Shown one piece after another: positions 1 through 47,297 of a DNA stretch of 47,297 bases; positions within the stretch are counted from its first letter, which is position 1; every line of letters begins with the position of its first letter. Source of the stretch: Candidatus Magasanikbacteria bacterium RIFOXYD2_FULL_41_14 (GTDB lineage Bacteria > Patescibacteriota > Patescibacteriia > Magasanikbacterales > GWA2-37-8); assembly GCA_001784475.1 (NCBI GenBank), contig MFRE01000004.1:1-47297 (forward strand), given 5' to 3'. Made by a program: the position numbers and the translations under genes. The notes below the pieces were generated by a model, which worked only from the letters and a program-made list of their open reading frames with translations, made no database searches and was not told the origin of the DNA.

Positions 1-45
1 CCGTTTCAAGGCGAAGCAAGAAAAAAAGACGATACTAAATTATCT

Positions 46-137
<92 letters not shown>

Positions 138-206
138 GTTTAATTTGATTTTTATGATATAATAGTATAATTGTAGCAGAATTTGAAAAATAGTCAATGA
201 CTTTTT

Positions 207-1811
207 ATGAAACGACTAATCTTTATCCTCGCTCTTACTGCCAATTTTATCCTCGTTTTGGCGGTAATGTCTAATTCTTTGGACCCTGATTTTGGTTGGC
301 ATCTTAGTTTTGGACGCGACTGGGCGCAAACCGGCCAATTCCCCTATACCGATACTTACACTTGGAGCAAACCCGACATGCCCTATACCAACCACGAATG
401 GGGCGGGAGCGCCTTGCTTTGGTTTATTTACAGTCGCTTTGGTTATACTCCGCTCTTATTCATAGCGGCCAGTACAGTTCTGGCTGGTTTTTTAATAATT
501 CAAAAAACTTTCTTTAAAAAAATTACCACTGTTGGGTTGGTATTTTCGTTTATCGCTCTTTGGTGCGTCACACATATTTTAATAATGCGCCTCGCCATGG
601 TCACATTATTTTTTATGGCTTTGACTTTATATATTTTAGAAAAAATTGATACTGGCGAAGATAAATATATTTGGTTTTTGGCTCCCCTATTTTGGCTTTG
701 GTCTTGTGTTCACGGCAGTTGGGTTTTGGGATTTATTATAATCAATATTTATTTTTTTGCTTCTCTTGCTCAAAAAATTGCCCCTCTTAAACTACGACCA
801 TATTTATTGGGCAAAATATGGAACAACAAAATATTTTATAAATTAATCGCCACGCAAGCGGTGGCGGTCGGCCTAATCGCGATCAACCCCTACGGTCTAA
901 AAATATTTGTTGAAATTTCAGAATATTTTCAGCAAGGATATTATAAAAATTTCATCGGCGAATGGGTACCATCTTATAATTTTCCAATATTTTGGGAGAT
1001 ATTGATCTTACAAACTGTCGGCTTAGCATTATTAGCGCGGGCCTATTGGGCCAAACAAGTCACCATTCGCCAAGGTCTCATATATTTAGCGTTTTTTTAT
1101 TCCGCCTGGTCATACAAGCGCAACGCCTTATTAATCGCGCCTCTGACAGTACCAATCTTAGCCGCTACCGCCGAATATGCTTGGAGTAAATTAAAAAAAA
1201 TACCACTTTTTTCACCTAGCAAAATCTTAAAATTGCCAATGGTTTATTTTCTGATCGCCCTCTTAGCGCTAAACTTTTTTTATATTCTCAGATTTCACAA
1301 CAGCACCGACATCTGGAATGATCCGGAATTATTATCCGCGCATGATTTACCATTAGACGCGGCAAATTTTTTGAACGCACGGTTGCAAAACGAAAAACCA
1401 AAAATATTTAATGATTTTAATTGGGGCGGATTTATGATTTATAAAATGCCCGGCGTGCCAATTTACTTTGATGGACGCGGTACTGCCACCTGGATGTATA
1501 ATACTTCCACTAGTATGTTGGCTCATTATCACGCAATATTTAGAGATCCCGATGGACTGGCGGAAATTGAAAATAATGATGTCAAGTATATTTTCTTAGA
1601 AAAACATACTTATTTTTCAATCGGCCCTCCGGACAGAGTTAATAAATTTTTATTTGGTTCACGATTAAACCGTGTGTATAATACTGAACCGCGCGAATTA
1701 GAAAAAGATTTGGAAAATAACCAAAATTGGCAGTTAATTTATTCCAATACCAGCACAAACATTTGGCAAAACGTCAACCCCGCGCTAACGCCGCCACCCA
1801 GACAAATTTAG
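207..1811 (+). CDS. Polytopic membrane protein, possibly GT-C glycosyltransferase-like
   Basis: 534-aa ORF, many hydrophobic segments, early motif DPDFGWHLSFGRDWAQTG; the only substantial plus-strand gene. Confidence 0.75.
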   Translation: MKRLIFILALTANFILVLAVMSNSLDPDFGWHLSFGRDWAQTGQFPYTDTYTWSKPDMPYTNHEWGGSALLWFIYSRFGYTPLLFIAASTVLAGFLIIQKTFFKKITTVGLVFSFIALWCVTHILIMRLAMVTLFFMALTLYILEKIDTGEDKYIWFLAPLFWLWSCVHGSWVLGFIIINIYFFASLAQKIAPLKLRPYLLGKIWNNKIFYKLIATQAVAVGLIAINPYGLKIFVEISEYFQQGYYKNFIGEWVPSYNFPIFWEILILQTVGLALLARAYWAKQVTIRQGLIYLAFFYSAWSYKRNALLIAPLTVPILAATAEYAWSKLKKIPLFSPSKILKLPMVYFLIALLALNFFYILRFHNSTDIWNDPELLSAHDLPLDAANFLNARLQNEKPKIFNDFNWGGFMIYKMPGVPIYFDGRGTATWMYNTSTSMLAHYHAIFRDPDGLAEIENNDVKYIFLEKHTYFSIGPPDRVNKFLFGSRLNRVYNTEPRELEKDLENNQNWQLIYSNTSTNIWQNVNPALTPPPRQI

Positions 1812-2523
1812 CTCCGTGTTGTTTTAGCACTCGGGCACACTCACGCGCGGTGGCACCACTGGTAATTACATCATCTACTAACAATATCCGCTCGGGGACA
1901 ACCGCGTCTAAATTCCAACAAAAAGCATTACGCAAATTTTTTTGACGCGCGCGCCGATCTAACTTGGCTTGCTGAGCGGTAAAACGCGTACGGCATAAAT
2001 TTTGGGAATCCAGCAAACATTCCTTGCCGGTATTTTTTAATTGCGAATAAATCAACTCAGCTAAAATTAACGATTGATTAAATCCGCGTTCCCGTTCGCG
2101 TCGCGGGTGCAATGGCACCGGCATAATTGTTAGCGGTCCGGTAAACAAAAAATCCAGACGCCAAATTTCTTCGGTAATTATTTTTTGCCATAATTGTGAC
2201 ATCTCAAATACCGAATGATATTTAAAATCAGTAATTAAACGCGCGACCGCGGGAATTTTATAATTAAAAAAAGCCATCACCCCAGCAATCGCGCCGTGTT
2301 TTTGACAATTAAAACAAACGCGGCCGTCTAAATTAGAACGACCGCAACGATAACAAGCCGACTCAGCCAAATTAGTTGGCTCCTGTCGACATGACTGACA
2401 CCACCACTCCCCCTCTTGACCACAATCGGCGCAATGGATTGGAAACAACGCGTCTTTGAACAACTGGATTCCCGCTTGCGCGGGAATGACAAAATCACCT
2501 AATGATTTTATCATTTCTCCCAA
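1774..2523 (-). CDS. comF: ComF family phosphoribosyltransferase-like protein
   Basis: N-terminal zinc-finger-like CADCGQEGEWWCQSC...CYRCGRSNLDGRVCFNC, then ILLVDDVITSGATARECARVLK PRPP motif. Overlaps the upstream ORF end. N-terminus contains the repeat-derived peptide VIPAQAGIQ. Confidence 0.9.
   Translation of the reverse strand: MGEMIKSLGDFVIPAQAGIQLFKDALFPIHCADCGQEGEWWCQSCRQEPTNLAESACYRCGRSNLDGRVCFNCQKHGAIAGVMAFFNYKIPAVARLITDFKYHSVFEMSQLWQKIITEEIWRLDFLFTGPLTIMPVPLHPRRERERGFNQSLILAELIYSQLKNTGKECLLDSQNLCRTRFTAQQAKLDRRARQKNLRNAFCWNLDAVVPERILLVDDVITSGATARECARVLKQHGAKFVWVAALARG
2464..2490. repeat. Family-1 palindromic repeat inside comF 5' end
   Basis: ctggattcccgcttgcgcgggaatgac; encodes VIPAQAGIQ on the minus strand. 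Confidence 0.85.
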
Positions 2524-3107
2524 ATAAATTTATCAACCAGCCAATTACCGTTTGTCTTTACCAGATAAACCGAAACGCCAGCTAAACGACTTGTCACTTT
2601 ATTTTCTTTATCTTCAGTTATATGAGTTTTGATATCAACTTGCGCGCTACTCCCTTGCCAATCGCTCAAATCAGAACTAACAGCGAGAGTGGAAACACCG
2701 ACAAACGAACCGGATGGCGGTCGGGGGCTAGTAAGAGGACCACTGATTTTAACCCATAAAGCAGGGGTAGAAAAATCTTTTACATCTAACAAATTTTCAA
2801 AATTACCGGCACTGGAATAAGAATTATAGCGTTCAATAAAAATCCGAGCCAATTGACGCACACTATTCTGTTCTGTTTCTAAAGCAGTGGGCACCTGCGC
2901 TGTAACACCTTGAGTAATCGGGTTTACCACAACGGTTTGACCAGTGGGCAAAACTACATCGGCCAAAGGGGCAGTGTTGTTATTCGTCAAATTCGCGTCA
3001 GGGACCGCCTTTTTTTTGCTAAGCATTATAAAGAATACGCTCACACCCAAGATGGCGAGAACAACTAAACTGATTATGATAAAAATTCGGGTACGCAGTG
3101 ATAACAT
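2511..3107 (-). CDS. Hypothetical protein with one N-terminal TM segment
   Basis: 198 aa, IFIIISLVVLAILGVSVFFIML signal anchor; co-directional with the T4SS-like cluster. Confidence 0.7.
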   Translation of the reverse strand: MLSLRTRIFIIISLVVLAILGVSVFFIMLSKKKAVPDANLTNNNTAPLADVVLPTGQTVVVNPITQGVTAQVPTALETEQNSVRQLARIFIERYNSYSSAGNFENLLDVKDFSTPALWVKISGPLTSPRPPSGSFVGVSTLAVSSDLSDWQGSSAQVDIKTHITEDKENKVTSRLAGVSVYLVKTNGNWLVDKFIWEK

Positions 3108-3132
3108 ATAATTATATTATACAACAAATAAC

Positions 3133-5007
3133 TTATCCATTCAAGCGCTTGAACTCCGCTTTGGACCTCTCAATCTGCAAAAGCTGTTCCGGGTTGGTCG
3201 TTACAATTTGGTCTTCCGTATAAGAAGCGACAACTTTAATAGCGGCGTGTTTTAAACCGGCAAAAAATATCCCTTCGCCCGGGCCGGATTCCAATAGCAA
3301 ATATTTTTCACTATCGGTTAACAAAAATGTTTTTTGCACCGTATCAATAGCCGCTGGCGATTGGCGCAATAATAATTGTAAGGCCGAATTGGTCACGATT
3401 GCCTTGCCGTAGGGCGAACCCAAAAAGTCACTAACGTCTTGGGTAATAGTGGTTACCCCCAAATAATATTTACGACAACGTTTAACCAGCGAAAAAATAA
3501 AACGAGCGCTATCTTCATGTTGCATCATCCACCAGGCCTCGTCAATAATTAACATCCGTTTTTTCTGCTCCGAACGCACCACATTCCAAATATAATTGAT
3601 GACCGCGTAAATTGCCATGGGCCGAAGTTCGTCTTCTAAATCACGCACTGAAAAAACCACCAACTGATTTTTTAAGTTGACATTGGTAGGCGCGTTAAAT
3701 AAACCACCAAAAGTTCCATCGGTAAATTTGTGCAATTTCAAAACTAATTCTTCCGCTCCCACCATTCCTTCCAATATTTCTTCTAAATCCTGCATAATGG
3801 GCGGAGTCACTTTTGCTAAATCCGCGTCAGGGGTAATATCTTTTTTAGCATAGGTTTCAATCAAAGCCCGATCAATGATAGCGTCTTGCTCGGTCGTAAA
3901 TCCACCAAGCATAATACGCAATAACCCCTTCACGGTTATCACCGCGCTTCTAATAATATCTTCCACCGAAACATCTCGGCTTACCGGTCGAGGCAGGTCA
4001 AAGGGATTCACTTTACTTTCCGATGACAAAGATATACTTATATATGTGCCACCCACGGCCTCACTCAAATGCTTGTATTCCATCTCCGGATCAATCACGA
4101 TTACATCTGTACCCATCATCAAACTGCGTAAAATTTCCAATTTAATCGCGTAACTTTTGCCCGCGCCAGCGGTGGCGAACACCACCATATTAGCATTTTG
4201 CAAAGAAAACCGATCAAATAAAATTAAACTGTTGTTATGGCGATTAATACCATACAAAATACCGTCGTCAGAAGTAAGCTCGGCCGAAATAAACGGAAAA
4301 GACGCGGCAATCGGCGAAGAATTAAGATTATAAGAAATCATTAATTCATCATTGCACAACGGCAAAGTAGAATTAAAACCTTGTTCGGCCTGATATAAAA
4401 CTTTACGGCTAGTAATAGAACGGGAACCAAAAATATTTTCAATATCTTCGGACAACTGGTCTAGCTTGGCCTTATCTTTAGCGTAAATAGTAATATAAAA
4501 AGAAAACTGAAAAAAGCGTTCTGTCCCCTGCGTCAAACTATCGCGCAATTCTTCCGCGTCGCGCAAAGCGGTCTCGCGGGTCGGATCGCGCGGCGAGCCC
4601 TTGTCGGCATCGGCCGATAGCTGGGCTTCTAAGGCGCCAACTTTATTTTTTAATTGTTTTAAAATTACCGCTGACTTCACGGGATAGAAAAACATGGTAA
4701 TATCCATGTTTACCGACAAATTAATAATAGGTGAACTCCAGCCAATGGAAATATCGCGAGAATAACTGACGACAAAAATTGTTCGACAAAAAGTTGTGCC
4801 TAATTCTAAATAGCTTTTTTCCACATTAAAAGCCGACGGTGCCATCAAATCTTTAATGGATACCACACCCTCGCGGTAAATCCTTTCTTCAGCCAAAGTA
4901 ATCAACTCTTCCGATGTATCTTGCGATACGGAATTTTTATCTTTAGCAAAAAATCCGGGCTTTCTCTCGGTTTTGGCTTTAGCGGTAAATAAAGGTTTAA
5001 AGGCCAT
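3133..5007 (-). CDS. VirB4/TraC-type conjugation/secretion ATPase
   Basis: 624 aa, Walker A FATAGAGKSYAIKLEILRS, Walker B RMLIIDEAWWMMQ, ITQDVSDFLGSPYGKAIVTNSALQLLLRQ typical of VirB4. Confidence 0.92.
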   Translation of the reverse strand: MAFKPLFTAKAKTERKPGFFAKDKNSVSQDTSEELITLAEERIYREGVVSIKDLMAPSAFNVEKSYLELGTTFCRTIFVVSYSRDISIGWSSPIINLSVNMDITMFFYPVKSAVILKQLKNKVGALEAQLSADADKGSPRDPTRETALRDAEELRDSLTQGTERFFQFSFYITIYAKDKAKLDQLSEDIENIFGSRSITSRKVLYQAEQGFNSTLPLCNDELMISYNLNSSPIAASFPFISAELTSDDGILYGINRHNNSLILFDRFSLQNANMVVFATAGAGKSYAIKLEILRSLMMGTDVIVIDPEMEYKHLSEAVGGTYISISLSSESKVNPFDLPRPVSRDVSVEDIIRSAVITVKGLLRIMLGGFTTEQDAIIDRALIETYAKKDITPDADLAKVTPPIMQDLEEILEGMVGAEELVLKLHKFTDGTFGGLFNAPTNVNLKNQLVVFSVRDLEDELRPMAIYAVINYIWNVVRSEQKKRMLIIDEAWWMMQHEDSARFIFSLVKRCRKYYLGVTTITQDVSDFLGSPYGKAIVTNSALQLLLRQSPAAIDTVQKTFLLTDSEKYLLLESGPGEGIFFAGLKHAAIKVVASYTEDQIVTTNPEQLLQIERSKAEFKRLNG

Positions 5008-5028
5008 ATATCAGTCAAAAATTCATAA

Positions 5029-5715
5029 TTAATCCGCTTCCATTTGAATATTGCCCAAAGCCGGCAATCGTTCGCTCAAAGCGATATCGGGATTATAGGT
5101 TGAATAGAATAATTCAATTAATGATTGCGTATCAACGCGCGCGATCTCTAATCCCATGCTTGACAAGCCGGAAATTACTTGGCGCACGCGCATATCTAAA
5201 TCTTTTTTTCGCGACAAAAATTTTTCGTCTTTCAATCTTATTAAACCTACCGGATTAGCCACATCTTTTAACCGCGCCCAAAAACTTTTCTTTTTATTAG
5301 ACAATGGGTCATAGGGGACAACAACAAAAAATTGCTTACTGGTAATAGACCCCAAACGTACCAATTCTGATACAAACGAACGGTAATCGGCAATTTGCGC
5401 GCGCAACAATTCATTTTGCTGTAAATGCTCACGTTCTATCAGCCGATCCAGATAGGGTTTTATATAAAGTTCGCGCGATTGAATTAAAACTTGCAACGGA
5501 TGCTCCAAAGAATTTAAAAATCCCACGTAAGCGGCAACAATCGCGTTTTGCTCATCATCATTTTTTAAAGCAAAATTAATACTGGAAACAATTAAAACCG
5601 CCCGCAAAGTGCCGTCTTTCATTATTAAAGTATCCTGCTTAATTTCAGCAATGGCTAAGTGCTTTTGAGCTGAACGCAAAGCAGATTTTTTTTTCGCGGC
5701 CGTTTTGTTCTTCAT
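5029..5715 (-). CDS. TraC/VirB4 N-terminal-domain-like protein
   Basis: 228 aa, HLAIAEIKQDTLIMKDGTLRAVLIVSSINFALKNDDEQ; immediately upstream of the VirB4 ATPase. Confidence 0.7.
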   Translation of the reverse strand: MKNKTAAKKKSALRSAQKHLAIAEIKQDTLIMKDGTLRAVLIVSSINFALKNDDEQNAIVAAYVGFLNSLEHPLQVLIQSRELYIKPYLDRLIEREHLQQNELLRAQIADYRSFVSELVRLGSITSKQFFVVVPYDPLSNKKKSFWARLKDVANPVGLIRLKDEKFLSRKKDLDMRVRQVISGLSSMGLEIARVDTQSLIELFYSTYNPDIALSERLPALGNIQMEAD

Positions 5716-5720
5716 AATAT

Positions 5721-6149
5721 TTATTCTTCTTCCTTATAATATCCGCCGGTATTTACCACTAAAGTCAAATCACGCAAACGACTATAAGATAATTTAGGGA
5801 CAACGCTTACCTCCTCAACCACAGCAGTCTTAGGAGTAGCCATTAATTCTTTTAACTCCTGATCGGAATATTCCTTTTTCCAAACTCGCCGTGAGGGCAA
5901 ACGCATGGTCTGCACGATATTCAAAATAAAAAAATGAAAAGGTTGACCATTAATTTTTACAAACGCCAAAACAAGCGCAAATCCGCCGATAACCGCGAGT
6001 AAAGTGATAAACAAAGGAGTGTCGGCTAATTTGTAAGCAATAAACAAAAACAATCCGGCCGTAAGCAATATTATAAATTGCCTGGTGGTAACCGGGCCGA
6101 AAATCTTGTCTTCCACGTCAATAAATTGTGGAACGGTAAATGAATCCAT
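5721..6149 (-). CDS. PrgI family membrane protein
   Basis: 142 aa, FTVPQFIDVEDKIFGPVTTRQFIILLTAGLFLFIAYKL with two TM segments and FHFFILNIVQTMRLPSRRVWKK; located 5' of VirB4. Confidence 0.85.
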   Translation of the reverse strand: MDSFTVPQFIDVEDKIFGPVTTRQFIILLTAGLFLFIAYKLADTPLFITLLAVIGGFALVLAFVKINGQPFHFFILNIVQTMRLPSRRVWKKEYSDQELKELMATPKTAVVEEVSVVPKLSYSRLRDLTLVVNTGGYYKEEE

Positions 6150-6152
6150 ATT

Positions 6153-7388
6153 TTATAATCCCAATTCTTTTTCCATATTGATAATAGCCGTGGTTTCTTC
6201 CGGCTTAAGCACCATTGACATTCCAGCCGGCACTGGCAAATGCGCCCCCAACAATTCTTTGGAAAGAGCGCTGACATACGACAAATACAATGCACTACTC
6301 CGCCAAGCGCTACTCGCCTGCCAGAATAAAATTATTGATTCTTCTTTTAAATTTATAAACTTTTGCGCTAAACGTTTAGCCGCTTGGGTAGGATCGGGCG
6401 CTAAACGCCTAAAATCTTCCAAAGTAAATGATTTGATCTCGCCCAGCGGCCCCAAGGTTGGAGTTTCCGAAACAACATCCGCCATAGAAGGCCGGGAGGC
6501 GGATAAACCTCGGCTAATTTCAAATTGCTGGGCAGGAGCCACCGGCACAACCTTATCAACAAAAACCTTCTCGGGCGTGCTGGCCTTAACCTGAGCAACT
6601 TCAGTTATTTTTACCGCGGGATGAATAAAAGAGTTGTTGGGCGCGCTAATGGCGGGTAATTCCTCGTCCCAATTAATACTTACCGCCGGCAGTACTTCTC
6701 CCTCACGCGCCGGCAACATTTTTTTATTGGTATCAACCACTACGCTTGTTTTTTTAAAATTATCAACATTAGAACAAATTTTTTCCAATTCCGTGGCTTG
6801 CGATTCTGTCAAACCCAAACCGCCATCTTTTATGGAACGAAGGGCGGTAACGCGAGTATCACTTTCCCCGCGTACATCTTTCAGGCGCAACAAAATCACA
6901 CTGCGCAAGCGATTAGCAAAATTTGGTGGTACTGAAAAAGATAATTTTTTCAAGACCACTTCCACCTGATTTTCACGCCGACTGGAAGTGGGTGTCAATC
7001 CCGATGGACTAATTATAGAAAGGTCGCTATCATCCAAAAGTGACTTAGTGTCAAAGGCAACCGACTTGGACGCGACAGGTTGAATTTTCTCAACAAAAGG
7101 TTTTGGTAAAACAATTTTAGCTTTAGGCAATGCCGTGGGCAAAACGATATTTTTCACTGGCTCTTTGTTTACGATAGGCGTCTTTGGCAAATCAATATTT
7201 ATCTCTTTTTTTACAACCGATTCGGAGGCGACCACAGGGGCTTCAACTTTTTCAATAACTATCTCATCTGATTTTTTTACAACCAAAACCGGCGCCACTT
7301 TTTTAGGACGCTTGGCCAATTCCGACAATAGCACACGCTCAAACGTGCCGTCGGATTTTTTAATTAAAACACTTGGTTCTAAAGCCAT
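6153..7388 (-). CDS. Hypothetical protein of T4SS-like cluster
   Basis: 411 aa, Val/Lys/Pro-rich N-terminal half; contiguous with prgI-like gene. Confidence 0.7.
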   Translation of the reverse strand: MALEPSVLIKKSDGTFERVLLSELAKRPKKVAPVLVVKKSDEIVIEKVEAPVVASESVVKKEINIDLPKTPIVNKEPVKNIVLPTALPKAKIVLPKPFVEKIQPVASKSVAFDTKSLLDDSDLSIISPSGLTPTSSRRENQVEVVLKKLSFSVPPNFANRLRSVILLRLKDVRGESDTRVTALRSIKDGGLGLTESQATELEKICSNVDNFKKTSVVVDTNKKMLPAREGEVLPAVSINWDEELPAISAPNNSFIHPAVKITEVAQVKASTPEKVFVDKVVPVAPAQQFEISRGLSASRPSMADVVSETPTLGPLGEIKSFTLEDFRRLAPDPTQAAKRLAQKFINLKEESIILFWQASSAWRSSALYLSYVSALSKELLGAHLPVPAGMSMVLKPEETTAIINMEKELGL

Positions 7389-7414
7389 GATAAAAATTTA
7401 TATTTTTCCAATAA

Positions 7415-8899
7415 TTATATCGCCGGAACTGGTGATTTTGGCGGACGATCGTGATTGAGTTGCCATTTATTTTCTTCTTCAGAAAAATATAGCAGTGGGC
7501 TCATTTCCGGCCCATAAACTTCTTCAAACGTCTCACTCAATTCTAAAATACGCGAGAGATATGGTTCGGTATTAAAGGAAACTTTCATAAATTCTACCAC
7601 CATTTCCATTTTAACGGTAAAAGGACGATTGTACATAACTAACCAATCTTTAATCATTTTTAATTTTTCCGGAGTTAAATCTTCGTGAACAATTTGCCGC
7701 CACTCAAACGGTCTTGGCTCTATCCCCGCTTCGCTTAATAAACCCTTGTAATCAATTAAGTCGCACTCACGCGAATGAATATATAGATAAATCAAACGCA
7801 ATAACATGCCTTCCCATTCCACCGGCCATGCATTCGCGGTAATCTGAGCTTTAACAAATTTTGACTGCTCCAAACCATCAATATCAGAATTACCAACGGT
7901 CTGTGTAAAATTCTTAATAAAATCTCCCACGGTCGGCGACTCATCTTCCAAGCCAATAAACTTTTCTTCGCCATTACCCAAATTTTCTGTTAAATTGAAA
8001 CAAGCCGACAAGTAAAAATCCAGATATTGCTCTGTCGCCAAATCCGATTTAACACATTTTTCTATTGGCACACCGGCCGCGAGTGAAGCCCAAATATATT
8101 TCTTAATCAAAAATCCTTTAGTTTCAAAATCCAAATATTCATAATCATGCCACACGAAAAATAAAATTACAATTTCAAATAAATTATTAACCGTGGACGA
8201 ATCACCGGAAAAATCGGGCTCTCTGCCAGTTAAAAATTTAAGCATGAGTTTCCCCACATCGCCATTACGCCCATAAAACGCTTGACCCAAAAACCGCCAG
8301 GCCGACAGCCAGTCCGATACCGCGCCCGAGGCAAATTCAGCCACTAGAGTTTCAAAATCATAGCGTTTTTCACCATCAAAATACAATAGCAGCGCGCCGA
8401 CCGCGAGCATTTGGGCGGATACTAAATCATAGGCCACGGTTAATTGGTCAAAATGGGATAGTAATTTATCAAAATCCGTTTGTGACAACCGCGCCGACCG
8501 CTTGGCCAACATCGCCGCCCCATCCGCGTCAATTCCCATTAACCACCAATGATCTTCCCAAGCCGCGTTAAATATATTAGGGTCAGGAGTGATATTGGAT
8601 TCCACGCCCAGCGTTTCCCCCATCATTTTGTCTGCTTCTAAAAGCGCTTTTTCCATACCAAGCAGATCGCCACGTTCCAAACGCGATAACACCGAAATAG
8701 TATAAGCGAACTCAACATCATCCATTGTACCCAAAGTATTGTTGTCCAAATCGGTAACAATCAAATCCAAACCCTGCCAAAAAGTTTTGTCATACCAATT
8801 GGACCCAAAAACTTTTTTACCCAAATCACGCAAACGGCGCAATATCGCCAATTGCTCGGGCCAATAATGTTCTAAATTGTGAATATCTTGCCAATGCAT
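7415..8899 (-). CDS. Hypothetical protein of T4SS-like cluster
   Basis: 494-aa uninterrupted ORF, acidic, co-directional, short intergenic gaps. Confidence 0.7.
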   Translation of the reverse strand: MHWQDIHNLEHYWPEQLAILRRLRDLGKKVFGSNWYDKTFWQGLDLIVTDLDNNTLGTMDDVEFAYTISVLSRLERGDLLGMEKALLEADKMMGETLGVESNITPDPNIFNAAWEDHWWLMGIDADGAAMLAKRSARLSQTDFDKLLSHFDQLTVAYDLVSAQMLAVGALLLYFDGEKRYDFETLVAEFASGAVSDWLSAWRFLGQAFYGRNGDVGKLMLKFLTGREPDFSGDSSTVNNLFEIVILFFVWHDYEYLDFETKGFLIKKYIWASLAAGVPIEKCVKSDLATEQYLDFYLSACFNLTENLGNGEEKFIGLEDESPTVGDFIKNFTQTVGNSDIDGLEQSKFVKAQITANAWPVEWEGMLLRLIYLYIHSRECDLIDYKGLLSEAGIEPRPFEWRQIVHEDLTPEKLKMIKDWLVMYNRPFTVKMEMVVEFMKVSFNTEPYLSRILELSETFEEVYGPEMSPLLYFSEEENKWQLNHDRPPKSPVPAI

Positions 8900-8910
8900 A
8901 GTTTTATATT

Positions 8911-11900
8911 TTAAGCCGCCATCTGGCCGTCATCATTTTTACCAGGGCTTCTGTTCGCTTGTGAATTATAAGCGCGTTGAATTGCAACGCGATTAAGCGC
9001 CCCTTGCTCTTTTCGGTTAATACCACTGCGATACCTCTCAATAAATTCCAGCATATCTGCCGTGGTTTTAATTTCCCGTGAACCATTGCTGAGAATAGCC
9101 TCTCCTTCGGGCAACATTAAATTGAAGTGACCAGCGGTAGCCTCATCAAAATCCATATTGGACCGCATACCCAAGGCGGCCGCGAGCGCGATAGGCGCGT
9201 TATCCATTGTAACCGCAAAGTTGTCGGCCAATTGTCGCAAAGCCGCCTCCTGCCTTTTTTCCAAAGTATCCAAATGCCCAAAGGTGCTGGTTTGCATGGC
9301 CGAAGTAACGCCACCGATTATCATTCGCCCTGTTTTGGGGTCAATAACAGCTTTTTCACCGGCCGCTAAACCGGCTAAATGGTCAATATTACGGCCGTCC
9401 TGACGGTTAAAATTGTGTTCGGTGGTAACGTTCTGATAGGTTTCACGCAAGGCCTTGGCATTGCGCATATCAATGGCGATGGTTTGACTATCTTCGTTCA
9501 TCTGCCCGTTGCTATGGGTTTTAAGACGGCGCATACGCTCTTCCGAGCCGAGTTTGCGCCAATCGCCTAAAATAAAATTCATGGCGTCGTCAGCGTCTTG
9601 GCCGCGGAACATTTTTTCCTTCATGTCAAAATAAGTATGGCCACCATCATCCAAGTGCGCTACATTCAAAGCCATTTTTTTGGCATCAGCCAAGAATTGA
9701 TATGATTCGGCATGACTATTAATTTTGTCTTGATATGTTTTCCAACCAGCTTCCGCGTTAACACCTTTGCCAAGTTTAAAATTGTTAGTAAACGCGCGCA
9801 ATTGATTTTGCAAACGCATACCCTCAAATCCTAAATCTTTGGCAATATCGCCAAAGCCCTTACTAGAATCAGACACTTTTTCTACCAATGATTTAAAGGC
9901 ATCGCCATACCCTTTGCCAGTATCCTTCATGTGCTTCAATACTGCGTTTTCCGACATCATTAAATCCGCATCTCCGCCCAAGGCAATTAAGCGGTGTAAG
10001 TCGTTAGTACGTTTATTACTGGATTGATTGACAAAATTATTAAGATCAGGATCATTGCCATCAATACCGCCCCATTGTAATCTGTCCTCAAACAATTTTT
10101 TTAATAATTCACCTTGACCACGCGCTTCGCCAGTAAGTTCTCCGCGATTGGACGCCTTAATACGATTGACAATTTCCGCAAGCATATCATCACTCCAAGC
10201 TTCTTTAGTCAAAAAAGTGATACCCGCCATCATCATGGCTTCTTGGTCGCGCGCTAACTCACCACCGCTTTCTTTAATCGCTTGGGCGTGGGCAAAATTA
10301 TCAACCGCCATCGTAACCGCTTGTTCGCGCTCTACACCAGTATATTCCTGCATCTTTTTGTTAATAAGCGATTTCATGGCGGTAGATTGGGTATGATTGC
10401 CATAACGTTCCATGGAATATTGGTCATCGGCCTCATCCAACATTTCTTGCTTGGCAATACCAGTGTGTTCGGCAAAATATCCGGCCTTAACATTGGCCAA
10501 GGCAGTTTTGGCGCCAATGGATTTTTTGTTTAAAATCTTATTTTCCTCATCTATTTTGCGCAAAATTGCCGACAAGACATCATGATCCGGACTCTCTTTG
10601 GCTCTCTCTCGCGCCGCCGCCAATTCCAAACTATGTTTTTTCTGTGCCGCTTCATGTTGCGTTTTCAAATCTTTTAACCCTTCAGAATATATGCCTTGAA
10701 GCATTTCTTCCTTCACCATATCAACAGCTTTTTGTGCGCCTTCGGCTACCACCACTGATTTTTGAGTTGCCTCAAACAAAGCCCGAATAGCCGGAATCTT
10801 GAGCGCTTCTTCTTTGGATCCACCCTTGGCCGCTTCCAAGCGTTTTTGAGCTGCTTCATCAAGTAGTTCTGCCCTGGTAGCCCTTGCGCCCGCCCCCACT
10901 AACCCTGGAATAACCTTTTCAGTAGTAAATTCATTCGCCAACCGTCCTGCTTCCTCATCAATTGCACTACCCATTTCCTTTATGCTAGTCTGGGGAGCTT
11001 GACCACTGGCCTGCAAATATCTTCTCCACAATTCCGGCTTCTTTTTATCTGCCCCCCAATCAGGATGCTCAGCATCAACGGCACGGTGAAGATCTTCCCA
11101 CATCTTTACATCTGCTCCCGCCAAACCAGGATTAACTCCATAACCAACATCGTGTTTCACCATTTCACTCGCGACCATCGCGTCCAATCTCTTTTTAAGC
11201 AAATCTCCCCCGATCAATTCAGGATGAACTTTAAAATGCTCAATTAAAAATTCTTTACCAAGCCGTCTGTTAACTTCATCTTTAAACATACCGTCCGCTA
11301 TTGCCGATACTTCCTCAGACGACTTTCCCGGATTATTACCCTTTGCTTCTTTCAAAAATTGTTTCCTCAAACCCTTTTCCTCTAACTCTTTTTCCAATGT
11401 TTTGCGTTTCTCCTCGGCCACGGGATTTTCTGCGATATAAGCTTCCATGATCTGACGACGGCGGTCGGCTACTTTGAATTCTGGGGATGCTTCTTGGGTC
11501 TTTTTCGCTTCTGCTATTATTTTTTGATTTTGTTTTTTTTCAATCTTCAAAGATTTTAGCTCGGGATCTTGGGCCATCTTCTTTTCAATTTCGTCATTTA
11601 ACCGTTTTTTTCCCACAGTAAAATTAGAGTTTACCGTTAATCTTTCCTGCTCCAACCGCTCTACTGTTTGCTTAGCAGTTGAGAGCTCCTCAGGCATTTT
11701 AGCTTCAAAAGCTTCAATTTCAACATTTTTTGTTTGGATGTCTTCAAGCAAACCAGTGTGTGCCTTTGTTCCGGTTTGTGTTTTCTTTAATTTTTGCAGA
11801 AGTTCTTCCTTCTCTTTTTCCAGCTTAGTTTTCCCAAGATACCAATCTCCTCCTTTTGTTCGCAAATTATCATCCGGTTCACTGCTTTCTGCAACATATC

Positions 11901-13842
11901 TATTTGAAATTTTGGTAAATTCTTCTCCGGCTTCCGTCCATTGCGTTGCTAGTTGACCGTCCAAAATTTTATATTGTTCTCCAAATTCATCCCCAGCCTT
12001 TCGCTCTGGCCCGACCAACTCCTGCTCTCGGTCTTGCTGTCTTTGGTCATTATTTTCAATTGACACTCGCAAAGTGTGCACCTCTGCGGATTCAGTATTC
12101 TTTTTCGCAGTTTCTAAAGCTTGGGCGCTAGCCGCAAAAGCCGCCATATCGCGCTCACGATCAGTGGCTTGAATTCCGGTAATTAGCCCGCTAACATTAT
12201 GCGCAGCAGCATCGGCTTCTGTCTTGTAACCAGCCGCCTCTTGCCCCCAAGTTTTACCTGTGCCTTTGCCATCTTTTATGCGCTCAGTATTCAAGTGTTT
12301 TAATTTAGCTTCATCCACCCCAGCCCGATCACGCACTTTGCTACGCTCTTCTGTCGCTTCTAACTGACCTTCAATTTGACGTTTTAAATCACCCTTCCAA
12401 CCAGAACTTTGCTCTCTGGCTAATAATTTGTCTGACTTCTCTGATGCATCTTTTAAAGTACGCGCGCCTTTAGCGCGACGCGCCGACCAATTGACCACAG
12501 TACCAATACCTGGCACTTTACTCAATGTTTTATTCTTAAATATATTAACACCAGATCTGGCCATTGAACCATAATCAGTCAAGGCATCAATACCCTTTTG
12601 TTTGCCCCAATGCCCGGTCTTACTCGCGCCACCTTTTAGGGTGTTATAAGCCCACATACCCAAGCCCACACCGGCCGCGGTGGCAGCCACTTTTTTACCA
12701 AAATCCCTCACACCGCCCATCATATTGCCACCTTCCACGGAAAATTGCTGACTTAATTTCGCACCGGCGATAAGCATGCCGATGGCAATGGCAAAATTAG
12801 CCATTTTACCCCAACCCATTAAATCAGAAATACCAGAAGTGGCCGCTCCACTAACAGAACTGGCATCAGTTTGACTTAAATTACCAGCCGGAACACTTGC
12901 ATTAGTTATTTCTTCGTCAATATTACCATTACCCAAAGTGATAAACGACAACCAAACAAAAAATAACAAAATCGGACCGGCTACCACATGATTACCAAAT
13001 TCTTTCCACCATTGCGAAGAATAACTCTCGGTTTTCGGAATTACTTTCATCACGAAAGCCAGGGGCGAAAGCACAATCAAAACCCAAAGCACAATCACGC
13101 GGAATAAAAGCATCACCATGATAGACAACATGGTCATCATAAGCATACCGGTAAAAGCCACGGCCGCGACTGCCGAAATCATTACATCCAAGGTGTTAAG
13201 ATTCTCTGGCGATAAATCTGGCGTAAAACTATATAAATTATCCAAAGAAAAAGCATTAATAAGATTGCCGCCGGCAGTAGCGGCAATGCCATTAACAAAA
13301 GTAATCATCACTACTTGAGCGACATCAATGATAAGACCGCAAATTACCCGACTAAAGTTTACTAAAATCGCGGCTAAAACAAACTTGACCATTAATTTTT
13401 TCCACTCGTATTGCTCCAACCCCAAAATGGTACCGAAAGCAATTATCAACAAAAATATCACAAACAACATATTCACGAGGTCGCGCATCATTACCCAACC
13501 GATCGTGACAGTCGTGGAGTCAATAAAGCCGTTATAGCCGGCGAGTTGAATTATAAAAGTGAGAAGGAACAAGGATAAACTCAAAAACAAGCGTGAAATC
13601 ATAAAAGTCCCGCGCGCCAACCAATTGGTGACAAAATTCACATCAGGCAGACCGCCGCCGGTTGCTGCCGTAGCCGGAGCAGCCACTTTGTCAACAGCTT
13701 GAGCATTCGGAGCCGGAACAAAAACAAAAACCATCATCAAAACGACAGATGCCAATAATACAAAACTAACCACTCGTAATCTACGATTAGTTTTGAATAA
13801 TTCCCGACCGGCTTTTAGCCAACGTTTTACACGCTTCATCAT
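8911..13842 (-). CDS. VirB6/TrbL-like polytopic membrane protein fused to a long charged coiled-coil C-terminus
   Basis: 1643 aa; N-terminal ~400 aa with multiple TMs (LFLSLSLFLLTFIIQLAGYNGF..., VIVLWVLIVLSPLAFVMKVIP), then a long K/E/Q-rich helical region. Confidence 0.75.
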   Translation of the reverse strand: MMKRVKRWLKAGRELFKTNRRLRVVSFVLLASVVLMMVFVFVPAPNAQAVDKVAAPATAATGGGLPDVNFVTNWLARGTFMISRLFLSLSLFLLTFIIQLAGYNGFIDSTTVTIGWVMMRDLVNMLFVIFLLIIAFGTILGLEQYEWKKLMVKFVLAAILVNFSRVICGLIIDVAQVVMITFVNGIAATAGGNLINAFSLDNLYSFTPDLSPENLNTLDVMISAVAAVAFTGMLMMTMLSIMVMLLFRVIVLWVLIVLSPLAFVMKVIPKTESYSSQWWKEFGNHVVAGPILLFFVWLSFITLGNGNIDEEITNASVPAGNLSQTDASSVSGAATSGISDLMGWGKMANFAIAIGMLIAGAKLSQQFSVEGGNMMGGVRDFGKKVAATAAGVGLGMWAYNTLKGGASKTGHWGKQKGIDALTDYGSMARSGVNIFKNKTLSKVPGIGTVVNWSARRAKGARTLKDASEKSDKLLAREQSSGWKGDLKRQIEGQLEATEERSKVRDRAGVDEAKLKHLNTERIKDGKGTGKTWGQEAAGYKTEADAAAHNVSGLITGIQATDRERDMAAFAASAQALETAKKNTESAEVHTLRVSIENNDQRQQDREQELVGPERKAGDEFGEQYKILDGQLATQWTEAGEEFTKISNRYVAESSEPDDNLRTKGGDWYLGKTKLEKEKEELLQKLKKTQTGTKAHTGLLEDIQTKNVEIEAFEAKMPEELSTAKQTVERLEQERLTVNSNFTVGKKRLNDEIEKKMAQDPELKSLKIEKKQNQKIIAEAKKTQEASPEFKVADRRRQIMEAYIAENPVAEEKRKTLEKELEEKGLRKQFLKEAKGNNPGKSSEEVSAIADGMFKDEVNRRLGKEFLIEHFKVHPELIGGDLLKKRLDAMVASEMVKHDVGYGVNPGLAGADVKMWEDLHRAVDAEHPDWGADKKKPELWRRYLQASGQAPQTSIKEMGSAIDEEAGRLANEFTTEKVIPGLVGAGARATRAELLDEAAQKRLEAAKGGSKEEALKIPAIRALFEATQKSVVVAEGAQKAVDMVKEEMLQGIYSEGLKDLKTQHEAAQKKHSLELAAARERAKESPDHDVLSAILRKIDEENKILNKKSIGAKTALANVKAGYFAEHTGIAKQEMLDEADDQYSMERYGNHTQSTAMKSLINKKMQEYTGVEREQAVTMAVDNFAHAQAIKESGGELARDQEAMMMAGITFLTKEAWSDDMLAEIVNRIKASNRGELTGEARGQGELLKKLFEDRLQWGGIDGNDPDLNNFVNQSSNKRTNDLHRLIALGGDADLMMSENAVLKHMKDTGKGYGDAFKSLVEKVSDSSKGFGDIAKDLGFEGMRLQNQLRAFTNNFKLGKGVNAEAGWKTYQDKINSHAESYQFLADAKKMALNVAHLDDGGHTYFDMKEKMFRGQDADDAMNFILGDWRKLGSEERMRRLKTHSNGQMNEDSQTIAIDMRNAKALRETYQNVTTEHNFNRQDGRNIDHLAGLAAGEKAVIDPKTGRMIIGGVTSAMQTSTFGHLDTLEKRQEAALRQLADNFAVTMDNAPIALAAALGMRSNMDFDEATAGHFNLMLPEGEAILSNGSREIKTTADMLEFIERYRSGINRKEQGALNRVAIQRAYNSQANRSPGKNDDGQMAA

Positions 13843-13865
13843 GGGAACAAATTTTAGATAAATTT

Positions 13866-13894
13866 ATTATACCACAAATCAGAATTATCAACAA
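13866..13894 (-). promoter_or_regulatory. Sigma70-like promoter for the 8911..13842 gene
   Basis: Minus strand TTGTTG-N17-TATAAT. Confidence 0.6.
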
Positions 13895-13967
13895 CTGGAA
13901 AATGGGAGAAAAAAGTAATTATCCACAGCAACACGGTAAATCGCAGTTTACCAGACAGTGGTTTACT

Positions 13968-14046
13968 GTCATCCCCGATTTAATCGAAGATCCAGGGGCA
14001 ATAAATTTAAGCCAAGTTTCTGGATTCCCGCTTTAGCGGGAATGAC
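13968..14046. repeat. Family-1 dispersed repeat pair (intergenic)
   Basis: gtcatccccgatttaatcgaagatccagg ... ctggattcccgctttagcgggaatgac. Confidence 0.8.
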
Positions 14047-14124
14047 AGTTTGAGCCATTTGGCGACAGGGCCAGTTTGACGACCAAAAATACCACTGCGC
14101 GCAACAAATAGACCACTAACAAAC

Positions 14125-14161
14125 AAAAAATCCGCCCTGATGATGATTAGTGCGGATTTTT
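14125..14161 (-). terminator. Rho-independent terminator downstream of the giant gene
   Basis: aaaaaatccgc-N16-gcggattttt hairpin, 65 nt past the stop at 14226. Confidence 0.8.
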
Positions 14162-14225
14162 CAGTGGTATTTTATAATACTCACTAGGGGCGACCAGACG
14201 GAGGTGGCGGAAAATTACCTGGCAA

Positions 14226-17200
14226 TTACACCCGAGGTGGCACTAAAACCGTGCCGGCGAATTCCGTCCAAGCGCCAGTGTTTAATCCCAGACATTCGGT
14301 ATCGCCATAGCAACCCGTGCCACCAGGACTTCCTGCGACACCACAAGTACCATTACACCAACCCCAATTATCACGCACCCGTACGCGCGGAGTAAATTCA
14401 CAGCAACCACCATAAAGGGCGGCCAAAGTCAGATCAGAACAGTCCGCACCCGATTTCCAATTGGCGCTAGTTTTGCTACATTCATAAACTGTGTCAAAGC
14501 GATAATAATTATCATCACAAGTGCGGTCTAAAATACGACCAAAAGAAAGCGGGCCGGATGAATCGGTTGGTGAATCTTTTTCCAACACGCACTGGGGCAG
14601 ATCCTTACAGTCATCGCGAGAACTGCAAATACGATCGGGAAATCCAGTCAGATTTAAATTGCGACAATAATTAAAATTAACACTAGTATCACAACGACCA
14701 TCCTGATGTCCATACCGATTACGGAAGAAAGATGGATCGCCGGATTCATATTTATTTTTACCATCACCCCAGTCAACCCAGATAGATCGGATGGGCATTT
14801 GTTCTTCGTGGGCATGCGCGTAAAATTTCATTACTGCTTTGCCGGGTGAAGTTTTGATAACTACCGAACCAGAGGTTTGGTCGTTAATAGTCAAACCATT
14901 ATCACCTTCCAAACATTTACCATCTGCGTTACAAGTCCCAACGGATTTTACTTGAGGAGCATTGGCAGTCAGAGATAATAATTCAGTATGATCATAAGGT
15001 GCAGTAGTACTCTTAATATACCCCTGATAACTACCAATATCAGACGCGCTGATAGATGATTTATTGTAAGAATAAGTCGCTAACGGCTTAGCAAATAGTT
15101 GTTTTAAATTCCCTTCACCGCCAAATACAAAGGCGGTACTCTTTGCTATCGGAGCTAGTGGCTTCTCGTCTTGCAAGGTAACAACGCAATTTTCATCACT
15201 CTTGTCAAAACCGGGGAAACAACGGATATTCTCGCCAACAGTAACGCGCGGATCAATATATAGTGGCAATTTTCTTAAATAACTCGGACTTAATTCATGG
15301 CCAGCATAAGGATTGCTAGCCAAAGTGATATTTAAACTGCCAAACGGAGCATAGGGAGTATTATAGGTCAAACGCGGAGTAACAGCCGGAGTAATAGTCG
15401 GAGCAAAAATTCCTTGCCACAAACGATTTGTCCAAGGTGAAGATTGCGCCGAGAAATCAAAACGAGTATCCGCGATAATGCTACACTGGTTGCGCAAAAT
15501 AAATGTTACTAAATAAGAAACTTCACCGTCTAAATTGGATTGATCACAATAATACATCCAAAAACCCAAAAACTTGTGAGTATTGGCGTCAAAATGCATT
15601 ACCACGCCGTGCCAATTGCCGTCTCCCGCCCGCAAATTGCCCTGTGTGCTACCGCCACCCGGGCAAACGTCATCATAAACTGTATGATCTACGTAAGGGT
15701 TGCCAGCAAATTTGCCAGCAGAGAAAAATGCCAAGCTATCATCCGGAACCGGTTCTAATTTGTCACCTGGAATGAGCGTGGGGCTCCCAAAAAGATAAGT
15801 GTAAGTAGATTTCTTAACATCAAGACGACCAAATAAATTACCTTTGATAACACTTTCAAATTCTGAATCATCTTTATCGCCATCCGGCCCAGTATTTGTA
15901 AATGGATCCACTCTGTCCACCCATCCTTTATAATCAATTTGCCCATCTTTATCAATATAACCTTCTTTGACAGTATCTCCATTAAAATCATTGGATTTGG
16001 AAGCATAGAAAAAAGCCGGAAAATTTTCTTTGCCCATAAAGTTACCGGCCACATAAATACCACCGACATTACTATGTTTGTAAAATGGCTTTTTCTCATC
16101 TGGATCATCCGGTATGTCATATACCATATATGGCTTATCGCCATTATAAACATTAGGATAAATATAAATTGAGGTTTGCTGGTCTTCATCATCGTGCTTA
16201 TCAACTTGGAACTTAACCAATTCAATATCTGATTGATAAATAGCCGTTGGATCACTGCCATTTTGAGTATAGGGATAAAAAACACGCGCGTTTTGCCCCT
16301 GGTCAGGAACCAAGAATCCAAACAAAGCCGAAGCCAAACCTATCAATGGGGCAAGTGGGGAAAGTAAAAGAGATGCACCGGCAATTATAATAGCGGTGGC
16401 GACTTTCTCTTTGTCTTGATGATCAACCGCTGAAAAAGACAAAATATTGTAATAATCTTCGGTCTGTCCACCCAGCTTTATGGGATTAATAGCGTTTCTG
16501 GCAGCATCACTACTATCGGGATCTTGATAATCGTCAATAAATTCACCGGCCTTTACCCAAATATAGCGACTTACAGTTGACGGCAAATGAGTGGCATCCA
16601 AACAATAATATTGCCCTAATAAATCAGTACTGCTATGTGACTCAAAACCCAAGGCAGTTAATTGCTGAGTGGGTATATAGCCGGCTTCCAAATGTTGGCT
16701 GTCGCGGTCGGCAAATCCAGCCGGATTGGTAATTGGCAACCAACTCAAACAAGAAAACTGATCACGCGCTCCTGGCAGAGGCCGAGAATAATCCGGTTCT
16801 AAACAGTACCCGTGCCAGCCCAAAATTTTTAATTCCTGTTTTTTGAAAATGCAAGTACCGCTTGGACAATCATCAGCAGAACTACAGGCCGCGCCGTTAT
16901 TATCTCCAGCCTGACATATTCCTTCCGGCACCACGCCCATTTCGGAATTTACCACTGCTCCATATTTATTGGGAAGAAAATAATTAAAATATTTATTAAG
17001 TAAGCCATCATCACCATAACTTACTTGCGTATAATCACATTCACAAGCCGTTGTCGCCGCTCCGATCGCGAAATCACCGGCTTCATCGCAAAAATTAGCA
17101 TTAGAAAGCGCGTGTTTAACATCCACGGTTGATATGTAAGGCGCGTCTTTGTATTGATAATCGCGACAAGATGGTTTTAAAGTAGTCGGTTGCCCATTGG

Positions 17201-20200
17201 ACACAACTGTCGGCGGATTAAAATTAGTATCACCACGGCCGGTTTGCACGCAATATCCTCCCTTGCACACTGCTCTACCGTTGCCGCAAGATTTATCATT
17301 TTGGTTGGGATTACATTCAAATCCGGTTGTATCTTTGCACACCGTCGTAATGTTACTGCCACATTTAATCATCTTTACTAAACGCCAGTCAGGATTGGCA
17401 CCACTGCCAATATTCAGTTGAGATAATTCGTCCGGTTGATACATACCATTAAAAGTATAACCGGAAAAATCCATATCACCCCACTTAGTATCACGAGTTT
17501 GGTACAGCCCCGGTAACATTATTTTTCCATAATACGGATTAATGGAAGCATCCACAAAATTAGCGCAACTACTAATACTATCCGCGCCACCGCGAGTAGG
17601 CGCTTGATTACAACGGCCAACGGCATCACAAATTTGCGCGCTGCCATCATCGTTTGGATGTGACGATTGGCAAGCCAACCACTCACCGCACTGGCGGTCT
17701 TGACTCACTTGCAAAATTACATTCGCGTCATTAGTGGCTGGATTATTTATTGGTTCAACAAAATCAGAATCCTGATTATCACTTAATAAGTAAGTGGCTT
17801 TGGTGTCATAAAGTTTGGATGGATTACCGCTTTCTTCAAACAAAGCACAGCCCTCTTTGCGACTTACCCGTCCGGCGCAAGTGCCGACACTCACGGTGTC
17901 TTTGATTAAATAATTGGCGACATTATCACTCTTGTCGGTAAAAGCGGTACAACCCGACTGCTCGGCCGTACAAGCACCCACAAAATTATTATATTTTCCA
18001 GTATCACCATATGACCACAAGCCAAAAGTATTACCCGGCTGGACATAATCTGGGTAGCACGGTTGCAAACCAATACCAACACACGTGTTGCCAGCCGCGC
18101 AATCATTTTCACCTTGGCGACAATATGTGACCGGGCCTCCACCAGAACATGTACCAATATTATCACCCCAAAACCAACCACTTGATTCCACGCCATTTAC
18201 TACTTTACCAGTTTGGTATTGGCAAACTTTCTGACCGGAGGCAACTGGGTCTTTAAAATAATAGCTGGAAGCGCCACTGGTGTAGGCGTTACAACCCACT
18301 GCTTGCGCCGTACAAAGCGCTTTATCATAAGTGGCCGGATCGTTTTTTATAAGAACATCATCAAAAGTAGTCGCGCCCGCTATGGGCGCGCGCTGTAAGC
18401 CGGCATAAGTACAGCCCAAATCAGCCGACTGGCAGGAGGCCGACTGGTTGGCTACCAAAAATATCGGCGTAGTCGCGTCACCCGGCACATAGTATGAAGA
18501 ATCCACAAAACTGGCATAAACATCTCCCCCGCCCGGACCGGAAAAAGCGGTACTGCCGGTTTCAATTTCCGCTTTCGTGTGGCCAAAAATATTTTTTACA
18601 TAGCAATAGGTTTCACCCACCGGCACGGTACAACTATAAATATCCGGGGTGGTTCTGGGGTTAAGATCGTCAGCAAGTGTCCTTACCAATGTTTGCCCGG
18701 AATTCATTTCCAAGGCGGTCCTACCAGACACCCCTCTGCGATCAAGTTTTATCTGATACGCCCGCGGCGCTCTTTCAGCAACAGTCTTATTACTGCTATC
18801 AATCGCGCCACCCAAGGTGTTGTAGGTGCTATAAAGGCCGGTACAGCCAACCGCGCCTTCGCGACACAAGTAACTAAAATTATGAAGATTAACACGCGCG
18901 CTGGCATTATTGCTCACGCCATACGCGCGACAACCCAAGGCCTCGCCCGGCAAATTATCGGTTGGGGAAGAATCGCAAACAGTCGGGATATTAACACTCT
19001 TCTTAACTAGATAAATATCATTATTTTTTATGATCTGCAAATTATCCAAATAAATTGTCTTAGCGCCACTGCCGGCGATATTCAAACTATATGAACTGCC
19101 ATCACCTTGGATATTAGAAACATTAAACCGATACAATTGCCAGGTCTCACCCACAGAAAATTCTCCCACAAAATTGCTAGTATCAGAACCAACAACCAAA
19201 TCCACATCTAAATTATGACTAATATTTCCCTTAGCCCAAAAACTAATCGTGTAGCCAGCGCCCAATTCATAATCATGAACATCAGACGAGGAATTGGACA
19301 ACGCCAAACTCACTCCACTATTTTCAGGACCAGAATTAACATAACTTAAAGAATGTTCTTGCGGAATAACTGATTCAAACGATTGCGACATCGTGCCACC
19401 CCCGACAGCCGTAAAATCAGCTGTGGCCGAAGTCGGCTCAGCCTCTTCAAAGTCGCGTTTCACGAGCGGTTTAATGTTGTTGCCGGTGTTGCCTTTATAG
19501 GCCCGGCAGGTTTCTTGCGCCACCCCGCAAACTTTACTTTTTATATCGTTGGCGCCTGAAATCGCGCCCGCTGGTAATCCGTTATAATAGCAAAAACCAT
19601 TGCGGTATTCACCATTTTGGAAACATATTGGATCAGTTCCTAAATCACCCCCACCGGTTTCGGCCGCAAATTCTGTAGAGTTCAACCGATAAGGCGTACA
19701 TTTATCAGAAACGGGAATTACTTGAGCCAACAGGCGATAGTACACATTACCATTATCATCATTAAACTGACGGCAATCAGTCGCTAAATGAAGATCATAA
19801 GCGGTTTTATTGCAAACGGATAATGCCAAAGTTAAATCAGGATCGGTTTTGTAAAAATATTTAGGCCCACCAGCATTTCCATCTGGGTCAGATGTACCAA
19901 TGGTATCTTGCTCTAAGGTATAAGATTTAAGCTGATAACCGCCGCTCGCTGTACTTTCATAGGTATAAAAATTCTTTTGCAAATCAGGATTGGCCGGATC
20001 GGGTTTAACACAAGAACGCAGTAGTGAAAAATATTCCACTTGCTCTCCCCCACCCGCCGAAACTTCATTCATATTTGTAAAACCGGAACAACCGTCATCT
20101 GCCACCGTACAACTCTGCGCCAATTTGGGGATAACATAGGCCACATTGGTGCCATTGGAATAATTACTTGGCATTTCACGATAAGAATCATAGCCAACAC

Positions 20201-22529
20201 ATTTGGCGTCACATTGATCATTCCAAACTACCTTAGTAGCGCCGGTCGTAGCGTCAGTGGTATATTCCAAAGGAGTAAATTTAGCCGGGAATTTGTCGCC
20301 TAAAATAGCGTCTGAATATTCATTACACCCAACTTCATCAGCAATACAAACTTTGGCATAATTATCACATTCCGGTCGCGGTGTAATTCGCGACATATCA
20401 GCGGCAGTTCCGGGCCATTGCACGCCGACAGCGGCCAAATCAGAATCATAGCAACCTAAATAATCTGGCGCTTGACGATAATTAAGAACTACACTTGACA
20501 AAGTATTAGTACGAAAGGCCGTGCAACCAGCTGAGCCCGCGCTACATAGCGAAGACACATTAGAATTAAAATGAATACCAGAATTATAATTAGGCAAATC
20601 CGCGTTTAAAACAGGCGTCTGCCACGCGCCGGTATCACCGGTTCTGTTTTGGGTTAAGCTATACGAGGCACAGCCAACTGTATCGGAATTACAACTGCCG
20701 GTATCAACCGTCCGTTTTAAATACGCGGCCGACTGACCGGTTGCATCAGTAAAATTTAAACAAGAATCATAGTAAGGATCGCATTTTTTAGAATCACCAA
20801 AATTCCAAACATTTTGTTCGCGAGCACAATAGCCATAAGATGTACAATTGCCGTTATTGTCATAAGCCACACAGCTCACTGAATCAACACACTCTTCTAT
20901 TCTATAAGGCGCGTCTGATGATAATGGTTGCTCGCCAAACGCCATTGCCCGACAACGGGTCGGTGGTAGTTTAATCACCCAGTTCGGGTCAATTAAATGA
21001 CAGTACTTAAATTCCCCATCCGCGTGATAATTAACGCCAGTAATATTGCCACTACTATCATAATTATAATCACAAATGTCGTAGCCATTTACAACGTCGC
21101 CCAAAGTTACCGGACTGTCCGGATCACTCTTTAAAACGGCCAATTCAAAACCTAACGGCAGAATTCGTAATTGGCGCAAAACTTTTATATTGGCATAACA
21201 ATAAGCATTCATCGCGGGGTCGGCACAATGCTGATTGATATTATTTTCTGTCCGGTCCGGCCCATAAAGACGCCAATCAGCATGCAACCAGCGTTTATCA
21301 TTCATTGCTTTCTTAATCGTAATAGTTTCATAATCAGCCGCTTGCAACGCCGAAATTATTCCCTCGTCCGCCCGGCATTTATATAAAGAATACGGCTCGG
21401 TACAATCAGCTAATTGTCCTAAAATTTCTTTACTATCGCCACTGCCAGTATGAGAATTGGGTTGTAATAAACTGCTAAATGCCGCTTGAGCGGCCGCTAA
21501 GCCACCGCCAGCACCCTGACTTTCCGGTAAAGCGGCCACATTGCCTAAAAATTGATTTGAGTTGGAACATTCCGGTCCGCGATGTTCTCCAAAACAAAGT
21601 CCAAACGGAAACATGCCGTTGTTTTTAAAATTTTCCACCATTGTTTTGGCCAAAGTGCCTAAGAAAGTGCTGATCGTAGCCGGTAAAATTTCAAAAAAAC
21701 CACTGCCAATCGCGGCGTTTATTTGAGCTTCATCTTTTTTTTGTTGCTCAGACGGACTAGCAGCTTCGGCCTCTTTTTTAACCATTTGGCCGGGAGTCAA
21801 AATATCACCGGAAATTTTGCTAGTAACATTTTTTAAACCTTGCCCCTCTTGTCTATCTAATAAATTTCCCTCGTTTCTTTTTGCGATTACATTTCCCACC
21901 TGTGTCACTGAATCCATATAAATACCAAAATCAGTATCTTCAATCTTCAAAGAAGCATTGAATTGTTTTAGCAATCCCTCTTTACTGCCATACTTGCTTT
22001 TCCAGGCATCCCCGCTCCAATTTTTCTTAAAATCTTGAAAACTACACTTTCTCGTTTTCGCCGGCGGACCAACATTAAATTGGGTACGCAGACCAATTCT
22101 AAATGCTAAATCAATTTTAACATCTGGAATTTTACATAAATTTACTTTAAAACCGTCTTCCAAAGCGGCAATACCTTCCATCGCGGCATCGCCGGCGGTA
22201 TTTTTTAAATAATCGCCAAAATTTTTGGTATTGGCCAGAGGTGATTGTCCTTTACCGCCAGACGCCAACCAGACCGCGCTATCATAGGCAACTTTGCGCA
22301 TAAAATAAGAAATGGAACGCATCGCGCTCAACTCCAATGTTGTCATCCAGCCGGTTTTAATTTTATCAATAATAACGTTGGCGGCAGCCGGAATATCAGC
22401 TAAAGTGGTAACACCCCATTGCGCTTGCGCCGGCACTGGTGCCAAAAGTGGCCCCACCGCGACAGTGAAAAAAAATATAATCATTACCGCGCGCAAACTT
22501 AATTTTTTAAAAAAAGAATTGGGACGCAT
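14226..22529 (-). CDS. Giant secreted/cell-envelope Cys-rich repeat protein
   Basis: 2767-aa uninterrupted ORF; N-terminal hydrophobic signal (LRAVMIIFFFTVAVGPLLAPVPAQAQWG); many repeats of consensus C-x5-GC-x2-[YF] and further Cys pairs; PKD-like WVDWGDG near C-terminus. Confidence 0.85.
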   Translation of the reverse strand: MRPNSFFKKLSLRAVMIIFFFTVAVGPLLAPVPAQAQWGVTTLADIPAAANVIIDKIKTGWMTTLELSAMRSISYFMRKVAYDSAVWLASGGKGQSPLANTKNFGDYLKNTAGDAAMEGIAALEDGFKVNLCKIPDVKIDLAFRIGLRTQFNVGPPAKTRKCSFQDFKKNWSGDAWKSKYGSKEGLLKQFNASLKIEDTDFGIYMDSVTQVGNVIAKRNEGNLLDRQEGQGLKNVTSKISGDILTPGQMVKKEAEAASPSEQQKKDEAQINAAIGSGFFEILPATISTFLGTLAKTMVENFKNNGMFPFGLCFGEHRGPECSNSNQFLGNVAALPESQGAGGGLAAAQAAFSSLLQPNSHTGSGDSKEILGQLADCTEPYSLYKCRADEGIISALQAADYETITIKKAMNDKRWLHADWRLYGPDRTENNINQHCADPAMNAYCYANIKVLRQLRILPLGFELAVLKSDPDSPVTLGDVVNGYDICDYNYDSSGNITGVNYHADGEFKYCHLIDPNWVIKLPPTRCRAMAFGEQPLSSDAPYRIEECVDSVSCVAYDNNGNCTSYGYCAREQNVWNFGDSKKCDPYYDSCLNFTDATGQSAAYLKRTVDTGSCNSDTVGCASYSLTQNRTGDTGAWQTPVLNADLPNYNSGIHFNSNVSSLCSAGSAGCTAFRTNTLSSVVLNYRQAPDYLGCYDSDLAAVGVQWPGTAADMSRITPRPECDNYAKVCIADEVGCNEYSDAILGDKFPAKFTPLEYTTDATTGATKVVWNDQCDAKCVGYDSYREMPSNYSNGTNVAYVIPKLAQSCTVADDGCSGFTNMNEVSAGGGEQVEYFSLLRSCVKPDPANPDLQKNFYTYESTASGGYQLKSYTLEQDTIGTSDPDGNAGGPKYFYKTDPDLTLALSVCNKTAYDLHLATDCRQFNDDNGNVYYRLLAQVIPVSDKCTPYRLNSTEFAAETGGGDLGTDPICFQNGEYRNGFCYYNGLPAGAISGANDIKSKVCGVAQETCRAYKGNTGNNIKPLVKRDFEEAEPTSATADFTAVGGGTMSQSFESVIPQEHSLSYVNSGPENSGVSLALSNSSSDVHDYELGAGYTISFWAKGNISHNLDVDLVVGSDTSNFVGEFSVGETWQLYRFNVSNIQGDGSSYSLNIAGSGAKTIYLDNLQIIKNNDIYLVKKSVNIPTVCDSSPTDNLPGEALGCRAYGVSNNASARVNLHNFSYLCREGAVGCTGLYSTYNTLGGAIDSSNKTVAERAPRAYQIKLDRRGVSGRTALEMNSGQTLVRTLADDLNPRTTPDIYSCTVPVGETYCYVKNIFGHTKAEIETGSTAFSGPGGGDVYASFVDSSYYVPGDATTPIFLVANQSASCQSADLGCTYAGLQRAPIAGATTFDDVLIKNDPATYDKALCTAQAVGCNAYTSGASSYYFKDPVASGQKVCQYQTGKVVNGVESSGWFWGDNIGTCSGGGPVTYCRQGENDCAAGNTCVGIGLQPCYPDYVQPGNTFGLWSYGDTGKYNNFVGACTAEQSGCTAFTDKSDNVANYLIKDTVSVGTCAGRVSRKEGCALFEESGNPSKLYDTKATYLLSDNQDSDFVEPINNPATNDANVILQVSQDRQCGEWLACQSSHPNDDGSAQICDAVGRCNQAPTRGGADSISSCANFVDASINPYYGKIMLPGLYQTRDTKWGDMDFSGYTFNGMYQPDELSQLNIGSGANPDWRLVKMIKCGSNITTVCKDTTGFECNPNQNDKSCGNGRAVCKGGYCVQTGRGDTNFNPPTVVSNGQPTTLKPSCRDYQYKDAPYISTVDVKHALSNANFCDEAGDFAIGAATTACECDYTQVSYGDDGLLNKYFNYFLPNKYGAVVNSEMGVVPEGICQAGDNNGAACSSADDCPSGTCIFKKQELKILGWHGYCLEPDYSRPLPGARDQFSCLSWLPITNPAGFADRDSQHLEAGYIPTQQLTALGFESHSSTDLLGQYYCLDATHLPSTVSRYIWVKAGEFIDDYQDPDSSDAARNAINPIKLGGQTEDYYNILSFSAVDHQDKEKVATAIIIAGASLLLSPLAPLIGLASALFGFLVPDQGQNARVFYPYTQNGSDPTAIYQSDIELVKFQVDKHDDEDQQTSIYIYPNVYNGDKPYMVYDIPDDPDEKKPFYKHSNVGGIYVAGNFMGKENFPAFFYASKSNDFNGDTVKEGYIDKDGQIDYKGWVDRVDPFTNTGPDGDKDDSEFESVIKGNLFGRLDVKKSTYTYLFGSPTLIPGDKLEPVPDDSLAFFSAGKFAGNPYVDHTVYDDVCPGGGSTQGNLRAGDGNWHGVVMHFDANTHKFLGFWMYYCDQSNLDGEVSYLVTFILRNQCSIIADTRFDFSAQSSPWTNRLWQGIFAPTITPAVTPRLTYNTPYAPFGSLNITLASNPYAGHELSPSYLRKLPLYIDPRVTVGENIRCFPGFDKSDENCVVTLQDEKPLAPIAKSTAFVFGGEGNLKQLFAKPLATYSYNKSSISASDIGSYQGYIKSTTAPYDHTELLSLTANAPQVKSVGTCNADGKCLEGDNGLTINDQTSGSVVIKTSPGKAVMKFYAHAHEEQMPIRSIWVDWGDGKNKYESGDPSFFRNRYGHQDGRCDTSVNFNYCRNLNLTGFPDRICSSRDDCKDLPQCVLEKDSPTDSSGPLSFGRILDRTCDDNYYRFDTVYECSKTSANWKSGADCSDLTLAALYGGCCEFTPRVRVRDNWGWCNGTCGVAGSPGGTGCYGDTECLGLNTGAWTEFAGTVLVPPRV

Positions 22530-22535
22530 ATTTTA

Positions 22536-23198
22536 TTAAGGATTAGTGCTGGAAGAAATTAAGCTGTTTAAAATAGAAGTGCTATCGCTAGTCTCACTTG
22601 TTGAGCTGGCAGAAAGAGCTTCCGCAACCCAAGATAACAAATCGCTATCGCTTAAACCATTTAAAATATCCACGCTCAAACCCGCGTCTTTAAGCATTAC
22701 CCTAATTTGAGCTGGATCAGTTAAGATAGAACCCAAATTAGTGCTTAACATATCAATCGGCTCTTCCAAGACCAAAGCCGGCATCACTGTGGATGAAGCC
22801 GGTGAAAAATTTTCCACAGCAATGGGATTATTTAAGCAATCTTTTCCCGAGGCGCACAATGGATCTGATCCGACGGTTACTTCATTTTTATCACTGACGC
22901 CATCAGAATCACTATCCGCTAAATATGGACTAGTACCATAAACATATAATTCGTCAAAGTCAGATAAGCCGTCACGGTCGGTATCACGAAAACGTAAAGC
23001 ATCGGCATTGTTGACTTCATCCTTAACTGTCCCGGGTACGGCGTTAGACAACGCAAACGGTCGGCGCATTGTATTTCTAATTTGCAATACACCGAGTGTA
23101 ATCGCAAAAATCGCGAAACACAAAAGTAAAACAAAACCAATTTTTTGTTCTTTGGACAAACCGTTTGTGGCGGCCGTTTCCTCGTTGTTATCGGCCAT
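22536..23198 (-). CDS. Membrane-anchored protein with thrombospondin type 3-like Ca-binding repeats
   Basis: TM segment IGFVLLLCFAIFAITLGVL, then DTDRDGLSDFDELYVYGTSPYLADSDSDGVSDKNEVTVGSDP. Confidence 0.85.
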   Translation of the reverse strand: MADNNEETAATNGLSKEQKIGFVLLLCFAIFAITLGVLQIRNTMRRPFALSNAVPGTVKDEVNNADALRFRDTDRDGLSDFDELYVYGTSPYLADSDSDGVSDKNEVTVGSDPLCASGKDCLNNPIAVENFSPASSTVMPALVLEEPIDMLSTNLGSILTDPAQIRVMLKDAGLSVDILNGLSDSDLLSWVAEALSASSTSETSDSTSILNSLISSSTNP

Positions 23199-23222
23199 AA
23201 GCTAATATTGTTTTATGACTTT

Positions 23223-23231
23223 ATTATAGCA
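23223..23231 (-). promoter_or_regulatory. Extended -10 promoter element upstream of the T4SS-like cluster
   Basis: Minus strand TGCTATAAT (TGn-TATAAT). Confidence 0.5.
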
Positions 23232-23249
23232 CAGATTCAATTTTTTGTA

Positions 23250-23258
23250 TGTGGATAA
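23250..23258 (-). promoter_or_regulatory. Perfect DnaA box (TTATCCACA)
   Basis: tgtggataa on plus strand; overlaps the -35 region of the promoter above. Confidence 0.55.
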
Positions 23259-23328
23259 CTGACATTAATATTTTGCCGATGTCATTCCGCTGAAAATGCG
23301 TATCCAGACACTAGAGCTCTTACAACAT

Positions 23329-24363
23329 TTAAAATAAAATTCCTACTAACTTTTTCCAATCCTCCACACTTAATTCCTGCGCTCTAATCGTACGCAACCA
23401 CCCTAATTTCTGCCAAATCGTTTCTAATTGACTTAAGCCAGAATTGCCACCGACTAAGGGAAGTAAATTTTTTATTAAAATTTTGCGACGACTGCTAAAG
23501 CCGGTTTTGACTAATTTAAAAAATTGTTTGGTGTACTTGTCATCCCCGTGGAAACGGGGATCCAGTGTTTCGTCTGTGGCGACTGGATTCCCGCTTTCAC
23601 CCCAAGGGCACTTGTCGCTTTGCTCGGGCGCGCGGGAATGACATATTGGTTTTACCGTAATTTTAATCACTGCCGAATCAACTTTTGGTATGGGATAAAA
23701 AAAATGGCGCGGTACTGGCATGATAATTTCCGGCTCGGCATAATATTGCACTGCCACCGCCAAAACCGACATATCGCCGGGCTTAGCACAAATTCTACTC
23801 GCCACTTCTTTTTGCACCATTAAAGTTAAGGACTCTGGTTTGTTGGCAATATCTTCTAAAAAAAATTTAATTATCGATGAAGTAATTTGATAGGGAATAT
23901 TGGCGACGACTTTGTATGGCCGCTCAACATTTGTCATCCCCGACCCCGTATCACAGTACGGGGCAGGCCCGATCGGGGATCCAGTCGCCACTTTTTCCAC
24001 AACCTCTGGATTCCCGTTTTCACGGGAATGACAAAATAAATCAAAATCTTTTTGATACAAAACATTGCCCCAAATGATTTCTATATTTTTATATTCTTCG
24101 GTTTTTTCCCGCCAATACTTTTCAATTTTCTTTTCAATTTCAAAAGCCACCACTTCTTTTGCTTGTTCTGCTAAAGCAAAAGTTAGCGTGCCAAAACCAG
24201 GCCCCACTTCCACCACGGTGTCGGTTGGCTTAATGTCGGCGGCCGCGACCATCGCTTCAATCGGCTCCAAACTTAACAAATAATTCTGGCCATAGTCTTT
24301 TGACGGCTTCATGCCATATTGCTGGCACAAATTCTGAATTGCTTTCGGCGTAAAAAAGTGCAT
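23329..24363 (-). CDS. rsmA: 16S rRNA (adenine1518/1519-N6)-dimethyltransferase RsmA/KsgA with two repeat-derived insertions
   Basis: DYGQNYLLS, VVEVGPGFGTLTFALAE, VVANIPYQITSSIIKFFLE, PKVDSAVIKI motifs; extra segments CHSRENGNP...GSGMTNVERP and CHSRAPEQSD...DPRFHGDD are repeat-encoded. Confidence 0.93.
   Translation of the reverse strand: MHFFTPKAIQNLCQQYGMKPSKDYGQNYLLSLEPIEAMVAAADIKPTDTVVEVGPGFGTLTFALAEQAKEVVAFEIEKKIEKYWREKTEEYKNIEIIWGNVLYQKDFDLFCHSRENGNPEVVEKVATGSPIGPAPYCDTGSGMTNVERPYKVVANIPYQITSSIIKFFLEDIANKPESLTLMVQKEVASRICAKPGDMSVLAVAVQYYAEPEIIMPVPRHFFYPIPKVDSAVIKITVKPICHSRAPEQSDKCPWGESGNPVATDETLDPRFHGDDKYTKQFFKLVKTGFSSRRKILIKNLLPLVGGNSGLSQLETIWQKLGWLRTIRAQELSVEDWKKLVGILF
23539..23642. 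repeat. Family-1 dispersed repeat insertion in rsmA (3' part)
   Basis: gtcatccccgtggaaacggggatccag...ctggattcccgctttcaccccaagggcacttgtcgctttgctcgggcgcgcgggaatgac. Confidence 0.9.
23933..24032. repeat. Family-1 dispersed repeat insertion in rsmA (middle)
   Basis: gtcatccccgaccccgtatcacagtacggggcaggcccgatcggggatccag...tctggattcccgttttcacgggaatgac. Confidence 0.9.
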
Positions 24364-24475
24364 GATAAAAATTTAAAATTTAAAAATCAAAATGGAAAAT
24401 TACTGAATCGCTTCGCGACATTTTAAATTTTACATTGTCATTTTAATTTTTGATTTTTACATTTTAATTTTCTTT
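24364..24475. repeat. AT-rich intergenic repeat (family 3)
   Basis: aaaatttaaaatttaaaaatcaaaatggaaaatta...ttttaaattttacattgtcattttaatttttgattttt; similar block at 33387..33490. Confidence 0.65.
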
Positions 24476-25651
24476 TAAACCAGCATCACTATACCTATTC
24501 CCCGCATTCCACAACAACCACCCCGCGTTCGGATATTTCTCTACCATATCAATTTGAGCACGAATTTTTTCCGCATCATACACTGCTCCCAAATCAAACG
24601 CCTGAAGCCACGGGCGCACTTGCGCGCGGGTGGAAGTGGTGAAAAAATGTTCGCCCAAAGCCATACCATTGGCAATTACTCCCGCTGGATGTTCGGCCGG
24701 ATTATTAAATCCCAAATGTCCGACCGGATAATGCGAAGGATACATCATGGGGCAAATATAATCAACATTATCTCTCGCGTCCAAAATCCGCTGGCCAATA
24801 TTCATATCGTCGTTACCACTTTTTTCCATTGTAAACCCAAACATATCAAACGATGTCCATACCGGCGCGTCTTTTAAACCATCACTCAAAAATTTATAAA
24901 ACTCACTCATAATTTCATATAACGGCCGTTCATCACTATAAGCAATTTGTTTAATCGGGCCATCAGACGGAAAGCGCACGTAATCAAAATTTATTTCATC
25001 AAATCCTAATTCGGCCACCTCTTTGGCAATGGCTAAATTATAATTCCAAACCTCTTTACGCGTCGCGTCCACCCACGATAAACCTTTGTTGTCATACCAT
25101 AACTTGTCCGGCGTAGCCGTAGCGGAGACGGAACCCCCGCTTTTTGATTTGATTGCCCATGCCGGTCGCGCCGCTGCCAAAAACGGATCTTGAAAAACCG
25201 TCTGGCGCGCGATTACATATATATTGTGCTCGTGTAATTTTTTTATGGTTGCCGAAATATCACGCAAACGATTTTCACTCGCTTTGATCTGTTTAACTAA
25301 TGATACTTGTGAAGAATAAAAAATTAAGCCACTATAATCTTTAATATCGATGACAACAGCATTCAGTTCCGTCTTATCGATTAGCTTAATTATCGCATCA
25401 ATTTTAGCCGGATTGCCGGCACTATAAGCAGTTAAATACAGTCCCTTCACAACCCGTGTTGGGGATTTTACACCGACAGGATGAGTAATTTTATCAAACA
25501 CACTCACCGCGCAGTTATTCATTATGCTAATTGTATCGCGCCAATAAATAAATAATGTTCCAGCACAAATTATAGCAAAAATAACAAAAATAAGATTATT
25601 TATAGCACCAGTTGGTCCGGTCATTTTTAATTTTGAATTGTCATTTTCCAT
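24464..25651 (-). CDS. Putative glycoside hydrolase-like protein (DUF4015-type)
   Basis: GLYLTAYSAGNPAKIDAIIKLIDKTELNAVVIDIKDYSGLIFYSS, ELGFDEINFDYVRFPSDG, YICPMMYPSHY; start trimmed to MENDNSK because the longer ORF start comes from repeat DNA. Confidence 0.8.
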   Translation of the reverse strand: MENDNSKLKMTGPTGAINNLIFVIFAIICAGTLFIYWRDTISIMNNCAVSVFDKITHPVGVKSPTRVVKGLYLTAYSAGNPAKIDAIIKLIDKTELNAVVIDIKDYSGLIFYSSQVSLVKQIKASENRLRDISATIKKLHEHNIYVIARQTVFQDPFLAAARPAWAIKSKSGGSVSATATPDKLWYDNKGLSWVDATRKEVWNYNLAIAKEVAELGFDEINFDYVRFPSDGPIKQIAYSDERPLYEIMSEFYKFLSDGLKDAPVWTSFDMFGFTMEKSGNDDMNIGQRILDARDNVDYICPMMYPSHYPVGHLGFNNPAEHPAGVIANGMALGEHFFTTSTRAQVRPWLQAFDLGAVYDAEKIRAQIDMVEKYPNAGWLLWNAGNRYSDAGLKEN

Positions 25652-25685
25652 TTTAATTTTTATGTTTAACGCAGTACTGGCGAGT

Positions 25686-25765
25686 CCCCCTCCTCGCCTC
25701 CCCCTTATCAAGGGGAGGAAACGCGTCGTTCCCCTCCCTTTGTAAAAAAGGGAGGGCGGGGTGGG
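25686..25765. repeat. Family-2 GC-rich repeat pair
   Basis: cccctcctcgcctcccccttatcaaggggagg...cccctccctttgtaaaaaagggagggcggggtggg. Confidence 0.8.
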
Positions 25766-25769
25766 TTCG

Positions 25770-27095
25770 TCAATCTATTTTAACTTCACCCTGTCTCAAA
25801 ATATTTATTGTATTTCCCACGACGCTTACAATCGTTGACGGCAGATTTTTTGGCAAAATTCCCGCGTCCACAATTGCGTCCGGTGCATTGTCAGCATTTT
25901 CAAAAATTTTAATCAGTTCTTGAGAATCATAAATTTCTCCCGCACCCGCTAAATTTGCCGAAGTGGCGACAAGCGGACACCCTAATTTTTTTGTTAAAGA
26001 TTGTAAAAATGAATCGGCACTTACTCTCACGGCGACAGTGCCATCTGGCGCCACGACACCGTTTGCCAATTTCCCCTCCCTTTGCAAAAAGGGGAAGGCG
26101 AGGGTGGGGTCTGATGCGGTCAATTCGCTCTCTCCCCCTTTCAAGGGGGAGATTAAGAGCGGGTCTCGCAATCGCTTATTACATAAATAATAAATATCGT
26201 CCAGAACACCTGATAAATTATTAAAAACATCAACATTATTATATCGTAAAATTTGATAACCATTTTGTTCTAAAAATTCTTTTCGTCTATTATCTTTTAA
26301 GGCATTTTTTTCATCAGAAAAATGAATATCGCCGTCTACTTCAACAATAATTTTAGAATCTGATTGATAAAAATCCGCGATATATGGACCAATACCGTGT
26401 TGTTGTCTAAATTTTAAACCACCTAATTTTTTATCTCTTAAACCATTCCACAAAATCTTTTCTGCCTTGGTTTGATCTTTACGTAAACTTTGACGTAATG
26501 ATTTTGTGCGGAAAAAAGCTGCCAAGCGAAACCCCACCCCCGCCCTCCCCTTTTTGCAAAGGGAGGGGGCATTGCCGTTTCCGCACCCTGAAAGACAAGT
26601 TCGTGCTGCATTGCCGTTTCCGCACCCTGAAAGACAAGTTCGTGCTGCATTGCCGTTTCCTCCCTCTGACAAGGGGGGGGCGAGAAGGGGGGCTCGCGTT
26701 TCACCGTCGCCTTCTCCCCCTGCCAGGGAGGAGATTGAGAGGGGGGCTCGCGTTTCACCGTCGCCTTCTCCCCCTGCCAGGGGGGAGATTGAGAGGGGGG
26801 CTCGCACATCATACTCACCTACCATCGTCAAAGCACCCGGCCAATATTTTTGCGCCAAATTATCTAACGTCGTATTCCACTTTAAATATTTTTTCGCCAT
26901 TTTAATATCCGGCACAACTACAAGCAACGGCTTATCGCCTACCCGCCCCTTAATCGCAAAAATTTTATCCACCGCGGATTGATTCGTAGCGTCACAACCC
27001 AAACCATACGACGTTTCAGTGGGGAAAATAACCACTTTACCAGATTTCACCAAATCAATAATTTGATTTATTTTTTTAGCTTCTACAATATTCAT
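25770..27095 (-). CDS. tsaC: TsaC/Sua5/YrdC threonylcarbamoyl-AMP synthase interrupted in-frame by tandem repeats and a DUF559 nuclease-like domain
   Basis: N-part VVIFPTETSYGLGCDATNQSAVDKIFAIKGR...YWPGALTMV; C-part VAPDGTVAVRVSADSFLQSLTKKLGCPLVATSANLAGAGE; between them repeat peptides and LRKDQTKAEKILWNGLRDKKLGGLKFRQQHGIGPYIADFYQSDSKIIVEVDGDIHF... Confidence 0.92.
   Translation of the reverse strand: MNIVEAKKINQIIDLVKSGKVVIFPTETSYGLGCDATNQSAVDKIFAIKGRVGDKPLLVVVPDIKMAKKYLKWNTTLDNLAQKYWPGALTMVGEYDVRAPLSISPLAGGEGDGETRAPLSISSLAGGEGDGETRAPLLAPPLSEGGNGNAARTCLSGCGNGNAARTCLSGCGNGNAPSLCKKGRAGVGFRLAAFFRTKSLRQSLRKDQTKAEKILWNGLRDKKLGGLKFRQQHGIGPYIADFYQSDSKIIVEVDGDIHFSDEKNALKDNRRKEFLEQNGYQILRYNNVDVFNNLSGVLDDIYYLCNKRLRDPLLISPLKGGESELTASDPTLAFPFLQREGKLANGVVAPDGTVAVRVSADSFLQSLTKKLGCPLVATSANLAGAGEIYDSQELIKIFENADNAPDAIVDAGILPKNLPSTIVSVVGNTINILRQGEVKID
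26073..26110 (+). repeat. Family-2 inverted repeat, left flank of DUF559 segment
   Basis: cccctccctttgcaaaaaggggaaggcgagggtggggt; 36/38 identical to the reverse complement of the right flank. Confidence 0.9.
26131..26168. repeat. Family-2 repeat unit
   Basis: tctcccccttt caagggggagattaagagcgggtctcgc. Confidence 0.75.
26190..26515 (-). other. DUF559 (Vsr/restriction-endonuclease-fold-like) domain within tsaC
   Basis: FRTKSLRQSLRKDQTKAEKILWNGLR...KFRQQHGIGPYIADFYQSDSKIIVEVDGDIHF...RRKEFLEQNGYQILRYNNVDVFNNLSGVLDDIYYLC matches the DUF559 pattern. Confidence 0.88.
26530..26569 (-). repeat. Family-2 inverted repeat, right flank of DUF559 segment
   Basis: accccacccccgccctcccctttttgcaaagggaggggg; inverted relative to 26073..26110. 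Confidence 0.9.
26569..26660. repeat. 39-bp tandem repeat (2 full units + partial)
   Basis: gcattgccgtttccgcaccctgaaagacaagttcgtgct x2 then gcattgccgtttcc; encodes AARTCLSGCGNGN repeats in-frame. Confidence 0.95.
26693..26805. repeat. 54-bp tandem repeat (2 full units + partial)
   Basis: ctcgcgtttcaccgtcgccttctccccctgccaggg(a/g)ggagattgagagggggg x2; encodes APLSIS[PS]LAGGEGDGETR in-frame. Confidence 0.95.
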
Positions 27096-27164
27096 AATAA
27101 TCGCAAATTGTTAATTTCAAATTTCAAAATCACTAATTAGCACTTTGCAATTTAAAATTAGAAA

Positions 27165-28241
27165 TTATCGTTTTAACCACTTTAAATACGCCTCCACCAA
27201 CCCCTCCAAATCCCCTTCTAACACTCCACGGTCATCAGCCGTCTCATAATCCGTGCGCAAATCTTTTACCAGATGATACGGGTGCAACACATATGATCGA
27301 ATTTGATTACCCCATTCGGCGGATTTATATTCTCCGCGCAAATCTTGTTTTTCTTTAGCCAAGCGTTCCAATTCCAAACGGTGCAATTTCGCTTTCAAAA
27401 CTTTCATGGCATTTTCTTTGTTTTGTTGTTGACTGCGTTCATTTTGGCATGACACCGTAATATTGGTCGGCAAATGCACAATCCGCACCGCGCTATAAGT
27501 CGTATTTACCGACTGCCCGCCTTTGCCACCGCTCATAAAGGTGTCAATCCGCAAATCTTTCGGATCAATTTCAACTTCCACATTATCCGGCAATTCCGGT
27601 AAAACTTCCACCAGCGCGAACGAGGTATGACGCATTTTTTCCGCGTCAAACGGCGAAATTCGCACCAGACGATGCACGCCGTGCTCGGATTTTAAATTTC
27701 CAAACGCATACCGACCAGATACCCTAAACATAATGGATTTATAACCGGCCTCGGCGCCACGCGCTTCGTCTAAAATTTCCGCTTTCCATTTTTTATTTTC
27801 ACAAAAACGCGCGTACATGCGAAATAGCATCTCCGCCCAATCTTGCGCTTCGGTTCCGCCGCTACCGGAATGAATTGCCACGATCGCGTTACTGTTATCG
27901 TACGGCCCATTCAAAAGCAAAGACAATTCATATTTTTCAAATTCTTTTTGCAACTCAGTTGTCTGTTTTTCAATTTCCGCTGATAGTGATTCGTCGCCTG
28001 ACTCGGATAACTCCACCAAATCCTTCACGCGTTTTTCCAAATCTTCCCATTTATCAATTTCACTTTTCAAATCCTGATAATCTTGCGAAACGGTTTTGGC
28101 GGTTTTCTGGTCAGCCCAAAAATTAGACGCGTTCATCATTTCGGCCAATTGTGCCATTTTGTTTTTCAAATCTGGCAATTTCAAAAGCGCCATCGCTTCG
28201 GAAATTTTTTGTTGGAGAGTTTTTAATTGTTCTTGAGACAT
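27165..28241 (-). CDS. prfB: Peptide chain release factor 2
   Basis: RF2-type SPF motif (VRISPFDAEKMRHTSFA), GGKGGQSVNTTYSAVRIVHLPT, no internal frameshift; start taken at MSQEQLKTL. Confidence 0.9.
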   Translation of the reverse strand: MSQEQLKTLQQKISEAMALLKLPDLKNKMAQLAEMMNASNFWADQKTAKTVSQDYQDLKSEIDKWEDLEKRVKDLVELSESGDESLSAEIEKQTTELQKEFEKYELSLLLNGPYDNSNAIVAIHSGSGGTEAQDWAEMLFRMYARFCENKKWKAEILDEARGAEAGYKSIMFRVSGRYAFGNLKSEHGVHRLVRISPFDAEKMRHTSFALVEVLPELPDNVEVEIDPKDLRIDTFMSGGKGGQSVNTTYSAVRIVHLPTNITVSCQNERSQQQNKENAMKVLKAKLHRLELERLAKEKQDLRGEYKSAEWGNQIRSYVLHPYHLVKDLRTDYETADDRGVLEGDLEGLVEAYLKWLKR

Positions 28242-28251
28242 AATATTGGCT

Positions 28252-28355
28252 GTCATCCCCAACTTGATTGGGGATCCAGAAATTTAACCACGCGACTGGA
28301 TTCCCGCTTTCACCCCAAGGGCACTTGTCGCTTCGCTCGGGCGCGCGGGAATGAC
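28252..28355. repeat. Family-1 dispersed repeat upstream of prfB
   Basis: Contains ctggattcccgctttcaccccaagggcacttgtcgcttcgctcgggcgcgcgggaatgac, one mismatch from the rsmA copy. Confidence 0.92.
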
Positions 28356-28364
28356 AAAATTTAA

Positions 28365-28856
28365 TTAAAAAATCTTATCTGCCCCCACCGTAATAAGTAA
28401 TGTCAACACTCCCGAAATCGCGATGCCCAGTAAAATATATGGCCAGGATTTTTTAAAGGGAATGCCAAAAATAAAAGCCGTGAGCGCCCCCGACCACGCG
28501 CCGGTCATAGGCAAAGGAATACCGATAAAAACCACTAACCCCCACAAACCATATTTTTGATGCGGACCTTCAAATTTTTTCTGCACGCCTGCCAAATAAT
28601 CCGCCCAGTCCTTGCCCCAACTGCCAGCGCGTTTGTTTACCCAATCGTGAAAATGTTTTGCGTTCGCGGCAATTAAAAAAGCGGGCACCACGTTCCCGGC
28701 TACAGCGAGTAAATACACTTCCCAGACCGGCAATTTATACGCCAAAATTCCCACTGGCAAGGCCAAACGTAATTCCCCGAGCGGTGTCATCGCCAACAAA
28801 AATGTCGCGAGCTCAGGCGGAAATTGCGAAAAAAAACTTATAATGGCTTGGGTCAT
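28365..28856 (-). CDS. Small multidrug-export (COG2426)-like membrane protein
   Basis: 163 aa, TPLGELRLALPVGILAYKLPVWEVYLLAVAGNVVP, VFIGIPLPMTGAWSGALTAFIFGIPFKKS. Confidence 0.8.
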   Translation of the reverse strand: MTQAIISFFSQFPPELATFLLAMTPLGELRLALPVGILAYKLPVWEVYLLAVAGNVVPAFLIAANAKHFHDWVNKRAGSWGKDWADYLAGVQKKFEGPHQKYGLWGLVVFIGIPLPMTGAWSGALTAFIFGIPFKKSWPYILLGIAISGVLTLLITVGADKIF

Positions 28857-28881
28857 ACCTTAATTGAATATATTTCGCGAT

Positions 28882-29730
28882 TTATAAAACAAATTTCTTC
28901 TCCACCGGAATAAGCGCCTTGGGCTCATCAATCGCTTCGTGGCTATCATCTGCTTCGCAAATAATTGCTTGAACCCCGCTCAAAATAACATCAGATTTCC
29001 CATCACCATTAATATCTTGATAACGACTGGCCAAGGTGCCGTTGGAATAAATCTCGCCACAATTCCTTTGTCCATATTTTTTGTAATTATCCGGCGCCCA
29101 TCTTATGTCCGGGTTAAAATCAACCGCTTCGGTTTCAAGCAAAAAATTTAAAGAATCGTTTTTTATTTCGTACAGGTGAAAAAAACCATGTCCGGCATGA
29201 GTCAAACCATAGACTTCCAAAAAAGTGGCGCCGACATCATTTAAATTCATAAACTTGGCGGACAAAATAGCCTGCTCCACTGGCGGATTGCTAATATTTA
29301 GCCATTTGATATTACCATCTTTAATTTTACCAACAGACAAATCTTCCCACCAGTCTTCTCTTTGGCTTATCTCCACCAATAAATATTCTCGGTCTGACGT
29401 GTATGCGATTTTAACATTCTCTACGCCAGTGGGATTATCCAGCATTACGCTATTTAGTGCGGCGCTTTGTATGGATTGAGGCGCCACCCCACTAAAAAGA
29501 AGACAAAATAAAATAACAGACCACAATTTTATGACTCCGCTCTTTTCCGGTTTTACTCCATTCTTATATATCGCCCATACGCTATCGGCATATTCTTTTT
29601 TCGGTGGCCCATATTTAATCACCGCCTCTTTCCAATCTCTCCACAATCTTTTATTTTCAGTGGTGGTACCCTGCGCTTTATGATACAACCATCTAACTCC
29701 CCAAAACACACTATCTTTTACGCTTTCCAC
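28882..29730 (-). CDS. Hypothetical protein with FG-GAP-like segment
   Basis: 282 aa; YQDINGDGKSDVILSG; overlaps upstream ORF by a few bases. Confidence 0.6.
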   Translation of the reverse strand: MESVKDSVFWGVRWLYHKAQGTTTENKRLWRDWKEAVIKYGPPKKEYADSVWAIYKNGVKPEKSGVIKLWSVILFCLLFSGVAPQSIQSAALNSVMLDNPTGVENVKIAYTSDREYLLVEISQREDWWEDLSVGKIKDGNIKWLNISNPPVEQAILSAKFMNLNDVGATFLEVYGLTHAGHGFFHLYEIKNDSLNFLLETEAVDFNPDIRWAPDNYKKYGQRNCGEIYSNGTLASRYQDINGDGKSDVILSGVQAIICEADDSHEAIDEPKALIPVEKKFVL

Positions 29731-30797
29731 TTTAGTTTAGCATCGTATTTAAGAGGAATTAATTTACTATTATGAATCCAACTTTCACGCAATTCGCCCC
29801 TAAGGGTTAAAATTGACGGGTCGCCTGTATTACCGACCTGCATAACATTAGCGCCAGCGTCAGTGTCATAGCCCATCCTGCTCTCTTGAAAGATCAAGGC
29901 CTTTACCAGATTTGGATCTAACGGCTCAGGAGGCGGATCGGTGTCTTTGCCAAACTCACCATTCCAATATGAGACAACCTCAGATATTACGTCATCGTAG
30001 CGATTATAATCCTCATTATTTAAAATACCTTTGTGGGTATAACGAACTAACGGCTTGCCACTTCCGCCATCGTCGAAAACAAATTTTATTTCCATCTTTT
30101 TTAATAACGGGTCATTGTCGGCGTATAATTCCAAATTGTGTTTATCTTTTTTTAAATTTACTTGCTTGTTAAATTCGTGTTCTTTGCCTTTTCTAACTTT
30201 GCCGCACCAATACCAGTCCTTATGTGAATTTTTATTTTCATTCTCTTCCACTTTTCCGTCAATTACAAGTTTGATATCCTGATCGTCTCGACCTATCTTG
30301 TCGGTTTTGGCGATGATGCTTATCTCTTTTACGGCAAAATCAAATAAGACACAACTTATCCACGGCCTCCTGTCACCTATTTCCGCCACATTACTTAATG
30401 GAGTATAACTTATTTTATCTTTATCACTTTTCTCAAGCTGCATTATGCGAATATTTTCTAACACGGGATTTTCGTCCGGCTTAAAAGAAAGGGTATGCTT
30501 GCCTGCGTTTAATTTAACTGCAATCAGTACAATTTTTGATAAACCATTAAGTTCGTTGCCGTTCCATATGGCCGCTACATCGCGATCATTGCTGGTTGAA
30601 ATATAAACACGAGAATTATCTAAAAATAAATCCAAATCGTCGTCTTTAAAAAACGCTCTTAATTTTTTAAAATTCTGCCACCAACTTTTAGCGCGAGCGG
30701 TTATCTCAATTAAAAATATACCGGCTTCAACTTCGAAATAATAATTAAAATCGCCGGTCAATTGCTTGTTAATTTTTTCTTGACTAACTATCTTCAT
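29718..30797 (-). CDS. Hypothetical protein with C-terminal lytic transglycosylase-like motif
   Basis: 359 aa; LDPNLVKALIFQESRMGYDTDAGANVMQVGN resembles SLT-type E-S motif. Confidence 0.55.
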   Translation of the reverse strand: MKIVSQEKINKQLTGDFNYYFEVEAGIFLIEITARAKSWWQNFKKLRAFFKDDDLDLFLDNSRVYISTSNDRDVAAIWNGNELNGLSKIVLIAVKLNAGKHTLSFKPDENPVLENIRIMQLEKSDKDKISYTPLSNVAEIGDRRPWISCVLFDFAVKEISIIAKTDKIGRDDQDIKLVIDGKVEENENKNSHKDWYWCGKVRKGKEHEFNKQVNLKKDKHNLELYADNDPLLKKMEIKFVFDDGGSGKPLVRYTHKGILNNEDYNRYDDVISEVVSYWNGEFGKDTDPPPEPLDPNLVKALIFQESRMGYDTDAGANVMQVGNTGDPSILTLRGELRESWIHNSKLIPLKYDAKLKWKA

Positions 30798-30955
30798 ACG
30801 ACTGTTATTATACCTAACTATGGCGAAAATAGCAAAAAATAAAACTGCATTAATTTTAATACAAAAATGTGCGTTTTTGTATTAAAAAAATTACACCCTG
30901 ATAATTTATATAACAAAAACGAGCTAAAAACCCGTTTTCTTATATTTTATCGCCA

Positions 30956-31198
30956 TCAAGCCAACCCCTGATAAGTATTTTCATCACGCCGACGAATTTC
31001 GTAAACAATATTTTCCGCGTTGCGACGTTTAAAAATTATTCGAAAATTACCAACGCGTAAACGGCATAAATTACCACCGGCTAACTTTTTTATGTCTAAT
31101 CCTGCTAAATTATTCACAATCAATAATTCCAACGCTTCTGCCAAAGCAATACGGTCGGTCACGGATAATTTCTTAAATAATTTTTTAATCTTGTCCAT
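30956..31198 (-). CDS. RelE/ParE-type toxin
   Basis: 80 aa; KKLAGGNLCRLRVGNFRIIFKRRNAENIVYEIRRRDENTY typical RelE/ParE fold; follows AbrB-type gene by 1 bp. Confidence 0.85.
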   Translation of the reverse strand: MDKIKKLFKKLSVTDRIALAEALELLIVNNLAGLDIKKLAGGNLCRLRVGNFRIIFKRRNAENIVYEIRRRDENTYQGLA

Positions 31199-31199
31199 T

Positions 31200-31436
31200 T
31201 TAAGCGGACTTTAAAATTTTCAATAATTTTTTAGCCGGAATGCCTTGACCGCGATTGTCGCGCTTGGCGTCAAACACGCTGATATAATTATCCTCGTCGT
31301 CCAAAGACAACGGCCGGATAACCAAAAAATCATCCTGCGGTATCATGGCGAAGTGATTGGTTTTAAACTGATCGCGCCAGTGTTTTGGCAAAGTGATTTG
31401 GCCTTTGCTGGTGGTTTTTTGAACAGTGGTTTCCAT
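31200..31436 (-). CDS. AbrB/MazE-type antitoxin
   Basis: 78 aa; TTVQKTTSKGQITLPKHWRDQFKTNHFAMI SpoVT-AbrB motif. Confidence 0.85.
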   Translation of the reverse strand: METTVQKTTSKGQITLPKHWRDQFKTNHFAMIPQDDFLVIRPLSLDDEDNYISVFDAKRDNRGQGIPAKKLLKILKSA

Positions 31437-31460
31437 AGGATAAAATTATTAATAGATTAT

Positions 31461-31490
31461 CATTGCGAGCCCCACAGGGGCATGGCAATC
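31461..31490. repeat. Short dispersed repeat (CATTGCGAGC...GCAATC)
   Basis: cattgcgagccccacaggggcatggcaatc. Confidence 0.6.
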
Positions 31491-31505
31491 TAACATTAAA
31501 TAATT

Positions 31506-31564
31506 AGTAAGAAAGTATTACTTTACTACTTTCTTATTATAGCATATTTCTTACTTTTTGTCAA
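31506..31564 (-). promoter_or_regulatory. Toxin-antitoxin operon promoter with overlapping palindromic operator
   Basis: Minus strand TTGACA-N17-TATAAT (31536..31564); inverted repeat agtaagaaagta-N9-tactttcttatt at 31506..31538 and an extra half-site tttcttacttt in the spacer. Confidence 0.8.
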
Positions 31565-31582
31565 GGACGATAAACGCAAGCA

Positions 31583-31616
31583 AAAAAAATAATCGACCGA
31601 GCGGTCGATTATTTTT
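31583..31616. terminator. Hairpin terminator
   Basis: aaataatcgaccgagcggtcgattattttt perfect inverted repeat with T-run; lies between the GroEL stop and the TA promoter. Confidence 0.75.
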
Positions 31617-31706
31617 GTGATTGTGTGAATAAATAATCCGCTCCCACCCCCTCTTACTCTCCCCCTCGGGCAGGTGGAGACAACGAACGGAAAACTCGCT
31701 AATTTT

Positions 31707-31736
31707 CCCGCCACAGGCGGGTCCGCCTCTGGCGGA
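31707..31736. repeat. Double short hairpin repeat CCCGCCacaGGCGGG-TCCGCCtctGGCGGA
   Basis: Two adjacent near-identical perfect hairpins. Confidence 0.85.
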
Positions 31737-31757
31737 GATATTTACATTTTACATTTT

Positions 31758-33490
<1,733 letters not shown>

Positions 33491-33491
33491 A

Positions 33492-33797
33492 TTATTCAAC
33501 TATTGCTATGACGTCACTCTTGTCCTCTACCGCCCCCACGTACAATATCTTATACTCTACCTCATCACTACCACGCCCAACTTTTATTTCTTCACCACCC
33601 CATTTTTTGTATAAAACTTTTGCACCCACTTTTAATCCGAGTGCAACGATAGCTGGACCATTGCCCAAAGCGACAATCTCGCCTTCGGCTTTTTTTTCTT
33701 TATCAACTGTGTCCGGCAACACAATGCCAGAGGCAGTAATTTCCTCCTCCTTTTTTGGTTTGACCAAAATGCGGTCCCCCAGTGGTTTTATGTTCAT
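33492..33797 (-). CDS. groES: Co-chaperonin GroES
   Basis: [43 protein letters not shown]. Confidence 0.98.
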
Positions 33798-33836
33798 AGA
33801 TATATAAATTAATTAACTTATTTTTAGATTTCTTGT

Positions 33837-33863
33837 TTATCACTCAATACTACTGAGTGATAA
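33837..33863 (-). promoter_or_regulatory. CIRCE-like HrcA operator
   Basis: TTATCACTC-N9-GAGTGATAA; consensus TTAGCACTC-N9-GAGTGCTAA with one symmetric change per arm; located between the groES promoter and start. Confidence 0.85.
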
Positions 33864-33872
33864 GGTAATACC

Positions 33873-33900
33873 ATTTTACCAAAAAAACTGGCCCTGTCAA
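33873..33900 (-). promoter_or_regulatory. groES-groEL sigma70-type promoter
   Basis: Minus strand TTGACA-N16-TAAAAT directly upstream of CIRCE. Confidence 0.8.
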
Positions 33901-33918
33901 GCATGGTTTATACACCAT

Positions 33919-33927
33919 TTATCCACA
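33919..33927 (+). promoter_or_regulatory. Perfect DnaA box (TTATCCACA) upstream of groES promoter
   Basis: ttatccaca. Confidence 0.5.
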
Positions 33928-34085
33928 GGGCTCTGTCCCGCTTTGTGGTACTACGCCTGTAAACTACTATCAGTATATGCAGTATTGGCAATTTATGGTG
34001 CGTAGCGCAACGTAGCACCACGCCCTGTAAACTAATTTACGGCATAGCATAGCAAAGCCGGGCCCTGTAAAATTGGCTAAATATA

Positions 34086-34210
34086 GCAAAAACCCGAGAA
34101 TAGAGGCAAACTCTTTTGGCCGTCCATATATATTTATACCAATGCCTGTCTAAGGTGTGGCATAAACGATGGCGGACCAAAGTGTCTGCCCCTATTCTCG
34201 AGTTTTTTAA
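34086..34210. ncRNA. Candidate long rod-like structured RNA (orientation uncertain, minus slightly favoured)
   Basis: Closing stem gagaatag-a-ggca/tgcc-c-ctattctc, inner stem CUUU(U)GGCCG(U)CC/GGCGG(A)CCAAAG, apical hairpin atgcc/ggcat; A/T runs at both ends; no ORF. Confidence 0.5.
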
Positions 34211-34221
34211 GCTAGTATAGC

Positions 34222-35541
34222 TTACTCCATATCGCCCAGCCCGTCAAGCGACACCGAAAGCCCAAAAACCACAGCGCTAAAAAATATGCCACCAACCAAA
34301 CTTATTGTCCAGTGATCAAACAGACCAAAAAATAACCAAGCAGTAATAACTGAAATCAAAAATGGTTCGCGAACATATATACGCCGACACAGCCCCAAAA
34401 ATAAAAGTAGGAAAACCGCACTCGCTACTACCCCCCATTCAGCCAAAATTAAAAAATAGATATTGTGAATTGGTTGATATCGCCAAGCAGGCAGATTCTG
34501 ATTGGCAACATATTTGGCAAAAGTGTACGCTCCCGGACCTACTCCCAAGGCCGGACTAATTTTAACAATGCCGGACCACTCCCAAAGCTGTTCGTACCGC
34601 TCGGTAATAGAACGCTTTTCCAAACTATTAGACACAAATACGCGTGGAGAAATCAAATTCCAAAACATTGACGACACCACTATGCCAGTTATAACTATAA
34701 AAACAAACGGGCGCACAAAAGTAAGCGCGCTAATTTTATTTTTATTTGTAAACCAGACAACAATAACAGTCGTAAGACCTACCGCCAAAGCCAGCCACGC
34801 TGCTCGCGAAAAAGAAAAAAATAAACCAAACAAAATAAATATTTGTCCGGCTGACAATAAAATACGCCGCGGCCAAGTGGATAATTTAAAATACAACAAG
34901 AGCCCAAACAAAAATGCGACCGCTAAATAAATGCCAAGCGCATTAGGCCAAGGAAAAGAGCCGTAAGCGCGCAACCATCTGCCCCCATCACTTTCAATCA
35001 CACTTGCCCCCAAACTAGATGCCGATTGCGCAGCCATACCGAGCCATTTGTTAGCAATTACTTGTTGCGAAAAAAATTGCCAAAGTGCCAAGACACTTTG
35101 CGCAAACGCGCCCAACCAAAACGCCACGACTTTCTGTTGCCAAGACGCGCGACTAAGCGCTACCACCCCGGACAAACAAAGTGCTTCAATAAAATAACTA
35201 ATATATATGAAAGATAAACCCGGGAAACGCGAATGCAATACAAAAAATATCAAACCAAATAAAAATAAGGTCGCGCTCGCAAGGCCAAAAATATTTCGGC
35301 CAGTTAAAATGTCATTTTTTATTTTTTGCCAAAAAACGCGATTTAAAAAATAATCAAAAGCAGTCAAAATAATTATGACCGATAACAACAGTTCACTGCC
35401 GTAAATACTACCCGTGCCATATTCCCAAAAACCGCCATTTAAAAAAGCGGGCGCGTAAATCCAACGCGTCTGAAACGGAATTAAAAATAAAAGTAATCCC
35501 AGCAGAAAAATATTTAATTTTGCTAAACGAGTCGGCAACAT
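34222..35541 (-). CDS. O-antigen ligase/polymerase-like membrane protein
   Basis: 439 aa, about 10 TMs, PIHNIYFLILAEWGVVASAVFLLLF motif typical of Wzy/WaaL family. Confidence 0.85.
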   Translation of the reverse strand: MLPTRLAKLNIFLLGLLLFLIPFQTRWIYAPAFLNGGFWEYGTGSIYGSELLLSVIIILTAFDYFLNRVFWQKIKNDILTGRNIFGLASATLFLFGLIFFVLHSRFPGLSFIYISYFIEALCLSGVVALSRASWQQKVVAFWLGAFAQSVLALWQFFSQQVIANKWLGMAAQSASSLGASVIESDGGRWLRAYGSFPWPNALGIYLAVAFLFGLLLYFKLSTWPRRILLSAGQIFILFGLFFSFSRAAWLALAVGLTTVIVVWFTNKNKISALTFVRPFVFIVITGIVVSSMFWNLISPRVFVSNSLEKRSITERYEQLWEWSGIVKISPALGVGPGAYTFAKYVANQNLPAWRYQPIHNIYFLILAEWGVVASAVFLLLFLGLCRRIYVREPFLISVITAWLFFGLFDHWTISLVGGIFFSAVVFGLSVSLDGLGDME

Positions 35542-35544
35542 ATA

Positions 35545-36474
35545 TTAAATCTTAGCAGTTTTTTCTTTCCAACGCGAGTACCAAAGCGCGCGCGTGTCTT
35601 GTTCGTGCAACTTAATCACTCCTGCCCCCAATACCACACCTTTGTCACGCGCGTTTATTTTATCACGCAAACGACTTTTTAATTTAACCATTTGCAATTG
35701 GCGCGCCTGCCCTTCAATTAAATCGCCATAAGCTCCAGTCCAAAATTTTTCCCAGATAATTTTCCAAATTTTGCCCACGCGCGAATTAACAACGCCGCTT
35801 ATGTAATTATATGATTGTTTAATATTTGGCAAAAATTTATCGGCCCAACGATTGGCAGTAATTAATTTATCATAAATATTATCTTCATCGTAGAGTGGTA
35901 CCATTTGGTGCAACCAATAGGCGAAGTGAATATCATCGTCAACTACCCGCCAATTAGCCATATCTAAATTGTGTTTATCCACAAAAAAAGAAAGGCAGAT
36001 TTTTTGAGAATCACGGTGACCATGTGTTCGCAGACGCCAAAAAAGCAAAATCAAATTAGTAAATAGACGTACAATCCAAACGCGCCCAACTTCGGCCACT
36101 ACCAAAAAATCAATATCACTGTCCGGACGCGCCGTGCCGGCGCCTACGGAATTACAAACAAAAACCGCTCGTAAAAATGGCACTGACCGAATTTTTTTTA
36201 CGGCCCGCCGGGCAATTTTTAAACTGGCGGCACTATCCAGTAAATGACGATTGCGGGAAACAATTAATTCGGACCGACCCGCCAAAAAATAAAATCCATC
36301 TTGGCTTTGCCAATAATTAGAAGTGTGATTTTCAAAAAATTTGGTAAATTCCAAAAACGATACAAACGGTGGTTGCCACAAACGCGCGAATAACTCTGTT
36401 TGAGTCAACGGCAAATCAAAACCGTCAAAATAGGTTAAAGTTTTGACAATGGAATTTTCTAAAGGACTACTCAT
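35545..36474 (-). CDS. Nucleotidyltransferase-fold protein
   Basis: VCNSVGAGTARPDSDIDFLVVAE (GS-x-DxD type). Confidence 0.75.
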   Translation of the reverse strand: MSSPLENSIVKTLTYFDGFDLPLTQTELFARLWQPPFVSFLEFTKFFENHTSNYWQSQDGFYFLAGRSELIVSRNRHLLDSAASLKIARRAVKKIRSVPFLRAVFVCNSVGAGTARPDSDIDFLVVAEVGRVWIVRLFTNLILLFWRLRTHGHRDSQKICLSFFVDKHNLDMANWRVVDDDIHFAYWLHQMVPLYDEDNIYDKLITANRWADKFLPNIKQSYNYISGVVNSRVGKIWKIIWEKFWTGAYGDLIEGQARQLQMVKLKSRLRDKINARDKGVVLGAGVIKLHEQDTRALWYSRWKEKTAKI

Positions 36475-37298
36475 GCCACTTTATCTAATTTAGCAACTTC
36501 TTCTTCGTTATCATTGGCGACAGTACCTTGGGCGAGGGACTCCGCGCTTACCGCTTGTCTTTGATCCGGCAAAGGTGAACTATCTACTTGAGGAGCAGGC
36601 TCGGCGACCGGTTCACTCACTTCTTCGGCAAAAATAAATACCATTTCCGGCTTATCCTCTTTACCCGCTTCAAAAACCTTAAAACCTAAGCGCTGTTTGG
36701 ACCCATCACTAATGCTAGAAGTATAAAATTCACGAACAGTCAATTGGTGAGCGCCCGATAATTGACTGGTCTGCAATTTCTGCGCTAATTCATTTTTATC
36801 CTTGATGGTTGTTAAAAAATAATGTTCAGCTCCGAGTGGGATGCCTTTCGCCCCCAAATAACCTTCAACACTTTCGGACCGATTATTGACCGAGCAACCA
36901 CCATTTTTAGAAATTTCCTGAATCTGATCGTTATTACCATTTAAAAAATTCATCAGTCCGGGCAAAGATGATAATTCTTTCTTAGCTTGCTCAACCTCTT
37001 CGTGGGCGATATCAAAAATTTCTTCTTCGCTTAAATCTGGCATTTCATCGCGTAATCTTTTGACCACCTCATCTTTGTGTTGTTCCAAAAGTTTTCTGGT
37101 GGCCTCTAACATCACTTTTCCAGAATCATTCAGCGCAGTTACAGCAAATTCTACCCGCTGACCATCAATCAACACTTCATTGGTTTTATTTCTTTCTGGG
37201 CTTGCGGACAATACCCCTACTCGTTCAGCAGTTAATTTCTCCTTACCAGTGTCGCGACGCGCTCTGGCCTGCTCTAAATCGGCTACATTGTTACTCAT
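36471..37298 (-). CDS. Hypothetical protein
   Basis: 275-aa ORF overlapping next gene start; no recognised domain. Confidence 0.65.
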   Translation of the reverse strand: MSNNVADLEQARARRDTGKEKLTAERVGVLSASPERNKTNEVLIDGQRVEFAVTALNDSGKVMLEATRKLLEQHKDEVVKRLRDEMPDLSEEEIFDIAHEEVEQAKKELSSLPGLMNFLNGNNDQIQEISKNGGCSVNNRSESVEGYLGAKGIPLGAEHYFLTTIKDKNELAQKLQTSQLSGAHQLTVREFYTSSISDGSKQRLGFKVFEAGKEDKPEMVFIFAEEVSEPVAEPAPQVDSSPLPDQRQAVSAESLAQGTVANDNEEEVAKLDKVA

Positions 37299-37305
37299 AT
37301 AATTT

Positions 37306-37581
37306 TTAACTTTCCGCCACCTGTTTGGTGGAAATAGCTATGGGAGCGACAACTTCAGCTGACAAAGCGTCTTCAACAACCAATCTGTCGGCCTTAATTT
37401 CCACTACCTGGCTACTATTAATTAAAAAAATGCGTCCGCCAATAAAACGCGAACGCACTTTGTATTGTAAAATTAAATTATCTTCAGCCGATAAAATAGC
37501 ATCAACCACTTTTCCCAAATAAACCCCACTTTGGGTATAAACCGGCAATTTTTTCAATTGGGAAAAATTGACACGTGGCAT
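37306..37581 (-). CDS. PRC-barrel-like protein
   Basis: KLPVYTQSGVYLGKVVDAILSAEDNLILQYKVRS. Confidence 0.75.
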   Translation of the reverse strand: MPRVNFSQLKKLPVYTQSGVYLGKVVDAILSAEDNLILQYKVRSRFIGGRIFLINSSQVVEIKADRLVVEDALSAEVVAPIAISTKQVAES

Positions 37582-37592
37582 AAATTTATTTA

Positions 37593-38378
37593 TTATTCCA
37601 CCACTTTACCATCAATTACTTTATTTCCATCGCCAATGGTAGATGGTGGTTCATCATTTTTATCGTGCTTTTTGAATAACCAAACTTGCTGTAAAGCCAT
37701 AAGTAGTGTGCTCCAAAACCAATACAAAGTAAGGCCAGCTGGCAGTGACATACCGATAAACACGGTCATCACCGGCATCATATACAACATTTGTTTATTC
37801 ATTATTACCATCATGCTTTCATCTTTACCACCCGCCCCCGCTGTCGTTGGTGGCTTGGCGCGATTCATTGATTTAGCTTGCCAGAATTGAGCCGCGCCCG
37901 CTAAAAACGCCAGCACTACGCTTTTTTTACTTAATTCCAAAAAACCAAACGACAAAGAATTTATTACCCCAGGATTTTTAATAAACGAATAAAGATTGCC
38001 GGCAATGTCATATTCCGGATTAAGCATATTGCGCAACACCTGATACAAAGCGATCAAAACCACCAATTGCACAATCAAAGGCAGACAAGATGCCATCGGA
38101 TTAACTTTATTATGTTTATAAAGTTCCATGGTCGCCTGGGCCTGGGCTTGTTTATCGTCTTTAAATTTTTGTTTAATTTCCTCCAATTTCGGCTGTAACT
38201 CTTGCAAATCTTTTTGCGCTTTGAGAGATTTGTTGGTTAAAGGATATAAAGCAAGGCGCAAAATTATTGTGATAATAATAATTACCAGGCCAATATCATG
38301 GCCGGGCAGATAATCATACATCCAGACAAAAATATTAAGAAGTGGCTGATACAAAAATGTATTGAAAATTGCACCCAT
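37593..38378 (-). CDS. yidC: YidC/Oxa1 family membrane protein insertase
   Basis: 261 aa, LALYPLTNKSLKAQKDLQELQPKLEEIKQKFKDDKQAQAQATMELYKHNKVNPMASCLPLIVQ. Confidence 0.95.
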   Translation of the reverse strand: MGAIFNTFLYQPLLNIFVWMYDYLPGHDIGLVIIIITIILRLALYPLTNKSLKAQKDLQELQPKLEEIKQKFKDDKQAQAQATMELYKHNKVNPMASCLPLIVQLVVLIALYQVLRNMLNPEYDIAGNLYSFIKNPGVINSLSFGFLELSKKSVVLAFLAGAAQFWQAKSMNRAKPPTTAGAGGKDESMMVIMNKQMLYMMPVMTVFIGMSLPAGLTLYWFWSTLLMALQQVWLFKKHDKNDEPPSTIGDGNKVIDGKVVE

Positions 38379-38467
38379 ATAATATTATTATAAATTAACT
38401 AATACCCAATTCACTAATTTCTAATATTACATATTAGTTAATTAGGACTTAACGAATTAGTTAATTA

Positions 38468-39715
38468 TTAATCTTTTTCTACTTTTTTTTGTTCTTCTTT
38501 TACTGACTCTTCTTTGGTATCCGCTTCTGCCTCAGGCACTGCCGCTGGATCGTCCTCGCTGGACACCACCAGTCCGCCTTCTTTTTCAATCACGTCAATG
38601 CGCCAACCGGTTAACTCGGATGCTAGACGAACATTTTGACCGCTTTTCCCAATAGCCATTGAAAATTGATCAGCGTCAACCTGCACCTTGGCAGTTTTGG
38701 TGGCTTCGTCTAATTCCACTTCAGCTACTTTGGCTGGAGACAAGGCCTTGGCAATGTAAATATTAGGATTATCACTCCAAGCGACAATGTCAATTTTTTC
38801 TCCGCCCAATTCTTCAATAATAGTATTAATACGGCTACCACGTTGACCAATACAGGCACCGATGGGGTCGATGCTCTCGTCCTCGGTAACAACTGCCACC
38901 TTGGAGCGCCAACCGGCATCGCGCGCAATCCCTTCAATGCGCACTGTGCCGCTTTCAATCTCAGGTACTTCTTGACGGAAAATTTCTTTTACCATGCCAA
39001 CATTTGAACGTGATAAAATAATTTCCGGGCCACGCGACGTCATTTCCACTGACATTAAATAAAACTTCATACGGCTACCCGGACGATAAAACTCGCGATG
39101 AATTTGTTGCTCCATCGGCAAGACGCCAGTAACCTTACCAAGATCAATCAAAACTTTTCTGCTTTCCGCGCGCTGAATTGTACCCATAATTATCTCGCCT
39201 TCTTGTTTTTTGAAATCATCAAAAACCAAATTGCGTTCCGCCTCGCGGATTTTTTGGATAATTACTTGTTTGGCGGTTTGCGCGGCCATTCTGCCAAAAC
39301 TGCCGGCCACTTCCAGTTTAATTTCCAACACTTCACCTACTTTGGCTTTTTTGCTAATTTCTTTCGCTGCACTAAGCATCATTTCAGTTTTGGCGTTAAA
39401 ACGCGGTAAATCTTCTAACTCTTCCGGAGTAATTTCACGATCCTCTGCGCGCGCTTTTTCGCGACGGTTGGTCGCCTCTTCTTGGGCTTTTTCCAAATCC
39501 TCTTCCGTAATATCTTCAACCACGGTCTTTACATCCCAGGCCTGAATGTCGCTGGTCTCTGGGTCAAACTTTACTTTGACATTTTGTTGTTTATTCCCAA
39601 AATCTTTGCGATAAGCCGCGGCCAAGGCAGTTTCCACAGTTTCCAAAACCGACTCATAAGACAAATTCTTTTCCGCGCACAAGGCCTGAATCGCTTTCGT
39701 GATTTCTGATGACAT
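38468..39715 (-). CDS. nusA: Transcription termination/antitermination factor NusA
   Basis: AAYRKDFGN, DLGKVTGVLPMEQQIHREFYRPGSRMKFYL, GACIGQRGSRINTIIEELGGEKIDIVAWS, MAIGKSGQNVRLASELTGW. Confidence 0.97.
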   Translation of the reverse strand: MSSEITKAIQALCAEKNLSYESVLETVETALAAAYRKDFGNKQQNVKVKFDPETSDIQAWDVKTVVEDITEEDLEKAQEEATNRREKARAEDREITPEELEDLPRFNAKTEMMLSAAKEISKKAKVGEVLEIKLEVAGSFGRMAAQTAKQVIIQKIREAERNLVFDDFKKQEGEIIMGTIQRAESRKVLIDLGKVTGVLPMEQQIHREFYRPGSRMKFYLMSVEMTSRGPEIILSRSNVGMVKEIFRQEVPEIESGTVRIEGIARDAGWRSKVAVVTEDESIDPIGACIGQRGSRINTIIEELGGEKIDIVAWSDNPNIYIAKALSPAKVAEVELDEATKTAKVQVDADQFSMAIGKSGQNVRLASELTGWRIDVIEKEGGLVVSSEDDPAAVPEAEADTKEESVKEEQKKVEKD

Positions 39716-39778
39716 ATTAAAATTAGAGTTAAAAAAAGCAACTTCAATGATGAAGCGCTATAATGTACTAACAAGTAT

Positions 39779-39807
39779 ATTATAGCACATTTTGAGGTTT
39801 TTGTCAA
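39779..39807 (-). promoter_or_regulatory. nusA sigma70-type promoter
   Basis: Minus strand TTGACA-N17-TATAAT. Confidence 0.8.
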
Positions 39808-39814
39808 GAGCGCC

Positions 39815-40744
39815 TCATGGTTTTGCTATTATATCACCAATCTCGTCGGTTCGCAATATCTCCGCACCCGCGCGCAAAATATTTCGCATCACCCGCAAAG
39901 AGGGGTGGCCAAAATTATTTTTACCGACTGATACCACCACTGTTTTTGGCGCGACAACTGCGAGCCAATCCACCCCACTTGACGAATCCGAACCGTGGTG
40001 GCCGACTTTTAGATAATCGGCTTGGATGGTTGGACAGACGAAACCACCCCCTACCCCCTCCTTGGAAAGGAGGGGAGACGCGACAATTCCCCCTCCTTGC
40101 AGAGGAGGGGGCGAGGAGGCGGTGCTCGCGGTCACACAATATTTTTTCAATAACGCGTTCTCAAGTGGTATTTCCGCGTCACCGGTAAACATAAAACTTC
40201 CAAATATATCTGTTAATTTAAAAACAATGGAGCGATTGTTGCTGTCATCTTTTTCAACTTTTACATTGCTATTTGGATACAACCAGTTTATAGTTGTGCT
40301 GGCGATATCCCAATTATCAAAATCTTTTACAATTTGTCTGTTGGCACCAGATACATCCGCAACTTTATTCCATTCACTAAAATATGAATCAGTTTTTGAC
40401 TGATCACCATTTTCCAAAATATTTTTTACGTGGTAACGCTGTACCACATCGGCGCACCCGCCATAATGATCTAAATCCGGGTGTGTTATGACTAAATAAT
40501 CAATCGTTCGATCAAAAAAAGATAAATAATTTCCCAAACGCGCTAACACGGTTTTATTTGGCCCACAATCAACCAACATTTTTTCGCCATTGTGAAATTT
40601 TATTAATGCGCTATCGCCTTGACCGACATTAAAAAAAATTACCTGAAAATTTTTGTCGTGATATTTTTGCCAATCATCGTAAATAAAAAAACTGGCGACA
40701 ATCACCGCAAATATTATCAGCGCTATTTTAAACTTTGAGAACAT
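39815..40744 (-). CDS. ComEC C-terminal-like metallo-beta-lactamase-fold hydrolase with repeat-derived insertion
   Basis: FFNVGQGDSALIKF, LVITHPDLDHYGGCADVV, FMFTGDAE, LKVGHHGS; insertion TASTASSPPPLQGGGIVASPLLSKEGVGGGFVCPT is repeat-encoded. Confidence 0.9.
   Translation of the reverse strand: MFSKFKIALIIFAVIVASFFIYDDWQKYHDKNFQVIFFNVGQGDSALIKFHNGEKMLVDCGPNKTVLARLGNYLSFFDRTIDYLVITHPDLDHYGGCADVVQRYHVKNILENGDQSKTDSYFSEWNKVADVSGANRQIVKDFDNWDIASTTINWLYPNSNVKVEKDDSNNRSIVFKLTDIFGSFMFTGDAEIPLENALLKKYCVTASTASSPPPLQGGGIVASPLLSKEGVGGGFVCPTIQADYLKVGHHGSDSSSGVDWLAVVAPKTVVVSVGKNNFGHPSLRVMRNILRAGAEILRTDEIGDIIAKP
40041..40120. repeat. Family-2 repeat pair inside the MBL gene
   Basis: ccaccccctaccccctccttggaaaggagggg...ttccccctccttgcagaggagggggcgaggagg. 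Confidence 0.88.
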
Positions 40745-40839
40745 GGTAAAAATTTCAGATTTAGGATTTCAGATTTCAAATTTGTAATTGGCCACCGCTC
40801 GCCCATATCTAAAATCTGACATTTAAAATCTAAAATTAA

Positions 40840-41457
40840 TCATTTCCTCGCCACCAAAATCTGGTTGACCCACACGTCATTATCAAAAACCATGTCTTCA
40901 GTTTCAATAGTAAACGCCAACTCCTCCAACTTTTCCTGCACGGCCTCGGGACGATGATAAAATGATTCAATCTTTATTGGCCCTTTGTCAGTCTTAACTT
41001 CTGGTGGTTCTTTTTGATTAATATTTGTTACAATTAAACGCCCACCATCTTTAAGCACCCGGTAGGCCTCATCAAAAAAACGCTTTGGGTCACGCAGATG
41101 CACAATTAAAAAAGTTGCCATCACATAATCAAATACACCCACATCAAACGGCAGATATTCCGCGTCCCCCACCATAAGCTCAATAAATTTATTTTTTGTC
41201 GCTAAAACTTTCAACATCTCGCTTGAAGTGTCCAACGCGGTAACAAGTCCGCCCCGACGACTTAATTCCACGGACAATCTGCCGGTTCCGGCACCGACAT
41301 CTAAAATCTTTTTACCGGCAACATCCGCCAAATAGGTTAACACCTTGCCCTGTTCAAAACTGTTTAAATAATCCTCCTTATCATCGTAATGTGGCGCCGC
41401 CAAATCATACCCGATTGTTGAATTCATTATTTTTATTTTTTTCATATGTTTTTTCAC
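40840..41457 (-). CDS. Class I SAM-dependent methyltransferase
   Basis: KILDVGAGTGRLSVELSRRGGLVTALDTSSEML...LIVHLRDPKRFFDEAYRVLKDGGRLIVTNIN. Confidence 0.9.
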   Translation of the reverse strand: MKKHMKKIKIMNSTIGYDLAAPHYDDKEDYLNSFEQGKVLTYLADVAGKKILDVGAGTGRLSVELSRRGGLVTALDTSSEMLKVLATKNKFIELMVGDAEYLPFDVGVFDYVMATFLIVHLRDPKRFFDEAYRVLKDGGRLIVTNINQKEPPEVKTDKGPIKIESFYHRPEAVQEKLEELAFTIETEDMVFDNDVWVNQILVARK

Positions 41458-41459
41458 AT

Positions 41460-41527
41460 GTCATCCCCGTGAAAACGGGGATCCAGACGATTGTCCGCCA
41501 CTGGATTCCCGCTTTCGCGGGAATGAC
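41460..41527. repeat. Family-1 repeat pair forming the 3' end of comEC
   Basis: gtcatccccgtgaaaacggggatccag...ctggattcccgctttcgcgggaatgac. Confidence 0.9.
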
Positions 41528-42966
41528 AAAAAAAGAATAATTAAAATGTAAGCCAAAATCATTAAATAAATTGATAAAGAAATTTCACGGGACGCAAACC
41601 ACAACCCCCCGAGCCAATTTACTATTAGTATAACATATTTTAACCCCAAATGGGCAATAAACGCAAAAATCTGCCCTAACGGTAAAAAAATTAAACCAAA
41701 TACCGTGGCCACAAAACCGGACAGCATTAAAAACGGAATTACCCATAAAATTAATAAATTTGATAATGGCGCGACCAGAGATACTTTACCGAATTGATAC
41801 GCGAGCAAAGGCAAAGTCAAAATTATCGCCCCCATCGTGGCGCATAAAATATTATCTTCTGAAACTTTAAAAATTTCCGCCAAACTCGGACCCAAATACA
41901 TCACGCCCACCACTGCCAAAAATGATAGCTGAAAGCCGGCATCATAAAAAATTACCAGAGGTTTGAATGCTACCATTATCGTCGCTGCCAAAACAAGCGC
42001 ATTAAACGAACGATTGGGACGACCAAATAGTTGCGCGGTCAAACCGACAACTGCAAGCAAGGCCGCGCGCGTAACCGACGCGGTCGCGCCGGTAAAAATT
42101 ACAAAAATAAATAAAATTATTGCCGATAACCAAATTGCCTGCCGCCGCCAAAATCCAACAAAAATTAATCCAGCCAAAACTGCGACCACAATGACCGAGG
42201 TGTTGTAACCCGACACCGCGATAATGTGAGTAAGTCCGGTGCGATTAAAATTATTTAATAATTCCGCTGGCAATGCTGATTTTTCGCCATACAACAACCC
42301 CGCCATTAATCCTGCTTCTGGCTCAGGCCAAAGTAATTTTATTTTTTCGCCAACCAACTCTTTTAAAGAAAAAACCCCGGCTTTAATTTTGTTTCCACCA
42401 AATCCGGACAAAAGCGCGACATCGGGCAATTTACAAATGGCATACACACCCTTATTTAATAAATATTTATCATAACGAAAATCATTGTATGGCTCGGGAG
42501 CGCTGAATTGGCAATTTAATCGCCAACGATCACCATAATGATATATTGGATACAAATTGTAGGCAACCAAAATTCTGCCATGATAATTATCTGCCTTAAA
42601 AAAATATCGGCCCGATTTGTCCACTTCCACCACTGCCCCCTCTACTGTAAATTGCCGACCGATTAAACTGGTTATTTCGCTAAGATTGCCAGACGGTAAA
42701 ACTGACAACGCGCGCCAGCTGCCGAGACAAAACAACAACAAACAAATTGCCCCAAAACGACCAGCATTATTTTTAAAAAATAATGTTAATAAAAAAATTA
42801 CTATTAAAAAAAATATAAAAAGAATTTTTTTAAGAGATATTATAAGAGATACATCGTTTTCTAACAAAGAAAATATTCCCACCCCCAAAATAAAAAAACC
42901 GCAGTAAATCAAAAAACTGCGGCTTTTAGAATTATAAATTTTTTCTGCCCCCTCCTTTAGGTTCAT
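41461..42966 (-). CDS. comEC: ComEC/Rec2 competence channel domain protein (no MBL domain)
   Basis: 501 aa; GLMAGLLYGEKSALPAELLNNFNRTGLTHIIAVSGYNTSVIVV, ATASVTRAALLAVVGLTAQLFGRPNRSFNAL; C-terminus SFPRKRESSGGQSSGSPFSRG is repeat-encoded. Confidence 0.93.
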   Translation of the reverse strand: MNLKEGAEKIYNSKSRSFLIYCGFFILGVGIFSLLENDVSLIISLKKILFIFFLIVIFLLTLFFKNNAGRFGAICLLLFCLGSWRALSVLPSGNLSEITSLIGRQFTVEGAVVEVDKSGRYFFKADNYHGRILVAYNLYPIYHYGDRWRLNCQFSAPEPYNDFRYDKYLLNKGVYAICKLPDVALLSGFGGNKIKAGVFSLKELVGEKIKLLWPEPEAGLMAGLLYGEKSALPAELLNNFNRTGLTHIIAVSGYNTSVIVVAVLAGLIFVGFWRRQAIWLSAIILFIFVIFTGATASVTRAALLAVVGLTAQLFGRPNRSFNALVLAATIMVAFKPLVIFYDAGFQLSFLAVVGVMYLGPSLAEIFKVSEDNILCATMGAIILTLPLLAYQFGKVSLVAPLSNLLILWVIPFLMLSGFVATVFGLIFLPLGQIFAFIAHLGLKYVILIVNWLGGLWFASREISLSIYLMILAYILIILFLSFPRKRESSGGQSSGSPFSRG

Positions 42967-42979
42967 ACTGTCACAAACA

Positions 42980-43013
42980 TTGTCATTCCGAGCATAGCGA
43001 GGAATCTCTGTCC
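42980..43013 (+). repeat. Terminal inverted repeat (left) of GIY-YIG cassette
   Basis: ttgtcattccgagcatagcgaggaatctctgtcc. Confidence 0.88.
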
Positions 43014-43018
43014 GGCAA

Positions 43019-43318
43019 TTACTCTTTACTAATTAAATCATTATATAAATCTCGCCAGGTCGGATTTGTGTCCTTTATTAATTTTACTTTCTTTTCTCGG
43101 CGCCACCCTTTTAACTCTTTCTCTCTCGCAATCGCCACATTTATATCTGTAAACCATTCATAATACACCAACTTTTTTATTTGATATTTTTTACTAAAAC
43201 CTTCAAACACTCCATCTTTATGTTGCTCAACCCTCTTAACTAAATCACTGGTAACACCAATATAAAGCACATATGAAACACTGGACATTATGTAAACATA
43301 ATAATTGTGTTGTTTCAT
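43019..43318 (-). CDS. GIY-YIG nuclease superfamily protein
   Basis: MKQHNYYVYIMSSVSYVLYIGVTSDLVKRVEQHKDGVFEGFSKKYQIKKLVYYEWF...AIAREKELKGWRREKKVKLI; start trimmed because upstream ORF sequence is repeat plus leuS 3' end. Confidence 0.92.
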   Translation of the reverse strand: MKQHNYYVYIMSSVSYVLYIGVTSDLVKRVEQHKDGVFEGFSKKYQIKKLVYYEWFTDINVAIAREKELKGWRREKKVKLIKDTNPTWRDLYNDLISKE

Positions 43319-43328
43319 ATTTCTGATT

Positions 43329-43363
43329 GGACAGAGATCCCTCACATTCGTTCGGGATGACAA
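43329..43363 (-). repeat. Terminal inverted repeat (right) of GIY-YIG cassette
   Basis: Reverse complement ttgtcatcccgaacgaatgtgagggatctctgtcc matches the left copy. Confidence 0.88.
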
Positions 43364-43368
43364 CGTGA

Positions 43369-46300
43369 TTAAATAACTATACTCACGAGCTTCCCTTTCA
43401 CATAAATCACTTTCTTCGGCTCTTTGCCCTCTAACCATTTTTGGATTTTTTCAGTTCCGAGCGCCTGCGCTTTGACATCGGCTTCGGAAATATCAACTGG
43501 CACAATTATTTCATCGCGTAGTTTACCATTTACTTGAACGACAACGGTAATTTCGGAATGTTGAATTTTAGTTGGGTCGTGTTTTGGCCAAGCGGATTTG
43601 AAAATACTTTCTTTGTTGCCTAACTCGGCCCAAAGTTCTTCGGCTATGTGAGGTGCGAAGGGGGCGAGAAGTTGCAAGAATGAAGCGAAGGATTGAAGAC
43701 TTAAGACTGAAGATTGCGAGGCCTCGTTCACAAAAATCATTAACTGTGAAATTGCAGTATTAAAATGCAACGCCTGAATATCTTCCCCGACTTTTTTAAT
43801 TGTTTGATTCAACAATATTTCCAACTTAGCATTTTTGTCATTTCGAATCCCCGTCGCAGTGGGTGAGAAATCTCTGTCATGTCGGGATGGAGATCCCTCG
43901 TCGGCGCGAGCCTCGCTCGGGATGACAAGTGAAGTGCGAGGATCACTCGGGATGACAGACAAAGAAAGATTCCAAACTTTCTCTAAAAATCTTCGGCAAC
44001 CGATAACGCCTTTCGTACTCCATGCACAAGCTTGATCAAACGGTCCCATAAACATTTCGTACAAGCGCATTGAATCCGCGCCAAATTCAGCCACGACATC
44101 ATCGGGATTAATTACATTATTCCAACGCTTGCTCATCTTGCGCCCGTCTTCGGCTAAAATCAAACCGACATTTTGCAATTTGGTAAATGGCTCCACAGAA
44201 TTTACCACGCCAATATCAAACAAAAACTTATGCCAAAAGCGCGCGTAAATTAAATGTCGCGTCGCGTGCTCGGCACCGCCTACATATAAATCCACCGGAT
44301 TCCAATAATTTATTTTTTCTTTGTTCCATTCAAATTTACTACCAAATTTCATCGCATACGCAAGGTAGTACCAACACGAACCAGCCCACTGTGGCATAGT
44401 ATTGGTTTCGCGCTTAGCCGGCCCGCCACAATGAGGACATAATGTATTCACCCACTTATCAATTCCCGCGAGTGGCGATTCCCCGGTTCCAGTCGGTTCA
44501 TAATTTTTTACTTTTGGTAATTCAAGTGGCAGGTCTTTTTCCGGAATTGGGTACCATCCTAAATTTAATTTACTTACTTCTGGAAATTCTCCCAGTATCT
44601 CTGGCAACTCTAAAATACCCGCACTTTTATTAAAATGGCCTTTGTTGTGAAATTTTCTTACAGCCAAAACTAAGCCAACATAATCACTTACAACATCCAT
44701 CGGTATGTAAGGATCATTATCTGACAAATACAAAGTTGTTGCATTAACCAATTCATTTACTTTCTCAAGATCAATTTTTTCTTTATTTAATCTACGAACA
44801 CTTTCAATTGATTCTTCGCTACAACCAACCGCGCCCAACGCTTTCCAACTACTTTCATTTTGACTTGGGCCAGTCGGACCAACCATAATCAACTTTTCGA
44901 CATACCAGCCATTCTCTTCAATATATTTACAAGCAAAACGCGCGCCAAAACTATGACCAACAATAAATAATTTATCACCTTGTGTTATTGGTAATTTTTT
45001 TAATTCATTGATCCATTCTCCAAAATTAACTTCACTTTCAGAATTTGATAAATTTGGTGTTAACACTTCATATCCACGCTCAGTCATTTCTTTTTTAAAC
45101 CACGGAACCCAATTTTCTTCTGCACTACCATAAATACCATGAATGTATAAAATTTTTGGCTTTCTCTGCGCGCATTTATCACAATGCACCAAAGGAATCG
45201 GCTCGCCCCAATAACGTTGGCGCGAAAAAACCCAATCACGAAGTTTATATTGAATTTTCCTCTGGCCCAATCCTTTTTCTTCCAGCCATTTAATCATTTT
45301 TTCTTTAGCTTCTTTTGTTTCAAGACCGTTTAAAAAGCCAGAGTTAATAGCGACACCATCATCAACAAAACACACTTTCTCTACGCCAAAAACTCTCTTG
45401 ATCATTTCATGTTCACCGCCATCTACTGGATTTTTTAAAAATACTTCCATTATTTCTTCTTCTTTCAACCACAATACATCAAACCGAGCATCTTCACCTT
45501 TAACTTCTTTTTTATCTTCATTGATTAATTCAACAACATAACACCTGAATGGCTTTATTCGATTTTCCTTTTTATATAACGCATAAAAATTAGCCTCTAT
45601 CTCACCTAAAAACTCCTTTATCGTATAATTGGCATACCCAGTCTCCTCGCCGATCTCTCGAGTCAGAGCCGAAACATCATCTTCGTTGCTTTCTACACCA
45701 CCACCGGGTAATCTATATTCTTTAGTTATATTATCATATAAAGCGAGATATTTATTCTTATTTTTAATAATAGCACCAACACAAACTTTTCTTACGGCCG
45801 CGTTGATACGATCTCCAATTTGCTTTGCAACAACATTCGCAACTCTAATTCCATATTTTTTTGCAAATTCAAAATCCCGCTCATCGTGTGCTGGCACTGC
45901 CATAATCGCGCCGGTTCCGTAATTACCCAAAACATAATCCGCCACAAAAATCGGTAACTCTTCGCCATTTACCGGATTGACCGCTTTGACACCTTTTAAT
46001 TCCACACCGGTTTTTTCTTTTTGCAATTCAGTGCGTTCCAAAGTTGTTTTCTTTTTTGCTTGAGCGAGATATGCATCAACTTCATCAATATTATTAATCT
46101 TCAATCGAAGCTCATCAATCATTTTATTTTCTGGAGCAACAACGCAATATGTTGCGCCGAATAATGTGTCGGGACGAGTGGTGAAAACTTCAAATGAATT
46201 ACTCCAACCGCCCCCGGCCTCGAGGCCGACCCCTCCTCGGGCAGGAGGGGTGACAACGTTTCCCCTCCTTTCGAAGGAGGGGCTAGGGGTGGTTGTCGTC

Positions 46301-47013
46301 GACACGACAGAAAATTTAACAATTGCGCCTTCGGATTTTCCAATCCAATTCCTCTGCATTTCCTTAATTGACTCAGGCCACTCTTTCAATAATTCAATAT
46401 CATTTAGCAAACGCTCAGCATAATCGGTAATTTTCAACACCCATTGGCGCAGAGGTTTTTGTTCTACCACACTACCACAGCGCTCGCATTTGCCATCTTC
46501 CAAATCTTCATTAGCCAAACCGGTTTTGCACGACGGACACCAATTGATCGGCTCGTAGGATTCAAACGCCAGACCCTTTTTAAATAATTGTAAAAATATC
46601 CACTGCGTCCATTTATAATATTCCGGGTCAGTCGTGTTGACTTCCCGATCCCAATCATAAGTAAAACCCAAAAGACCCAATTGTTTTTTAAAAACTTTTA
46701 TATTTTCGGCAGTCGCCTCGGCCGGATGAACTTTATTTTTCAAAGCGTAATTTTCCGCCGGCAAACCAAACGCGTCCCAACCCATCGGATGCAAAACATT
46801 ATATCCTTGCATCATCTTTTGGCGCGCGACAATGTCGGTGGCGATGTAACCCTTCGGGTGGCCAACGTGCAAACCCGCTCCGGACGGATATGGGAACATA
46901 TCCAGGACATAGTATTTTGGCTTGTCCGAACTTTCGTTAGTTTTATAAATTTTATTTTTCTCCCAAGATTTTTTCCACTTAGATTCTATTTTTTTATGAT
47001 CGTATTTTGGCAT
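43369..47013 (-). CDS. leuS: Leucyl-tRNA synthetase with NUDIX and alpha/beta-hydrolase domain insertions plus repeat insertions
   Basis: HVGHPKGY (HIGH), TTRPDTLFGATY, AVPAHDERDFEFA (editing), RDWVFSRQRYWGEPIP, EDGRKMSKRWNNVI (KMSKS); 1214 aa. Confidence 0.97.
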   Translation of the reverse strand: MPKYDHKKIESKWKKSWEKNKIYKTNESSDKPKYYVLDMFPYPSGAGLHVGHPKGYIATDIVARQKMMQGYNVLHPMGWDAFGLPAENYALKNKVHPAEATAENIKVFKKQLGLLGFTYDWDREVNTTDPEYYKWTQWIFLQLFKKGLAFESYEPINWCPSCKTGLANEDLEDGKCERCGSVVEQKPLRQWVLKITDYAERLLNDIELLKEWPESIKEMQRNWIGKSEGAIVKFSVVSTTTTPSPSFERRGNVVTPPARGGVGLEAGGGWSNSFEVFTTRPDTLFGATYCVVAPENKMIDELRLKINNIDEVDAYLAQAKKKTTLERTELQKEKTGVELKGVKAVNPVNGEELPIFVADYVLGNYGTGAIMAVPAHDERDFEFAKKYGIRVANVVAKQIGDRINAAVRKVCVGAIIKNKNKYLALYDNITKEYRLPGGGVESNEDDVSALTREIGEETGYANYTIKEFLGEIEANFYALYKKENRIKPFRCYVVELINEDKKEVKGEDARFDVLWLKEEEIMEVFLKNPVDGGEHEMIKRVFGVEKVCFVDDGVAINSGFLNGLETKEAKEKMIKWLEEKGLGQRKIQYKLRDWVFSRQRYWGEPIPLVHCDKCAQRKPKILYIHGIYGSAEENWVPWFKKEMTERGYEVLTPNLSNSESEVNFGEWINELKKLPITQGDKLFIVGHSFGARFACKYIEENGWYVEKLIMVGPTGPSQNESSWKALGAVGCSEESIESVRRLNKEKIDLEKVNELVNATTLYLSDNDPYIPMDVVSDYVGLVLAVRKFHNKGHFNKSAGILELPEILGEFPEVSKLNLGWYPIPEKDLPLELPKVKNYEPTGTGESPLAGIDKWVNTLCPHCGGPAKRETNTMPQWAGSCWYYLAYAMKFGSKFEWNKEKINYWNPVDLYVGGAEHATRHLIYARFWHKFLFDIGVVNSVEPFTKLQNVGLILAEDGRKMSKRWNNVINPDDVVAEFGADSMRLYEMFMGPFDQACAWSTKGVIGCRRFLEKVWNLSLSVIPSDPRTSLVIPSEARADEGSPSRHDRDFSPTATGIRNDKNAKLEILLNQTIKKVGEDIQALHFNTAISQLMIFVNEASQSSVLSLQSFASFLQLLAPFAPHIAEELWAELGNKESIFKSAWPKHDPTKIQHSEITVVVQVNGKLRDEIIVPVDISEADVKAQALGTEKIQKWLEGKEPKKVIYVKGKLVSIVI
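43837..43956. repeat. Family-1-related repeats inside leuS 3' region
   Basis: gtcatttcgaatccccgtcgcagtgggtgagaaatctctgtcatgtcgggatggagatccctcgtcggcgcgagcctcgctcgggatgac...gaggatcactcgggatgac; encodes SVIPSDPRTSLVIPSEARADEGSPSRHDRDFSPTATGIRND. Confidence 0.88.
44590..45165 (-). other. Alpha/beta-hydrolase (RBBP9/YdeN-like) domain inserted in LeuS Zn-domain region
   Basis: KPKILYIHGIYGSAEENWVPWFKKEM...LFIVGHSFGARFACKYIEE (GxSxG)...YLSDNDPYIPMDVV...KGHFN. Confidence 0.85.
45385..45800 (-). other. NUDIX hydrolase domain inserted in LeuS CP1/editing domain
   Basis: Exact Nudix box GGVESNEDDVSALTREIGEETGY (Gx5Ex7REUxEExGU). Confidence 0.93.
46207..46296. repeat. Family-2 repeat pair inside leuS 5' region
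   Basis: cccctcctcgggcaggaggggtgacaacgtttcccctcctttcgaaggaggggctaggggtgg; encodes TTTTPSPSFERRGNVVTPPARGGVGLEAGGG. Confidence 0.88.
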
Positions 47014-47027
47014 ATTTTTTTTATTTA

Positions 47028-47086
47028 CCCGCCGAGTTTACGGGTGACACAGAGCCGAATGGTTGTGCGATGTACCGAAAGGCGGG
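47028..47086 (-). promoter_or_regulatory. Candidate structured leuS leader
   Basis: Long-range stem cccgcc/ggcggg enclosing gcc-gaat-ggt...acc-gaaa-ggc hairpin, ending ~15 nt before leuS ATG. Confidence 0.35.
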
Positions 47087-47142
47087 CCATTAAACGGTAA
47101 TCGTATTGTACTAAAATATAGGAAAAAAGGCAAGAAAAACAA

Positions 47143-47172
47143 AACATCCGCCAATTGACGGATGTTTTTTCT
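47143..47172. terminator. Hairpin terminator
   Basis: aaacatccgccaattgacggatgttttttc. Confidence 0.75.
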
Positions 47173-47199
47173 CCTTTAATTCCAATAATTTAGAAACAA

Positions 47200-47297
47200 G
47201 GGAGATTAGGTTGGCGCGCTGGATACAAATTGGCGCCTAACCTTTCTTGCCAGAGGACCTGGCGTAGAGGAAAGCGCCCACCAAACAAACGGCGGGC
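47200..47297 (+). ncRNA. Possible 5' part of RNase P RNA (truncated by window end)
   Basis: Hairpin ggttggcgc...gcgcctaacc, hairpin gccaggaggacctggc-like, followed by GAGGAAAG + GCCC resembling CR-I GAGGAAAGUCCGGGC. Confidence 0.35.

Follow-up and report, generated by a model that had tools for sequence, protein, structure and literature searches.

An in-frame DUF559 nuclease between hairpin repeats in bacterial tsaC: a candidate non-splicing, homing-type cassette

Background

tsaC is an essential tRNA-modification gene (t6A). Selfish elements known to insert into coding sequences either splice out, as inteins and introns do, or are very short, as are the Rickettsia palindromic elements (RPEs). 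A first-pass annotation of the window analyzed here, a 47,297-nucleotide stretch of the genome of Candidatus Magasanikbacteria bacterium RIFOXYD2_FULL_41_14 (hereafter G000), described a TsaC/Sua5 sequence split by about 240 residues that contain a DUF559 nuclease domain, with the reading frame kept throughout, and compared the insert to a mobile nuclease cassette that enters an essential gene without disrupting it. The presence of a nuclease in the middle of a tRNA-modification protein raises the question of what this insert is, how it could have reached its position, and whether similar inserts occur in other genes and organisms.

In this study, we examined the locus, its counterparts in related genomes and DUF559 genes in several bacterial phyla. 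Our preferred reading, to which we assign a probability of roughly two in three, is that the insert represents a selfish homing-type cassette, one that preserves the frame and does not splice, composed of a DUF559 nuclease gene between purine/pyrimidine-strand hairpin repeats.

Results and discussion

Anatomy of the interrupted tsaC

The tsaC open reading frame (25770..27095, minus strand) encodes 441 amino acids and has no internal stop codon. Pfam matched Sua5_yciO_yrdC as two separate stretches (E 8.9e-45), and DUF559 occupied residues 198-305 (E 3.6e-30), in agreement with the split described initially, and the TsaC equivalog profile TIGR00057 was matched at 144.3 bits (cut-off 123.2), the insert notwithstanding. 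The N-terminal part (residues 1-95; 26811..27095, minus strand; PF01300 at residues 15-94) extends to the conserved WPGALTMVGEY, where TsaC is broken off, and the protein is picked up again at KLANGVVAPDGTVAVRV. The C-terminal part (residues 342-441, KLANGVV...; 25773..26072, minus strand) corresponds to the second Pfam stretch and has an intact ATSAN motif. With limits set by comparison with uninterrupted tsaC relatives, in which the linker at this position measures 18-26 amino acids, the insert comprises residues 96-341 (26073..26810, minus strand; 738 nt, 246 codons) and occupies a loop that separates two conserved motifs of TsaC.

An AlphaFold model of the 441-residue chimera, a check proposed in the first-pass annotation, assigned pLDDT values mostly above 90 to the TsaC core (residues 1-95 and 345-441) and of about 90 to DUF559 (about 200-310), with disordered linkers at 101-183 and 320-338 (pLDDT below 50). 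Both folds are thus predicted to stay intact, tied by disordered linkers. Foldseek of the whole model retrieved Sua5/TsaC structures (Sua5 6f89, E 1.2e-10).

Pfam and NCBIfam scans of the 441-residue frame gave no match to an intein/HINT family, Rfam gave no intron family in 25000-28000 at E values up to 0.1, and the frame is continuous. An intein or intron was considered and dropped for lack of a profile or Rfam match, and the early impression of an insert free of splicing motifs held. Elsewhere in the window, in-frame inserts from a different palindromic repeat family (CHSRENGNP... and CHSRAPEQSDKCPWGESGNP...) were noted in rsmA/ksgA (23329..24363, minus strand).

The nuclease domain (26181..26504, minus strand) scored 104.5 bits against the PF04480 profile (curated cut-off 20.6) and belongs to the Vsr/EDxHD type, with the motif DF..EVDGDIH intact. 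Foldseek of the insert matched NGO0050 (PDB 3hrl; TMt 0.88), the homing endonuclease I-Bth0305I (3r3p; TMt 0.79-0.80, E 4e-4 to 1e-3) and, weakly, Vsr (1vsr). A phmmer search of PDB sequences with DUF559 found the first two as well (3hrl, 7e-13; 3r3p, 0.005), and a DUF559 gene has been placed in the EDxHD homing family (PMC9403480).

Hairpin repeats in and around the insert

The main inverted repeats were located at 26067-26110, at the 3' junction of the insert, and at 26531-26574. The GC-rich inverted repeats noted at first sight are therefore real, and their length, given as 38 bp, is 44 nt with 91% complementarity. Each arm is itself nearly palindromic, and this main family (core CCCTCCCTTTGCAAAAAGGGGAGGG) flanks DUF559 on both sides in opposite orientation. 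A second family (core CTCCCCCT..AGGGGGAG) occurs once in the 3' linker (26125-26170) and three times in the 5' linker in gene sense (26653..26806, CTCCCCCTgccaGGGGGGAG type; copies at 26653-26698, 26707-26752 and 26761-26806), where two copies form a 54-nt tandem duplication. The 5' linker also contains a 39-nt tandem duplication (26569-26646, 13 codons each). Both duplication lengths are multiples of 3, and together with the second hairpin family the duplications take up the remaining linker length. Downstream of tsaC, the intergenic gap holds one extra copy of each family (25680..25761).

Stop codons in the linkers, counted over six frames, numbered 5 and 7, against averages of 8.5 and 15.3, respectively, for shuffled sequences. 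Since these counts are above zero and not under the shuffled minimum, the scarcity of stop codons in the linkers is only suggestive.

The main family is dispersed over about a dozen sites in the G000 genome, both tsaC arms included, and its pattern exceeds chance, as it gave 22 strand-matches in its own genome versus 0 for the reversed control. Copies without a nuclease were found in frame inside tsaD, miaA, mnmA and the gene for an exported protein (L061, G000:C3:1969; L069, C26:13894; L071, C5:99178; L070, C9:103073), all named from their sequence motifs. In the same-genus sibling G001, tsaD runs without interruption through the point of the G000 hairpin; this genome has a single copy of the main hairpin and no DUF559.

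Distribution of the insert among relatives

G001, the single same-genus relative compared, has an uninterrupted tsaC of 203 amino acids (74% TsaC identity), and thus provides the empty site that the first-pass annotation had hoped to find by alignment with siblings. Three further members of the family to which G000 belongs, G006, G010 and G019, have DUF559 in this loop of TsaC as well, each with different hairpin linkers of its own, and G005 retains the first DUF559 residues (SELRKNKTKAEK), the remainder having been lost in frame. G015, G002, G008 and others have a tsaC without the insert. Altogether, DUF559 was detected in a tsaC frame in 4 of the 86 genomes of the order (G000, G006, G010 and G019), with no further match in such a frame among these 86, and most DUF559 copies in the order are stand-alone genes. 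The insert is not a fixed domain of TsaC shared by all close relatives, which the first-pass annotation had named as a contrary outcome, because the sibling site is empty and only these four genomes are occupied. Candidates for a target-site duplication were sought by aligning the empty sites in G001 and, for a DUF559 locus described below, in Shinella; these sites are too diverged to call one.

G000 is a 1.1-Mb draft assembly in 28 contigs, and on that ground the window could be imagined to contain an error of assembly or binning. We consider this to have almost no probability: a chimera is excluded because four separate assemblies of independent genomes share the architecture and a fifth retains an in-frame remnant.

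The motif DF...E-x-D-G-x-x-H is intact in all four tsaC-borne DUF559 domains, and pN (0.21-0.29) is well under pS (0.58-0.81) in every pair, with synonymous change near saturation. These values indicate that the tsaC-borne nuclease is kept intact and under constraint.

In a TsaC tree built with the insert left out, the grouping of the carriers as one clade was rejected (AU p=0.00026), and at least 4 presence/absence changes are required. The four tsaC-borne copies form one clade in the DUF559 tree (100/99), and the host pairing expected there, G010 with G019, was not rejected on 118 columns (AU p=0.18). These last two observations, together with the loss evident in the G005 remnant, are what would be expected of a domain fusion inherited vertically, i.e., one ancient gain of DUF559 in the tsaC of this family that descendant lineages retained or lost, without recent movement at the site. 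The patchy distribution with its several changes on the host tree argues against such a history, as does the comparison of G000 with G010, in which DUF559 identity (66%) exceeds TsaC identity (62%), the reverse of the trend in the other pairs, which leans toward horizontal movement. Moreover, vertical fusion would offer no account of why these cassettes also occur in many unrelated genes (see below), and we regard it as a possible though rather unlikely explanation. For the tsaC site taken by itself, a single gain with losses and homing are both possible.

Two members of another family, G044 and G049 (L079, L080), have a tsaC with two short palindromic inserts and no DUF559, one insert being at the same loop and one within the conserved YW-PG motif. 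Stand-alone DUF559 genes lie directly downstream of tsaC in G044 (L079:1686-2174) and 1.3 kb upstream of tsaC in G023 (L041/L078), and both belong to branches other than the tsaC-borne clade.

Association of DUF559 genes with hairpins

Hairpins near DUF559 genes were counted when they had strand-biased arms of at least 8 bp that were at least 85% pyrimidine or purine and contained a GGG/CCC run. At 62 stand-alone DUF559 loci of CPR genomes, 100 such hairpins were found at most 150 bp from the domain versus 11 at 400-1300 bp (density ratio 50.6, binomial p 4e-70). At least one hairpin was present within 150 bp in 55 of the 62 loci, and hairpins on both sides in 28. The corresponding density ratios were 44 at the four tsaC cassettes, 14 at 15 loci from WOR-1, Saganbacteria, Brocadiaceae and Chitinophagaceae, and 19 at 31 Bacteroidota loci; control loci around tsaC genes without DUF559 had 1 hairpin in a total of 101 kb. 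The sequence of the flanking hairpins varies between genomes.

Nearby hairpins were also seen at DUF559 copies of Sinorhizobium, Deinococcus, Photobacterium, Neisseria and Azospirillum, and were absent near the E. coli and Pseudanabaena plasmid copies sampled. At the Picosynechococcus copy the sole hairpin was of another type. Of the Bacteroidota long-frame cassettes, about a third had no hairpin within 150 bp under the counting rule given above.

These data bear on the role of the nuclease. It could be an inert passenger that hitch-hikes between two hairpins moved by other machinery, either a RAYT/Y1 transposase or replication slippage. The hairpins of G000 do occur alone, in frame too, and REP-type repeats elsewhere are linked to RAYT transposases (PMC3116915). 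However, RAYT is an unlikely mover of these hairpins, since three of the four tsaC carriers (G006, G010 and G019) lack any Y1_Tnp gene. None was found either in G012, G017, G023, G050 or G055, all of which have a hairpin-flanked DUF559. In addition, the DUF559-hairpin link holds over many hairpin sequences and phyla, and the domain is intact and constrained, observations against a passenger, which we judge improbable.

DUF559 cassettes in other host genes

Similar internal cassettes, likewise in frame and in loops, were recognised by profile in other genes. In the phylum of the window, they were found in Elp3 and riboflavin synthase (RibE). In hsdR of Brocadiaceae and Bacteroidota, DUF559 occurs in frame at three different positions, and in LeuRS at two sites; further hosts are MetH, RecG, HsdM, a PglX-like methyltransferase, a UvrD-like helicase, a type ISP enzyme and a DNA methylase. 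The cassettes of LeuRS, MetH, RecG, HsdM, the UvrD-like helicase and HsdR are from Bacteroidota and Planctomycetota. DUF559 is also fused N-terminally to RNase HI, HemF, Dxr and AroD, and C-terminally to HutG.

LeuRS is the clearest of these cases. Carriers of DUF559 at site 1 (between NWIGKS.. and ..VFTTRPDTI) have none at site 2, and vice versa. DUF559 sequences cluster by host gene and site, not by genome: G192 has one copy in leuS and one in recG, and each clusters with its site-mates from other genomes. This is the pattern of intein/homing-endonuclease alleles, to which vertical inheritance at each site contributes. At site 2, two of the site-1 carriers (L139, L168) have short hairpin-type peptides without DUF559, and the loop that these hairpin-coded peptides occupy is filled by a full cassette in other genomes.

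The breadth of hosts also bears on whether TsaC profits from DUF559, for example through nucleic-acid binding or a regulatory role, so that selection on the host retains the domain. Conservation of the frame and of DUF559 residues in four lineages could be read in this way. Nevertheless, the domain is missing in the sibling and most relatives, DUF559 copies in the order are mostly stand-alone, and the same cassette resides in functionally unrelated enzymes. A functional fusion is therefore very improbable.

Proposed mechanism and relation to known elements

Returning to the homing-type cassette, its parts are supported to different degrees. Insertion into coding genes is well supported, and it is probable that the cassettes as a class are mobile and in-frame. 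That DUF559 itself drives the movement we infer with about even confidence. The initial idea of a mobile cassette in an essential gene that stays undisrupted therefore gains support from the empty sibling site, the patchy carriers and the recurrence elsewhere, with the nuclease as its presumed driver. The nuclease would cut cassette-free or hairpin-bearing alleles, and repair would copy the cassette into the cut allele, as in the homing of intein and intron endonucleases. The hairpins would provide the cassette ends and the mostly stop-poor, disordered linkers, and could spread alone, in trans, as non-autonomous copies, such as those in tsaD, miaA and mnmA. As nothing would be spliced out, the protein would retain the element as a tethered domain that it tolerates. 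Purifying constraint on the host gene, which is essential, would preserve the reading frame and hence the nuclease too.

RPEs are in-frame palindromes in conserved coding genes, whose host proteins can remain active (Ogata 2000, reviewed in PMC2229807 and PMC10969869). The hairpins described here likewise lie in frame in conserved genes (tsaC, tsaD, miaA, mnmA). RPEs measure about 105-150 bp, and these reviews describe no nuclease in them, whereas the cassette holds a complete folded nuclease domain; repeats of its form, unlike RPEs, are not confined to one genus. By analogy, the cassette may be likened to an RPE plus a nuclease. Its nuclease fold is shared with inteins and intron-borne homing endonucleases of the EDxHD type (I-Bth0305I, PDB 3r3p; PMC3943268), as are recurrent insertion at fixed sites of conserved genes, alleles that group by site, and empty and degenerate alleles; unlike inteins and introns, the cassette is, to judge by sequence, not excised and remains part of the mature protein. 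WHO elements of yeasts (PMC7282813) are also non-splicing, homing-type and aimed at an essential metabolic gene, but replace the FBA1 3' end by means of a duplicated gene fragment, whereas the cassette leaves its host gene whole around it. REP/REPIN-RAYT systems (PMC3116915) similarly have a single nuclease-type gene between palindromic repeats and repeat copies scattered in the genome. RAYT, however, belongs to the HUH tyrosine transposases and REPs lie outside genes, whereas the cassette has a PD-(D/E)XK-like nuclease and its insertions are often intragenic and in frame. Finally, the domain is common to stand-alone DUF559/YcjD-type proteins such as NGO0050 (PDB 3hrl), which are usually annotated as orphan Vsr-like endonucleases, unlinked to repeats or host genes.

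Because in-frame cassettes recur in housekeeping genes across several phyla, they look like an unrecognised family of selfish elements hidden inside proteins. The parts are known, namely DUF559, EDxHD homing nucleases and in-frame Rickettsia palindromes; their combination as a non-splicing in-frame element appears to be new. Our survey, confined to open-access literature, found no prior description of it, so an earlier account elsewhere is possible. The odds seem evenly balanced for the broader proposal of a widespread bacterial mobile-element class, in which DUF559-hairpin cassettes enter conserved coding sequences by homing and persist there in frame, tolerated as an additional domain of an essential protein, the dispersed hairpins (possibly including RIME-like repeats of Sinorhizobium) being non-autonomous derivatives. 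If true, a nuclease cassette that is permanent inside LeuRS, MetH, RecG, TsaC and other proteins would be a third strategy next to splicing out and being very short; it would account for a set of puzzling DUF559 'domain fusions' and provide a candidate mobiliser for orphan palindromic repeats.

In Sinorhizobium sp. C101/K101, DUF559 lies between two direct repeats of about 130 bp, each with two large palindromes (L196:2801-3523, L158), and the matching neighbourhood on a Shinella plasmid has neither DUF559 nor the repeats. These two-palindrome repeats may resemble RIMEs, and we know of no mobiliser for RIME-like repeats; the Sinorhizobium DUF559 is a candidate for one. RIMEs have been described as intergenic sequences whose function is unknown (PMC2573895). 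On a Photobacterium plasmid (L157), two hairpin types are arrayed every 148 bp downstream of DUF559.
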